Positions 1-52,162 of a stretch of DNA of 52,162 nucleotides are shown here, piece after piece. The first letter of the stretch is position 1. Each line of letters begins with the position of its first letter. Location of the stretch: the IMG/VR virus record IMGVR_UViG_3300022227_000004, positions 1-52,162 of that record; one strand, written 5' to 3'. The position numbers and the translations under genes are program-made. Source of the DNA: a virus. The notes beneath the pieces were generated by a model. That model was not told the origin of the DNA. It searched no databases and was given only the letters and a program-made list of their open reading frames with translations.

Positions 1-210
1 GTGGAAAAGGGAACCAACAAAGGCAAGCTCTATATAGCCAAGAACAGAATTGGATTAGATGGTAAGGTGTTTAATGTTGAATTCCATCCTGAAACTGCTC
101 AAATCAAAATAATAGAAATGAGCGATGATGCTGAATCAGATATTATTCACAACATTAAAACAGATGGAGGATTGGAAAACTTATTTACCAAATTTAGAGA
201 CGAGAGGTAA
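1..210 (+). CDS. C-terminal fragment, probable replicative DnaB/gp41-type helicase
   Basis: The reading frame is open at the window edge, so the GTG at position 1 is probably an internal valine and the gene starts upstream. The segment KLYIAKNRIGLDGKVFNVEF resembles the conserved end of DnaB-family replicative helicases, where a K-N-R-x-G-x-x-G loop (residues about 14-21 here) is followed by a beta strand. The acidic tail after it is usual. In the family this is the hexameric 5'-3' helicase that unwinds the fork and partners with primase. Replication genes follow downstream. Only about 69 residues are visible, so the identification rests on one short motif. Confidence 0.5.
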   Translation: MEKGTNKGKLYIAKNRIGLDGKVFNVEFHPETAQIKIIEMSDDAESDIIHNIKTDGGLENLFTKFRDER

Positions 211-213
211 ACT

Positions 214-420
214 ATGCCTATTCATGAATTTAAGTGTGATGATTGTGGAGAAATTTTTGACAGAATATTGACATTTGGAGAGTATGATTCTTATTCGAAG
301 AAAAATAAATTTTTGATGTGTCCAGAGTGTGAACATTTTAGTAATCAACATACTAAAATATTCTCAGGCAAAACTCATTTGAAGTTTGTTGGAAAATGGG
401 AGAAGACAGGAGGTTATTGA
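214..420 (+). CDS. Small zinc-ribbon protein (FmdB-like)
   Basis: A 68-residue protein beginning MPIHEFKCDDCGEIFDR, followed by a second CPEC pair near residue 37. The two CxxC knuckles and the aromatic spacing match FmdB-type zinc ribbons, common small regulatory or unknown proteins of bacteria and phages. An AG-rich ribosome site (gagaggtaa) lies just upstream of the ATG. Its TGA overlaps the start of the next gene (TGATG), so the two are probably translationally coupled. No catalytic function can be assigned. Confidence 0.65.
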   Translation: MPIHEFKCDDCGEIFDRILTFGEYDSYSKKNKFLMCPECEHFSNQHTKIFSGKTHLKFVGKWEKTGGY

Positions 421-662
421 TGGCAGATATTTATAACATATTTAGAATTAACACAAGTGCAGAATATGCAATGCCTAGTTTAGTATTCTCAGGAAAGACT
501 ACTGATCATACATTGGATGAAGTAAAATCTATGTGCGCAAAAATTCTGCAAAAAGCAACAAGACAATACAACGAACATGTAAGAGTTGAATTATGGTTGA
601 GAAAATCAGCCGAACAATCTATGGAGACAGGTGATAAGCCTATACACGTAATTGAAAAATAA
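420..662 (+). CDS. Hypothetical protein, 80 aa
   Basis: The start chosen is the ATG at 420, because a strong AGGAGG (408-413) sits six bases upstream. An in-frame ATG at 396 would lie inside the previous gene's end without such a site. The product MADIYNIFRINTSAEYAMPS... has no recognised motif and is moderately basic in its second half. It sits between the zinc-ribbon gene and the ribonucleotide reductase, and is possibly co-transcribed with them. Confidence 0.65.
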   Translation: MADIYNIFRINTSAEYAMPSLVFSGKTTDHTLDEVKSMCAKILQKATRQYNEHVRVELWLRKSAEQSMETGDKPIHVIEK

Positions 663-687
663 ACGAGAGGTTTGGAGATAATGGTAA

Positions 688-3096
688 ATGTCTGAAAAGG
701 TCGATAAGCTTACCGAATGGTATGATGGTGACAAATTAGCAGCAAGTGTACTGAGTGAAAAATATTTAATGGAAGATGAAGATTCTCCTGAAAAAATGTG
801 GAAGAGGTTGGCAAGGGAAGCAGCTTCAGTAGAATCAACAGAAATCAGACAAGATGTAAGAAAGCAATTCAATGAAGTACTAAAGGACTGGAAGTTCATC
901 CCGGGTGGGAGAATTAACTATGCTTTAGGTAGAACAGAAAATGTGTCAAATACAAATTGCTACGTGATACCTATTAGGAAAACTATAGATCATGAACGAT
1001 GGATGCAATCAGTGAATGACAATTCAGATTTTGATATAGCAGATAAAGATAAATATACAATAGAAGCAGATTCAATAGAAGGAATATATAATTGGCTTAA
1101 AGAATCAGCATTAACATACAGAGCAACAGGAGGCGTTGGAACAGATATATCAGTATTAAGACCCAAAGGCTCGGAAGTTAAGAATTCAGGAGGTATAACT
1201 CCTGGATCATTCTCCTTTATGGATCTTATGTCTAAGTCAACCCATACAGTTCATCAAAAACTCAGAAGAGGAGCTCTGATGATCACCATGAATATCCATC
1301 ACCCAGATATATTGGAATTCATAAAGATTAAAAAAATATTGGGTAAAATAAAGTTCGCTGAAAATCAAGGTGAAGGTTATAATGACTTATACAAGCTTGT
1401 AGAACATGCAAATATCAGTGTCCTAATAACAGATGAGTTTTTGCAAGCTTTAGAGAATGGAGAAGAATATGAACAACGATGGCCAGTTGAAGGCAAAGCA
1501 AAAATTAAGCATAAGGCAAATGCGAAAGAAGTTTGGGATGCCGTCATTGAGAACGCTCACCAACATGGAGAACCAGGGATCTTATTTATTGACAATCATA
1601 AAAAAGATGATGCCCTTTGGTATTGCAATCCTTGTGTTACTACTAATCCTTGTGGAGAACAGTTTTTAGGGGCTTACGGCAATTGTCTTTTGGGTCATAT
1701 GAATCTTGCAAAGTATGTAAAAAATCTTAAAGATAGTATAGAGCAAATAACTGAAGATGATTGGGTATTTGACTATAAATCATTTTGGGATGATGTTAGA
1801 GTAGCTGTAAGATTCTTAGATAATTGTATCGACTGGAATAATGGAAGACATGCACTACCTCAGCAAAATGAAGTAGCGCTTAATGAAAGAAGAATAGGAC
1901 TTGGCATCACTGGTTTAGGTGATGCCTTGATCCGTTTGCAGATCAGATATGATTCAGCTAAAGCTAGAGAAATGGTTGAGTTGATAATGGCAGGATTTAG
2001 AAATGCTGCTTATGATGCTTCTGTAAATTTAGCAAAAGAAAAAGGAGCATTTCCTTGGTACGAAAGCAAAAAGTGGATGAGATCTAAATTTGTAGAAAGA
2101 TGGATAGATGAAACAGCCTATAGCGAAAAAGAAAATGCAGCTCTTTATGAGAATGGAATTAGAAACTCATTCCTTCTAACTGTTGCTCCTGTTGGAAGTG
2201 GTAGTATTATTGGCCAGGTTTCTTCAGGTATTGAGCCATTGTTTGCAACTTCGTATACAAGAAGAGTAAGGCAACAAGATGGAAGTACATTCAAAGAATT
2301 CAAAACTTATCCTCGAATCATAGAAGATCTATTTGACAATGATGAAGATCTTCCTGAATATGTAGTTACTGCTCACGATGTAAATCCTAAGAGTAGAGTT
2401 AAGTTACAAGCTGTAATTCAGAGATACATAGACAATTCTATTAGCTCTACAATAAACTTAGCTGAAAATGTAACTACAAAAACTGTAGAGAATGTATATC
2501 TTGATGCTTGGAAACAAGGATTAAAATCTCTAACAGTATATAGAGATAGATCAAGAGAAGGTATCTTAATTCCTGATGAGCCTGAAGAAGAGAAGCCTAA
2601 GGTAAACAAGAAAAGGCCGTTGACTTTGTTTGGTCCAACCTACAAGATTCCGGTTGATGCCGAAAGAAAAGTCTACATTACAATTGGTGGTTTTGAAGAT
2701 CAACCAAATAAGCCTTTCGAGATATTCTTAAACACATACGGAAAGGACGATACTGAGTTAAAAACAATTTCAGTATTATTATCTTCATTGCTTAGACAGG
2801 TTGATGATCCTTCATTCATAATTAATCACTTGAAGAAAATTGAGTCTCCAAAGCAAGGCACATTTTGGCATGATGTAGAAGATAAGAGAAGATATTTCAT
2901 CAACTCTGTTCCAATGGCTGTCGCGATTGCTTTAGAAAAATTCATGAATAGAGTTGAGCCAAAAGAAGGAAATGGAACTAGTGAAAAAGATACATTAGAT
3001 CATGCAGAACAATGTCCAAAGTGTAGCGACATGTCTTATATATCTGAAGAAGGTTGCAATAAGTGTATGAATTGTGGTTATAGTAAGTGTAGTTAA
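688..3096 (+). CDS. nrdJ: Class II (adenosylcobalamin-dependent) ribonucleotide reductase
   Basis: This 802-residue enzyme converts ribonucleotides to deoxyribonucleotides for phage DNA synthesis, using vitamin B12. Visible hallmarks are the N-terminal GGRINYALGR and NTNCYVIP (first redox cysteine), RATGGVGTDIS, the catalytic loop NPCGEQ at residues 320-325 (Cys322 thiyl, Glu324), and the substrate loop APVGSGSIIGQVSSGIEPLF. A C-terminal CPKC...CNKCMNCGYSKC zinc/redox tail is typical of NrdJ. No NrdB-like radical subunit is nearby, which agrees with class II. Start: the ATG at 681 is followed immediately by an in-frame stop, whereas the ATG at 688 has GGAG at 674-677. Length is normal for monomeric or dimeric class II enzymes. 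Confidence 0.93.
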   Translation: MSEKVDKLTEWYDGDKLAASVLSEKYLMEDEDSPEKMWKRLAREAASVESTEIRQDVRKQFNEVLKDWKFIPGGRINYALGRTENVSNTNCYVIPIRKTIDHERWMQSVNDNSDFDIADKDKYTIEADSIEGIYNWLKESALTYRATGGVGTDISVLRPKGSEVKNSGGITPGSFSFMDLMSKSTHTVHQKLRRGALMITMNIHHPDILEFIKIKKILGKIKFAENQGEGYNDLYKLVEHANISVLITDEFLQALENGEEYEQRWPVEGKAKIKHKANAKEVWDAVIENAHQHGEPGILFIDNHKKDDALWYCNPCVTTNPCGEQFLGAYGNCLLGHMNLAKYVKNLKDSIEQITEDDWVFDYKSFWDDVRVAVRFLDNCIDWNNGRHALPQQNEVALNERRIGLGITGLGDALIRLQIRYDSAKAREMVELIMAGFRNAAYDASVNLAKEKGAFPWYESKKWMRSKFVERWIDETAYSEKENAALYENGIRNSFLLTVAPVGSGSIIGQVSSGIEPLFATSYTRRVRQQDGSTFKEFKTYPRIIEDLFDNDEDLPEYVVTAHDVNPKSRVKLQAVIQRYIDNSISSTINLAENVTTKTVENVYLDAWKQGLKSLTVYRDRSREGILIPDEPEEEKPKVNKKRPLTLFGPTYKIPVDAERKVYITIGGFEDQPNKPFEIFLNTYGKDDTELKTISVLLSSLLRQVDDPSFIINHLKKIESPKQGTFWHDVEDKRRYFINSVPMAVAIALEKFMNRVEPKEGNGTSEKDTLDHAEQCPKCSDMSYISEEGCNKCMNCGYSKCS

Positions 3097-3144
3097 TTTA
3101 AAATTATATTCAGATTTATTATTATATATCCAAAGGAGAATTAT

Positions 3145-3414
3145 ATGAATGATAGTGAAATCCACCGGCAAGCACTAGAACCAAGCATTGACATCCAAGA
3201 ACCAAAAAAGAAAGTTTTCAAGCCAGGTCTCCAGTTCGAAGCCACGGTTTCAAAATTGGCAGCAAAATATAAAGATTTAGAAACTATTTTCAGACATATG
3301 AGTTTAGGTCAAATAAGCAAACATACAGAAAAAGATGGATGTATATATCACATAGACAAAGGATTGATATATGATTCTAACACGGGGGAGATAAATGAGC
3401 AACAACGAATTTGA
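3145..3414 (+). CDS. Hypothetical protein, 89 aa
   Basis: A clear AAAGGAG site lies about eight bases before the ATG. The product MNDSEIHRQALEPSIDIQEP... is hydrophilic with no recognised domain. Its last 20 bases overlap the start of the next gene. A 48-bp AT-rich gap separates it from nrdJ, so it may begin a new transcription unit. Confidence 0.6.
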   Translation: MNDSEIHRQALEPSIDIQEPKKKVFKPGLQFEATVSKLAAKYKDLETIFRHMSLGQISKHTEKDGCIYHIDKGLIYDSNTGEINEQQRI

Positions 3415-3985
3415 GTTATACCGAATGACCGATGATGATTGGTCTCAATTAGCTTATGAAGGAGAGCCTGTTTCTGAAGATTGGCAAGATGGTAGACAGT
3501 GCACATTGAATCACAGTGAATTAGATGAAATAGATGATCTTTGCAATATGTATTGCAATGAGAAATTTAAATTTGAGTATGCACAGATAGGAGGAATTTG
3601 TCAAAGATCATTTGAGAAGCTATTCGCAGGGAGTGTTGAGCCTACAGAACTATATGGAGAAGAAGATAAGAAATTTAAATATGATGGAAAATTTCTTGGC
3701 ATTAGATATGATCATAAGGGAATGAGATTGATACGTGATCTTCATAGAATTTTTATAGGCACAGATAAAAGTATAGAATATCAGATGAGATTAGGAATAG
3801 AAATGTATGCTCTAGGCTATATAGATCATGATCATGTATATACATTCGTTGGATTTTTAGATATCAGAGAAGCAAAGAAGCTAGATATAAAGATAGCTAA
3901 AGGAAAAAAGCTAAGATGTTTTGATCTTACACTGGATGAATCTGTCTATAGTTCGAATGGAATTAAATTGACAGAATGGAATTAA
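3395..3985 (+). CDS. Hypothetical protein, 196 aa
   Basis: The ATG is preceded by a GGGGGAG-like site (acgggggagataaatg). The protein is acidic at the N-terminus (MSNNEFELYRMTDDDWSQL), with scattered cysteines (QCT, CNMYC, GICQ) and a C-terminal half rich in Lys and Asp. No motif specific enough to name a family is visible. Position suggests an accessory early gene. Confidence 0.6.
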   Translation: MSNNEFELYRMTDDDWSQLAYEGEPVSEDWQDGRQCTLNHSELDEIDDLCNMYCNEKFKFEYAQIGGICQRSFEKLFAGSVEPTELYGEEDKKFKYDGKFLGIRYDHKGMRLIRDLHRIFIGTDKSIEYQMRLGIEMYALGYIDHDHVYTFVGFLDIREAKKLDIKIAKGKKLRCFDLTLDESVYSSNGIKLTEWN

Positions 3986-4002
3986 ATTGACAAGAGTATA
4001 AT

Positions 4003-4938
4003 ATGAATTACATTTTGGGTGGAGGAGTTGCTGGAATGACTCTTGCACTCTACTTAAAAGATTTTAAAATTTTTGATGCTAATCCTATGGGCCAACTGAA
4101 TAGTAAGTATATTCTTGGCCCTAGACTCATTACTAAAGATGAGTACACAAAAGAATTCTTCAATACTTTTACTATGTCTTATTCATTGGATGTTGCAACG
4201 GCATATGTTGGTTATGAGAGTGATGGTCAAATATCAAGAGATCCTGATCATGATTTTAAGAAGAAATATTCTCTTATAACTAGAGGGCATAGTGATTATG
4301 AGCAGAGTTTTTTATCCAGTGGCCAAAATGCAATTGAGCATTATATTTTCAAGGGAGTAGATGATTCTTATGGTGCATTATTCCGTATCATAGAAGAAAG
4401 GCTTAGAAATAATTCTAGATTCATCTATAGAAATGTAGAAAAAATAGATATAAAAGATAGAACAGTTCACACAAGCAATATAGTTTATAACTATGATAAT
4501 CTCGTAAACACACTCAATTTTAAAATCTTCAGAAAATTATTAGTAAATAATACTCAATTATGGAAAGACAAATTAGAAACAGAATTAAAGTGTTTCTATG
4601 TAACCGAATATACTGCCGAAGATAGAAAATTAGCAAAAGATTATTACTACATTTATTCAGTAGATGGAGAATATACAAGAAGAACTTTTCAACATGATCA
4701 TGTAATTTATGAGACTGTTCAACCTCATCAATCTCCAACTGTAAATGGAGCTACAATAAATGGTGCTGGAATAATAGAAAAGATAGAGAATATCCCGATT
4801 CAAATAAAGAAGAGTTTGAATATCAAAAATGCTAAAGGAATTCCAATGTTTGGTAGATATGCACAATGGTCTCATAGAATTAAATTTAATGATTCACTTG
4901 CTGAAGTAGAGAGAGTGAGAAAGGCAGTTAATGGATAA
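4003..4938 (+). CDS. FAD/NAD-binding Rossmann-fold protein (UDP-galactopyranose mutase or amine-oxidase-like)
   Basis: The N-terminus MNYILGGGVAGMTLALYL is a classic dinucleotide-binding strand-loop-helix (G-x-G-x-x-G pattern at residues 6-11), followed by the acidic end of beta-2 (KIFDAN). This arrangement fits FAD-dependent oxidoreductases such as UDP-galactopyranose mutase and amine oxidases. The remainder (311 residues in total) contains LGPRLIT and a late GIPMFGRYAQW segment but no active-site motif I can assign. It is followed by an 8-bp overlap with the dUTPase/HAD gene. A sugar-mutase role would suit the epimerase and glycosyltransferases elsewhere in the window, but that is inference. 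Confidence 0.55.
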   Translation: MNYILGGGVAGMTLALYLKDFKIFDANPMGQLNSKYILGPRLITKDEYTKEFFNTFTMSYSLDVATAYVGYESDGQISRDPDHDFKKKYSLITRGHSDYEQSFLSSGQNAIEHYIFKGVDDSYGALFRIIEERLRNNSRFIYRNVEKIDIKDRTVHTSNIVYNYDNLVNTLNFKIFRKLLVNNTQLWKDKLETELKCFYVTEYTAEDRKLAKDYYYIYSVDGEYTRRTFQHDHVIYETVQPHQSPTVNGATINGAGIIEKIENIPIQIKKSLNIKNAKGIPMFGRYAQWSHRIKFNDSLAEVERVRKAVNG

Positions 4939-5917
4939 GTCAGAAAAAATTAATCAATTAGATTCAATGTTTGAAGTACAATTAACATTCGAAGAAATGT
5001 TTTTGAGAAATAAAACAGGATTGAACTTAGATGATATAAGAAAGAATCCTGAAGTATTGTTGAAGTGGAATAAAGAATTCATTCTAGCTTTGATGAAAGA
5101 ATCTTCTGAATTATTGGATGGAATAGATTGGAAGACACATTCAGAAAAGAATGAAGAAGAGCTTAGAGATAATTTCTTAGAAAACTCTATAGATGTGATG
5201 AAATATTTGTTCGCACTATACACTATAAATGGATATTCAGCTGAAGATATTTATGACAAATTCATTTCAAAATCTCATGTAGTAGCAGAGAAATATCAAC
5301 AAGAAGACGTTCTTACTAGAATAAAAAGTTGCAAAGCAATGAGGTTGGCAATCATAGATATAGATGGAGTTCTATCTGATTATCCAAAATCATTTTTAGA
5401 GATGGTAAATGTAGATCCTCCTTATCACAATTATTCATCAGTTCCAGAACTTAGAGAATGCAACTTCAAATTATATGAAGACATGAAGCACAAGTATAGA
5501 ACAACTGGAGTCAAGAAAACTCTAAAGGTCAAGCCTGGTGCTATGAACTTTCTTAATAAACTATATGACCAAGAAATAGTAATCGTCCTATTAACAGCTA
5601 GGCCTTATAGACACTACTTGAGAATATATCACGACACGATTACTTGGCTTAAGGAAAACAATCTTGTATACGATGCAATAATATGGGAAAGTAGGAAAGC
5701 TGCATACGCTGTTAAACATTTAGCAAATCATGAGGTTGTATTATGCATAGATGATGAGATGAATAATGCAAATGATTTAGCTAAGGTGTTTAAAAATGTA
5801 CATCTTATGATTAATAACCAACTATACAGAAATGGTGAAGATTGCTTGAGCAAGGTAATGAATAGATTAGATCATAAAATAAAGGTTGTCAGATCATTTG
5901 ACGAAATAAAACTATGA
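4931..5917 (+). CDS. Fusion: all-alpha dUTPase/MazG-like NTP pyrophosphatase + HAD phosphatase
   Basis: Residues about 1-125 are helical and carry the acidic metal-binding pattern of dimeric dUTPase/MazG-type pyrophosphatases: ALMKESSELLDGIDWK, then ENSIDVMKYLFAL with paired acidic residues. Residues about 138-320 are a HAD hydrolase, with motif I DIDGVLSD (nucleophile Asp143, second Asp145), motif II LLTARP, and a motif IV-like CIDDE. HAD enzymes of this size include 5'(3')-deoxyribonucleotidases. The fusion could couple dUTP-to-dUMP hydrolysis to a second dephosphorylation, though the HAD substrate is unknown. A stand-alone relative of the N-terminal domain is encoded at 14822-15205. It overlaps the neighbouring genes at both ends. 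Confidence 0.7.
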   Translation: MDKSEKINQLDSMFEVQLTFEEMFLRNKTGLNLDDIRKNPEVLLKWNKEFILALMKESSELLDGIDWKTHSEKNEEELRDNFLENSIDVMKYLFALYTINGYSAEDIYDKFISKSHVVAEKYQQEDVLTRIKSCKAMRLAIIDIDGVLSDYPKSFLEMVNVDPPYHNYSSVPELRECNFKLYEDMKHKYRTTGVKKTLKVKPGAMNFLNKLYDQEIVIVLLTARPYRHYLRIYHDTITWLKENNLVYDAIIWESRKAAYAVKHLANHEVVLCIDDEMNNANDLAKVFKNVHLMINNQLYRNGEDCLSKVMNRLDHKIKVVRSFDEIKL

Positions 5918-6294
5918 AAGATTTATTGACGTTTTGTATTTATGAGTTCCCAGCGGCTGTCTATGACTTAAATCACTGGGAAGAAAGATTCGATCTTCAT
6001 ATAAAATCTAGAAGCATGAAGAATGATTCTTTTAGAATATATTACATGAATCCAAGAAATGATTCTCAAGAAGTAATAGCTTGCTGCCCAAATGCAATGT
6101 TTGATGAGGGGTATTCTCGTTTCTTGATTGAACTGCAATTTCCTGAAATAAATTTAGAAAATCATGAATTCAACAAGCTTCTATTATTTGGCAGCTTTAG
6201 AGGAATTCATGTAGCAAACATATTAGATTATGAAGAATATTTAAGAGTCAAATGCAAAAAGGAGAATGATGAGAGTTTACATTACAGGATCTAA
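5914..6294 (+). CDS. Hypothetical protein, 126 aa
   Basis: It starts at an ATGA overlap with the HAD fusion gene, implying translational coupling. The product MKDLLTFCIYEFPAAVYDLNHWEER... has no recognised motif and is of mixed alpha/beta character. Its 3' end overlaps the epimerase gene by about 25 bases and supplies that gene's ribosome-binding site. Confidence 0.6.
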   Translation: MKDLLTFCIYEFPAAVYDLNHWEERFDLHIKSRSMKNDSFRIYYMNPRNDSQEVIACCPNAMFDEGYSRFLIELQFPEINLENHEFNKLLLFGSFRGIHVANILDYEEYLRVKCKKENDESLHYRI

Positions 6295-7282
6295 AGGATT
6301 CATTGGAAGAAATTTAGTAGCTGATTTAAAAGATCACGGCCACACAGTCTTGGGCGATGATGATCTTATAAGAAATAATGCTACAACAAGATTTTATAGA
6401 TCTAATTTAGATATTACTGATAAATTATCTACTTGGAAATCGTTGTTGCAAAATAATAACGTAGACGTTGTAGTTCATAATGCAGCTATAGTTGGAACTG
6501 ATGTTTGTGCTATGTATCCTGAAAAAACATTTAACACGAATGTATTTGGAACTTATAATATAGCGATGGCTTGTAGAGAAACTCATACACCAATTATCTA
6601 TATTGGAACTACAGTAATTTATGGCACTGATGCTTATCAAAAAACTCCAATTTCAGAAGAAAGTCAAATAGCTCCAAGAACTTTATATGCTAAAACTAAG
6701 TTCGAAGGAGAATGTTATGTTAGAGATATATGTAAACCCTCTCGCTTCTGTATAATGAGGCCATTGTTTTGTTATGGTGGGATTGGCGATATGAATAGTT
6801 TGATAGCAAAGTCTATTTTCAACTACCAGAAAAATAAAGACAATGATACAGAAGATAGAATAAGTATTTTTCTTGATCCATATAAGAGCAAAGACTACAT
6901 GCATGTTTCTGATTTTGTATGGGCAATTAGAGTTGCAATAGAAAATAATCTATATAGATCAAATGAAGATTTCAATATTTCTGTAATGAATCCTATGAGG
7001 ACTCAAGATATTGCATACGAGATAGATCATGTTTTAGGAGGGAATTCATCGCAATATATTGATTGGTTTCCTAAAACAGATTATCTAGGAAACCATTTAG
7101 CATTCAATGGTAAGTTTAAACATTATGTAGATAATGAATGGAATCCAATAATATCAGTTAGAGAGGGAGCCGAAATGTTCTTGTCTCAAATGATGTTGAA
7201 CAAAGATGAGGATTATGATCCACTAGAACACTTGAACAAGATCAAAGAAGATAAAGTCGACATAGAAAAATTTTATAAGTAG
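6269..7282 (+). CDS. NAD-dependent epimerase/dehydratase (extended SDR)
   Basis: The product begins MRVYITGSKGFIGRNLVADL, the TGxxGFIG NAD-binding motif of extended short-chain dehydrogenases. The catalytic YAKTK (YxxxK) motif follows an upstream IGTTVIYG strand with the usual Thr/Ser. Family members are nucleotide-sugar epimerases and dehydratases such as GalE or RmlB types. Two adjacent ATGs exist (6266, 6269). GGAG at 6261-6264 leaves only one base before the first but four before the second, so 6269 is preferred. It may act with the glycosyltransferases at 29596 and 33954. The substrate is not deducible. Confidence 0.8.
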   Translation: MRVYITGSKGFIGRNLVADLKDHGHTVLGDDDLIRNNATTRFYRSNLDITDKLSTWKSLLQNNNVDVVVHNAAIVGTDVCAMYPEKTFNTNVFGTYNIAMACRETHTPIIYIGTTVIYGTDAYQKTPISEESQIAPRTLYAKTKFEGECYVRDICKPSRFCIMRPLFCYGGIGDMNSLIAKSIFNYQKNKDNDTEDRISIFLDPYKSKDYMHVSDFVWAIRVAIENNLYRSNEDFNISVMNPMRTQDIAYEIDHVLGGNSSQYIDWFPKTDYLGNHLAFNGKFKHYVDNEWNPIISVREGAEMFLSQMMLNKDEDYDPLEHLNKIKEDKVDIEKFYK

Positions 7283-7290
7283 GAGAGCTA

Positions 7291-8358
7291 ATGTTTTATA
7301 GAGGGAAATTTCTAGTAATAGAAGGATCAGACTGTTCTGGAAAGAGTACTCTATTGCATGATACTTTTGATGGAGCAAGTGTGATCAACAAGAATACATT
7401 TATTCAAGATCGTGGAATGTCAACATCCGTAATATACCCAGAGGCATTGGGTCAAAAGGAGGTTGATATTTTTAGTTTGAGAAAAGCATTTGAAAATACA
7501 TTGCATTCAAACAGTCATTTCTATTTCTTTCTAGATACTCCATTCAAGGTAATTCAGAACCGAATGAAAGAGAGAGGTGATGATAGATACCCAGAAGAAA
7601 ATATGGATTTTCACAGAAAAGTGAATGATGCTTATAGAAATTTTTTCAATCAGTACTTAGATTATGGAAATGTTTTCAAGCTCCATCAACATGAAGATTA
7701 TTGCAAAGAATTAGTCTATAAAATTGACAAATTAGATCTTCTCTCAAGAGGAAGTCAAGTAGTTGCAGATTTAATCGTAGCTATGTATTCAGTTTATAAT
7801 CATCCGAATAAGAACATCAACAACTATAGATTCAACTGGCACTACAAAAATGCAGATGATTTTCAGGAAGATAATAGTCCAGTATATATCTTGAATAATA
7901 TTAGACAGTCGGATATGTCGAATGATATGCTGTATGAAGTATTCGGAAAACCTTGGCCCTTCGCGCACTGTTATAATATTGAATCAGTTGATGAAATACA
8001 AGAAAAAGAATTATACGAGCAATGTAAGATTTTAAATGATCTATATTTTAACTCTCACATTCAAATGTCTAAATATGGAGAGGGTAAAAATAGCAGAAGA
8101 TTCTTAGCAACTAATGATTCTTGCATGTCTTCGTTTCAAGTATTATTAGAAGATGATGCTATCAATATTATAGTCAATATGAGATCGGCCAGTATAAAAA
8201 ATAACTTTCCAGTTGATGTTGCATTTGTATATGAATCAGTTGGGAGCATACTTGCATTTTTTAATGACTACGAATATAGAGATTTAAAAATGAATATAAA
8301 TGAATTAAAAGTTAATATTAGTATTGACGTAGGATCATTACACTATCCAGAGGATTAA
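7291..8358 (+). CDS. Fusion: thymidylate-kinase-like P-loop kinase + thymidylate-synthase-like domain
   Basis: The N-terminal domain carries Walker A GSDCSGKST (residues 12-20) after FLVIE, and an R-x6-R lid-like region (NRMKERGDDRYPEEN), matching deoxynucleoside monophosphate (dTMP) kinases. From roughly residue 235 the sequence changes to a thymidylate synthase/dCMP-dUMP hydroxymethylase-like C-terminal half: SCMSSFQVLLED, NIIVNMRSASIKNNFPVDVA, and a final SIDVGSLHYPED. The pattern of an S-C-x-x-S-x-Q, then MRS, then GS-x-H-Y corresponds to the substrate-binding strands of the TS fold. The catalytic Cys loop of TS is not clearly identifiable. Kinase plus TS-like enzyme in one chain suggests synthesis and phosphorylation of a pyrimidine deoxynucleotide, perhaps a modified one. 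Confident for the kinase, moderate for the TS-like part. Confidence 0.65.
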   Translation: MFYRGKFLVIEGSDCSGKSTLLHDTFDGASVINKNTFIQDRGMSTSVIYPEALGQKEVDIFSLRKAFENTLHSNSHFYFFLDTPFKVIQNRMKERGDDRYPEENMDFHRKVNDAYRNFFNQYLDYGNVFKLHQHEDYCKELVYKIDKLDLLSRGSQVVADLIVAMYSVYNHPNKNINNYRFNWHYKNADDFQEDNSPVYILNNIRQSDMSNDMLYEVFGKPWPFAHCYNIESVDEIQEKELYEQCKILNDLYFNSHIQMSKYGEGKNSRRFLATNDSCMSSFQVLLEDDAINIIVNMRSASIKNNFPVDVAFVYESVGSILAFFNDYEYRDLKMNINELKVNISIDVGSLHYPED

Positions 8359-8360
8359 GG

Positions 8361-11300
8361 ATGAATAGACAAGAACTATATGATAAAATAGATGCTTGCA
8401 ATTCGTGCGAGTTGCACAAACTAACTGCAAATGAGAAGAGATTGAAACCGTGGGGCTATGAAAAATCAATGTTTATGATGATTGGACAATGCCCCTCTTC
8501 TGTCATTGATGAAGATTCAAGTGAATTCTTCTTCCATTATTCTAACACCAATCCAACATTCACTAAGAACTATAACTTGCTTGAATCGATGTTCAAGAAA
8601 GTAGGACTAGACTTTCATACGATGTGGAAGACTAACTTGCAGAAGTGTCGACCAGAAAACAATGATGATAAGAACTATCTAGAAATGGAAACTTGTCGAG
8701 ACCAGATTCTAAGGGATGAGATTGAATTTGTTGGATCGAAAGTTATATTTTTATTGGGAGGTGCTGTTCAAAAGCAAATGGGATTGGATGACAGAGCCAG
8801 AGGAAAAATGACATACTCTGAAGAATTCAAGTGTTACTTCATCCCAATTTATCATGTGTCGTATTGCACTCGAGGAGGAATAACTGAAGAGGAATACATT
8901 AATCAATTAGATCATCTCAAAACAGATCTAAAGGAAGTTAGAGACTTAACTTTTGTTAACTTGCACCATCACAATCAGTTTTCAGTTCGGGATGGATATG
9001 GAACTGAAACTCAAATTACAAAGAGGCTGCAAGAACTTAGAAGCCCTGGATTTGCTCTAACCAACCACGGCAATATCAATGGTCATTACAGACAGTACAA
9101 GGAATCAAATGCAGTTGGGTTGAAGCCAGTCTTTGGGACTGAGTTTTACTACAACAAGAATCGAAATGAAATTATGGAGATTCTGCAAAATGAAGATAAG
9201 AAAGACAAGGAGCAAAATGCTAGACGTGTGGAACTTGGCAAAGAAACTTATCATATAACAGTTTTGGCTAAGAATGAAGAGGGGTATAAGAATCTAATAC
9301 GAATCAATAACAAAGCCGTTATGGAATCATTTTACAGATTTCCATTGATTGATTTTGAATTACTAGAATCAGCAAGGGGAAGCATCTATGTTTTCAGTGG
9401 ATGTGCTGGAGCATATATTCCTCAATATTTGATTGGGCTTGATGATACTCCAGCTTATGAAGAAGCCGAATTATTTCAAGCTACTTTTGGTGAGGATTTC
9501 TATATCGAACTTATGAGTTCTCAATATGAAAAGCAAAAAGAAATCAATGCTAAATTGTTGGGAATGTCAGATGAAATGGGCATAGAATATGTTGTAACAA
9601 ATGACGCGCATTATATCTATCCTGAGGATGCAAAAATTCATGAAATGCTGTTGTTGTCAAGAAACAATGCAACATATGAAGATCTAAATGATGAAAGCAA
9701 GAATGTCTGGGTATTTACTGACCAAGATTATTTCATTAAATCTGCTCAAGACATTAGAGAAAATATTGATGTAATTCCCGAAAACAGAATTGACAAAGCA
9801 ATCGAGAATGTGAATGATCTATTTGCAACAATAAAATACTTCGAAATAGATGATTCAATAAAAATGCCAAAAGTTTCCGATGACTCAGTTAAAGAGCTAA
9901 AGAGCTTGATGATCAAAGGATTAGAAAAGAGAGGCATCAAACCTGATGATGCAATATTCAGAAGAATGAAGGAAGAATTGAATGTAATTATTGACACAGG
10001 ATATATTGACTACTTTCTAATTCTTGCTGATGTTGTTAGATATGCTAAAGATAAATATGGTAGATATTGTATTGGCCCTGGAAGAGGATCGGCTGTATCT
10101 TCATTGATAAACTATCTATTGGAAATTACAGATGTGAATCCTCTCAAATATGATTTCATGATGTTCTCAAGATTTCTAGATAGAGCAAGAAAAGATGATC
10201 CAGATATTGATACTGATTTTGATCCAAGAATTAGGGATGACATCTTAAACTATGTAACAGAAAAATATGGTGCTGATCAAGTTATGTCTATTGGAAACTA
10301 TGGAACCAACAAAGCAAAGAGTTCTATAGCTGATGTATTCCGAGCTTATAATGTAGACTATCGAGACGTATTGAATGCTACAAAAAGTTTAGACGGAGAC
10401 AAAGATGTTGAGAATAAAACTCTAAGTGATATTAGAGACAGACACCCAAAGATTGATGCTCTAATAAAGCTACATCCAGATTCTCACTATATTATTGAGG
10501 GCATTCGAGATCAAATTAGAAGTATCGGGACTCATGCAGCTGGAATAGTACTTTCCGGTATTAACTTGATTGAGAATGTTCCTCTTTCTAGAACATCATC
10601 TAAGAAGTTTGTTACTGCAAATACTGAGGGTGGAGATTATCATGAGTTATCTGAAATGGGATTTGTTAAGTATGATTTCTTGAGCTTATCTTGCATAGCT
10701 CTTATCAATGAAACCAACAAGCTTATTGAAGCTAAAACTGGAAGTGAAATTGATTGGGATAAAATGGAAGATCATGAAGATGATCATACTGAAATCTATG
10801 CTCTAACTCATAAGGGTGATTCGTATGGAATATTCCAGTACTCATCTTCATTAGCTGTTGACTTCCTAAAGAAAATGCAGCCAACTACATTTAATGAGTT
10901 CATAGCCGCATCAGGATTATTGAGGCCAGGACCATTAGATCAGAATATGCATACTGAATACTCAGATAGATTGAACAAGAAAAAGAGATACAAGATTCAT
11001 CCAGCATTACAAGATATACTAGGACCAACATTCGGTGTAATTGTATATCAGGAACAGATTATGAGAATCTGTGCTGAGTTGGCTGGCTTTACAGCTGAAG
11101 AAAATAATGTGTTTAGAAAAGCTCTAGTTAAGTATGAGAAATCTGAAGCACATGAAAAAGTTAGAAGAGCTAAAGTCAAATCATTCTCAGATAAACTGAT
11201 TGCAGGTTTAGAAGATCATATGAGTTTGAAAGAAGCACATGAACTATGGGGATTGATCGAATCATTCGCTAGGTATGGATTCAACTATTCACATTGTCAC

Positions 11301-12212
11301 TCGTATGGAGTTCTATCTTGGAGACAGCTATACCAAAAATATTTCTATCCAGTTGAGTTCTATTGTGCAATGTTGAATGTTGAAATGATAGATCACATTC
11401 CAATGATCATCAGAAATATGATTCTATTCCCAGCAAGGGAATTCAAAAATGGTGAAGTTAAGTCTGAATTTAGCATCAAACTCAACAAGCCTGATTTGAG
11501 AAAAATGAATTATGATTTTCAAATTTGTGATGATGGAAAAAGTATAGATTATGGAATTGGTAAGATCAAATTTCTATCGCGAGATTCATTTGATGTTCTT
11601 GAAAACAACTTGACTTCAAAAGATATGGCTGATTTTGAAACATTGATAAAAGTAAAATATGATAAGCCAGGAAGAACTGGGAATATCAATAGATCATTAG
11701 TGTTGGGTAAGAAAGTATTTCAATCATTAGTATATTCGGGAGCATTAGACTATCTTAATATCGAACGAAATGAAATGATTGACTTCTATAATGAAACTCA
11801 TAAGTCTACAGTCAAAAGAATAACTGGTAAGAAGGGCGTTGAGGAAACTGAAAATGATTATTGCGGAGTTTCATTTGACAAGCTTCAACGGCTTCCAAAA
11901 ATTAGAGAAGCGGTAGAAGAAATATTGACTGATGATTTGAGATCATTTTATGAAACTGGATCACCAAGAACTATGGACGCTATAGCTGATTATGTAGAAG
12001 TTATAGAAAAAAAAGATAGGGTTAGCAAGAACAATAGAAAATATTCACTCTACAAAGTTGCTAATTTGTATGATATATTCTATCCCATCATGTCTTGGTC
12101 AAGCGAGCTAAATTCATCGATTAAGAAAGGTGATGAGTTTGTAGGGCTGTTTAAAAAGAGCAATGAATTTGTTAATATACTAAAAGTATTGCAGACAGTG
12201 GAGGAAGAATGA
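8361..12212 (+). CDS. dnaE: UDG-like domain fused to DNA polymerase III alpha subunit (DnaE type)
   Basis: This 1283-residue protein is the replicative polymerase. Residues about 1-195 look like a family-4-type uracil-DNA glycosylase. Four cysteines (C13, C16 in CNSCELHK; C96 in KCRPENN; C112 in CRDQ) match the 4Fe-4S ligand layout, with KVIFLLGGA and YHVSYC (His165) following. The usual GEAPG motif reads GQCPS, so glycosylase activity may be lost. From about residue 196 a PHP domain follows (NLHHHNQFSVRDG), then the C-family palm GPGRGSAVSS and PDIDTDFD (Asp615, Asp617), GTHAAGIVLS, the fingers, and a C-terminal OB-like region. It overlaps the next gene by four bases. T4-like phages usually encode a B-family polymerase, so DnaE is notable. 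Confidence 0.9.
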   Translation: MNRQELYDKIDACNSCELHKLTANEKRLKPWGYEKSMFMMIGQCPSSVIDEDSSEFFFHYSNTNPTFTKNYNLLESMFKKVGLDFHTMWKTNLQKCRPENNDDKNYLEMETCRDQILRDEIEFVGSKVIFLLGGAVQKQMGLDDRARGKMTYSEEFKCYFIPIYHVSYCTRGGITEEEYINQLDHLKTDLKEVRDLTFVNLHHHNQFSVRDGYGTETQITKRLQELRSPGFALTNHGNINGHYRQYKESNAVGLKPVFGTEFYYNKNRNEIMEILQNEDKKDKEQNARRVELGKETYHITVLAKNEEGYKNLIRINNKAVMESFYRFPLIDFELLESARGSIYVFSGCAGAYIPQYLIGLDDTPAYEEAELFQATFGEDFYIELMSSQYEKQKEINAKLLGMSDEMGIEYVVTNDAHYIYPEDAKIHEMLLLSRNNATYEDLNDESKNVWVFTDQDYFIKSAQDIRENIDVIPENRIDKAIENVNDLFATIKYFEIDDSIKMPKVSDDSVKELKSLMIKGLEKRGIKPDDAIFRRMKEELNVIIDTGYIDYFLILADVVRYAKDKYGRYCIGPGRGSAVSSLINYLLEITDVNPLKYDFMMFSRFLDRARKDDPDIDTDFDPRIRDDILNYVTEKYGADQVMSIGNYGTNKAKSSIADVFRAYNVDYRDVLNATKSLDGDKDVENKTLSDIRDRHPKIDALIKLHPDSHYIIEGIRDQIRSIGTHAAGIVLSGINLIENVPLSRTSSKKFVTANTEGGDYHELSEMGFVKYDFLSLSCIALINETNKLIEAKTGSEIDWDKMEDHEDDHTEIYALTHKGDSYGIFQYSSSLAVDFLKKMQPTTFNEFIAASGLLRPGPLDQNMHTEYSDRLNKKKRYKIHPALQDILGPTFGVIVYQEQIMRICAELAGFTAEENNVFRKALVKYEKSEAHEKVRRAKVKSFSDKLIAGLEDHMSLKEAHELWGLIESFARYGFNYSHCHSYGVLSWRQLYQKYFYPVEFYCAMLNVEMIDHIPMIIRNMILFPAREFKNGEVKSEFSIKLNKPDLRKMNYDFQICDDGKSIDYGIGKIKFLSRDSFDVLENNLTSKDMADFETLIKVKYDKPGRTGNINRSLVLGKKVFQSLVYSGALDYLNIERNEMIDFYNETHKSTVKRITGKKGVEETENDYCGVSFDKLQRLPKIREAVEEILTDDLRSFYETGSPRTMDAIADYVEVIEKKDRVSKNNRKYSLYKVANLYDIFYPIMSWSSELNSSIKKGDEFVGLFKKSNEFVNILKVLQTVEEE

Positions 12213-12991
12213 ATAAGTATAAAGATATAGAAGACATTAGGAAGACAGCCGGAACACTTCCTTCTGAAAAACCCATTAGGAAAACTAATTTCAAAGTTTT
12301 TCCTTCGGGTTGTGAAGTTGCAATAATAGATCAGAATTTGAATCCTTTGAGAGCAATGTTTTGTACTAGCACTGCTACTTGGGGAGATAACGATTATGAA
12401 GATAAATGGCCACGGACTACTGTAGAAGGAAAGTTCGAAGTTATCAAGGCAGTGTTGACACACAACACACTTCCTCAAGCCAGAGAAATGATAAACTTTA
12501 TTTTCAGAGTCAATGGAGTTCCAAGATGGTTGTTTGATCAGCATACTCAAACACCGTTTACTTCATTCATGAGTATTGGATGTAGAGACAACAATAAAAT
12601 AGATTGTGATTTCATTACTACTGAAAATGATGGAGTATTCACGGAAGAAGAGATGAGAGCTCTAGAAGGAATGAAAGATTTGTATGCAAACGTATTAACA
12701 ATAGGCGAGGGAAGTTGGCAATCAGCCAGAACATTCTTGCCTCAAGGTTATCAGCATGCTTATCATTTTGGACAAAATCTATTATCGATATCTTCAATGA
12801 AATTTCTGAATGAGCAAATGTCTGATCTATATAGAATGATAGTGAGTCAAATTGGAATTGATTCTCCTTTGTTGCAACAATATTTACAAATTTTATGGAA
12901 AGATAATGATGAGGTTTTTGATAAAATATCTAATATGAAATATGAAGATCTCTCAATATGGGACAAATTGAGATTGGAGGACAAAAGCTAA
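12209..12991 (+). CDS. Divergent ThyX-like (flavin-dependent thymidylate synthase fold) protein
   Basis: Landmarks align in order with ThyX. An N-terminal CEVAIIDQNLNPLRAMFCTS corresponds to the ThyX VxLVD...RxS segment. INFIFRVNGVPRWLFDQHTQ lies where ThyX has its FxVKAPIFVARQWFRHR strand. ARTFLPQGYQHAYHFGQNLLSI matches the ARxVLPxxxxTxxxxTxNARSL helix. The signature RHRxxSxNExS is not preserved (WLFDQHTQTPFTSF), so either this is a diverged enzyme or its substrate is altered. It starts at an ATGA overlap with the polymerase gene. An adjacent gene (12991) may encode a partner. Role in dTMP or modified dUMP methylation is inferred. Confidence 0.55.
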   Translation: MNKYKDIEDIRKTAGTLPSEKPIRKTNFKVFPSGCEVAIIDQNLNPLRAMFCTSTATWGDNDYEDKWPRTTVEGKFEVIKAVLTHNTLPQAREMINFIFRVNGVPRWLFDQHTQTPFTSFMSIGCRDNNKIDCDFITTENDGVFTEEEMRALEGMKDLYANVLTIGEGSWQSARTFLPQGYQHAYHFGQNLLSISSMKFLNEQMSDLYRMIVSQIGIDSPLLQQYLQILWKDNDEVFDKISNMKYEDLSIWDKLRLEDKS

Positions 12992-13728
12992 TGGGAATCA
13001 TGGAACACAAGATGGTTGATAGAGGTGTAGAGATAGTAAAAGGCATAGAAGATCTTAAACTCATATTGATAGTGAATGGAGCAAAGAAGAAAGTTCCAGA
13101 TTTAATTCAATATTCAGTAATGGGATTACCGATTTGTCAATATGATCAGCATTCAAGAGCAAGAATTGGTGCTAAATTTCTGAATTATAAGGTTTCGGAA
13201 GAACCTAGATATGTTTTCTATTCTCATGTATATGATATGTTAGAGAACGATAAAGATTTCAGAACAAGAACTTTTGTAAATCTAGAAGAGCTCGAAAAGA
13301 GAAGAGAAGAAGCTAGCAACAAAGCTACGTTTAATTTAATGTCTAGAAGATGTTCATATGCCGTTGAACAAACCTGGCCTTCACTATTTGGTCAAATGAT
13401 GAGAAGGCTAAAGTTTTGTGAAGAAGAGTTTATTGTAGGTTTACACTGGAGACTTAGAGATGAATTAGTCGAAGGAGGAGTTATTTCAGCAAAAGAGCTT
13501 GTTCCAGGATGTGATAAAATTAAGAAATGTGATTATTCATCAGCTGATTACCTAAGCAATATGTTTGGATGCTTGTTTGCATCATGCGGAAGATGGAAGA
13601 GCGAAACAGATTTTGCAACATTCAATGAATCTTGTTCTACACCAGAACAAATTTCAGAACAGCTTGGCATAATAATTCCAATGAGTGACTACGAACACAA
13701 AATGGTGATACAGGAAGCTGATGTCTAG
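12991..13728 (+). CDS. Hypothetical protein adjacent to ThyX-like gene, possible distant paralogue or partner
   Basis: GGAGG at 12976-12980 lies ten bases before the ATG at 12991, which overlaps the previous stop (TAATG). I prefer this start to an in-frame ATG at 12958. The 245-residue product contains GLPICQYDQHSRARIGAKFLNY, which recalls the basic DQHS/RHR-type substrate loop of ThyX, and a Cys/Arg-rich stretch MSRRCSYAVEQTWPS. The likeness is weak. Its tight pairing with the ThyX-like gene suggests a heteromeric complex or duplication, which a structure prediction could test. Confidence 0.5.
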   Translation: MGIMEHKMVDRGVEIVKGIEDLKLILIVNGAKKKVPDLIQYSVMGLPICQYDQHSRARIGAKFLNYKVSEEPRYVFYSHVYDMLENDKDFRTRTFVNLEELEKRREEASNKATFNLMSRRCSYAVEQTWPSLFGQMMRRLKFCEEEFIVGLHWRLRDELVEGGVISAKELVPGCDKIKKCDYSSADYLSNMFGCLFASCGRWKSETDFATFNESCSTPEQISEQLGIIIPMSDYEHKMVIQEADV

Positions 13729-13882
13729 GTTTGTTAAATATTTCATAATTGATTCTGGAATATTTGTAATCGAGCTCTATACATTTTCAATAATACTCAC
13801 GATGATTACAGCAGGAGTTGCTAGCATATGTTTGACAATAATAGGGGAAAATCCATTCCTAGTGGAGAAGGTAGATGAGTGA
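13721..13882 (+). CDS. Small membrane protein, 53 aa
   Basis: A short frame starting at the ATG at 13721 inside the end of the previous gene and stopping where the next gene begins. The product MSRFVKYFIIDSGIFVIELY... continues with an uninterrupted hydrophobic stretch (FSIILTMITAGVASICLTII), a likely single transmembrane helix, ending in an acidic tail. Overlaps at both ends are typical of this genome. The upstream gene's 3' end supplies only a weak AGGAAG ribosome site. Confidence 0.5.
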   Translation: MSRFVKYFIIDSGIFVIELYTFSIILTMITAGVASICLTIIGENPFLVEKVDE

Positions 13883-14153
13883 AGAACCTGATATTTATGA
13901 AAAATTTCGAAATAGATATTCAGAATATCTATACAGAATTTGGCACACCGCCGATGCATCAAGAATTACAGAATTAGAAAATACAATAGCAGCAGCTGAA
14001 GCAGGATTGTTAGAAATTTTACAAACCAGTAAAGATCAATATACAAAATTAGTAGTTAAATCGACAATTGAAAGAATGAAGGCAGGCAAAGGAATGTCAG
14101 CATTCTTAAGAGATAATTATGAATCAATTGTTAAAGCTATGGAAAGGCTATGA
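13875..14153 (+). CDS. Hypothetical protein, 92 aa
   Basis: GGAGAAGG a few bases upstream supports the ATG. The product MSEEPDIYEKFRNRYSEYLYRI... is predicted largely helical and charged, with an ITELENTIAAAEAGLLEIL heptad-like stretch suggesting a short coiled coil. No family recognised. Confidence 0.6.
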   Translation: MSEEPDIYEKFRNRYSEYLYRIWHTADASRITELENTIAAAEAGLLEILQTSKDQYTKLVVKSTIERMKAGKGMSAFLRDNYESIVKAMERL

Positions 14154-14154
14154 T

Positions 14155-14211
14155 ATGTTAGTACTAACAATACTCTGGGCTGTTCTAGGTTTAGGTAATC
14201 TGATAACATGA
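14155..14211 (+). CDS. Possible tiny hydrophobic leader peptide, 18 aa
   Basis: MLVLTILWAVLGLGNLIT fills the gap between the previous gene and thioredoxin, and its TGA overlaps the thioredoxin ATG (ACATGA). It may only serve to couple translation into thioredoxin, which lacks a good ribosome site of its own. It could also be chance, because the frame is very short. Confidence 0.25.
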   Translation: MLVLTILWAVLGLGNLIT

Positions 14212-14531
14212 CAAGCCCAATTGACCTCACAGATGAGAATTTCCAAACCGAAGTCGTTGATTCAAGTTTACCCGTTCTCGTAGATTTCTGGGCTACGTGG
14301 TGCGGTCCGTGCAAAATGGTTGCCCCCATTGTGGATGAATTGGCGAACGAATATGACGGGAAAATAAAATTCGGAAAGGTTGATGTAGATACTGCACAGA
14401 AAACAGCTGGAGAATTTGGAATTCGAAGTATTCCAACCTTGTTGATTTTCAAGGATGGTAAGGTTGCTGACCAGGTTGTCGGATCCGCAAACAAAAAGGA
14501 TTTGGAAGAGAAGCTCGCTTCTTTCCTTTAA
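14208..14531 (+). CDS. trxA: Thioredoxin
   Basis: The 107-residue product has the complete thioredoxin fold signature: VLVDFWATWCGPCKMVAP with the redox pair Cys32/Cys35, KVDVDTAQKTAGEFGIRSIPTLLIF with the cis-proline, and a C-terminal KKDLEEKL helix. It is a cytoplasmic disulfide reductase and a plausible electron donor to the phage class II ribonucleotide reductase. The codons are visibly more GC-rich (for example gctacgtggtgcggtccgtg) than the surrounding genes, pointing to fairly recent acquisition from a cellular genome. Confidence 0.95.
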   Translation: MTSPIDLTDENFQTEVVDSSLPVLVDFWATWCGPCKMVAPIVDELANEYDGKIKFGKVDVDTAQKTAGEFGIRSIPTLLIFKDGKVADQVVGSANKKDLEEKLASFL

Positions 14532-14603
14532 GAATCATTGGATGGCACAAAAAAGCAGGGAGTTGGAGCAATTTAAAAGGAGAAAGAAAATGTGGAGACG
14601 GAA

Positions 14604-14831
14604 ATGACCAAAACCGAAGTATTAAATTCTACTCGCAGGCCGAACGGCAAATTGCAATCAAGCATTCTGCGAAAGTTGAAGAAAACCAAATTCGGCCGTT
14701 GCAATTACTGCGCCACTCCTTACAAAGAATGCAGTCGGTCTATATCAGGATTTTCAATGGTTTTTGTCTATTGTTCTGGATGCTCGCATCATCCCAAGCC
14801 AAGAAAAACAGGAGAATTTAAATGGTATTAG
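14604..14831 (+). CDS. Small cysteine-rich (zinc-binding) protein
   Basis: GGAG at 14594-14597 lies six bases before the ATG at 14604. A GTG at 14592 in the same frame is less well placed. The 75-residue product is basic and carries CNYCATPYKEC and later CSGC pairs that could bind zinc. Like thioredoxin just upstream it is noticeably GC-richer than average, so the two may have arrived together. Its stop overlaps the next ATG. Confidence 0.6.
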   Translation: MTKTEVLNSTRRPNGKLQSSILRKLKKTKFGRCNYCATPYKECSRSISGFSMVFVYCSGCSHHPKPRKTGEFKWY

Positions 14832-15205
14832 ATCCTTTTGCGAGAATGTATGAGTTACAAAAAATGACTCAAGAATTCTTCAGAGATAACGGAGCAGCTG
14901 ATAGTGCTGCATTACCAAATAATCCTGATGTTGTAGCAGTTTTCAAAGAAAATGTATTGCTCATGATCAAGGAAGTGGCTGAGGTTCTTGATGAGGTGGA
15001 TTTTAAGAAACACAGAAAAGATGATAATAGTAAAGCAATCAACAAATATAGAATAAGAGAAGAGCTAATAGATGTAATGAAATATTGGTTCAATCTCTGT
15101 ATATTGCTAGACATAAAACCCGATGAATTATTCATAACTTTTGAATATAAAACTGATAAAGTAATTGAGAGGTATGAGAGAGAATTTTTAGATGCTAAAG
15201 TTTGA
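14822..15205 (+). CDS. dUTPase/MazG-like all-alpha NTP pyrophosphatase
   Basis: A 127-residue helical protein with the metal-binding pattern MIKEVAEVLDEVDFKKH followed by REELIDVMKYWFNLCILLDI, the E-x-x-E and E/D-x-x-D pair of dimeric dUTPase/MazG-type pyrophosphatases. It resembles the N-terminal domain of the fusion at 4931 (ENSIDVMKYLFAL), so the genome encodes two. The likely role is hydrolysis of dUTP or another dNTP to the monophosphate, limiting uracil incorporation and feeding thymidylate synthesis. It overlaps both neighbours. Confidence 0.7.
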   Translation: MVLDPFARMYELQKMTQEFFRDNGAADSAALPNNPDVVAVFKENVLLMIKEVAEVLDEVDFKKHRKDDNSKAINKYRIREELIDVMKYWFNLCILLDIKPDELFITFEYKTDKVIERYEREFLDAKV

Positions 15206-15734
15206 TGACACAAAATTAGATCGTAAAGAAATAATTGGTGAGAAAAAAGGTGTACTTACTGCTCAGATTGTTTATAACACATTGATTAAAAACAACTACC
15301 GATTATGGTTTATAGGAAATGAGGATGGCACGAGTCTTCATTATTCTAAAATAGGTGAAGGTGATTATGGCGGCACCATAGCTTGGACTAGTAAAGAATT
15401 GGCAGAAGTTTATGTAAATGGAATAGATGTGAAAACTAGTTTGCTTAGAGTTTATGGACATCACATATCAATAGCTAATATGTCTCTGTATTATCTGCAG
15501 AGCATTCTGAACGAACATAATGCAAAAGTATTGGGCACTTTATTAATTAATCCCAATCCGAACGGCTTTTTTACTCCTTTGTCAATGTTCTTTTTTAAAG
15601 AAACTCATGATTACTTGGATGCTGAATTGTTAGGTAAAGATAATATAGCCGAAATCGATGTAGGAATGTTTACTTACGATAAGGAAGAAAAGAAATATTT
15701 AGAAGAAGATTTTGAATCTTCTGAAATAGAATGA
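15192..15734 (+). CDS. Hypothetical protein, 180 aa
   Basis: It starts within the end of the dUTPase-like gene. The product MLKFDDTKLDRKEIIGEKKG... is of mixed alpha/beta composition, with a notable VYGHHISIANMSLYYL segment and an acidic C-terminus. No domain recognised. It is the last gene before the 123-bp gap containing a structured element. Confidence 0.6.
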   Translation: MLKFDDTKLDRKEIIGEKKGVLTAQIVYNTLIKNNYRLWFIGNEDGTSLHYSKIGEGDYGGTIAWTSKELAEVYVNGIDVKTSLLRVYGHHISIANMSLYYLQSILNEHNAKVLGTLLINPNPNGFFTPLSMFFFKETHDYLDAELLGKDNIAEIDVGMFTYDKEEKKYLEEDFESSEIE

Positions 15735-15742
15735 TATTTATA
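15735..15742 (+). promoter_or_regulatory. Candidate TATTTATA promoter-like element
   Basis: TATTTATA immediately follows the stop of the preceding gene and opens a 123-bp gap. The same octamer, or a one-base variant, recurs at the start of four other gaps before structural or lysis genes. It may be a phage-specific -10/late-type promoter. Such AT octamers also occur by chance in AT-rich DNA. Confidence 0.3.
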
Positions 15743-15756
15743 TTGAAATCAAAATA

Positions 15757-15837
15757 GGGTTAGCCATTTATATGACCAACGCTGACATGTCTCCCAAGGA
15801 ATTTTCAGCAGAATTTGGATGTGTAAGTAGCTAACCC
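15757..15837 (+). ncRNA. Candidate structured RNA element (long imperfect hairpin)
   Basis: An exact 8-bp inverted repeat (GGGTTAGC at 15757-15764, GCTAACCC at 15830-15837) closes a 65-nt interior. The interior holds two further nested pairings: CCAA (15776-15779) with TTGG (15815-15818), and GCTGA (15781-15785) with TCAGC (15805-15809). No T-tract follows, so a simple terminator is unlikely. A 20-codon frame (15772-15834, MTNADMSPKEFSAEFGCVSS) lies inside. Possibilities are a small RNA, a 5'-UTR regulatory element for 15858, or a processed leader. Confidence 0.45.
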
Positions 15838-15857
15838 GTTTAAATTATGAGGGTATA

Positions 15858-16247
15858 ATGGAGAAAGAAAATATATTGATCGTTGAAGAAGATGAATCAG
15901 AATTGGATCTAGAAAAGGTTTTAGAAATTACAGATGAAGCACTTGATGGCAGATTAAAAATAATATTAGAAAATTTGACAGAAGCTTCAAATTTACTCAG
16001 ACAAGGTGTGGATTCAACAAGAGAAGAAAAAGATTTATTAGAGGATGAAACATTTCAAAAATGGATAATTGCAAATCTCATCATAGAAAGATCAGAACAT
16101 GATGAGGAATTTAAGAGATTATTGTACTACATGTTTGAAGTTTGTAAAGGAAATATATATGAACTACTGCTTCAATATGATTTAAAAATATCAATGGATG
16201 ATGAAAATTATTCATTCGAACTATTGATAAACGAACCGGAAGAATAG
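15858..16247 (+). CDS. Hypothetical acidic protein, 129 aa
   Basis: GAGGG a few bases upstream supports the ATG. The product is strongly acidic (VEEDESELDLEKVLEITDEALD) and predicted helical throughout. No domain recognised. It follows the structured intergenic element and may be controlled by it. Confidence 0.6.
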   Translation: MEKENILIVEEDESELDLEKVLEITDEALDGRLKIILENLTEASNLLRQGVDSTREEKDLLEDETFQKWIIANLIIERSEHDEEFKRLLYYMFEVCKGNIYELLLQYDLKISMDDENYSFELLINEPEE

Positions 16248-16249
16248 AA

Positions 16250-16798
16250 ATGAATAAAAAGAAAGCTAGAAATGAATTAGAAAAATTGAACTTTTTTGCC
16301 AGCAACATTGATGTTATGCTTAAAGAAGCAAGCATAGCTAGAAATGGAATTGGATCTGTAGAAATAAAGATAGACGCATTATCCGAAAACTTACTATTTA
16401 GTTCAAAATATGCTGATAGTTCTGATGATTATTTCAAGCTCATAAAGTTAAGCAATGAAGCTATTAGTAATATTTCAGATATCAAAATAGTTTTAAGCAG
16501 AATATATGAAAAAATTCTAGACAACATAATTACTGTTTCAAAGGAATCGGGATTGTCTATTGAGAAGGTTGTAGCAGAAGAAGAACCTATGAGAGGTCCT
16601 TCTAAGATTGAAGTAGCAGAAGAAGAAAAGGCAAACTTATCTAGTGAAAATCAGCAGTTGTTGAATGCTTTGTTTTACATAGATGAGAATATTCGTAGTG
16701 GAATTGATGATATAAAGGGAGAAAAAAATGGCAAAAAGGAAGACGAAGAAGAAAAAGCCTGTGATAGTAAGGATCAAAGACAAGATTCTGACGAATAA
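16250..16798 (+). CDS. Hypothetical protein, 182 aa
   Basis: It starts two bases after the previous stop. Its N-terminal two thirds are helical, with repeated Ser/Asn/Leu heptads suggesting coiled coil. The last 60 residues are a highly charged, probably disordered Glu/Lys tail. The end overlaps the next gene by about 70 bases, the longest clear overlap in this part of the window. Confidence 0.55.
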   Translation: MNKKKARNELEKLNFFASNIDVMLKEASIARNGIGSVEIKIDALSENLLFSSKYADSSDDYFKLIKLSNEAISNISDIKIVLSRIYEKILDNIITVSKESGLSIEKVVAEEEPMRGPSKIEVAEEEKANLSSENQQLLNALFYIDENIRSGIDDIKGEKNGKKEDEEEKACDSKDQRQDSDE

Positions 16799-17096
16799 TT
16801 ATGGGATGGAATACAAGGTTTATGTAGATGCTCCCAAGAATTTGAAGCCAACAAAAGAAGATGTTGGAAAATTAGCCGAGGTTGCAGGGAAGCAAAGGAA
16901 AGATGGATATTTCAGAATAATGGAAGTAGATGAAGGCAATAATATTTTAGTAACTACAAGAGATAGTTCGTTCAAGACTTTCCCTTATGACAGTGTTATA
17001 CTCCACCGGGATGAAGAAGTAAGAGCACAGAAGGGAACTATAATAGAATTTATGAAATCAGGTAGAAAGAAAAGGACTCGCGGTGCAAGAAAGTAA
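16728..17096 (+). CDS. Hypothetical basic protein, 122 aa
   Basis: AGGGAGAAAAA precedes the ATG. The N-terminus is a run of lysines (MAKRKTKKKKPVIVRIKDK) and the C-terminus ends KSGRKKRTRGARK, so nucleic-acid binding is likely. The centre is a small beta-rich region (YFRIMEVDEGNNILVTT). It overlaps the preceding gene's 3' end in another frame. Confidence 0.6.
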   Translation: MAKRKTKKKKPVIVRIKDKILTNNYGMEYKVYVDAPKNLKPTKEDVGKLAEVAGKQRKDGYFRIMEVDEGNNILVTTRDSSFKTFPYDSVILHRDEEVRAQKGTIIEFMKSGRKKRTRGARK

Positions 17097-17286
17097 AATA
17101 ATTACACCAAACCAATTGAATACAACAGGAATAAAACCTTCTGAAGTTGAGCCATTAGAAGTTATGCAAGCATTGGCAAGAAGGGTTCAATTCCTTGAAA
17201 GAGAATTCTCAGCAGTTAGAACAAGATTATATAATATTGAGGTTGAATGTCAGATGTTACAGGAGAAGATAGATGCGACTGAATGA
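17083..17286 (+). CDS. Hypothetical coiled-coil protein, 67 aa
   Basis: It uses a GTG start, with AAAGGA six or so bases upstream. The second half (LARRVQFLEREFSAVRTRLY, then NIEVECQMLQEKI) has clear heptad repeats, consistent with a short coiled coil. It overlaps the previous gene by 14 bases. Confidence 0.55.
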   Translation: MQESKIITPNQLNTTGIKPSEVEPLEVMQALARRVQFLEREFSAVRTRLYNIEVECQMLQEKIDATE

Positions 17287-17334
17287 TGTAATAATTTTGT
17301 TAGAGATTGACTTATCAATTAAATATAAAAAAAC

Positions 17335-17661
17335 ATGAAGTTAATATCCGCTAATAAGCTTGCAGAAATTATAGATAGAAATTCTGATTCTCTTGTAAAT
17401 GTTAGAAAAATTAAGAAAATTTTAAATAAAGAATCAAAGTATTGGACTGAATCTATTATCAGTATTTCTAATCTAATTGGTGTGAATGATCTAGATGTTG
17501 ATAAAAGTTATGCTGATTTTAGTAAAGGTAGTATAGTTGTCTTATCTAACGGGACTATAGTTGATGGTAGACATAGAGCATCTATGATATTACATAATAA
17601 TAAGGATAAAATTAATGCATATATACCTGTAAATGTACTTGCTAGTAGAGAAAACGAATGA
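17335..17661 (+). CDS. ParB/sulfiredoxin-like domain protein
   Basis: The 108-residue product carries VLSNGTIVDGRHRASMIL, the DGRHR nucleotide-binding motif of the ParB-like nuclease/sulfiredoxin superfamily. In phages such proteins are often small NTP-binding or modifying factors. No helix-turn-helix is present, so a chromosome-partition role is unlikely. A poly-A stretch rather than a clear ribosome site precedes the ATG. Confidence 0.6.
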   Translation: MKLISANKLAEIIDRNSDSLVNVRKIKKILNKESKYWTESIISISNLIGVNDLDVDKSYADFSKGSIVVLSNGTIVDGRHRASMILHNNKDKINAYIPVNVLASRENE

Positions 17662-18146
17662 GACCGAGGAGACCGAGTAGTTCTAGATGGGGCACTAGAG
17701 TTACTGATATGAAAAAGAAGCTCTATAAAACAGCATTGAGAGGCTCTAAAAGAAAATTTGCCGATCCTGGTGATTATAGAAAAGGGCAGAGGCGGACTAA
17801 GCCTGAAAAGGATATGATGTCCATCTTAAGAACATTGGGATTAGAATACGAAGAGGAATTTTCCATTCCATTTGCTAATACTTTTAGAGTTTATGATTTT
17901 CGAGTTGGAGAAAAACTACTCATAGAAGTGGATGGAGATTATATCCATTATAACAATGAAACTCAAAAAGGTCCTCGTACTGCAATGCACCTCAAAAATA
18001 AACAGAATGATAAGATCAAGCAATGGTTGTGTGAAAAAAGAGGGTATACTTTGATAAGATTCTGGGCCTCAACTATAGAAAATGATAAAGAATTGGTGGA
18101 AGAGAGAATAATGGAAGCAATTAATGAAATCGATTCATCAACTTAG
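17658..18146 (+). CDS. Vsr/DUF559-like endonuclease
   Basis: After a basic N-terminus the protein has KPEKDMMSILRTLGLEYEEE, then YDFRVGEKLLIEVDGDYIHYN, then KNKQNDKIKQWLCEKRGYTL and IRFW. The D-F...E-x-D...H core and the closing RxW strand match the PD-(D/E)XK-like Vsr/DUF559/EDxHD nuclease group. Members are mismatch nicking enzymes or free-standing homing endonucleases. It overlaps both neighbouring genes, so if mobile it is well integrated. Confidence 0.65.
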   Translation: MRPRRPSSSRWGTRVTDMKKKLYKTALRGSKRKFADPGDYRKGQRRTKPEKDMMSILRTLGLEYEEEFSIPFANTFRVYDFRVGEKLLIEVDGDYIHYNNETQKGPRTAMHLKNKQNDKIKQWLCEKRGYTLIRFWASTIENDKELVEERIMEAINEIDSST

Positions 18147-18531
18147 AGATCAACATCGAAGATGGCATTTTGAACATGACTTTTTTGAATTTAGCGATAT
18201 AGATCCTGGAATTCCTAAATTCTATATTGATACATTAAAAAATTTAGTATGCGACACATGTGAAAAAACTATAACTGAAGGATCAAAGGAGTTATCAGCT
18301 CCTCCTCCAAAGCAAAGTAAATTAAAATATCAGGGATTAACAGGTTATATTAGAGAGTGTAAAGAGAGTGGAATGCCTTGGGATGAAATATTTGATGATC
18401 TATATTTGATGCATGAATATGGCCCTCGAGGATCTATGACTAATCCAAACTCATTCGCAACACATCCTTGGGAATATATCAAAAACAAAAAAAGATGCCA
18501 AAGCAATTACAATAAGCAAAGAAGGGCTTGA
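18124..18531 (+). CDS. Hypothetical protein, 135 aa
   Basis: The ATG lies within the previous gene's end. The product contains one CDTC pair and an aromatic, acidic N-terminal region (RRWHFEHDFFEFSDIDPGIP). No family recognised. Confidence 0.55.
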   Translation: MKSIHQLRDQHRRWHFEHDFFEFSDIDPGIPKFYIDTLKNLVCDTCEKTITEGSKELSAPPPKQSKLKYQGLTGYIRECKESGMPWDEIFDDLYLMHEYGPRGSMTNPNSFATHPWEYIKNKKRCQSNYNKQRRA

Positions 18532-18552
18532 ATTATTAATGGGAGACGGATA

Positions 18553-19038
18553 GTGCCAAAGAGTGCAGTTCAATTTAAGACATTAAAACAAATCAAGTTT
18601 AAAAATGTTACAATAGGTGGAAGTTATGAGTGGAAATTAGAACCTTGGACTATCATATATTTGGTAGGTTTTAATTTAGAGCCAACAGACTATTGTAAAG
18701 AGAGTATGAGTGAACATGATTTCAAAGCTTTACTAGCAAGAGATGTTCTAGGAATAATGCCCTTGGAAAAAGCAGCAGAAAGGGTAGTTCCCCCACCTTG
18801 GATGTGGTACGGAATGAGATATTCTCATGAGCACAATGCTAAAGTGTTTAACTATAGAGTAAAGAAGGCAGCATTTCAATGTGAATTTTATGTATTAGCT
18901 CCAGATGAGTATCATCAAAATCAAGATAAAAAAGGATTAGAAAGAGAGTTCAAGCTGATGGCTACACGATTTGCTAACATTGACAATTTTAAATCTAACA
19001 AGTTTTGGATTATAACTCCACTGACCAGAGTAAAATAG
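18553..19038 (+). CDS. Hypothetical protein, 161 aa
   Basis: It uses a GTG start with GGGAG about eight bases upstream (gggagacggatagtg). The product is rich in aromatic residues (VVPPPWMWYGMRYSHEHN) and ends before the strong ribosome site of the next gene. No motif recognised. Confidence 0.55.
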   Translation: MPKSAVQFKTLKQIKFKNVTIGGSYEWKLEPWTIIYLVGFNLEPTDYCKESMSEHDFKALLARDVLGIMPLEKAAERVVPPPWMWYGMRYSHEHNAKVFNYRVKKAAFQCEFYVLAPDEYHQNQDKKGLEREFKLMATRFANIDNFKSNKFWIITPLTRVK

Positions 19039-19046
19039 GAGGATAT

Positions 19047-19739
19047 ATGGAGATTTTTTTTAAGGCTAGACCTTTGAATGCCAAGGGTGGCCACGTTCCA
19101 GGGTATTATTTCAGCTTAACAAGAAACAAGTTCGAAAAGATCAATGGTAAAGCACTAAGCAGAATTGAAGATAGGAGCTTCTTCAAAAAAGAAAATAAAA
19201 AGTTCAAGAAAATCAGAACAAAGAAGGAATACAAAACTCTCATCAAGGAGGAGTTTGGAAGAGACGACCGGTCCTTAAGGCGTCTAGGGTTAAAAGAAGT
19301 TGAAGGTTTTGCTCTAAATTCAGTAGTGATTCTATCAATCCCTCATGATTTTGTTCACAAGCATGCTAAAGTAGAAAAAGGCAAGATTGTATTCGATGTA
19401 TTGAATAACAAGTTTTGCTTTGTTCCCAATGCTGTCTATAGAAAAGAAAAGATGAGCAAAGGGAATGGTTACATGATCGAAAAGATTAGTGAAGGTCAAT
19501 GGAAGGTAATTCAGAAACCAGATAAAAAGAAATTTCCTAGAGTCTTAGGTGAGATTGAAATGCAAGAAATAAATGATGAAGTAAGTGAAAGTTTATATTT
19601 GTGGAAATCTAGGTTAAAATATAATACTAAGTGTATGAGGTGCAAGCTTACATGCAAACAACCGAGAATAATGGATCTATATTGTTGCGGAAACTACGAA
19701 CCAATCAAACTAAGGAAAAAGAGGAGCACTAAGAAATGA
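19047..19739 (+). CDS. Hypothetical protein with C-terminal cysteine cluster, 230 aa
   Basis: AGGAGG (19038-19043) places the start at ATG 19047 rather than an upstream in-frame codon inside the preceding gene. The product is basic and has a C-terminal CMRCKLTC...YCCG cluster (about residues 190-215) that could bind zinc or an Fe-S cluster. The family is unknown. Confidence 0.6.
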   Translation: MEIFFKARPLNAKGGHVPGYYFSLTRNKFEKINGKALSRIEDRSFFKKENKKFKKIRTKKEYKTLIKEEFGRDDRSLRRLGLKEVEGFALNSVVILSIPHDFVHKHAKVEKGKIVFDVLNNKFCFVPNAVYRKEKMSKGNGYMIEKISEGQWKVIQKPDKKKFPRVLGEIEMQEINDEVSESLYLWKSRLKYNTKCMRCKLTCKQPRIMDLYCCGNYEPIKLRKKRSTKK

Positions 19740-20347
19740 CAGATGCAGAGAGAGCAGAGCAAGCAATAGATCATTGTATGAGAATCATAAAGAAGTATGT
19801 AACAGATACAGATAGAAAAGACCAAGTAGATCGCTTGTTAGAAAACTTTGGAGAGAGGATGTTTTTAGCTCCAGCTTCGACAAAAGAAGATCATCATTCA
19901 GCTTATAAAGGTGGATTGATTGTCCATTCAATGAGAGTAACTCAGAGAATATTTGATATTTGTAATGGGCTAGGATTAAAAAATGATGAAGTTCCTCATG
20001 AAAGCAAAGTTATAGTAGGAATATTCCACGACATAGGCAAAATAGGATCATACGATGGAATACCTCATTACTTGACACAAAATTCAGACTGGCATAGAGA
20101 AACACTTGGGCAGTATTACAAGTATAATGAAGAGCTTAACGATGGGTTAACAACATCTCAAAGATCTATCAGAATTTTGACTAAGCTTGGATTGGATCTC
20201 ACAGATAGTGAGTATATTTCAATCTTGTTCCACGATGGATTATATGTGAAAGAAAATGATTCATACTCAATGAAAGGTTCAGAAGATAAGCTTATGAGAA
20301 TCACTCATATGGCTGATTCTTATGTGGCGTTAATAGAGAATATTTAA
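19736..20347 (+). CDS. HD-domain phosphohydrolase
   Basis: The product contains KGGLIVHSMRV, then VGIFHDIGKIG (the HD dyad), and later ISILFHDGLYV, the metal-binding layout of HD-superfamily phosphohydrolases. These act on nucleotides, cyclic nucleotides or (p)ppGpp. At 203 residues it is a single-domain enzyme. Starts with an ATGA overlap. The substrate cannot be deduced, although nucleotide metabolism is plausible. Confidence 0.75.
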   Translation: MTDAERAEQAIDHCMRIIKKYVTDTDRKDQVDRLLENFGERMFLAPASTKEDHHSAYKGGLIVHSMRVTQRIFDICNGLGLKNDEVPHESKVIVGIFHDIGKIGSYDGIPHYLTQNSDWHRETLGQYYKYNEELNDGLTTSQRSIRILTKLGLDLTDSEYISILFHDGLYVKENDSYSMKGSEDKLMRITHMADSYVALIENI

Positions 20348-20706
20348 TGGAAATATTTTTGTTTATTTTGGGCTTATTGGCCGGAGCAGGTCTCATGTAT
20401 GTTCTGGTCAATCGTAGTGCTGATAGAATTGTAGAGTTAGAAAATATATTTGGAGAAATGTATGAGGAGTTTGGTGTTTTCACTAAAACATGTGAAGTAG
20501 TTCTGAATTCTTCACGTTATTCTAATGAACCAATGCTTATGACATTATTAGAGCAATTAGCGGGCCTTCATGTATATTTATTACAGATAGAAAACTTTTA
20601 CACATTTGATTTAGAATTGAATGATGAAAACATAGAGGTAGAGGATCCAACAGGAAACCCTCCTCTGGAGACTGAAGATGGGAATGAACACCCTGAAGGA
20701 AGTTGA
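20347..20706 (+). CDS. Small membrane-anchored protein, 119 aa
   Basis: The N-terminus MEIFLFILGLLAGAGLMYVL is a transmembrane helix or signal anchor, followed by a helical soluble region and an acidic tail. It overlaps the HD-protein gene by one base (TAATG). No recognised domain. Confidence 0.6.
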   Translation: MEIFLFILGLLAGAGLMYVLVNRSADRIVELENIFGEMYEEFGVFTKTCEVVLNSSRYSNEPMLMTLLEQLAGLHVYLLQIENFYTFDLELNDENIEVEDPTGNPPLETEDGNEHPEGS

Positions 20707-21226
20707 ATTATTTGATGATATGACTTTGGATCTTATATTCAAAGAAATTTATGATCGATCAACTGAAGATAGAAAGAAAGCATTAGATACATATGATATG
20801 ATTACAGCTGAAATGAAAACTGATGAAGATATTTTCATGATCGGTGATAAGGCCGATAGGTATCTTGATATTGCACAAAAATCTACAGACAACCTTACAA
20901 AAATGCTAACGGCTGCACAACGCCTATTGGAGTTGGATGCTGTTCAAGGAAAAGATGGAGTTAATGCTGATGATATTCACGATATACTTGAAAGATTAGA
21001 TCAGATTCCAGATGAATTAAGAGATAGACACAAGAGAGTTGAAGCAGCAGAAGAAGTAGAAGAGCCTGAATCCAATTTTGAATTTGTATCAGATGAAGCT
21101 CTAGATACTGCAATTGAAGTTGGCAAGGATGCTATAAGAAGTATGAAAAAAACAAATCCAGGACAAATCGATAGCTTTTTCAAGCTTGAATTAGATGATG
21201 AGGAAAATCTAGAAAGGTTTAAATAG
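20678..21226 (+). CDS. Hypothetical acidic protein, 182 aa
   Basis: The ATG at 20678 follows GGAGACTGAAG within the end of the preceding gene. The protein is acidic and helical, with AAEEVEEPES linking two helical regions. Its position just before ruvC, primase and the SbcDC fusion suggests a replication or recombination accessory role, but nothing in the sequence proves this. Confidence 0.6.
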   Translation: MGMNTLKEVELFDDMTLDLIFKEIYDRSTEDRKKALDTYDMITAEMKTDEDIFMIGDKADRYLDIAQKSTDNLTKMLTAAQRLLELDAVQGKDGVNADDIHDILERLDQIPDELRDRHKRVEAAEEVEEPESNFEFVSDEALDTAIEVGKDAIRSMKKTNPGQIDSFFKLELDDEENLERFK

Positions 21227-21227
21227 A

Positions 21228-21752
21228 TTGACAGTATTAGGCATTGATGTTGCAACTAATACTACAGGTTATGCCGTTGTAAATGAAAAAAAAGAACTAC
21301 TAAAGTATGGTATTATAGACACATCCAAACAAAAAGATTATTTCGATAAAGCAGAAATATTTACTCTCCAATTAGAGCAATTAGTTGGAGAGTTTTGTTT
21401 TGACAGAATCGGAATAGAAGAAATACTTAGTAGATTCAATGCAGGACATTCTAGTGCAAAAGTAGTAATCGCTCTTGCAAGATTTAACGCATTAGTAAGT
21501 TATAAATGTTATCAGCTAAAAGGCGAAAGACCATTGCATATAAATGTTCTAACAGCTAGAAAATTAGTCTTAGGTAAAATTCCGAGGAGTATAAAACAAA
21601 AGGAATATGTATTAAAATTTATACAAGAGCTCTATCCAAATATAGAACTTCCTAGAATGAAAAGGAAAGATGTTTTATCGAAAGATGCATATGACATAGC
21701 AGATGCTATAGTAATAGCCTTGGCGACTTTAATATATGATGAGAGCAAATAG
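21228..21752 (+). CDS. ruvC: RuvC-like Holliday-junction resolvase
   Basis: The product opens with VLGIDVATNTTGYAVV (first catalytic Asp in an RNase H-fold strand), then RIGIEEIL (catalytic Glu), and a C-terminal KDAYDIADAIVIAL carrying the final Asp pair. This is the RuvC catalytic layout at the right length (174 residues). It starts with TTG and lies immediately before the primase. The probable role is resolving branched replication or recombination intermediates before packaging. Confidence 0.8.
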   Translation: MTVLGIDVATNTTGYAVVNEKKELLKYGIIDTSKQKDYFDKAEIFTLQLEQLVGEFCFDRIGIEEILSRFNAGHSSAKVVIALARFNALVSYKCYQLKGERPLHINVLTARKLVLGKIPRSIKQKEYVLKFIQELYPNIELPRMKRKDVLSKDAYDIADAIVIALATLIYDESK

Positions 21753-22692
21753 TGTTTTTGAAAAATTAAGAACAATTTTAGGAGAACCGAAGAAGCTGCC
21801 CGATGGTAAAGGAGACGCAGCTTTTTTGTGTTTAAATTGCAATCACACAACTCCTCATCTAGTAATCAATATCAATAATGAAAAATATCATTGTTGGATT
21901 TGCGAGTTCGGTGGTCGAGGTATCAAGAAGATGCTCCTTAAATTGCATCTTCCAAAAGAAGCTCAGAGGTTTTCAACAGAAGTCTATGACTTATCTAGAA
22001 CTATAGATAATGTAAAGCAAATGTTGAGAGGTGATGTAGAGGATAGAACAGATTATTCCATAGCTATTCCAGAGGGATATAAACAAATATATTTGAAGCA
22101 AAATTGCTTTCAATATAACATGGGTTATGATTATCTAATAAACAGAGGATTGACTGATAGAGATATACTTCGCCACAACATACTGTATAATGTATCAGCC
22201 AGGCGAGTACTCTTCCCATCCTACGATTCAAATTTCAAGCTGAATTATTACCTAACTAGAGCTATTGACGAGGTACCCTACAAATATCTAAACGCAAAAA
22301 TACCAAAGACGGAATTCATATTTAATGAGCACTTGATCGATTGGACTAAACGGTTGTTGCTAGTAGAGGGCGTCTTCGATTCAATACTCTCGAATATGAA
22401 TTCCGTTCCTATTTTAGGATCGATAATACGAGAACAACACAAATTATATAAACAAGTGGTTAAGTTTCAGACGCCAATTATCATAGCTTTGGATCCAGAT
22501 GCTTTTGACAAGCAAATTAAAATAGCTAACACATTTATTAATAATAACATAGAGGTACTATTTGTTGACATGAGAAGTACAGATAAAGATATAGCAGACC
22601 TGGGCCCAGAAGGCTTTGAGAACATATTAACACACAATAGCAAGAACTACGATCTGAGATCAAGAATTGAGGGAGAATTGGAGATTCTATGA
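21736..22692 (+). CDS. DNA primase (T4 gp61/DnaG-type)
   Basis: An N-terminal zinc finger (CLNCNHTTPH...YHCWIC, about residues 32-56) is followed by a catalytic core with a TOPRIM domain: LLLVEGVFDSIL (catalytic Glu) and IIALDPDAFDKQ (DxD). Length (318 residues) fits T4 gp61-like primases, which make RNA primers with the gp41 helicase. Two consecutive ATGs exist at the start. It overlaps ruvC upstream and the SbcD-SbcC gene downstream. Confidence 0.85.
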   Translation: MMRANSVFEKLRTILGEPKKLPDGKGDAAFLCLNCNHTTPHLVININNEKYHCWICEFGGRGIKKMLLKLHLPKEAQRFSTEVYDLSRTIDNVKQMLRGDVEDRTDYSIAIPEGYKQIYLKQNCFQYNMGYDYLINRGLTDRDILRHNILYNVSARRVLFPSYDSNFKLNYYLTRAIDEVPYKYLNAKIPKTEFIFNEHLIDWTKRLLLVEGVFDSILSNMNSVPILGSIIREQHKLYKQVVKFQTPIIIALDPDAFDKQIKIANTFINNNIEVLFVDMRSTDKDIADLGPEGFENILTHNSKNYDLRSRIEGELEIL

Positions 22693-25600
22693 AAATCGTT
22701 CACATTGCAGATGTACACATTAGATTATTAAAACGACATAAAGAATATAGAGAAGTATTTGAAGATTTGAAAGCATCATTAAGTAGAACTCGACCTGATG
22801 CTGTTGTAGTTGCTGGTGATATATTTCATAATAAAGTTAATCTTTCACCAGAAGCTGTTGAGATAGGTAGAGAGTTTTTAGAGATAATATCTGATTCATG
22901 CCCTGCTTATTTGATAGTTGGAAATCACGATTGTATAGTTAATCAACCTGGTAGAAAAGATGCTATTAGTCCATTACTAAAATACAAATATAAAAATAGA
23001 ATAAGTCTATTTAGAAAAAGTGGTTTTGATTATCTTCCAGAACACAAAGTTGCTTTTGGAACATTTGCAGTTAATGATGAAGCCAATTATCCATTTCATA
23101 TAGGAACAAAAAGAGAAGGATATACTTACATAGCTTTGTTTCATGGTGCTATAAATTCAGCTAAAACTGATGTGAACTATGTGTTAAGGACAGACAATAA
23201 TATAAACATGTTCAAAGAATATGATTATGCATTGCTTGGAGATATACATAAACGACAGAGTATGGGACCGGGGATGGCTTACCCAGGATCATTAATACAA
23301 CAGAACTTTGGTGAAGAAATACAAAAGGGATATTTGCTTTGGGATACTGAAGAAGGTACTAGCCAGTTTGTAGATTTGTATAACAAGTATGGTTTCTATA
23401 CTATACGATTAAAAGAAAAAGATATAGAGAATTTTGATCAAAAGAAATTCAAAGATATGCCTGTCAAGCCATACGTTAGAGTATTGGTAGAAGGATCTTC
23501 TTACAATCAGATCATGCTTCAAAATTTAGCATCACAAATCAAAGAGAGATATAATCCGCTCTCAATTTCAGTAGATGTAGATTTGATAGCAGGATCTAAT
23601 GATCTGAATATTGAAGATTTGGAAATTGATAATGTATCTCAGTTGCCCGTTCAGCATAAGCTCATAAGAAGATGGTTTGAAAATACAAACATTACTAAGA
23701 AAGAATTAGACAAGATAATTAGAATCCATACTGAGCTGTTCACAACTATAGTGACTGACGATATTGGTAGTATGGGAAATAATTGGGCAGTAAAGAAGAT
23801 CAATTTTTCAAATGCATTCTCCTATGGTGAAGATAATTCTGTAGATTTTGAAGCGCTTAATGGATTGGTAGGAATATTCTCTCCAAATGCTTCAGGTAAA
23901 TCTGCATTGTTGACTACTATTATGACTGGAATATTCAATATGTCTGATAGAGTCTCAAGGAATAACATTGGAGATTTGATTAACAAGCAAAAGGAGCAAG
24001 CTGATATTGAGCTTTATTTTTCCGTCGATAATAGAGAATTTGTATTAAGGAGACAAGTAACTAGGCAAAAGAAAGATCGAGAAAGGGGATTATCAACTGT
24101 AAATCTCTGGGAAATAATGGCTGGTGAAGAAATAGCTCTATCTGGTGAAGCTACAAAAAATGAAACAGAAAGAATAATACGGTCATTGGTTGGAAACTAT
24201 ATGGACCATAGCATGACCACGTTTGGAATGCAAGGCAAGTTAACTGATTTCATTGATGAGTGTGATGCTGGTAGAATTCAGTATTTGTCTAAGTTCCTCG
24301 GATTAGATATCGTGGAAGCTATATATCTAGCTGTTAAGGGTGAATGTGATGGTTTGAAAAGATTGATAAAACAATACAAGGAGCATGATTTCAAATCTAT
24401 TTACAAAGGGTATGTTGAAACAAGAGATAATACGCAAAAAGAATTAGACAAGGGTCATAAATTGAAAGAGAGGATTTCTGCCGAGTGTAGTTCTATAAAG
24501 ACTAGAATTTCTGATTTGAATAAATTGCTTAAGAATATTGATAGTGGTGTTATAGATCCTGAAGAAATAAAACTCCAAATCTATAAGACTGATAAAAGAA
24601 TAGAAGAGTTAGTTCACAAGGAAGCTGAATTATCGGTTGAAATAGGCAAAACAAAAACTACATCTAGAAAAGTCTTCAGGCAGTTGAAGAAATTCGACAT
24701 TGAAAAATTAAAAGCACAGATGGAGGAGTATCAAGCAAAGATTACTGAAATAGGAACATTAAAAAATAAGAGCTTATTATTAAAGAAAGATATATCGTCG
24801 GCTAAAAGATTGACTGAAAATCTGAAGAAACATGATTGGTTCGAAACTGATCCAAATTGTAAGAAGTGTGTGTTTTTATCCGATGCTTTCCAGTCTAAAA
24901 ATTCATTAGAAAATTTGAATATAGAGTATGATACTATAATTAAAGAGATGAATGGATTATCTAGTGATATCGAAGGCCTAAAAGAAAGTGCTTTCGAACA
25001 TGAAAAAGCAAATAATCTCGACAAGGAATTAAGCGGGTTAGAATATCAATACAAGATGAGTCTTGTTCAAAGAGATAAAATCAAAGCTAGTATTAAGAAT
25101 TGCAAATTAACACGAAATAATCAGAAAGCTTTGTTAGATCAGTACAATAACAATGAAGCTGCTATTAAGCACAATGAAGGAATAAAAAATGAAATAACAA
25201 AGCTTGAAGCAAGTAGCAAGGATTTCGAAAAGAAGCTAACAAAATTGGATAGAGCTATATCAGAGCAGAATGTGGCACTTGGTGGAATAAAGCAGAAGAT
25301 AGAAGATCTAGGTAATTCAATTCAACAATTGAATGATATTGAAGAATCATTTAGATTAGCTTCAATGCTCAAGGACGCACTGTCTAAGGATGGCATACAG
25401 CTTCAAATTATCAAGAAAGTGGTTCCTAGAATCAATATGGAAATTAGGAAGATACTATCTAATGTAACTGAATTCGATATAGCAATTGAGGTTGATGATG
25501 AAACTAGAGATATAGAAATATACATAAATGATGGAAGTAGTAAGAGGCAGATAGATCTTGGTTCTGGTATGGAGAAGACCATTGGTGCTATTGCGATTAG

Positions 25601-25838
25601 AGCAGCCTTGGCTAATGTATCTCTAATTCCAAGATGCAATCTATTTGTTATAGATGAAGGATTTGGAACCTTGGATTCTGATAATCTTAATAGTATGAAT
25701 ATGTTCTTGGGTCAATTGAAATCAATGTTCAAGATCGTATTAATAATATCGCATGTTGATTATCTTCAAGATATTATAGATTATAACATATCGATCAACA
25801 AAGATGAAGAAGGATTTTCACAAATAGACATCAAGTAG
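22689..25838 (+). CDS. Single-chain SbcD-SbcC (T4 gp47-gp46, Mre11-Rad50) fusion
   Basis: Residues about 1-330 are a calcineurin-like phosphoesterase of the Mre11/SbcD type: HIADVHIR, VVVAGDIFHN, VGNHDC, ALFHGAI and LLGDIHKRQ. From about residue 360 the chain becomes Rad50/SbcC, with Walker A SPNASGKSAL (Gly403-Lys404-Ser405), a long coiled coil, the zinc-hook CKKC at 724-727, the ABC signature DLGSGMEKT near residue 957, and Walker B LFVIDEGFGTLD. T4 encodes these as two separate genes, 47 and 46. The complex processes DNA ends for recombination-dependent replication and host DNA degradation. Confidence 0.9.
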   Translation: MKIVHIADVHIRLLKRHKEYREVFEDLKASLSRTRPDAVVVAGDIFHNKVNLSPEAVEIGREFLEIISDSCPAYLIVGNHDCIVNQPGRKDAISPLLKYKYKNRISLFRKSGFDYLPEHKVAFGTFAVNDEANYPFHIGTKREGYTYIALFHGAINSAKTDVNYVLRTDNNINMFKEYDYALLGDIHKRQSMGPGMAYPGSLIQQNFGEEIQKGYLLWDTEEGTSQFVDLYNKYGFYTIRLKEKDIENFDQKKFKDMPVKPYVRVLVEGSSYNQIMLQNLASQIKERYNPLSISVDVDLIAGSNDLNIEDLEIDNVSQLPVQHKLIRRWFENTNITKKELDKIIRIHTELFTTIVTDDIGSMGNNWAVKKINFSNAFSYGEDNSVDFEALNGLVGIFSPNASGKSALLTTIMTGIFNMSDRVSRNNIGDLINKQKEQADIELYFSVDNREFVLRRQVTRQKKDRERGLSTVNLWEIMAGEEIALSGEATKNETERIIRSLVGNYMDHSMTTFGMQGKLTDFIDECDAGRIQYLSKFLGLDIVEAIYLAVKGECDGLKRLIKQYKEHDFKSIYKGYVETRDNTQKELDKGHKLKERISAECSSIKTRISDLNKLLKNIDSGVIDPEEIKLQIYKTDKRIEELVHKEAELSVEIGKTKTTSRKVFRQLKKFDIEKLKAQMEEYQAKITEIGTLKNKSLLLKKDISSAKRLTENLKKHDWFETDPNCKKCVFLSDAFQSKNSLENLNIEYDTIIKEMNGLSSDIEGLKESAFEHEKANNLDKELSGLEYQYKMSLVQRDKIKASIKNCKLTRNNQKALLDQYNNNEAAIKHNEGIKNEITKLEASSKDFEKKLTKLDRAISEQNVALGGIKQKIEDLGNSIQQLNDIEESFRLASMLKDALSKDGIQLQIIKKVVPRINMEIRKILSNVTEFDIAIEVDDETRDIEIYINDGSSKRQIDLGSGMEKTIGAIAIRAALANVSLIPRCNLFVIDEGFGTLDSDNLNSMNMFLGQLKSMFKIVLIISHVDYLQDIIDYNISINKDEEGFSQIDIK

Positions 25839-25848
25839 AATTAGTGTA

Positions 25849-25856
25849 TATTTATA
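25849..25856 (+). promoter_or_regulatory. Candidate TATTTATA promoter-like element
   Basis: TATTTATA within TATATTTATAATAAAG lies just upstream of the ribosome site of the putative holin gene. It matches the element at 15735 and before the terminase and prohead genes. Late-promoter function is inferred only from recurrence and position. Confidence 0.35.
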
Positions 25857-25873
25857 ATAAAGAGAGGTAGATT

Positions 25874-26407
25874 ATGGGTTTAGGAGGTTTGCTTAAAGGC
25901 GCAGCAGGTATCATAACAGGTGGATTATCAGGATTGCCTGGTAAAATCATAGAAACTGTTTCAGGTCAATTTCCTGAAAAAATGAGTGAAGCCGAAAAGG
26001 CTGCTCTTGAAGTTAAGATTCAACAAATTGTTCATCAACAAGAAGTAGAAATGTTAGATAAATGGAATGAAGAATCAGAGAGTCATAGACTATTTATCAG
26101 TCAGCACGAAGGAACTGCTTCTGATTTAGCTCAATTAGGCTGGTTAGGAAAAATTTTATTAGGACTTCGAGGAATACAAAGACCTGTTTGGGGATTTGCA
26201 ACACTTATTTTAGATTTTAAAGTCGTAGGTGCATTTTTAGGAGGAGGAATGACAACAATGTTTGCAGCTCAATCAGCTGTAATATTAATGTATCTATTGA
26301 TGGCAATTAATTTAATCGTATTAACATTTCTATTTGGTGAAAGAACTATTAAGAATATCATGCCTCTTATAGAATCTGCAATTAAAGCTTGGAAGGGAAA
26401 TAATTAA
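25874..26407 (+). CDS. Putative holin (3-TM type)
   Basis: The 177-residue protein has a glycine-rich N-terminus (MGLGGLLKGAAGIITGGLSG), an amphipathic helical middle, an RPVWGFATLILDF segment and two strongly hydrophobic stretches (VGAFLGGGMTTMFAAQSAVI and LMYLLMAINLIVLTFLF). The layout of an RP-W motif before transmembrane helices resembles the 3-TM holins of phages and gene-transfer agents. It would permeabilise the inner membrane at lysis. A candidate late promoter and GAGAGG ribosome site lie upstream. Confidence 0.5.
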   Translation: MGLGGLLKGAAGIITGGLSGLPGKIIETVSGQFPEKMSEAEKAALEVKIQQIVHQQEVEMLDKWNEESESHRLFISQHEGTASDLAQLGWLGKILLGLRGIQRPVWGFATLILDFKVVGAFLGGGMTTMFAAQSAVILMYLLMAINLIVLTFLFGERTIKNIMPLIESAIKAWKGNN

Positions 26408-26412
26408 AATAT

Positions 26413-27039
26413 ATGAATGTATGTATAGAAGAAAACTGCAACTCGATTATTTCATCTGGAGCTAGAAGATGCATGAGTTGTGCTACAACTATAAGAAATT
26501 TAAACAGACCCAGAAAAATTAAAACTATTTTATATTGTTCTGAGTGCAATTCTAAGTTGTATTTTAGAAACAAATCTGGTTTGTGTAGAAGTTGTTCATC
26601 TATAGTGAGAGCTAATACTGCAACCGGAAAAGCTATATTGTCTAGAAATGGAAAATTAAATCTAGGAAGAAAACATACAGAAATTGCCAAGGAAAATTTT
26701 AAAATAGGAGCTAACAAACAATCTACTAGGTTAAAAAAACGAGAAGCAAGAATAAAAGAAATAAAAGAAAAGGGTATAGCTCTACCGAATTATAACCCTA
26801 ATGCTTGCAAAATAATTGATGAATATGGTAAAAAATATGACTATAGCTTTCAACATGCTATGAGAGGTGGAGAGTTTAAAGTATTGGGATATTTTGTAGA
26901 TGGGTATGATAAAGATAAAAATGTAGTTATAGAGTACTATGAACAACATCATCGAAATCAAACAAAAAGAGATATAAAGAGACAAAAAGCAATAACTGAT
27001 CATTTAAACTGTAAATTTATAATTATTGAAGAAGATTAA
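26413..27039 (+). CDS. Free-standing homing endonuclease-like protein
   Basis: The N-terminal half contains three cysteine clusters (CIEENC, RRCMSC, YCSEC...CRSC) forming zinc ribbons, followed by a Lys/Arg-rich helical linker with GRKHTEIAK-like DNA-binding repeats. The C-terminal half has GYFVDGYDKDKNVVIEYYEQHHRNQ, then RDIKRQKAI and KFIIIEE, matching the EDxHD/Vsr-like nuclease core. It is probably a mobile endonuclease inserted between the holin and the CCA-enzyme region. Confidence 0.6.
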   Translation: MNVCIEENCNSIISSGARRCMSCATTIRNLNRPRKIKTILYCSECNSKLYFRNKSGLCRSCSSIVRANTATGKAILSRNGKLNLGRKHTEIAKENFKIGANKQSTRLKKREARIKEIKEKGIALPNYNPNACKIIDEYGKKYDYSFQHAMRGGEFKVLGYFVDGYDKDKNVVIEYYEQHHRNQTKRDIKRQKAITDHLNCKFIIIEED

Positions 27040-27138
27040 TGAATGAGGGTAGAATAACTGATGTTATAGAAGTTAAAGGTTGGAAGTAAAAACATAGAAC
27101 ATAAAATGAGAAATTTTATCAAACATACGAGATAAACT

Positions 27139-27573
27139 ATGAAGTTAAGAGAAGCCAGAAGAAAAAGAACACAATTGCACAGAGGAACTGACGGTCAGTG
27201 GCGTGCAGACATGGGTACTGTCAAAAAATTCATTCAAAGCATAAAGGGTAGTACAAAAATTGAAGTAGAAACAGGCAAAAGAGCTCGGGCTAGTTTTTAC
27301 GTCTATGAAGACAAGAAAAAGAATACTGGTTTCAGTGTTGGAATTTATACAGACATAGCAGAATATGAATATACGATTGGCACTTTTGTTGAAGGCATGA
27401 ATTCAACTCAAGTTGAAGAAGGAACAAGTGCTGAAGGATGGCAAGTGGGCAGAAAGAAAGCTGATTTGATGAAAATGTTGAATGAATTAAAAACAAAATT
27501 ACAAAGAATGCAAAGTAAAGGCGTAGTACAATCTACTGCCGATTCAAAAGGCGGCAAAAACGGAGCTAAATAA
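27139..27573 (+). CDS. Protein with MKLREA leader, 144 aa, unknown function
   Basis: It begins MKLREARRKR, the first of about nineteen genes here sharing this leader, with L-R-E fitting the (L/I)-x-E cleavage rule of T4 gp21-like prohead proteases. The body contains beta-rich segments (TKIEVETGKRARASFYVY, FSVGIYTDIAEYEYTIGTF) and a helical C-terminus. Family unknown. It is coupled to the next gene by TAATG. Capsid targeting is inferred. Confidence 0.65.
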   Translation: MKLREARRKRTQLHRGTDGQWRADMGTVKKFIQSIKGSTKIEVETGKRARASFYVYEDKKKNTGFSVGIYTDIAEYEYTIGTFVEGMNSTQVEEGTSAEGWQVGRKKADLMKMLNELKTKLQRMQSKGVVQSTADSKGGKNGAK

Positions 27574-29018
27574 TGAAACTAAAGGAAGCGGTTAGAATGT
27601 TAGGTGAAGGTGCCAGAGAAAAGGCAGCTGAAAAATTTCTATCTGACATGATTAACCGATCTCCATTTAAAGGAAAGGTTTTCATAGCAGGAGGTTATGT
27701 TAGAGATGAATTGATGGGAATAGATCCCAAAGATATCGATTTGGTTATTGAATTGCCAGATGGAGGTATCAAGTTTGCCGAGTGGGCTACTAAGAAGATG
27801 GGGAACTATAAAAAAGGATCAAACCCAGTCGTATACAAAAGATTCGGTACTGCTAAATTCAACCTAGCTGGAACATATAAAGGATTTGACCTTGGCGATA
27901 TAGAAATAGAATCAGTAATGTCAAGATCAGAACAATACTCTAAAGGGTCAAGAAAGCCCAAAGTACAATCAGGAACATTGAAACAAGATGTAGAAAGAAG
28001 AGATTTCACAGTCAATAGTTTATTGAAAAATCTCTCGACAGGTGAAATAGTAGATCTAACAGGACAAGGCAGAGCAGATCTAAAGAAGGGTGTTATCAAG
28101 ACACCATTAGATCCTGATGTCATTTTTACAGAAGATCCTCTTAGAATGCTTAGAGCTGTGCGTTTTACAGCAAAATATGGATGGCAACTTCCCTTGTTTA
28201 TGATCAAAGCTATGAAGAAGAATGCAGCTAAGATCAACAACATTTCAGATGAAAGAGTAAGGGAAGAGCTAGACAAAATGATTACAACAAAAAGTCCTAA
28301 GCAAGCCATAAAGATTCTAAAGGTTACAGGATTATTGAAATATGTTATGCCAGAACTTCAGGCTACGGTTGGTGTGTGGCAAAACAAACATCACGATAAG
28401 GATGTATTCAATCATATTCTGGATGTAGTTCAAGGAGTGCCTCCCGAACTACCAAGAAGATTGGCAGCTCTATTTCATGATATTGGTAAACCAACGGTTA
28501 AAAAGGTTATCGATAATGAAGCCAGGTTCTTTGGTCATGAAGATATAGGATCAGAGATTGCTGGTGAAATAATGAAACGTCTGAAATATCCCAATGCTGT
28601 TATCGATAGGATAAAGATTCTTGTTGCTAATCATATGAGATTGAAACAAACTGGCAGAAAGGGTGAAAAGGCAACAAGCAAACAGCTCAGAAAACTAAAG
28701 AGAGTAATGGGTGATCATTTAGAAGATCTATTGCATCTAATGGATTCCGACAATAGAGCACACGGTCCAAGCTCCTCTATGCCTGATCAGATAAAAGGAA
28801 TTAGAGGTAGATTGGATAAGCTATCCCAAGATACACCAAAAGATCTATCTAGCCTACCTATTTCAGGAAATGACATTAAAAATAGCTTTAAACTTAAGCC
28901 GGGTCCTATTTATAAGGACTTGTTGAACGCTGTTCAAGATGCGATTGACGAGAATCCGAAGTTGACTAAACGTCAGGCACTAATCATAGTTAGAGATAAA
29001 CTAAGAGAAACTAAATGA
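27573..29018 (+). CDS. tRNA nucleotidyltransferase (CCA-adding)/poly(A) polymerase family, with MKLKEA leader
   Basis: After a leader (MKLKEAVRMLGEGA, with an L-G-E site) the protein shows the class II nucleotidyltransferase motifs: FIAGGYVRDELMG, then DPKDIDLVIE (catalytic DxD), VERRDFTVNSLL, EDPLRMLRAVRF, and a C-terminal HD domain, ALFHDIGKPTVK. It is 481 residues long, usual for CCA enzymes with an HD domain. The family adds or repairs the 3' CCA of tRNA. Unusually, it carries the putative capsid-targeting leader, so it may be delivered with the DNA. The phage tRNA-Ser and tmRNA in this window encode CCA already. Confidence 0.85.
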   Translation: MKLKEAVRMLGEGAREKAAEKFLSDMINRSPFKGKVFIAGGYVRDELMGIDPKDIDLVIELPDGGIKFAEWATKKMGNYKKGSNPVVYKRFGTAKFNLAGTYKGFDLGDIEIESVMSRSEQYSKGSRKPKVQSGTLKQDVERRDFTVNSLLKNLSTGEIVDLTGQGRADLKKGVIKTPLDPDVIFTEDPLRMLRAVRFTAKYGWQLPLFMIKAMKKNAAKINNISDERVREELDKMITTKSPKQAIKILKVTGLLKYVMPELQATVGVWQNKHHDKDVFNHILDVVQGVPPELPRRLAALFHDIGKPTVKKVIDNEARFFGHEDIGSEIAGEIMKRLKYPNAVIDRIKILVANHMRLKQTGRKGEKATSKQLRKLKRVMGDHLEDLLHLMDSDNRAHGPSSSMPDQIKGIRGRLDKLSQDTPKDLSSLPISGNDIKNSFKLKPGPIYKDLLNAVQDAIDENPKLTKRQALIIVRDKLRETK

Positions 29019-29095
29019 AATTAATTGAAGCAGCTATTACAGATGGATTTGGATCTTTCGAGGTGGGAGATAAACTCACTATTGAGGTCAGTTAA
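29015..29095 (+). CDS. Mini-gene with MKLIEA leader, 26 aa
   Basis: ATGA overlaps the preceding stop, and the stop abuts the next ATG. The product begins MKLIEAAITDGFGSFEVGDK and ends LTIEVS. The VGDKLTI strand resembles VGDTILTG in the tagged gene at 32881, so this may be a truncated relative that keeps only the leader and first strand. Confidence 0.5.
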   Translation: MKLIEAAITDGFGSFEVGDKLTIEVS

Positions 29096-29584
29096 ATGAA
29101 TCTGTTAGTAGAGCGTATAGCTGACAATGGTGATTCAACACTTGGTGTTCTGTATGAAAAAGTATACATACACAAGGGTTATCATAAAGAATTACTAAGT
29201 TTCACAATAGAAGATGAAGCTAGAACCATAAAGGTTTATGGTGAAACAAGAATTCCCGAAGGCACATATACGATTCGTCTTAGAAATGAAGGTGGATTCC
29301 ATCAGAAATATTCAGCTAAATACAGTTCTATGCATAAAGGTATGTTATGGCTTCAAGATGTTCCTGGATTCGAATATGTTTTAATCCATACAGGAAATGA
29401 TGATGAAGATACAGCCGGCTGCTTATTAGTGGGCGATAAACTAGTTCAGAATGTAACAACAGCAGGATTTGTACAAGATTCTGTTAAAGCCTACAAGAGA
29501 ATCTATCCAAGAATTGCTCAAGCAATAATGGATGGCAATAAAGTAACGATTGAATATATTGATATAACTAAAAAACATTTCTAG
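29096..29584 (+). CDS. DUF5675-like protein
   Basis: The product has TRIPEGTYTIRLRNEGGFH, then VLIHTGNDDEDTAGCLLVG, the conserved P-x-G-x-Y and HxGN...DT-x-GC-x-x-VG blocks of DUF5675. The HxGN...GC arrangement resembles L,D-transpeptidase-like folds, so a cell-wall-related activity is possible. Its role in lysis or virion entry is unproven. At 162 residues the domain is complete. Confidence 0.65.
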   Translation: MNLLVERIADNGDSTLGVLYEKVYIHKGYHKELLSFTIEDEARTIKVYGETRIPEGTYTIRLRNEGGFHQKYSAKYSSMHKGMLWLQDVPGFEYVLIHTGNDDEDTAGCLLVGDKLVQNVTTAGFVQDSVKAYKRIYPRIAQAIMDGNKVTIEYIDITKKHF

Positions 29585-29595
29585 AAAGGCATACT

Positions 29596-30459
29596 GTGAA
29601 TATAGTGATGTTGTCCAATGATGAGTTTAGATTAAAATCGTTTATAAAATGGATGCCAGATGAAAATTTTGATGATTGTCATTTCTATATGGTTACTGAT
29701 GATAACAAATTTGATTTTGGTGACAGACTTAAAAAAATATTGAAAGAACAAGATAGAATAAAGCACTGGTCTATTCATACTATTAGCAATATAATCACAA
29801 TGTACAAACATCGCTATGGATTGAGCGAAGAGGCGGAAAAACTAATAGAAAAAACAAAATGTGTTCTCATCAAACCGTTACTGTTAGGGTATTTCAACAA
29901 AATGCCGGGCTTAAGTAAATTCATGTACATCGATGATGATGTTCTATTCATAAAGAATATCAGAGAAATGTACAACAAATACGATAACTGTATTACCTGT
30001 ATGGGAAGAAAGTGTGCCTTACCAGAAAAGGATTCGTATATCTTAGATGATTTGAATGAAATAATGGGTTCAAGCATTACATTAGAAAATTTAAAGCAAA
30101 ACGGAGTTAATGCAGGCGTAGTCATATTGACTAGAAGCGATGACAAATTGATGGATTATGCTATAAAATTCATCGATGGAGAATCCGTTAAGAAGAAATT
30201 ATCAGGAAGAACGCGGTCAGGCGTATTAGATGAAAGGTTCTTATCAGCATTCTTCTTAAAAATAAATGGTTCAAGTTTCATTTGGCCCAAAGAAATAAGA
30301 TTAGAAGATAGAAGGAAACCTATTGCAGATAGACTTACTGCTAGAAACTTTTTCCACATGAACGTAGACGTTAACTATAAGAGATTGGTTGACTGCTACG
30401 AGTACAATGAAGAGAAAGATAGCGTCGTTAGAATAAGAGAAGATATCGTAATAGATTAA
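29596..30459 (+). CDS. GT-A-type glycosyltransferase (GT8-like)
   Basis: The protein starts with GTG, with AAAGG upstream. The product has KFMYIDDDVLFIKNI, the D-x-D metal/nucleotide-sugar motif, followed by GVNAGVVILTR and a C-terminal FFHMNVD. These are landmarks of GT8-like GT-A transferases. It may glycosylate phage DNA, virion proteins or host surface molecules. The epimerase at 6269 and the FAD protein at 4003 could supply sugars. Confidence 0.7.
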   Translation: MNIVMLSNDEFRLKSFIKWMPDENFDDCHFYMVTDDNKFDFGDRLKKILKEQDRIKHWSIHTISNIITMYKHRYGLSEEAEKLIEKTKCVLIKPLLLGYFNKMPGLSKFMYIDDDVLFIKNIREMYNKYDNCITCMGRKCALPEKDSYILDDLNEIMGSSITLENLKQNGVNAGVVILTRSDDKLMDYAIKFIDGESVKKKLSGRTRSGVLDERFLSAFFLKINGSSFIWPKEIRLEDRRKPIADRLTARNFFHMNVDVNYKRLVDCYEYNEEKDSVVRIREDIVID

Positions 30460-30479
30460 CAGCAAAGAATTTCTAAGTA

Positions 30480-30487
30480 TATTTATT
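30480..30487 (+). promoter_or_regulatory. Candidate TATTTATT promoter-like element
   Basis: TATTTATT within TATATTTATTAATAAATG lies 33 bp before the start of 30520. It is a one-base variant of the recurrent TATTTATA. Function is inferred from position only. Confidence 0.3.
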
Positions 30488-30519
30488 AATAAATGTGTAG
30501 TTAAATGTGGAGAAAATGA

Positions 30520-30945
30520 ATGGCACTACCTGATTACGAACATGTCTCACTAGGTGCAACGGGCGGAACAACCGCTGCAGTTACCAACCGCGTTGCTCTT
30601 GACTCAAACGCCTGGTCTATAACAGTGCCGATTGGTTTTACAGCTAGTGAGATAAACATACAAGTTAACAACCATAGAGCAATTGATCCCTCCTCGGCCA
30701 ATAGAAGATTGCTACCACGAGATTTTGCACTCAAATCAATTGCCGCAGCTAAAGATAGTTCAATATCTGCAGATGTATTAGATCCTGACTTCAATGATAA
30801 ATGGGTCGTATTAAGTAATTTAACTTCATCAGCTTATGAAGGAACAGGAAGATTTAGATGGATGAGATTGGCTGCAGCTGATGCGGATGAATGGTTACAA
30901 CAAACATTTGAAGCTTATGTTTCTAGACATCACGATTCTAAATAA
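30520..30945 (+). CDS. Putative virion-associated protein, 141 aa
   Basis: GGAG precedes the ATG, and a candidate promoter element lies upstream. The product is Ala/Ser/Thr-rich and beta-like (LGATGGTTAAVTNRVALDSN, WSITVPIGFTASEINIQV), with a neutral composition and more GC-rich codons than its neighbours. This fits a small structural or decoration protein, but no family is recognised. Confidence 0.5.
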   Translation: MALPDYEHVSLGATGGTTAAVTNRVALDSNAWSITVPIGFTASEINIQVNNHRAIDPSSANRRLLPRDFALKSIAAAKDSSISADVLDPDFNDKWVVLSNLTSSAYEGTGRFRWMRLAAADADEWLQQTFEAYVSRHHDSK

Positions 30946-30960
30946 TATAAGAGTTTATGA

Positions 30961-31178
30961 ATGAAAATTAAAGAAGCAAGACTTAATGAGAGAGATACAA
31001 TCCCCGGCAATGCTATGAAACATGTCGAGGACTGTATGGATCCTATTCGATCAGCTATAGATTTGATGCGAAGGGAAAAAATGCAAAGGACATTTTGAAG
31101 AGATTGCGGAGAATCGATAAAGATTTAGATGAAGTGTTTTATAAACTTCAAGATATAACTTCAGATTGGCCTAGTTAA
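30961..31178 (+). pseudogene. Frameshifted small gene with MKIKEA leader
   Basis: The first frame (30961-31098) gives MKIKEARLNERDTIPGN... and stops after 45 residues. The sequence continues in another frame (KNAKDILKRLRRIDKDLDEV...) to a stop at 31178, with similar charged helical character. The two join at the A6 run in gggaaaaaatg near 31078-31083, where one extra A would restore one 72-codon frame. This may be a real mutation, slippage expression or a homopolymer error in the sequence. The leader contains L-N-E. Confidence 0.5.
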
Positions 31179-31195
31179 ATATAAAGCGAGGTAAT

Positions 31196-31516
31196 ATGGC
31201 AGAAGAAGAAAGTTTGTATAACCCTAGTAAGCATGTAGGAGTTCATCCAGAAACAGGAATTCCTTTGGTAAGAGCAAAACATAAATGGGTTAAACCAAAA
31301 TCATCAGGACCGGTCAAGCAGGAGTTTAAGCCTCTTAGGCCCTTCTTTTGTGATTGTAAAGATCCAGAAACTGGTGAAGAATGTGGAGGTATGATGAGAA
31401 CATGGGATGATATGTTCTATATGCAGTATGGAATGTGTGAAAAATGCTATCTCAAGTATAATCCACAGCTTAAAGAGATTGAAGAAGAGCTGGACAATAA
31501 AAATGAGGAAGTTTAA
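31196..31516 (+). CDS. Small zinc-binding protein, 106 aa
   Basis: GAGG precedes the ATG. Cysteines at FFCDCKDPETGEECGG and MCEKCY form a plausible zinc site in the C-terminal half. The N-terminus is Pro/Lys-rich. Function unknown. Confidence 0.6.
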   Translation: MAEEESLYNPSKHVGVHPETGIPLVRAKHKWVKPKSSGPVKQEFKPLRPFFCDCKDPETGEECGGMMRTWDDMFYMQYGMCEKCYLKYNPQLKEIEEELDNKNEEV

Positions 31517-31564
31517 TAAGCTAACTCAATTGCTTATAACAGATTGTAATCACAGAGAAACTGA

Positions 31565-31798
31565 ATGAAAATTAAAAGATCAGATATTGAAGCTGTTGTT
31601 AAAGAAGTATTGCAAGAAATGGAAGCTAAGGTAAAGAAAGGTGATTATTTTAATCACGAAGGTGAGACTTGGGTAGTTGTTACTCCTGGTACTACTGAAT
31701 CCAGAGTCGCCGTTGCAACGGGGATGGGAACGTGGCGGGAAAAAGGTATCCAGGACAACAAGATCATAGTAAAAAATAGAACAACAAGCATGAAATAA
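31565..31798 (+). CDS. Protein with MKIKRS leader, 77 aa
   Basis: It begins MKIKRSDIEAVVKEVLQEME, almost the same as the leader of 51582 (MKIKRSEIKQIVEEVLNEG). Both form an amphipathic helix ending in L-x-E, the T4-type prohead protease site. The body is a small beta domain (KKGDYFNHEGETWVVVTPG). Capsid targeting is inferred. Confidence 0.65.
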   Translation: MKIKRSDIEAVVKEVLQEMEAKVKKGDYFNHEGETWVVVTPGTTESRVAVATGMGTWREKGIQDNKIIVKNRTTSMK

Positions 31799-31810
31799 TG
31801 GAGACAATAA

Positions 31811-32239
31811 ATGTCAGATGTATATACACTTTCACCAAATAGGGTGGATCAAAACACAAGAGTTAGAAATGCAATGGAATGTATTGCTAACTATATAAAT
31901 CTGATCCCTGAAATGAATGTTAACTTCATTGCTGACTCATTCACTCTATCGACACAAAAGTATGGAGCAGTAAATGACCATTTATTCTCCGCTAATTGTC
32001 AAGAAGAGATGGATACGATTGCAAAGAATTTAGAAACTTATCTCAGAGATGAAGATTTCAAAAGCGTAAGTGTCAAACCAGCTGAAGATCATGGTGATGG
32101 TAAATCAGATTTTGATACAGGTGGCTACTTCGATTTAACTCCAATGGGATGGGGTTCAGGTGTTCATTCTGGAATCAATTCAGGAAGACCAGTGCTTTAT
32201 ACAGTTAAAGCAACTTATGATTATTCAGTAAAACTTTAG
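31811..32239 (+). CDS. Hypothetical protein, 142 aa
   Basis: GGAG precedes the ATG. The product lacks the leader found in its neighbours and contains a Gly/Asp-rich stretch (EDHGDGKSDFDTGGYFDLTP) before a C-terminal beta strand. Possibly virion-associated given the location. No family recognised. Confidence 0.55.
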   Translation: MSDVYTLSPNRVDQNTRVRNAMECIANYINLIPEMNVNFIADSFTLSTQKYGAVNDHLFSANCQEEMDTIAKNLETYLRDEDFKSVSVKPAEDHGDGKSDFDTGGYFDLTPMGWGSGVHSGINSGRPVLYTVKATYDYSVKL

Positions 32240-32248
32240 AGAAAGCAT

Positions 32249-32677
32249 TTGACTGATGCGCTATTGATAAAAAGTATAAAAGCAATGCTATACGCATTGC
32301 ATTTAAAAGTGCCTCCTTATGTGATCACACAAATAATGAACAAGGTAGCACCGATTATACAGCCATTGATGGAGAATAAAGGAATGAAACTAAAAAACAT
32401 ACTAACAGAAGACATAGCAGATGATAAATGGATTCACCAATTTGGTAATTATCTAGATGCTAGTGATATGTCTAAAATGAAAGATGATAGCCATACACAA
32501 GTCTGGGAATTTTATATAGATGATATCGATCCCAATGAACCAGTAATAATAAACTTTTACAACTACAGTGGTTGGGAAGCTACATTCAAAGGAAAGCAGT
32601 TTGCAAAAGGATCAACTGCAAATAGACCACAAGTTGAAGCTAAGATATTAAAAAAATATATGGCTAAAATGAGATAA
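32249..32677 (+). CDS. Protein with internal MKLKNILTE start, 142 or 97 aa
   Basis: The open frame begins at a TTG (32249), but an ATG at 32384 has AAAGGA just upstream and starts MKLKNILTEDIADD, matching the shared leader with an L-T-E site. The upstream 45 codons (LIKSIKAMLYALHLKVPPYV...) look like real amphipathic protein. Either a separate small gene has lost its stop and fused, or two products are made. I prefer the inner start for the tagged product. The C-terminal domain is unrecognised. Confidence 0.5.
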   Translation: MTDALLIKSIKAMLYALHLKVPPYVITQIMNKVAPIIQPLMENKGMKLKNILTEDIADDKWIHQFGNYLDASDMSKMKDDSHTQVWEFYIDDIDPNEPVIINFYNYSGWEATFKGKQFAKGSTANRPQVEAKILKKYMAKMR

Positions 32678-32680
32678 AAT

Positions 32681-32884
32681 ATGAAATTGAAATCAGCAAT
32701 GAATGAAGAAGAGTGGGGAGTTTTCTCATCTGGCGGATCGATTGGGAATAAAAGTGGTGGCAAGCCAATTGCAACTGGAAGTAAAGAAGATATGCAGGCT
32801 AAAGCCAAAAGAATGACTAAGTCATTATCGCCTGGTGAAAAGAAATATTACAAAATGAAATATTCAGCTAGAGCAATAAAGTGA
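32681..32884 (+). CDS. Protein with MKLKSA leader, 67 aa
   Basis: Begins MKLKSAMNEEEWGVFSSGGS, followed by a Gly/Ser/Lys-rich low-complexity region and a basic C-terminus (SPGEKKYYKMKYSARAIK). It overlaps the next gene by GTGA. Small, basic and tagged, it resembles an internal head protein. Confidence 0.6.
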   Translation: MKLKSAMNEEEWGVFSSGGSIGNKSGGKPIATGSKEDMQAKAKRMTKSLSPGEKKYYKMKYSARAIK

Positions 32885-33054
32885 AACTAAGAGAAGCCAT
32901 CACTATCAATGTCAAAGTTGGCGATACTATTCTTACAGGAAAATTTAAGAACAAGAAAACTGTGATCAAAACAATTTCAACTGATGAACACGGAATGCCT
33001 GTGATCAATGGTAGAAAAGCAGCTACATTCCGAATAATGAGAGATAAAGAATGA
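32881..33054 (+). CDS. Protein with KLREA leader and small beta (KOW-like) domain, 57 aa
   Basis: It starts at GTG overlapping the previous stop, giving (M)KLREAITINVKVGDTILTG. The rest (KFKNKKTVIKTISTDEHGMP...) resembles a mini SH3/KOW-type beta barrel with conserved Gly and basic residues. It is too short to be certain of a fold. Stop and start overlap with the following gene. Confidence 0.6.
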   Translation: MKLREAITINVKVGDTILTGKFKNKKTVIKTISTDEHGMPVINGRKAATFRIMRDKE

Positions 33055-33332
33055 AACTAAAAGATACTAATGTAATCGAAGAAGGAATTGTAGATACTCT
33101 TCTAAAGAAGATGGGTATTAGAAAAGAAACAAATATGCAAAAAGCCATAAATCTAGTAAAGAAAAGTATAGAACGAAAAGGATCAATGGCTTCAGAGGAA
33201 TATGCAAACCAAGTTTCTGAGAAGTTTGGCTTAGAATTAGGTATGGATGGATTAGTGCGATTGGCTTTGGCTAGTATGATAGATGATTTAAAAAATGATC
33301 CAGGCCCTAGTCATCTTGACAGACGTTATTAA
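33051..33332 (+). CDS. Protein with MKLKDT leader, 93 aa
   Basis: Begins MKLKDTNVIEEGIVDTLLKK, with I-E-E just before Gly. The remainder is helical, with a repeated-looking SEEYANQVSEKFGLELGMDG region. Family unknown. ATGA overlap with 32881 implies coupled expression of the tagged series. Confidence 0.6.
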   Translation: MKLKDTNVIEEGIVDTLLKKMGIRKETNMQKAINLVKKSIERKGSMASEEYANQVSEKFGLELGMDGLVRLALASMIDDLKNDPGPSHLDRRY

Positions 33333-33344
33333 GAGAGATAAAGA

Positions 33345-33497
33345 ATGAAATTAAACGAAGCTAATGAAATGAACAAGTTAGATGAAGCTATCAGAAATTT
33401 AACTGATTATATTAATTCGTTAAACCGATCAGGAAAAAATCCTAAAAATATTCTTAAGTCTTATGTGTTGCCAGAACTTGAACGACTAGTTAGATGA
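33345..33497 (+). CDS. Protein with MKLNEA leader, 50 aa
   Basis: GAGAG precedes the ATG. The product MKLNEANEMNKLDEAIRNLT... contains an L-D-E site followed by Ala and is entirely helical. It overlaps the next gene by ATGA. Confidence 0.6.
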   Translation: MKLNEANEMNKLDEAIRNLTDYINSLNRSGKNPKNILKSYVLPELERLVR

Positions 33498-33715
33498 AGT
33501 TAAGAGAATCTATGAAGCGTTCTTATAGATTAGCTGCAGGAAGTAATGATAAAATCATAGTCTATGGAGCAACATCAAAAGATACAGCAGCATTACAAGA
33601 TGAACTAGGACCAAATGTAGGAAATGCAGGAATAAAAGTGGTTATAAAGACTGACAAATATAATTTAGAAAGATCATTTCAAGCCTTAGACGATCTAGGG
33701 TTTATGAGAGAATAA
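33494..33715 (+). CDS. Protein with MKLRES leader, 73 aa
   Basis: Begins MKLRESMKRSYRLAAGSNDK, then an alpha/beta stretch (IIVYGATSKDTAALQDELG, IKVVIKTDKYNLERSF). The ordered strand-helix pattern suggests a small folded domain rather than a scaffold. Family unknown. Confidence 0.6.
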   Translation: MKLRESMKRSYRLAAGSNDKIIVYGATSKDTAALQDELGPNVGNAGIKVVIKTDKYNLERSFQALDDLGFMRE

Positions 33716-33716
33716 A

Positions 33717-33938
33717 ATGCGATTAAGAGAAGCTGATAAAGATAGAATATATCTTAAATCTAAGAATCCTGATGAAATGAAAGCAATGAAAAGAGGAATT
33801 GCATTGCGTAAAGTGCACACCGATATTGGGAAATTGAAATCAGAAATTGAATATCTTCAAAGATCAATAGGCCGGGATGGTTATACACCCGATGTAAAAA
33901 AATTTATACGAAATATTAAAACATATAAAAAAAGCTAG
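33717..33938 (+). CDS. Protein with MRLREA leader, 73 aa
   Basis: Begins MRLREADKDRIYLKSKNPDE and continues as a Lys/Arg-rich helical protein ending FIRNIKTYKKS. Its basic character and leader fit an internal, DNA-associated head protein. Function is inferred. Confidence 0.6.
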   Translation: MRLREADKDRIYLKSKNPDEMKAMKRGIALRKVHTDIGKLKSEIEYLQRSIGRDGYTPDVKKFIRNIKTYKKS

Positions 33939-33953
33939 TGAAATATCCGAAAG

Positions 33954-35324
33954 ATGGACAAAACGATAAAGAGAGGGCATATTGTGGATTTAAGTATTGA
34001 GAACGTAGAACGTTGTCTTAACTATAAGAATGCAGAAGAAAGGGATGTAGTAAAGCAGTATTTTACAAATCCATCACAAGTAGATAGAACAAAGAAAACT
34101 ATAGTATTTAGCACACCTTCAGAAACAGGAACAAGTTTCTTTAGAGTTTTTGAACCCATGAGGGTTATGTGGAAACACCATAGGGATGAAGCAAATTTCA
34201 TTTACACCGAGGGAATTCAACCCAATCATTTGAAATTAGCTGACCTCACAATTCAGCATAGAGCTGGTAATTTACATTCACATTTCTTATCTGTTTCACA
34301 GATGTGGCCAAAGACCGAAACCAAGCCTTTGATTGCTCACGATGTAGATGATAATGAATTCAACTTGCCAAGAACTCATCCAATGAGAGACTTATGGTAT
34401 ATGTCTGGTAAAGATAAAATGTCTATCCAGGCTCTTAAGCAATCCGATTTTGTTATGACGACAGGTCAAAAGCTTAGGAAAACATTCAAGCTAATGAATA
34501 ATGATGTACACATAGTTAGAAATATGTTTGATTGGGATTTGCCACAATGGAATCTCAAACATGATGATGTAAGAAATGAGATGCTTCCTCAATGGAAGAA
34601 TGTTCAAGACAAAATAATAGTTGGTTGGGCAGGTCTCACATCTCATTTCGAAGACTTAAAGAGAATGCATAGATCGTTAAAGGTTATTCATGATAAATAC
34701 CCGAATACGCATTTTGTTTTAGCAGGAATGGCATTAAAAGATTCAGCTGTTGAAGTACAATACAATGACAAAGGCGAGCCTGAATTCAAATCAAAAGAAA
34801 TAGAAGATGAAAATCTTCTATACAAGAATAGAGTAAAGAATCTCTATGGTGATTTTGATTCTAATAGACTGGCAATATTTGATGCTCTTCCTTTAGAGGA
34901 ATATGGAAAATTCTATTCATTGTTTGATATTTCATTAGCTTATATTGAACACAATGCATTTAATTCTTGTAAGTCAGAAATCAAGGTTATCGAATCGCTA
35001 AGATATAATGCAGTTCCCATATTTAGCCATTATGGGGGCTACAAAGATTACTGGCATGATATAGTTCCTAAGAATATTCAGCACAAATACCTGGCCATTG
35101 ATTCAATGATGCCAAAGAGATGGACAGAAGCTGTTGAATATTGGGTAAAGAAATTCGAAGAAGATAGAGAGTATGTGAAGAAAGTAATTGATCCAATTGC
35201 TAAATTCACTTGTGACTATTACGATATGAATGAAAATGCTGAAGATAGGATATTCTTTCTATTAGAAAAAGCTGAAGAACATGAGGAAAACGAAGTTAAC
35301 CGCATCGCTAAAAACTATGGATAA
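33954..35324 (+). CDS. GT-B-type glycosyltransferase (GT4-like)
   Basis: A 456-residue protein with an N-terminal TIVFSTPSETGTSFFRV, a middle IIVGWAGLTSHFEDLKRM, then HFVLAGMAL and a C-terminal CKSEIKVIESLRYNAVPIFS. The last is the GT4-type nucleotide-sugar site, normally an acidic residue followed by a helix and G/A-VP. It could modify DNA, virion or host surface. It carries no tag leader, although it lies amid tagged genes. Confidence 0.65.
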   Translation: MDKTIKRGHIVDLSIENVERCLNYKNAEERDVVKQYFTNPSQVDRTKKTIVFSTPSETGTSFFRVFEPMRVMWKHHRDEANFIYTEGIQPNHLKLADLTIQHRAGNLHSHFLSVSQMWPKTETKPLIAHDVDDNEFNLPRTHPMRDLWYMSGKDKMSIQALKQSDFVMTTGQKLRKTFKLMNNDVHIVRNMFDWDLPQWNLKHDDVRNEMLPQWKNVQDKIIVGWAGLTSHFEDLKRMHRSLKVIHDKYPNTHFVLAGMALKDSAVEVQYNDKGEPEFKSKEIEDENLLYKNRVKNLYGDFDSNRLAIFDALPLEEYGKFYSLFDISLAYIEHNAFNSCKSEIKVIESLRYNAVPIFSHYGGYKDYWHDIVPKNIQHKYLAIDSMMPKRWTEAVEYWVKKFEEDREYVKKVIDPIAKFTCDYYDMNENAEDRIFFLLEKAEEHEENEVNRIAKNYG

Positions 35325-35330
35325 AATCAA

Positions 35331-35597
35331 ATGGCTGAGATTAAATTGTGGGACGATTTATTTAATGTAAGAAGAGAAGGAACTGCAGGTCATCTAGATA
35401 TTAATTGGGTATTAGCAGATATAGGTGTGAATGAAACTATGCTTGTTCTTCCTGAAGATATAGATGGAGAATCACTTCAATTCATATATAATGCAGTAGG
35501 ATCTGGTCATACATTTTCTCATTCAACAAAGCAACATTATGTAGCCATTTCTCATAGAATGGATGATGTGATTGAAGAAGCAATTAATAAAGCTTAA
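35331..35597 (+). CDS. Hypothetical protein, 88 aa
   Basis: Short acidic protein MAEIKLWDDLFNVRREGTAG... with an alternating strand/helix pattern. No recognised domain. Ribosome site weak. Confidence 0.5.
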   Translation: MAEIKLWDDLFNVRREGTAGHLDINWVLADIGVNETMLVLPEDIDGESLQFIYNAVGSGHTFSHSTKQHYVAISHRMDDVIEEAINKA

Positions 35598-35609
35598 TGG
35601 AGACAAGAA

Positions 35610-35909
35610 TTGGAAAACTTTAGTGCACGACTTCGAGAAATCATCAAAGAAGTTATGGCGAAATATGGAATAGAAGAAGGCAAGCGTAAAAACATTGTTG
35701 TTAGAGGTGGAAAGAGAGTAAAAAAGTTTACAGCTGACACTGGACAAAAGATGAAAGGTGGGAAAGCCGTTAGAATGGGTGCAGCCGAAAAGGTTAACAG
35801 AAAAAGAGGTTCTCGACATGCTGCTTTAAAGAAGAAAGGAAAGCAAAGTAGAATTTCAAAGAAGAGAAAAAAATCGATGAAACGTAGAAAACAATTCGGG
35901 CTACACTAG
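35610..35909 (+). CDS. Highly basic putative DNA-binding head protein, 99 aa
   Basis: TTG start with GGAG seven bases upstream. The N-terminus MENFSARLREIIKEVM contains L-R-E. The rest is strongly basic (ALKKKGKQSRISKKRKKSMK), typical of phage proteins that coat DNA in the capsid or of histone-like proteins. The combination of an L-R-E helix with a basic body agrees with an internal head protein. Confidence 0.6.
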   Translation: MENFSARLREIIKEVMAKYGIEEGKRKNIVVRGGKRVKKFTADTGQKMKGGKAVRMGAAEKVNRKRGSRHAALKKKGKQSRISKKRKKSMKRRKQFGLH

Positions 35910-35920
35910 GAGAAATAAAG

Positions 35921-36079
35921 ATGTTAATTTGTCATGTATGTGAAGGTAAGAAGCTGTTGAAGACTTTACAAGAGGTTATAGTATGCCCTTCTTGTCAAGG
36001 AACAGGACAAGTTGTAAAGAAAAACGAGAACAATGAGAGCGATAATAAAAACAAGGAACTCTTGCTTGAAATTGTTTAA
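35921..36079 (+). CDS. Small DnaJ-type zinc-finger protein, 52 aa
   Basis: AGGAG precedes the ATG. The product MLICHVCEGKKLLKTLQEVI then CPSCQGTGQV has two CxxC-x-G-type repeats (CxxCxGxG in the second), as in the DnaJ cysteine-rich zinc finger. It binds zinc and perhaps unfolded protein or nucleic acid. A hydrophilic tail follows. Confidence 0.6.
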   Translation: MLICHVCEGKKLLKTLQEVIVCPSCQGTGQVVKKNENNESDNKNKELLLEIV

Positions 36080-36090
36080 AAGTTAATAAA

Positions 36091-36121
36091 ATTGTATTAA
36101 TATATCAATACTTAATACAAT
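36091..36121 (+). terminator. AT-rich 10-bp hairpin, possible terminator
   Basis: ATTGTATTAA at 36091-36100 and TTAATACAAT at 36112-36121 are exact reverse complements separated by 11 bases. It follows the DnaJ-like gene and precedes the tRNA/PrkA island. There is no clear T-run after it and the stem is AT-rich, so terminator function is uncertain. It could mark the boundary between transcription units. Confidence 0.3.
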
Positions 36122-36210
36122 AATTGAATAAGTAAATCGATGCGGTAGACTGCTAGAATGGTAATGGGTGCGTCTGATTGTTTTCTTTTATTATAATAAA
36201 GGAAAATAAT

Positions 36211-36537
36211 ATGTGGACATGTCCTAAATACGAATATTATAGCTCTAGAGCTGGGCACATAAAAGTAGACAGAAAGTGGGAACTTATCTTCGCAGAATAT
36301 CTAGATGAATTAGGTGTTAGATGGGAAAGAAACAAGCCAAGGTTTCCATATATTAATCTAAAAAATAGAGAATCTACCTATTGTCCAGTTTTTTTTGTAT
36401 ACGACTGGAACGAGCATATAGAAATAAAAGGATATAAAACAGAATTAGATGAGTGTAAATGGAGACAATTTCCGGTTGAAGAAAAATTATCAGTGTGGCA
36501 TAAAAAAGACTTAAAAAGAATTAATATAATCAAATAA
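36211..36537 (+). pseudogene. Decayed endonuclease-like protein, possible homing-endonuclease remnant
   Basis: AAAGGA lies a few bases before ATG 36211, which is preferred over an in-frame TTG at 36178. The 108-residue product has RKWELIFAEYLDELGVRWER, then TYCPVFFVYDWNEHIEIKGY and KTELDECKW. This aligns with phage PD-(D/E)XK-type endonuclease domains, whose core reads P-D-F...E-x-K. Here the first catalytic Asp is Val (CPVFF), so activity is doubtful. It sits 17 bp before tRNA-Ser, a common insertion setting for mobile endonucleases. The frame is intact. Confidence 0.5.
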
Positions 36538-36554
36538 AAAAGCTGTATCGCTGA

Positions 36555-36643
36555 GGAGAGCCTGGCAAGGGTGAGCTAAGCAGTTTGCTAAACTGTAGTC
36601 ATTCAAAAGTGGCTTACGAGTTCAAATCTCGTGCTCTCCACCA
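36555..36643 (+). tRNA. tRNA-Ser(GCT)
   Basis: Acceptor GGAGAGC (36555-36561) pairs with GCTCTCC (36633-36639), followed by A and an encoded CCA. The anticodon arm GCAGT-TTGCTAA-ACTGT places GCT at 36587-36589, reading AGC/AGU codons. A long variable arm (36597-36615, with AGTC/GGCT pairing) and a perfect T arm ACGAG-TTCAAAT-CTCGT identify a class II serine tRNA. The discriminator is A, whereas serine tRNAs usually have G. It probably compensates for codon use of the AT-rich phage genome. Confidence 0.9.
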
Positions 36644-36675
36644 TTTTATAATTTGTCTTTAAGGAGCAATAAGAT

Positions 36676-38688
36676 ATGAATCTTAAGGAGCTAGCAAAAG
36701 CTGAACAATCTAGACATGAAAGTGAAAACTGGGAAGGTTCATTTGAGGAATATCTCAAAATGGCCAAAGAAGATCCTAGAATTACTCATAATGCTTATCA
36801 AAGATTGCATGCTGCAATTCTTCACTATGGAACTACAGAGCATACAGAGCTTAAAGAAAAGATTATTCATTACAAGCTCTTCGATGATCCATTTGAAGAT
36901 GGTGTAGATGCTATCCGAGGATTAGATAAGTCGCTGATGGATTTTGTCAGGCTGTTAGAAGCTGCATCAGAAAGTTTTGGAGTTGATAGAAGAATCTTAT
37001 TGCTCCACGGCCCTGTTGGTTCTTCAAAATCTTCTATTGCTAGAGTAATCAAGAAGGGTTTGGAAGATTATACACGAAAGCCCGAAGGTGCACTCTATAC
37101 TTATCGTTGGATAAAAGTAGATGATCACGATGAATCTGGTGTTGGAGATAAGATTGTTGATTGTCCAATGCATGAAGATCCAATTCATTTGATTCCTGCT
37201 AGACATAGAAAAGACCTTGGTTTCGATCATGTCAAAGGTAATATCTGTCCATTGTGCAGACATTTTTATATAAAGTTGATGGATACTCATGAAGGTGACT
37301 TTGAAAAAGTTATCAAAAATCATATTCAAGTTTTCAGGTTTGTATTTTCAGAAGATAATAGAATGGGTATCACTACATTCCAGCCTAAAGATGAAAAGAA
37401 TCAGGATTCAACAGAGCTAACAGGCGATATTGATTACCGAAAGATTGCTGAATATGGAAAAGATTCTGACCCTAGAGCATTTAATTTCGATGGTGAGCTC
37501 AACTGTGCTAATCGAGGTTTTATTGAAATGATTGAGATGCTCAAGCTTGATACTGCATTTCTTTACGATTTGCTTACAGCATCTCAAGAACATAAGATTA
37601 AGCCTAAGAAGTTTGCTCATGTTGACATTGATGAAGTTATTCTTTCACATACCAATGAGCCAGAATTCATTAAACTTCAAAAGGATAAGTTGCAGGAAGC
37701 TCTGAGAGATAGAATCGTTAAGGTAAATATTCCTTATGTATTGAAGCTCGATGATGAAATTAAGATCTATGAGAAACTGTTCAAGTCTGATACAGTAGGA
37801 AAGTTTATTGCTCCTCATACTCTCGAAATTGCAGCAATGTGGGCTATTTTGACAAGGCTCGAACCTCCTGTTGGAAATATTACATACGTTCAGAAGATGA
37901 AGTTATACAATGGAAGAGCTCTTCCAGGATTCAATGAAGAGAATGTTAAAGAGCTTCAGGAAAAAGCAGTTCGAGAAGGAATGGACGGAATTTCTCCAAG
38001 ATATATTCAGGACAAAATCTCAAATGCAATTGTGAATCATCCAGAAGTTGTAAATGTTAATCCATTTATGGTTTTGAATGAACTTGATTCGGGCCTTGAT
38101 GGATATTCTCTAATCGAAAGTGAAGATAGGAGAAAGGAATTCAGAGCTTTGCTGGAAGATGTTAAGACTGAATATGAAGACATTATTAAGAATGAAGTTC
38201 AAAGAGCAATCGCAGCTGATGAGGAAGCACTTCAAAAGTTGTTTGCTAATTACATTGATAATGTTAAGGCTTACACAAGCAGTGAAAAGGTGAAAAACAA
38301 GTTGACTCAGAAAGATGAAGAACCAAATGAATCTTTGATGAGATCAATAGAAGAGAAAGCCAGAATTCCTGCAGATAGGAAGGATGATTTTAGACAGCAA
38401 ATCATGAATTATATTGGTGCTTTGGCTGTTGATGGAAAGAAGTATGATTATAAATCCAATGAACGACTGCTTCAGGCACTTGAAAGAAAGTTGTTTGAAG
38501 ATCAGAAGGATACAATCAAGATTCATCAGCTCGTACATGGCACGGTCGATGATGATACTCAAGGAAAAATTGATATTGTCAAGACAAGAATGATTGAAAA
38601 TTATGGTTACGATGATCAATCAGCTCAAGATGTTCTCGAATATGTATCTTCAATTTATGCAAGGTCAGATTCTAAAGATGAGAATTAA
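36676..38688 (+). CDS. prkA: PrkA-type AAA+ serine protein kinase (YeaG family)
   Basis: AAGGAG precedes the ATG. The 670-residue protein matches PrkA along its length: N-terminal WEGSFEEYLKMAKEDPR, AAA+ Walker A GPVGSSKS (residues 112-119), a cysteine-containing CPMHEDPIHLIP and LCRHFY region, then ELTGDIDYRKIAEYGKDSDP, ELNCANRGFIEMIEMLK and LTASQEHKIKPK, and a complete PrkA C-terminal domain. In bacteria, PrkA/YeaG works with YeaH and SpoVR/YcgB in starvation and stress responses. All three partners follow here in order. Full length and undamaged motifs suggest an active protein. Confidence 0.92.
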   Translation: MNLKELAKAEQSRHESENWEGSFEEYLKMAKEDPRITHNAYQRLHAAILHYGTTEHTELKEKIIHYKLFDDPFEDGVDAIRGLDKSLMDFVRLLEAASESFGVDRRILLLHGPVGSSKSSIARVIKKGLEDYTRKPEGALYTYRWIKVDDHDESGVGDKIVDCPMHEDPIHLIPARHRKDLGFDHVKGNICPLCRHFYIKLMDTHEGDFEKVIKNHIQVFRFVFSEDNRMGITTFQPKDEKNQDSTELTGDIDYRKIAEYGKDSDPRAFNFDGELNCANRGFIEMIEMLKLDTAFLYDLLTASQEHKIKPKKFAHVDIDEVILSHTNEPEFIKLQKDKLQEALRDRIVKVNIPYVLKLDDEIKIYEKLFKSDTVGKFIAPHTLEIAAMWAILTRLEPPVGNITYVQKMKLYNGRALPGFNEENVKELQEKAVREGMDGISPRYIQDKISNAIVNHPEVVNVNPFMVLNELDSGLDGYSLIESEDRRKEFRALLEDVKTEYEDIIKNEVQRAIAADEEALQKLFANYIDNVKAYTSSEKVKNKLTQKDEEPNESLMRSIEEKARIPADRKDDFRQQIMNYIGALAVDGKKYDYKSNERLLQALERKLFEDQKDTIKIHQLVHGTVDDDTQGKIDIVKTRMIENYGYDDQSAQDVLEYVSSIYARSDSKDEN

Positions 38689-38690
38689 TT

Positions 38691-39779
38691 ATGGCAACTG
38701 TCAAAAAAGATCAATCTCGATTTAAAAAGAAGATTAGAGAGAATGTAAAAAAGAACATTAAGAATATTATCAATGGGGAATTTCAATCTGTAAAGGGTGG
38801 AAAATCCGTGAAGGTTCCCATTGATAGCATTCACATTCCTCGGATCAGATATACGGTAGAAAATGAAGGTGGGGTTGGTAGAGGAGAAGGTGAAGAAGGA
38901 GAAGTGCTTGGAATTGATGAAGGCGATGGTGAAGGACAGCAACAAGCTGGCAATGAAAAAGGCCAACATTCAGTCTATGCTGATATTTCACTCGAAGAAG
39001 CCGCTGAAATTCTAGGTGAAGAACTTCATCTACCAAATATTGTGCCAAAGGGACAGAAAGTAATTGAAGGAGAAAAAGATAAGTATAACACAGTATCTGA
39101 CTCCGGTCCCAGAAGCTTAAGACATAAGAAGCGAACACTAAAGAACACAATCAAAAGAGGTAGACCAGATTTGGTTCCTTATGTAAATGATTTCAAGTAT
39201 AAATCTTGGACTCGCAGACCTTCTCCAATGAACAATGCTGTTGTATTTTATATGCAAGACATATCAGCTTCAATGAGTAGAGAACAACTAGTATTAGTTA
39301 GAACTATTTGTTTCTGGATTGAAGCTTGGCTATCAAAAGAATATGATAACGTCGATATTAGATATATCATGCACGATACGATAGCAGGTGAGGTTACACA
39401 AGAACAATTCTATGCTTATTCTCCAGGTGGTGGAACTATGATTTCAACAGCATTTCAAAAGATGCTTGAAAGAATCAAGCTATCATATCCTGTAGATGAT
39501 TGGAATATCTATCCTTTCTATTTTGGGGATGGAGATAACTGGGGTGAAGATTCAGACATAGCTATTAAAATGGTGACTGAAGATTTGGTTCCTATTTGCA
39601 ATCAATTGAGTATTGGAATAATCGAAAGTGCCTGGCAATCAGTTGGTAATTTCGGAACTCAATTGCAAGAAAAAATGCAGCATGATGAAGAGTTGGCAAA
39701 GAAATTAAGCATAACTACTATACAAAGTATAAACGGTGTTTACGATGCTATAAAAGAATTCTTAGGGAAAGGAAACTAA
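38691..39779 (+). CDS. yeaH: YeaH/YhbH family protein (DUF444, VWA-like)
   Basis: It starts two bases after the prkA stop. The N-terminal region is basic, followed by a Gly/Glu-rich low-complexity stretch (GVGRGEGEEGEVLGIDEGDG). The conserved DUF444 core is RSLRHKKRTLKNTIKRGRPD, YKSWTRRPSPMNNAVVFYMQ, DISASMS (a metal-site-like DxSxS), and YSPGGGTMISTAF. Bacterial yeaH is co-transcribed with the PrkA kinase, and this phage keeps that order. The 362-residue length is close to the bacterial protein. Confidence 0.9.
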   Translation: MATVKKDQSRFKKKIRENVKKNIKNIINGEFQSVKGGKSVKVPIDSIHIPRIRYTVENEGGVGRGEGEEGEVLGIDEGDGEGQQQAGNEKGQHSVYADISLEEAAEILGEELHLPNIVPKGQKVIEGEKDKYNTVSDSGPRSLRHKKRTLKNTIKRGRPDLVPYVNDFKYKSWTRRPSPMNNAVVFYMQDISASMSREQLVLVRTICFWIEAWLSKEYDNVDIRYIMHDTIAGEVTQEQFYAYSPGGGTMISTAFQKMLERIKLSYPVDDWNIYPFYFGDGDNWGEDSDIAIKMVTEDLVPICNQLSIGIIESAWQSVGNFGTQLQEKMQHDEELAKKLSITTIQSINGVYDAIKEFLGKGN

Positions 39780-40020
39780 CGTTCTTTCTTTGCTCTTTTT
39801 AGAATAAAAAACAAATTATATGATTTTTACTTACCTGATTATAATATATTGATTGAAGTTGATGGCATATATTGGCATGCTAGAAATGAAAATAATAGAC
39901 CAAAATACTGGAAAAAGATAAAAAACAACGATGAATATAAAAACAAATTAGCAAAAGACAGAGAGTTTAAACTCGTCAGGATATGGGAAGATGAAATTCA
40001 CAAAAAATGGAGATTTTGTT
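39780..40020 (+). pseudogene. Truncated Vsr/EDxHD-type homing endonuclease remnant
   Basis: Between yeaH and spoVR, in the same frame as yeaH and directly after its TAA, an open stretch without a start codon encodes LYDFYLPDYNILIEVDGIYW, then HARNENNRPKYWKKIKNNDE, and ends FKLVRIWEDEIHKKWRFC. This is the C-terminal part of a Vsr-like nuclease (DFYLPDYN, E-x-D-x-x-x-H, RIWE). The N-terminal region is missing. It suggests a mobile endonuclease once sat in, or invaded, this operon. Confidence 0.65.
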
Positions 40021-40024
40021 AACG

Positions 40025-41620
40025 ATGAAAGACAAATTCAACTATATTGTAGATTTTCCAACCGAATTGAAAGATTGGAAATATGATATAGAGAAAATTG
40101 CTCTTGAAGAGGGTTTAAGCTTTTTCGATACTATTTTTGAGATGGTTGATTGGGATTCTTTGTATCAAATAGCAGGTAGAGGAGGATTTCCCGAACGATA
40201 TCCTCACTGGAGTTTTGGTCAAGACTATGATCATATGAGTAAGCAACACTCATTCGGTGTCATGAAAATTTCAGAAATGGTTATAAATACAGATCCTTGT
40301 TATGCTTATCTAATGACAAGTAATAGTTTGGCCGATCAAAAAATGGTCATCGCCCATGTCTATGGACATGCAGATTTCTTCTTAAATAACATGTGGTTTA
40401 GCAAAACAGATAGAAAGATGCTCGATACAATGGGCAATCATTCTAAAATTGTCAATATGTATGTCGATCGATATGGTGAAGAATCAGTAGAGAGCTTCTT
40501 AGATATTTGCTTGAGTATAGATTCGCTGGTTGATAAGCATTCTATCTTTATTCAGAGAAAGTCAACACCGGTTAGAAAAATGGCTTCACCTCTTGATGAA
40601 AAAATAGAAAACATAGATGATGCTATTGATATTTTTGATATTGATCCTGAAAAGCAATACATGGATGAATTCATAAATAAAAAAGAAGATATTGAGAAGC
40701 TAAGAAAAGAAGCCAGAGACGATAAAAAAGAAGAAGATGAAAGAGATAAAGGATTGCCTGAAAAGGATATTCTATTGTTGCTAATTAATAGAGCTCCTAT
40801 GAAACACTGGCAGCGACATATTCTATCATTGCTTAGAGAAGAATCTTATTATTTTGCTCCTCAAGCTATGACAAAGATTATGAATGAAGGTTGGGCTTCT
40901 TACTGGCACGAACATATTATGACAAAGAGACGGATTCTTTGTGATGATGAATTAATAGAATATGCAGAACAACATGCTGGAACAATGGGATCTAGTAAGC
41001 AATTGAATCCCTACAAGTTAGGATTAGAAATATTCAAAGACATAGAAGATAGATGGAACAAAGGTAAGTTTGGCAAAGAATGGGAAGATTGTGAAAATCT
41101 ACAAGAGTTGGAAAATTGGGACAAAAAGGTGGGTAAGGGCAGGGAAAAGATTTTTGATGTAAGAAGAACTCATAACGATGTTGAATTTATTGATGAATTT
41201 TTTACTAAAGAATTGTGTGAAAAGCTACAGCTTTATAATTATGATAAGAGAGATCTTCCTGGAAATATTGGAAAGGTTTATATCTTAACTGATAGAGAGT
41301 TTGCTAAGATAAAACAGCGACTGTTATTCAGCCTATCTAATCATGGTTTGCCTGCAATCACTGCCACTGAAACTGATTTTCAGGGTAATGGAACATTGAA
41401 ATTGGTTCATTCTACTGAATCTGACTATGTATTTGAAGAAGGTGAAGCCAAAGAAGTTGTTAAAAATATACAGGCTCTATGGAAGAAGCCTGTTCAATTG
41501 GAACTGACAAACAAAAATGGTAAATACACGTACACTAATAGAGGAGCTCAAACAACTGTTTCAAAATCGAGTATAGAACCAAAACCCAGTGATATTTATG
41601 ATACATATGAATTTGAATAA
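40025..41620 (+). CDS. spoVR: SpoVR/YcgB family protein
   Basis: GGAG (40009-40012) lies 12 bases before the ATG at 40025. An upstream in-frame ATG (40007) belongs to the endonuclease remnant and lacks a ribosome site. The 531-residue product matches SpoVR: FPERYPHWSFGQDYDHMSKQ, KISEMVINTDPCYAYLM, VIAHVYGHADFFLNNMWF, APMKHWQRHILSLLREESYY, MNEGWASYWHEHIM and NPYKLGLEIFKDIEDRWNKG. It completes the PrkA-YeaH-SpoVR set. In Bacillus SpoVR affects the spore cortex, and in other bacteria it belongs to the stress trio. Its stop lies two bases before the tmRNA. Confidence 0.92.
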   Translation: MKDKFNYIVDFPTELKDWKYDIEKIALEEGLSFFDTIFEMVDWDSLYQIAGRGGFPERYPHWSFGQDYDHMSKQHSFGVMKISEMVINTDPCYAYLMTSNSLADQKMVIAHVYGHADFFLNNMWFSKTDRKMLDTMGNHSKIVNMYVDRYGEESVESFLDICLSIDSLVDKHSIFIQRKSTPVRKMASPLDEKIENIDDAIDIFDIDPEKQYMDEFINKKEDIEKLRKEARDDKKEEDERDKGLPEKDILLLLINRAPMKHWQRHILSLLREESYYFAPQAMTKIMNEGWASYWHEHIMTKRRILCDDELIEYAEQHAGTMGSSKQLNPYKLGLEIFKDIEDRWNKGKFGKEWEDCENLQELENWDKKVGKGREKIFDVRRTHNDVEFIDEFFTKELCEKLQLYNYDKRDLPGNIGKVYILTDREFAKIKQRLLFSLSNHGLPAITATETDFQGNGTLKLVHSTESDYVFEEGEAKEVVKNIQALWKKPVQLELTNKNGKYTYTNRGAQTTVSKSSIEPKPSDIYDTYEFE

Positions 41621-41622
41621 TT

Positions 41623-41910
41623 GGGGCAGAATCTGGATTCGACTGTTAATTGATCATACGAGTGCATCTAAACAACAAAAATATTCGACAACGAATACTC
41701 TTTAGCTGCTTAATCAGCTACGTGTGCCTTAGGGACTCCGATATTTAAGGATTTCACGTAAACGTTTCGGAATGTTAAAAGTAATACCTTTGCTACACTG
41801 TCATAAATTTTGCTTATTATTTTATGATTGCGATTCAAATAAGATATAGATGTGAATGACTTATATGCTAGGTTAGCAACACGCCGGTTCAAACCCGGCC
41901 TGCTCCACCA
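41623..41910 (+). ncRNA. ssrA: Transfer-messenger RNA (tmRNA)
   Basis: The 5' end GGGGCAGAATCTGGATTCGAC and the 3' end GGTTCAAACCCGGCCTGCTC plus CACCA are the conserved tmRNA termini. GGGGCAG pairs with CTGCTCC over seven bases with a G3-U wobble, the alanine identity element, and CCA is encoded (41908-41910). The tag frame ending at the TAA at 41711-41713 reads (T)TKIFDNEYSLAA, with the usual -LAA degradation tail. The resume codon is either ACA at 41672 or the next ACA. At 288 nt this is a complete, one-piece tmRNA with room for pseudoknots. It would rescue stalled ribosomes and tag nascent proteins. Confidence 0.95.
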
Positions 41911-41928
41911 AAAAATTAGAGAAGGTTA

Positions 41929-42873
41929 ATGTATATAAGAGATGTATTGGTAGAAAAAATTGATTACCAGAAGGAAATTATAGAAAAAGGATCCGACCTT
42001 ATTACATCGTCAGATCCTTTTTTTAGAAATATAATCAAAGCTTCTACTGTATGCTCTGATGCCGTAAAAGAAATGTTGAAGAGCGGTAAAGTTCTTGTAA
42101 GGAATTCAAACAATAAAGCTCATAGCTATTATAGAGGGCCTTCTAGAAATAGAAAACCAGTAGATTCTAATCAGAGCACAGATGATTTTTTTGAAAAATA
42201 CAGAAAGAAATACTGGCCTGATATTCCATCAAGAAGAAAAGCTACATTCTCGTTTTCTGCTAAAGTAACAAGCAGAAGTTTAGATGCTTATGAGGTGAGC
42301 GACTCCGGCTATGGTTCACAGCTATTGGTAGTGATACCAAAAAATGGTACCAAATATTTTCAGTCAAAATATATAAAAGATTTTTTTGATTCAACATTAT
42401 CTAATGATATTAGAGATCATGTATCATTAGAAAGTATAGATCGATTGAAAAATGCTCTTAAAGATGCTGAAGAAGATTTAGAAAATAGAAAAATAGATCT
42501 TTTCAACACACAAAAACAATATGGAAAAATGGCTTTGATGCAAGATGAAATTAAAATGGCTAAGCGAAGAGTAGCATGGGCAGAAATGGATTTAGAATCC
42601 ACTCACGATGAATATATTGCAGCTAAGCAGATGCAAGATCCGAAGAAAATAGAAAAATCAATGGACAGATATTTTAATCAGATCAATTGGAAAATTTCTC
42701 AATTGATTACTGGGAGTCATAAATTTGAAGTCGTAATAGAACACAAAGGTTATTTTGCATTCTCTGTAAAGATATGGGAAGCTTATATAAAGCAAATGAG
42801 AATACCTCCATTGAGAATATTAGAACCAGAATATGTCAAGGCTTTGAATGGTGCTATTAGGAAAATTAAGTGA
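41929..42873 (+). CDS. Paralogue A of a phage protein family (possible ADP-ribosyltransferase fold), with leader
   Basis: The start MYIRDVLVEKIDYQ resembles the shared leader and holds an L-V-E site. The core RNRKPVDSNQSTDDFFEKYR, then IPSRRKATFSFSAKV, then LLVVIPKNGTKYFQSKYIKD, is clearly homologous to the next gene. A long coiled-coil insertion (about residues 175-225) separates it from a C-terminal VIEHKGYFAFSVKIWEAY. The R...S/F-F...E order recalls ADP-ribosyltransferases, and T4 packages such enzymes (Alt) in its head. This functional call is tentative. Confidence 0.55.
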   Translation: MYIRDVLVEKIDYQKEIIEKGSDLITSSDPFFRNIIKASTVCSDAVKEMLKSGKVLVRNSNNKAHSYYRGPSRNRKPVDSNQSTDDFFEKYRKKYWPDIPSRRKATFSFSAKVTSRSLDAYEVSDSGYGSQLLVVIPKNGTKYFQSKYIKDFFDSTLSNDIRDHVSLESIDRLKNALKDAEEDLENRKIDLFNTQKQYGKMALMQDEIKMAKRRVAWAEMDLESTHDEYIAAKQMQDPKKIEKSMDRYFNQINWKISQLITGSHKFEVVIEHKGYFAFSVKIWEAYIKQMRIPPLRILEPEYVKALNGAIRKIK

Positions 42874-43691
42874 AGCTAAGAGAAGCTATATTTAAGAGTG
42901 TTCCATTTGATGAGGTGGAAAAGCATGTTGATTACATACAAGAAAGAGTTGCAGGCAAAGGTTATAAGAAAATGTTGCAGCATATTGTAGCTATTTCTAA
43001 TGGTGCTAGTAATGTAGTCAAGGATATGACAATGAAAAGAATATGCTTGGTAAGAGGAACAGATGCTAAAGGTTCTCCTGTATTTTCTCATTCGAAGAGA
43101 ACAACTGAAAGAAAACCAGTTGATTCTAGAAGAGATATAGATGAATATGTAGAGCAATTTAGAGCTAAAAATTATGGTAGTATTCCATCAAGAAGAAAAT
43201 CAGTCTACTGTTTCTTGACTAATTGGACTCGAGGGAATAGCAAAGCTGGAATGAATGAATATGCTAGAAGTTATGGCAGAAATATATACGTAGTATTTCC
43301 ATTGAACGGTTCAAAATATTTTCAGTCTTTGAAAGTGCCTGACTTTTTGAATTCATGGCCGTATAGTATGGTGGAAGAATATCTTGAATTTAAGAGTAGA
43401 GGTGTTTTTCTCAGTGGTAATGAGCCTGATCTTACAGGAAATAAAGAATCGGCTTTTAGCAAAGTCAAGAAGTCTAAAGACAGAGCAGATGAAGAGCTTG
43501 ATAAATATTTCACTAATTCTAATAATAAGTTTGCTCAAATGAGCAAGAAAAATCATGAAATCGTCATAGAACATAAAGGCTATATAGCTTTAAATACTTT
43601 TGACTTGAATGTATATGCCGAGCTGTATAAGGGAGGAGTGGATGTATTCCACGGAGATCATATAGCATTCTTAAAGAAGCGTATAATATGA
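42870..43691 (+). CDS. Paralogue B of the same family (possible ADP-ribosyltransferase fold), MKLREA leader
   Basis: GTG start overlapping the previous stop gives (M)KLREAIFKSVPFDEVEK. Shared blocks with 41929 are ERKPVDSRRDIDEYVEQF, IPSRRKSVYCFL, YVVFPLNGSKYFQSLKVPDF and EIVIEHKGYIAL. An ICLVRGTD segment upstream could be the ART arginine strand. It lacks the long coiled coil of its paralogue. The pair probably arose by tandem duplication. Leader and location suggest packaging in the head. Confidence 0.55.
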   Translation: MKLREAIFKSVPFDEVEKHVDYIQERVAGKGYKKMLQHIVAISNGASNVVKDMTMKRICLVRGTDAKGSPVFSHSKRTTERKPVDSRRDIDEYVEQFRAKNYGSIPSRRKSVYCFLTNWTRGNSKAGMNEYARSYGRNIYVVFPLNGSKYFQSLKVPDFLNSWPYSMVEEYLEFKSRGVFLSGNEPDLTGNKESAFSKVKKSKDRADEELDKYFTNSNNKFAQMSKKNHEIVIEHKGYIALNTFDLNVYAELYKGGVDVFHGDHIAFLKKRII

Positions 43692-44317
43692 AATTACAAA
43701 CACTTATAATAGAAAACATAATAGCTGAATATTCAGAACTTGTTCTAGAAAGAGCTGAAAATGATTTCAATAGAATAGCATCTAGATTATCCAACAAGTT
43801 ATTTATATTAACCGGTCACCCAAGAAGCGGAAAGAGCACAGTTGTTACTAATTATATTAGACCGAGATCAAAGAATCTAAAGATTGTCAATCCTGATGAC
43901 ATCTCTACTATGTTTACAAAAGATCCTAATGTTCATAAGAGAGGTGCCACACATCTATCTATAAAATCATCTACTAATTTCTTTGCTAAAGCAAGAAAAG
44001 ATAAGGCTGATTTTTTGTATGATTCAACAGGCACTGATACTTCTCGAATGAAGACAATATCCGATAAAGGTTCTAGCAATGGATATAATATTATCGTCAT
44101 AAGTGTTTTTGCTCCATTGAAAACAGCTCTTGATAGAAATGCTAAAGCAGATAGACAAGTAGATCAAGATTATTTAATTTCAGCTTGGAAGGAATCACAG
44201 AGCAATATAAGAAAAGTATGGAATGCCATTAAACCAAAGTTTCATTTCATTGTAGTCAATACGAATGAACGGACAACTTGGTATAAATTCAATGGTAAGG
44301 AGATTGTAAGAAAGTAA
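43688..44317 (+). CDS. P-loop kinase (zeta-toxin/polynucleotide-kinase-like), with leader
   Basis: It begins MKLQTLIIENIIAEYSELVL with I-I-E in the leader. Walker A GHPRSGKST follows at about residue 42, then LKIVNPDDISTMF, FLYDSTGTDTSRM and IIVISVFAPLKTALDRN. This order of P-loop, DD and lid Arg residues fits small phosphotransferases such as zeta-type toxins or polynucleotide/nucleoside kinases. The substrate is unknown. A tagged, packaged kinase would be an injected effector, which is inference. Confidence 0.65.
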   Translation: MKLQTLIIENIIAEYSELVLERAENDFNRIASRLSNKLFILTGHPRSGKSTVVTNYIRPRSKNLKIVNPDDISTMFTKDPNVHKRGATHLSIKSSTNFFAKARKDKADFLYDSTGTDTSRMKTISDKGSSNGYNIIVISVFAPLKTALDRNAKADRQVDQDYLISAWKESQSNIRKVWNAIKPKFHFIVVNTNERTTWYKFNGKEIVRK

Positions 44318-44367
44318 AACGGTTATTTTGTTTTGTAATATGAGGAAACATCTAACCGAGAAAGGAA

Positions 44368-44790
44368 TTGAACAGAAGAAAAACAGAATCACAGTCACAA
44401 AGAGAACTAAATACTGAACTTGGATATTTTGACAAATTATCTGTAGCAGGAAAAAGAGAAGCCTTCAAAGATCTCTACTTAGACTATACTGAAGCTAATG
44501 CGCAAAGGATTCAATCAGATACTAAGGCGTATAAAGCTAGAAAAAGACATATAAGTAACAAACATAAGAAAGATAAGAAGAGATTATCTCCAGCTTTTAG
44601 AACTAAAGGACATTCAGCCTCCGCGGCTGGTATTATAACAATGATTGGTCAATTCCCACTAGGTGAATTTATAGGTGGAAGATCTTATATGGCAATTAAA
44701 GCCATTATAAGTCACGAGATATTTATAACATGGATGACAACTCTCACCACTTGGTGCATAGGTGAATGGGATCATAGAAAGAGGAAATAA
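44368..44790 (+). CDS. Hypothetical protein, 140 aa, likely frameshifted at its start
   Basis: The open frame starts at TTG with AAAGGA only one base away. An upstream ATG (44340) encodes MRKHLTEKGIEQKK, a leader-like segment with L-T-E, in the neighbouring frame. Removing one A from the A5 run in gaagaaaaacag (44376-44380) would join it to this frame. The body is Lys-rich, with a hydrophobic segment (SAAGIITMIGQFPLGEFIGG). A CGGTTA/TAACCG inverted repeat (44320-44325, 44353-44358) lies in the gap. Confidence 0.45.
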   Translation: MNRRKTESQSQRELNTELGYFDKLSVAGKREAFKDLYLDYTEANAQRIQSDTKAYKARKRHISNKHKKDKKRLSPAFRTKGHSASAAGIITMIGQFPLGEFIGGRSYMAIKAIISHEIFITWMTTLTTWCIGEWDHRKRK

Positions 44791-45363
44791 ATGAAACTAA
44801 GAGAAGCAGTAGCGACAGGTGATATACAAGATCTTGCCGATCAATATGCTAACGCATTTGAAGATGGTGATCAAGGTGAAATGCAAAATGTTGAAGGCTT
44901 AATGGCAGCGCAATTAGCTGGTAAAGGTTGGGACAAAGCTGCAACTAAAAGATTTCTAGATGAACTAGCTGCTGCTGGTGATGGATCTGATGTGTATAAG
45001 TTAATGACTAAGTATAACCTCTTCGATAGAAAATATACTCTTGATGAATATTCTCCTACTGATGAAACTAATATGTACAAAGTTCAGATATCCATTCCAT
45101 TGATAGAAAAAGATGCTGCTAAAGCTGATTCTAAAGAATTAGTTTCGTTTTTGAAGGAGAAGGGAATCAAAGTAATTAAAGCAAAATCTAAATCAACATC
45201 TCCTTTCAAAGTAGCTGATAATACAGTTATGGATGTTGATCTTGATATGATCATCAAAACTAAGATGGAGCGTGACGAAATTTTTAATGTCATCGAGCCA
45301 AGATATGAACTAGTAAGTTGTGAAGAAATTATAAATGGCAAAATAAGGGATGGAGGAATGTAA
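44791..45363 (+). CDS. Protein with MKLREA leader, 190 aa
   Basis: Begins MKLREAVATGDIQDLADQYA. The N-terminal 75 residues are helical, and the C-terminal part is alpha/beta (MYKVQISIPLIEKDAAKADS, then VDLDMIIKTKMERDEIF). No domain recognised. It is the largest tagged protein of unknown type. Its stop overlaps the next ATG. Confidence 0.65.
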   Translation: MKLREAVATGDIQDLADQYANAFEDGDQGEMQNVEGLMAAQLAGKGWDKAATKRFLDELAAAGDGSDVYKLMTKYNLFDRKYTLDEYSPTDETNMYKVQISIPLIEKDAAKADSKELVSFLKEKGIKVIKAKSKSTSPFKVADNTVMDVDLDMIIKTKMERDEIFNVIEPRYELVSCEEIINGKIRDGGM

Positions 45364-45452
45364 TGAGACTAAGAGAAGCTATAGCTAAATTTTTAGATTT
45401 TGACAAGAAAGAAATGAATCTTATTAAAAAATTATTCGGAAAGATAAGTTAA
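45363..45452 (+). CDS. Mini-gene with MRLREA leader, 29 aa
   Basis: ATG overlaps the previous stop (TAATG) and its own stop overlaps the next ATG. The product starts MRLREAIAKFLDFDKKEMNL and ends in a basic amphipathic helix (IKKLFGKIS). It is little more than the leader plus one helix, so it could be a peptide cargo or a decaying gene. Confidence 0.5.
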   Translation: MRLREAIAKFLDFDKKEMNLIKKLFGKIS

Positions 45453-45754
45453 TGCTACCTAAAACAACAGTAAGAAGAGTGGCTACTGAAGCCGTTGTAA
45501 AAGATGAGCTTCTTGAAATCACGTATAGAAAGAAAGACAAGAATGTTGTTAGAAGACAGGTCAAACCAGCCGAAATCAAAACCGAACAACACGTAGATGA
45601 TTATGGCTATTTGAAAACTGTCACATATCTATATGCCTATGAAAGATCTGCAGGCCATAGAGAAAAACACATTAAGAGGTGGATTATCGATCAATTCTTA
45701 TCAATGAGAGTTATTCCTGCTCCACATGAGAGAATGCCAGCCAGATATACATAA
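45452..45754 (+). CDS. Hypothetical protein, possible WYL-like domain, 100 aa
   Basis: The stretch LLEITYRKKDKNVVRRQVKP, then YLKTVTYLYAYERSAGHREK and HIKRWIIDQF, resembles the WYL fold, where ITYR...R-x-V-x-P is followed by YLxAY...R. WYL domains sense ligands in transcription regulators. No DNA-binding domain is attached. The call is weak. Confidence 0.4.
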   Translation: MLPKTTVRRVATEAVVKDELLEITYRKKDKNVVRRQVKPAEIKTEQHVDDYGYLKTVTYLYAYERSAGHREKHIKRWIIDQFLSMRVIPAPHERMPARYT

Positions 45755-45789
45755 TGTAGTGCTAAATGCACTCTATTAGTTTTGCGTAA

Positions 45790-45797
45790 TATTTATA
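45790..45797 (+). promoter_or_regulatory. Candidate TATTTATA promoter-like element before terminase
   Basis: TATTTATA within AATATTTATAATAAATT lies 35 bp upstream of the terminase ATG in an intergenic gap that has no visible Shine-Dalgarno sequence. Recurrence before other late-type genes supports a promoter role. Confidence 0.35.
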
Positions 45798-45831
45798 ATA
45801 AATTGTATAGTTATAACAAATTAAAAAATCT

Positions 45832-47478
45832 ATGACAGCAGAACAGACAGAAGAATATATCAAGTGCAGAAGAGATCCGACTTATTACTTGAAGACGTAC
45901 GGAAAAGTAAGACATCCAACGAAAGGTCTCTTGACTTTTGCACTATGGAATTTCCAGGAAGAATGCGTTTCAGATTTTTTGTCACATTCTTATAATGTCA
46001 TACTCAAAGCTAGACAATTAGGCTTATCAACTCTATGTGCTGGGTATGTGTCTTGGATGATGACATTCTTCAAGAATAAAGAAATATACATCATTGCTAC
46101 TAAAGCTGATACAGCTACTAACTTGGTTTCAAAAATTAAAGTGTTCTTAGAAAATATGCCTGATTGGATGCAACCAAAGTTAGACATAGATAATAGAAGA
46201 AGTATAGAATTAAGCAATGGTTCAAAGGTCAAAGCCGCTACATCCACCGCCGATTCAGCAAGATCGGAAGCTTTGTCATTGCTAATCATTGATGAAGCTG
46301 CATTCATTAAAAATATGGATGATATATGGATTGCAGCTCAGCCAACTCTATCAACTGGGGGAGATTGTATTGCATTATCAACTCCAAATGGTATGGGAAA
46401 TTGGTTCCATAGAACATACGCTGATGCCCAAGTAGGACAGAAATTTGAAATGGCTGGTAAAATGGTCAATTTCAATTCCATTAGATTGCACTGGAGTTTA
46501 CATCCAGATAGAAATCAAAAATGGGCTGATGATATGAGAACTAAGATTGGACAGAGAGCGTTTGCACAGGAGCATGACTGTGACTTTCTACAATCTGGTA
46601 ATAATGTAATAGATGTAAATGATTTAAAGTGGTATGAAGAAAATCCAACAACAGCCGACGGGCATGATATAACTGAATGTCCTCATGTTAGAGAGCCAAT
46701 TGAAAAAACAGGTTTCGATAAAGGATTTTGGATTTGGAAATATCCTGATTACACAAGACAGTATTTAGTTTCAGCAGATGTATCAAGAGGAGACGGATCA
46801 GATTATTCTACTTGCCAGGTCATAGATGTTGAAAACTATGAGCAGGTTGCAGAATATAAAGGTAAAGTTCCTACCGATGCATTTGGACATTTGTTAGTGC
46901 AAATTGCTGTTCAATATAATAATGCGTTGTTAGTACCCGAAAATAACTCTATTGGATGGGCTACAATACAGAAGATTATTGATTTGAATTATAGCAACTT
47001 GTATTGGACAGATAAAACAAAAATGTATGTAGATGTTACTAGAACTACAGACATTTATGATCCATACGATAAGAATAAAAAGAGTTTAGTTCCTGGTTTC
47101 ACAACTTCATCGAGAACTAGACCAACAATGATTGCTAGAATGGAAGAAGATATTAGGAATCATGAAATAGAGCTACATTCGATGAGGTTGCTTAAAGAAT
47201 TTGAGACATATATTTTTGAAAATGGCAAGCCCGATCACATGCAAGGCTATAATGATGATTTAATTATGGCTCTAGCTATTGGGATGTTTGTCAGAAATAC
47301 AAATCTCAAGATTCATGAATTGGGCGGAGAAATGCAGAGAACAATGTTGAATAACATCTCCTCTGTTAACAATCCTTATGAACTTGGTGTTATAAAGCCA
47401 GAAGATTATAATAAAGTACCCGAGCAATATACAATGAAGACTCGACAGAGTGAAGAAAATCTTCTTTGGCTGTTATAG
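45832..47478 (+). CDS. Terminase large subunit (T4 gp17-like)
   Basis: The 548-residue packaging motor has an N-terminal ATPase with a P-loop KARQLGLST (residues 59-67, lacking the usual Lys before S/T, as in some phage terminases), Walker B LLIIDEAAF, and a C-motif ALSTPNGMGNWFH. The C-terminal RNase H-like nuclease shows SADVSRGDGSDYS (catalytic Asp), LLVPENNSIG and YNDDLIMALAIG. It translocates DNA into proheads and cuts concatemers. The portal gene follows shortly downstream. No small subunit is obvious beside it. Confidence 0.95.
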   Translation: MTAEQTEEYIKCRRDPTYYLKTYGKVRHPTKGLLTFALWNFQEECVSDFLSHSYNVILKARQLGLSTLCAGYVSWMMTFFKNKEIYIIATKADTATNLVSKIKVFLENMPDWMQPKLDIDNRRSIELSNGSKVKAATSTADSARSEALSLLIIDEAAFIKNMDDIWIAAQPTLSTGGDCIALSTPNGMGNWFHRTYADAQVGQKFEMAGKMVNFNSIRLHWSLHPDRNQKWADDMRTKIGQRAFAQEHDCDFLQSGNNVIDVNDLKWYEENPTTADGHDITECPHVREPIEKTGFDKGFWIWKYPDYTRQYLVSADVSRGDGSDYSTCQVIDVENYEQVAEYKGKVPTDAFGHLLVQIAVQYNNALLVPENNSIGWATIQKIIDLNYSNLYWTDKTKMYVDVTRTTDIYDPYDKNKKSLVPGFTTSSRTRPTMIARMEEDIRNHEIELHSMRLLKEFETYIFENGKPDHMQGYNDDLIMALAIGMFVRNTNLKIHELGGEMQRTMLNNISSVNNPYELGVIKPEDYNKVPEQYTMKTRQSEENLLWLL

Positions 47479-47491
47479 TGGAGCTAAACTA

Positions 47492-47635
47492 ATGAAATTC
47501 GTAGAAGAAATCGCGAGAAAGCTTTCAAAAACAGAATTTAAACCCCGTCCTGATGTCAAAGCTAATGGTAATATGAAGAAGATTAGAAAAATGACTCAGG
47601 AGATTGCTAACCGCGAGAGGGATAAAATAAGGTGA
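47492..47635 (+). CDS. Small basic protein with leader-like start, 47 aa
   Basis: GGAG eight bases before ATG 47492 supports this start rather than a longer frame overlapping the terminase. The product begins MKFVEEIARKLSKTEFKPRP and is Lys/Arg-rich. The start partly resembles the shared leader (MK-hydrophobic-x-E). It lies between terminase and portal genes. Confidence 0.55.
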   Translation: MKFVEEIARKLSKTEFKPRPDVKANGNMKKIRKMTQEIANRERDKIR

Positions 47636-47642
47636 GGAGTTA

Positions 47643-47882
47643 ATGAATAATTCGAATCAGAGAAGTAATGGGTGGGGTGAATACGAAAAATTAGTATTAA
47701 ATGAATTAGAAAGATTAAACAAATGGTCAGAATCATTCGCCAAACACGTTGATGAAGAACTCACAAAAACAAAAGTAGAAATAGCAACACTAAAAGTTAA
47801 AGCAGCAATGTGGGGCGCATTGGCAGCAGCAGTTGCAGGGCCTATTGTAGCAATAATTGCAAACATACTCATAAAAGGATAG
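47643..47882 (+). CDS. Coiled-coil plus transmembrane protein (holin/XhlA-like)
   Basis: A 79-residue protein with an N-terminal helical region (EKLVLNELERLNKWSESFAK), a coiled coil, and a C-terminal transmembrane helix (MWGALAAAVAGPIVAIIANI) ending in a basic tail. This is the layout of XhlA-type or small phage membrane proteins linked to lysis. A second membrane protein (25874) is also holin-like, so which one is the holin is unresolved. Confidence 0.5.
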   Translation: MNNSNQRSNGWGEYEKLVLNELERLNKWSESFAKHVDEELTKTKVEIATLKVKAAMWGALAAAVAGPIVAIIANILIKG

Positions 47883-47897
47883 AAAGGTATAAGGATA

Positions 47898-49619
47898 ATG
47901 GATAAATTTGATGTTCTTAAGAGGCTAGTTACAGGTAGAAAAGCAGGGTATAAAGTTCCCACAGAACGCCCGGGCCAAAGAGCTCAGAAACGAGCTTTCG
48001 ATACTTTTAGTAGAGCTGCTACATCTATATACAACCAAGCTTTAGCGGGTGGTGTTGAAAGACATGAACGAGTAAAAGATTATGAAGAAATGGATGCTAC
48101 TCCTGAAATTTCTAAGGCGTTAGATATATATGCTGATGATGCTTGTACTTATTCTGAAGAAGGGATCGTACTCAACATAGAATCTGATGATGAGAGAATT
48201 ACAGGAGAATTAGAAGAGCTATTCTTTGAAAGATTAGATATTGAATTCCATTTATGGAATTGGATAAGAAACATGTGCAAAAATGGTGACAACTTTGGAT
48301 TATTGGATGTTGTCGATAAAGAAGGTGTCCTAGGATTAATATCATTGCCAGTATTAGAAATAGAAAGAGAAGAAGGTTATGATGGTGACCCTAACTCATT
48401 AAGATTCAGATGGACTGCTCAAGGTAACACCACATTTGATCCATACCAAATATCACATATGAGAATTCTAGGTGATGACAGATTCCTGCCTTATGGAAGA
48501 TCAATCTTAGATCCTGCAAGAAAAATATGGAAGCAGTTATCTTTAGCTGAAGATGCAATGCTTATTTACAGAATGACAAGAGCTCCTGAAAGAAGAGTTT
48601 TTAAGATTGATGTTGCAAATATTCCACCCAACCAAGTAGAACAATACATTATACAGACAAGAGACAAGCTCAAAAGAACACCTTTGGTAACAGAATCAAC
48701 AGGACAGTTGGATTATAGATTCAATCCTATGTCAATTGATGAGGATTTCTTCCTTCCAGTTAGAGGTGATAGAGGATCTGATATTGAGACTCTACCAGGT
48801 GGAACTAACCAGGGCGATATAGAAGATATTGAATACATTCAGAATAAGCTATTCATTTCACTAGGTGTACCAAAATCATACCTTACAGCTGAAGAAGATC
48901 TTGCTGGTAAAGCTACATTGGCACAGGAAGATATTAAGTTTGCTAGAACAATTCAGAGAATTCAGAAGATTATTGTTTCTGAATTAGCTAAAATTGGATT
49001 AATTCACTTATTCTTAAGAGGATTTGATGAAGAAAAGATATATAATTTTGATCTTAAACTGACAAATCCTTCTACTGTTATGGAAATGATGCAGTTAGAG
49101 CTTGTCGAAAAGAGATTTGATATAGCCAATACTATGGCTGATTCACACCTAGTATCAGATTTATACACGCAGAAAGAAGTATTGAGGTTAACTGATAATG
49201 AAATTGTTAAAGGTAATGAGCTTCTATTGGACGAAGCAAGAAGAAAGTATATACTCCAATCGATTGAAAGTGGTGAAGAACCTCCTGCTGAAACAGAAGA
49301 ACCAGAAAGAAAAGATCCTCCTAAGGAAAATCAAACAGATACAGGACCTTCAGCTGTTCCAGATCCATTTGGTACTAAGGACCTTCCAGGTGTTCCAAAT
49401 GAAGATTCCTTGGGGACTGATCATCAAAGCGGAGATTTGATTCGAAAGGGTAAGAGCAGAAAAGATCCATTCAACAAAAGTATATCAGATGTTATGCGAC
49501 ATGATAGAAAGATTGATAAGATATTTGAGACATTACAGAATAATAGACCTACAAAAAGTTTGTCAGAAGATAAAGAATTCAAAGCTGCATTCAAAAATCG
49601 GAACAACAACAGACGATAG
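47898..49619 (+). CDS. Portal protein (T4 gp20-like)
   Basis: The 573-residue protein contains MDATPEISKALDIYADDACT, then NWIRNMCKNGDNFGLLDV, RILGDDRFLPYGRSILDPA, RMTRAPERRVFKIDV and LFISLGVPKSYLTAEEDLAG, all typical of T4-like gp20 portal subunits. Twelve copies form the DNA channel at the head vertex and dock the terminase. The C-terminal tail is Pro/Glu-rich and probably disordered. AAGGA lies directly before the ATG. Confidence 0.95.
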   Translation: MDKFDVLKRLVTGRKAGYKVPTERPGQRAQKRAFDTFSRAATSIYNQALAGGVERHERVKDYEEMDATPEISKALDIYADDACTYSEEGIVLNIESDDERITGELEELFFERLDIEFHLWNWIRNMCKNGDNFGLLDVVDKEGVLGLISLPVLEIEREEGYDGDPNSLRFRWTAQGNTTFDPYQISHMRILGDDRFLPYGRSILDPARKIWKQLSLAEDAMLIYRMTRAPERRVFKIDVANIPPNQVEQYIIQTRDKLKRTPLVTESTGQLDYRFNPMSIDEDFFLPVRGDRGSDIETLPGGTNQGDIEDIEYIQNKLFISLGVPKSYLTAEEDLAGKATLAQEDIKFARTIQRIQKIIVSELAKIGLIHLFLRGFDEEKIYNFDLKLTNPSTVMEMMQLELVEKRFDIANTMADSHLVSDLYTQKEVLRLTDNEIVKGNELLLDEARRKYILQSIESGEEPPAETEEPERKDPPKENQTDTGPSAVPDPFGTKDLPGVPNEDSLGTDHQSGDLIRKGKSRKDPFNKSISDVMRHDRKIDKIFETLQNNRPTKSLSEDKEFKAAFKNRNNNRR

Positions 49620-49622
49620 ATA

Positions 49623-49648
49623 TATTTATATAAAGTGATATATTTATA
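49623..49648 (+). promoter_or_regulatory. Tandem TATTTATA promoter-like elements
   Basis: Two copies of TATTTATA (49623-49630 and 49641-49648) lie 18 bp apart in the gap between the portal gene and 49684. This is the strongest instance of the recurrent motif and precedes the prohead-core genes, where a late promoter would be expected. Confidence 0.4.
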
Positions 49649-49683
49649 TCATATTAGTGCTAGCTAATAAAAAGAGAGATTGT

Positions 49684-50559
49684 ATGCGACATAGAAAATT
49701 GAGTAATATTGGTATTATCTTTGAAGCGTTAAATAAGTGTGTGACTTATTACTCTTCAAAAGATAAGATTAGCGAAGGTGCTAAGGTATTTTCAGTCATA
49801 AGAAAATACTTCTTGGATAGTAGCACTTATATGCATGAGATATATAAGGAAATCTACTCTCCAATAATTTATGGACAAACTAATAATCACTACTATGCTT
49901 CTAAGTATCTTCAATATATGATTGAAGAATACAAGGGCATAGATGAAAATAGATTGCATAAAGAAGTTAAATCTCTTATATCTGAATTGGATAGCTTTGC
50001 CAAGCTTTCTTCAAAGCAGATTTTAAATACAAAAATCAACACATATAAGGTTTTGGCAAGTTTTAAAGTATTAGCTGATTCAGCTTGCAATAGAGTAAAA
50101 TTAACTCCTCAAGAAAGATTAAGATGTGAACAGACAGTTATGGAGCATCTTATTAACAATGAGGAAGTAAAGCGCATTAATGAAAGTAGCGCAACCATTA
50201 CTAGCAGTAGAAAACCATTGGAAGAAATGGAAGAGCAACAACTAACTTCATTCATTGCTGTCAAAAAGTTCAAGGAAAAATATAATGTTAGTTTAACGAC
50301 CGAACAGAATGATTTCATGAACAGATATCTAACCACACAGGAAAAACCATTTTACAGATGGGTAGAAAAGAAACTTAAGAATATTGTCAAAGAAATCGAT
50401 AACAAGATGGACAATGTTGAAGATGAAAAAATAGAAGAAAAGCTATCACTCGTAAAAGAAAGATTTGAATCAATTTTAAATAAAAGAAAAGTAGACGAAA
50501 CAGGAATGACTGACATACTTCTTGGATTTGATCTATTCAATTGTCTCAAATTATTTTAA
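49684..50559 (+). CDS. Hypothetical protein in the prohead gene cluster, 291 aa
   Basis: The ATG at 49684 is preferred over a GTG at 49657, because an AG-rich stretch (aaaagagaga) lies just before it. The product starts MRHRKLSNIGIIFEALNKCV and is largely helical, with several charged coiled-coil regions near the C-terminus. In T4, prohead-core genes 67 and 68 lie between gp20 and gp21, so a scaffold or core role is possible. No sequence match is visible. Confidence 0.6.
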   Translation: MRHRKLSNIGIIFEALNKCVTYYSSKDKISEGAKVFSVIRKYFLDSSTYMHEIYKEIYSPIIYGQTNNHYYASKYLQYMIEEYKGIDENRLHKEVKSLISELDSFAKLSSKQILNTKINTYKVLASFKVLADSACNRVKLTPQERLRCEQTVMEHLINNEEVKRINESSATITSSRKPLEEMEEQQLTSFIAVKKFKEKYNVSLTTEQNDFMNRYLTTQEKPFYRWVEKKLKNIVKEIDNKMDNVEDEKIEEKLSLVKERFESILNKRKVDETGMTDILLGFDLFNCLKLF

Positions 50560-50571
50560 GGAGAATAAATA

Positions 50572-50955
50572 ATGTCAATAGCAGATGAACAGAATATTTA
50601 TGGAAAAAGCAATTTAGAAGGCGACAAAGCTACTGCGGAAAAAAGAGCCTTCTCTAAGGGAACTCCTGGTAGAAATCCTAAACCTCACGCCTTCATTAAC
50701 GAGTATGATATCACTGATCAATATGATCTCGGCGACCGTCGGCATGCCGGACAGGATTATTTGCAAATTGCCAAAGACGCGACGCCTGGAAGTGAAATAG
50801 GCCAACGCACAGCTTTATCAGTGTTGTTTGGAGACTTTCTCGATAAGTTCAAGAAAGTGAATCCTAAAAATCTAAGAGTTATTAACAGGGATGAGTTTAT
50901 CGCAAAAACTGAAAAAGCTAGAAGCGATACGTCTAGTGTTGTGATCGATGAATAG
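50572..50955 (+). CDS. Hypothetical protein, 127 aa, GC-rich core
   Basis: GGAG precedes the ATG. The product has a Gly/Asp-rich middle (NEYDITDQYDLGDRRHAGQD) and a helical C-terminus. The stretch 50725-50830 is much more GC-rich than its surroundings and includes the palindrome CGGCATGCCG (50740-50749). It lies between portal and protease genes, and is perhaps a structural or core protein. Confidence 0.55.
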   Translation: MSIADEQNIYGKSNLEGDKATAEKRAFSKGTPGRNPKPHAFINEYDITDQYDLGDRRHAGQDYLQIAKDATPGSEIGQRTALSVLFGDFLDKFKKVNPKNLRVINRDEFIAKTEKARSDTSSVVIDE

Positions 50956-51568
50956 AAAAAATAAAAAAGAAGCCTCGATGACAGGAGCAGTCGCTAATTA
51001 CAGCGGTGGAGGTTTAGGTGTAACAAGTGATCTGTCTCCAAAGCATACTAAACAAAGGAATATGGCGAGAAAAAAGATGAACAAACTCGGTAAACAGAAA
51101 GATAAGCATTTCAAACAGCTTGAAAATAAAAAGATCTCTGATGAAGCTCTCAGAGAATATATAAAAGATCAGATGTTTGAAATGATAATAGAACAAAATG
51201 ATCCAAAGGAAGTCATTAATCTTATGGATAACATAAGCAAGATGATTGGATTGTCTCTCACCTATGTCCGTATGTTTCTATCTGATGGGATGAAGATGGG
51301 TGATCATGCATTGGATTATCATATGAAAAGAGCTAAAGCTGAAATTTCTAGAATTCAAAAGCTAGTTCAAGATGTTGATAAAATGACTGTTAATGTATAC
51401 GATTGTCATAGAAAAGGTCAGGAACAACTAGAAATGGATAAGCAATCTCAAGATGATGAGTATGCTGAGCTTAATGTAATTCCAGATGAAAAGAAAGATC
51501 AAGAAGAATGTGGTCCTGGAGATATGAAACAAGGAATTAGACAGGCACCTCGTAGGAGAGGAATATGA
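50948..51568 (+). CDS. Hypothetical basic/helical protein, 206 aa (possible scaffold/core)
   Basis: ATG overlaps the previous gene's end. The N-terminus is basic (KHTKQRNMARKKMNKLGKQK), the middle is helical with Met-rich heptads (LSLTYVRMFLSDGMKMGDHA), and the C-terminus is acidic then basic. The charge distribution and position between portal and protease suit a prohead-core component. The family is unknown. Confidence 0.55.
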   Translation: MNRKNKKEASMTGAVANYSGGGLGVTSDLSPKHTKQRNMARKKMNKLGKQKDKHFKQLENKKISDEALREYIKDQMFEMIIEQNDPKEVINLMDNISKMIGLSLTYVRMFLSDGMKMGDHALDYHMKRAKAEISRIQKLVQDVDKMTVNVYDCHRKGQEQLEMDKQSQDDEYAELNVIPDEKKDQEECGPGDMKQGIRQAPRRRGI

Positions 51569-51581
51569 AAAGGAGAGGAAT

Positions 51582-51785
51582 ATGAAAATCAAAAGATCAG
51601 AAATAAAACAAATTGTTGAAGAAGTATTGAATGAAGGTACTGATGTAGCCGCTCTTAAAGATCTTAAAAAGAGAGCTGATAAGCTTATCAAAGGAATTGG
51701 AGGCTCTATGCCTAGTCAAATGACAAATGCATTGAGAGATGCAATTGATGATATGCTTTATTTTATAACAGGTGATGATCAGTGA
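51582..51785 (+). CDS. Protein with MKIKRS leader, 67 aa
   Basis: Begins MKIKRSEIKQIVEEVLNEGT, nearly identical to 31565 (MKIKRSDIEAVVKEVLQE), and both end the helix with L-x-E before a small or hydrophobic residue. The body is helical (AALKDLKKRADKLIKGIGGS). AGGAG lies a few bases upstream. Located right before the protease, it may be an internal head or core protein. Confidence 0.65.
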   Translation: MKIKRSEIKQIVEEVLNEGTDVAALKDLKKRADKLIKGIGGSMPSQMTNALRDAIDDMLYFITGDDQ

Positions 51786-51909
51786 AAAGCAAAAAGACAA
51801 TGAAGAATTTTTTGCTGTAGCATACGATAGTAAATCTGAACAGAAAATTGGTTCAATATTTTTAAGTAAAAATTCTAATAAAGCAGCAAAGCTGTATGAT
51901 AAGATATAA
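51775..51909 (+). CDS. Hypothetical protein, 44 aa
   Basis: An ATG within the end of the preceding gene, with AACAGG just upstream, gives MISEKQKDNEEFFAVAYDSK and ends AAKLYDKI. Short, hydrophilic and without motif. Overlapping placement is typical of this genome. Confidence 0.4.
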   Translation: MISEKQKDNEEFFAVAYDSKSEQKIGSIFLSKNSNKAAKLYDKI

Positions 51910-51950
51910 AAAAAACCCAGAATAAAAGATTTTAAAAGAGGATAGACAAG

Positions 51951-52162
51951 ATGGAAAAGCAATTATTAACTGAGTTCCTCCTCTTCGAATATGATGCTAT
52001 CGAACCCATTACTGATCCCAATAGTGATGGTATAGTCAGAATGAAAGGCATAATTCAAAGAGCTAATTCACCAAATGCAAACAATAGAATATATCCAAGA
52101 GCAATTCTTGAAAGAGAAGATAAGAATATGCAAGCTTCTATAACTGAAAGAAGAGCATTGGG
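51951..52162 (+). CDS. Prohead maturation protease (T4 gp21-like), 5' part
   Basis: The first 70 residues are visible and the gene runs off the window. MEKQLLTEFLLFEYDAIEPI, then GIVRMKGIIQRANSPNANNR and IYPRAILERE, followed by ITERRALG, match the start of T4 gp21-type S78 proteases (G-x-F/I-x-x-A-x-x-x-N-x-N-x-R-x-Y-P). In T4 this serine protease cleaves core and internal proteins after (L/I)-x-E. Its own N-terminus contains L-T-E, compatible with self-cleavage. Catalytic His and Ser lie beyond the window. Confidence 0.85.
   Translation, partial: MEKQLLTEFLLFEYDAIEPITDPNSDGIVRMKGIIQRANSPNANNRIYPRAILEREDKNMQASITERRAL

Follow-up and report, generated by a model that had tools for sequence, protein, structure and literature searches.

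The gene at 27573-29018 of a marine T4-like phage fragment raises the question of why a tRNA-processing enzyme of a phage should begin with a short peptide found at the start of other genes around it, and whether that peptide sends the enzyme into the virus head. The fragment, an IMG/VR record of 52,162 nucleotides, was analysed as a whole and is referred to below as the window. An earlier note on this DNA had proposed that a homologue of CCA-adding enzymes carries a putative capsid-targeting leader here and that the enzyme, if packaged, could repair cut or trimmed tRNAs on entry into the cell. The gene is built as follows (arrows in sequences mark predicted cuts):

27562-27565, + strand: ribosome-binding site GGAG for the leader start, identified in the sequence
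27573-29018, + strand: CCA-adding enzyme homologue with leader, 481 aa, ATG start
27573-27608, + strand: leader MKLKEAVRMLGE, residues 1-12, with a predicted prohead-protease cut after E12 (LGE↓G)
27678-28097, + strand: nucleotidyltransferase head domain (Pfam PolyA_pol, E = 4e-21, residues 36-175)
28206-28361, + strand: PolyA_pol RNA-binding domain (Pfam PolyA_pol_RNAbd, 2e-15, residues 212-263)
28458-28679, + strand: HD domain (Pfam HD, 6e-9, residues 296-369)

The nucleotidyltransferase and HD domain that the earlier note had read behind the leader are borne out, Pfam and PHROG identifying a complete nucleotidyltransferase, RNA-binding and HD arrangement, and the ORF matches PHROG 2244 (‘tRNA nucleotidyltransferase’) at 1.6e-61. 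The head-domain signature GG...DxD and RRDxxxN is present together with the later motifs; residues G40, G41, R44, D45, D54, D56, R142, R143, D144 and N148 are invariant among 21 viral relatives, nearly all of which also keep the HD residues H302-D303, H281, H322, H354 and D393. Architecture and motifs are identical in kind to those of phage tRNA nucleotidyltransferases (PHROG 2244, jumbo-phage CCA enzymes). An AF2 model of the enzyme (pLDDT 92) superimposes over nearly its whole length on solved CCA enzymes with VIA-align Z-scores of 27-29 (Z = 28.8, r.m.s.d. = 3.0, 367 residues for 6qy6; Z = 27.7, r.m.s.d. = 3.2, 389 residues for 1miv). At E ≤ 0.001 the PDB yielded 46 matches, every one of them in the CCA/poly(A) polymerase superfamily, with CCA-adding or tRNA-processing enzymes at the top. 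Fold and catalytic motifs are shared with bacterial CCA-adding enzymes (TIGR02692, and the solved 1miv and 6qy6), and the HD domain with TIGR02692, but the window enzyme differs from them in an N-terminal extension of ~12 residues, and its identity to the solved enzymes is only ~22%. With 218 bits against an NCBIfam equivalog cut-off of 438.8, which is a naming rule rather than a biological feature, it is a divergent homologue as judged by TIGR02692. A PADLOC match of the protein to Cas3-HD was rejected as reflecting merely the HD fold. Taken together, ORF 27573-29018 very likely encodes a phage class II CCA-adding enzyme homologue, with CCA addition as its putative activity.

The leader MKLKEAVRMLGEGA was confirmed at the N-terminus of this enzyme. 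In the model, the predicted cut between E12 and G13 separates a low-confidence leader (pLDDT 47) from the fold, with a linker at residues 12-13. The first residue of the Bacillus enzyme (1miv_A) pairs with model residue 13, so that the leader looks prefixed to a complete enzyme. A second match to the motif (LKE↓A) lies at residues 3-5. An in-frame ATG at codon 9, preceded by AAGGA, is a possible alternative start that would remove most of the leader; in the relatives L113 and L120, a good alternative start ahead of the cut site is absent.

The relatives supply the stronger evidence. A profile search returned related enzymes (36-100% identity) at 47 viral loci. Among 39 distinct viral frames, 31 have an [LIM]xE motif 27-30 residues (28 in nearly all) ahead of the catalytic GG, while the same spaced motif occurs in only 4 of 78 bacterial homologues (Fisher 1e-16). 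P3 and P1 of the site are fixed and P2 is free, with ~12 different residues. In most relatives the precursor has a short, divergent, hydrophobic-basic leader, as in MIKLKQLIKE↓G, MIKLKNLLQE↓G, MIKLKNILLE↓G, MLKLTELLLE↓G, MKLKTILME↓G and MLKQILTE↓G. Seven to eight relatives lack a leader, and their starts fall near the boundary that matches G13; the starts of L003 and L143, at a contig edge, are uncertain. Leader labels cluster in the tree, where two starred clades (11 and 15 rows) are wholly leader-bearing. The papers searched describe no packaging leader for phage tRNA nucleotidyltransferases (PHROG 2244, jumbo-phage enzymes), and a search of non-subscription literature found no description of the leaders seen here.

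Further genes of the window begin in a similar way:

27139-27573, + strand: upstream leader gene MKLREARRKR..., 144 aa
29015-29095, + strand: 26-aa leader ORF MKLIEAAITDGFG...
30961-31098, + strand: 45-aa leader ORF MKIKEARLNE...
31565-31798, + strand: leader ORF MKIKRSDIEAVVKEVLQE, its body a module within the candidate polyprotein of L106
32384-32677, + strand: ORF with the canonical leader type of the relatives, MKLKNILTE↓D, GGAG upstream
32681-32884, + strand: leader ORF MKLKSAMNEEE..., its body a module within the candidate polyprotein of L106
32881-33054, + strand: leader ORF MKLREAITINVKVGDTILTG, GTG start; homologues with other leaders or none
33051-33938, + strand: four small leader ORFs in a run (33051, 33345, 33494, 33717)
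41929-43691, + strand: two paralogous leader genes, MYIRDVLVE↓K... and VKLREA...
43688-44317, + strand: Zeta-toxin/PNK-fold kinase with leader MKLQTLIIENIIAE; homologues also with leaders
44791-45452, + strand: leader genes MKLREAVATGD (190 aa) and MRLREAIAKF (29 aa)

The longest-ORF call at 32249-32677 probably begins too early, the likely real start being 32384. The two paralogues at 41929-43691 are 28% identical, with R62, S107-R108 and E230 among the invariant residues, and their relatives form a tandem of three in L015. An ADP-ribosyltransferase (Alt-like) identity for the pair (41929 and 42870) is unsupported, as Pfam, NCBIfam and PADLOC returned no match and the AF2 model is poor (pLDDT 46).

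The start pattern [ATG/GTG/TTG]-[KR]-[LI]-x-E-[AS], in frames of at least 25 aa, occurs 11 times on the + strand of the window and never on the − strand. All 11 occurrences lie within about 27.1-45.4 kb, outside the part devoted to replication and nucleotide metabolism (none of the 36 genes below 27.1 kb but 11 of the 39 above it; Fisher p = 5e-4), and the control rate per 52 kb is 0 for T4, phiKZ, immuto and Lak and 0.13 for LR756501. The window tag exceeds chance. Leader codons vary synonymously (TTA/CTA; GCC/GCG/GCA/GCT), which places the signal, or the selection, at the peptide and not at the DNA. The MKLxEA pattern by itself is clade-specific, being missing from LR756501 and Lak, and in the MKLxEA variants of the window the LxE match often falls at residues 3-5 only, which leaves scant room for a targeting segment. 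A plain count of [LI]xE over all genes gave an N-terminal enrichment of just ~1.0-1.6-fold, untagged genes diluting the signal, and conditional and PSSM tests took its place. Among genes with an MK[LIMFV] start, [LI]xE at residues 5-16 is commoner than among other genes in the window (Fisher 0.001) and in G003 (0.03), G004 (0.001) and G005 (0.006); the portal relatives G003-G015 are records without the CCA gene and therefore bear on the leader question only. The T4 late-promoter-like sequence TATAAATA was rejected as a mark of leader genes, which it does not single out.

The leader is shared with unrelated genes well beyond the window. A PSSM derived solely from the CCA leaders exceeded 8 bits at the N-termini of 78 out of 445 other genes in the loci of the CCA enzymes, compared with 9 of 1335 internal segments and 0 of 54 in phiKZ; over the window as a whole its signal is weak (p = 0.035). 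Locus L110 (14.5 kb) holds ~12 unrelated genes with MIKLKxxLxE-like starts, and in L120, L139 and L110 neighbouring unrelated genes with such starts stand in runs. Among the tagged bodies are NT5C nucleotidases, HD_4 domains, zeta-like kinases, a cytidylyltransferase-like protein and a GNAT protein. Similar leaders, without an established CCA gene, occur in the cultured Flavobacterium phage immuto and Microcystis phage Mel-JY01. LR756501 (735 kb, of which 400 kb were analysed) uses another leader, K/Y..F(I/L)NE↓(A/G/S), counted 12 times versus 0, 0 and 0 in control segments. In this 735-kb phage many proteins are tagged by F(I/L)NE-type leaders; separately, the string ‘DPYGEEDW’ is repeated across many of its proteins (L004, 17745-21446 and elsewhere) and several times within its 1233-aa CCA-containing frame.

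In L118, L123, L124, L125, L132, L137, L144 and L150, a longer frame has the CCA enzyme as its C-terminal module, with (L/I/M)xE↓G at the junction. A 575-aa frame of L106 (2099-3826) holds two modules that correspond to the separate tagged window ORFs at 31565 and 32681, LME↓G and LTE↓A preceding the former. These frames are suggestive of polyproteins cut at (L/I)xE junctions; some of the fused frames still contain internal starts behind weak ribosome-binding sites, and so some may be separate in-frame genes. In L137, a region that by eye resembles a phage lysozyme appears to lie N-terminal to the CCA enzyme in one frame.

The closest precedent is phage T4, where the first 10 residues of IPIII are enough for packaging, residues 4 and 7 serving targeting and residues 8 and 10 gp21 processing (PMC9026906). 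The latter two correspond to P3 and P1, the positions fixed in the leaders described here. T4 internal proteins are described as diverse defence proteins with the leader as their sole common feature (PMC3012670). As in the window, the leaders of IPI, IPII, IPIII and Alt are short, N-terminal, end in (I/L)xE plus a small residue and stand on unrelated bodies, and the same genome encodes a gp21-family protease and a gp20-type portal. The window counterparts are:

47898-49619, + strand: T4 gp20-type portal protein
51951-52162, + strand: gp21-type prohead protease (Peptidase_S77), first 70 codons, truncated by the record end

A terminase (phrog_2 match) is also encoded. The protease fragment has a weak Pfam S77 match, is 74-77% identical to the clade copies, and is 38-39% identical to the copies of G021, G023, G027 and G033, which pass the Pfam cut-off. 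Of the records of 19 relatives, 12 contain a full S77 protease gene, among them every record larger than 150 kb. The T4 leader MKTYQEFIAE↓A, which was seen in T4 itself, differs from the MKLxEA or MIKLKxLLxE type; the window clade has only the motif and the MK start in common with it, whereas the LR756501 leaders (KYxxFINE↓A) are very similar to it and closer than those of the window clade. The cargo is also different, a tRNA nucleotidyltransferase being unlike the T4 internal proteins and Alt, and targeting and cleavage are here predicted from sequence. In the giant phages phiKZ and SPN3US, propeptides of ejected head proteins are removed by a gp21-like protease, much as predicted for the window enzyme, but at (A/S)xE sites and mostly from long propeptides, unlike here (PMC5694885).

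The capsid-targeting leader of the earlier note is in this way well supported by independent comparative evidence: by a short leader ending in a conserved gp21-type (L/I)xE site at constant spacing and at a domain boundary, by the presence of this leader class on many unrelated genes, by the gp21-type protease in the clade and by the structural boundary at the predicted cut. We consider it likely that the leader is a capsid-targeting module that is removed, this being the best explanation of these features; the probable destination of the enzyme is the virus head.

Whether the enzyme is needed for the phage's own tRNAs bears directly on this reading. The window encodes two such RNAs:

36555-36643: tRNA-Ser, CCA encoded
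41623-41910: tmRNA, CCA encoded

Genes for PrkA kinase, DUF444 and SpoVR, ordinarily a bacterial operon for stress or sporulation, are grouped at 36676-41910, immediately ahead of the tmRNA gene. Both RNAs encode CCA, as the earlier note had stated, and so do 32 of 34 tRNA/tmRNA genes in G016, 35 of 39 in G023 and 53 of 54 in G027; in G021, no tRNA was found in the 168 kb searched, yet a leader-bearing enzyme is present. For these phages, maturation of phage tRNAs is therefore a weak reason to keep the enzyme, and the argument that routine maturation is insufficient stands. It does not carry over to LR756501, where 50 of the 57 tRNAs in the 400 kb analysed lack CCA and 7 encode it. The 76-kb close relative G003 has 26 tRNA genes, all with CCA, in a record without a CCA enzyme. 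An ordinary maturation enzyme made during infection, with a functionally irrelevant leader, would suit LR756501, and CCA enzymes are common among large phages (370 phage records) and are treated as RNA repair in a review of jumbo phages (PMC7824862); given the CCA-encoding genes, the case of G021 and a shared LxE leader with fixed spacing that it leaves unexplained, we regard this account as unlikely.

A real, prohead-recognised leader might instead mark core or scaffold material that mostly leaves the head or is degraded, or might sort proteins elsewhere in the infected cell. T4 gp22 and gp67 are cut to peptides (PMC9026906), the gene directly ahead of the protease in G023 has the leader-like start MIKLKELLN, and many leader ORFs of the window are tiny. 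However, intact enzymes (CCA, NT5C, HD_4, CTP-transferase-like, zeta-like kinase, GNAT) carry these leaders as well, the cut predicted for the CCA enzyme lies outside the folded domain, and the T4 internal proteins and Alt, whose leaders are of this kind, persist and are then ejected, which makes this possibility a rather slim one. It is improbable, too, that poly(A) or other tails are what the enzyme synthesizes, or that its HD domain acts on a signal nucleotide: nucleotidyltransferase specificity is not readable with certainty and the PcnB model does match (8.5e-30), but with 104 bits against the 218 of TIGR02692, both being under their own cut-offs, and with PDB matches led by CCA-adding and tRNA-processing enzymes. 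Finally, ATGAAA is a common start and there are alternative internal starts, as would be expected if the N-terminal likeness were a translation-initiation preference for A-rich early codons or a DNA-level sequence; the synonymous codon variation, the constancy of P3 and P1 while other leader residues diverge among relatives, and the retention of the site at module junctions in long frames (L137, L144, L106) render this highly improbable.

In the packaging model that we favour, the CCA enzyme would be produced as a precursor whose ~12 N-terminal residues act as a T4-type capsid-targeting sequence and bind the core of the prohead. After cleavage by the gp21-type protease behind E12 (LGE↓GARE), the mature enzyme, from G13 on, would be retained in the head and be delivered into the cell together with the DNA. 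Once inside, it could re-add CCA to tRNA 3′ ends ahead of phage gene expression, and its HD domain might clean damaged ends. We infer packaging, cleavage, ejection, substrate and benefit, and hold the whole sequence of targeting, cutting, packaging, ejection and tRNA repair on entry to be the best explanation and a reasonably probable one. A plausible role is the repair, on entry, of the 3′ ends of host tRNAs, inferred from its fit to an HD-containing enzyme and to CCA-cutting defences, of which Cas12a3 is an example (PMC12851939); given packaging, the chance that tRNA repair is the benefit appears about even.

More broadly, large T4-related environmental phages may fill their heads with many leader-tagged enzymes, some released by the prohead protease from polyproteins with (L/I)xE junctions, as a counter-defence kit active before transcription. 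Such cargo would include tRNA CCA repair, NT5C-type nucleotidases, HD_4 proteins ((p)ppGpp-hydrolase-like), cytidylyltransferase-like proteins (possible NAD synthesis) and zeta-like kinases; this wider proposal is tentative, and we place it slightly short of an even chance. The parts are known, jumbo-phage CCA enzymes (PMC7824862) and the T4 capsid-targeting sequence, and their combination is absent from the papers found. The shared cleavable leader offers a sequence rule for predicting injected phage proteins, something long missing for uncultured and huge phages. Host defences that cut tRNA can strike before a phage makes its own repair enzymes, and a CCA enzyme, if delivered by the virion, would be a means of countering this early tRNA cleavage.
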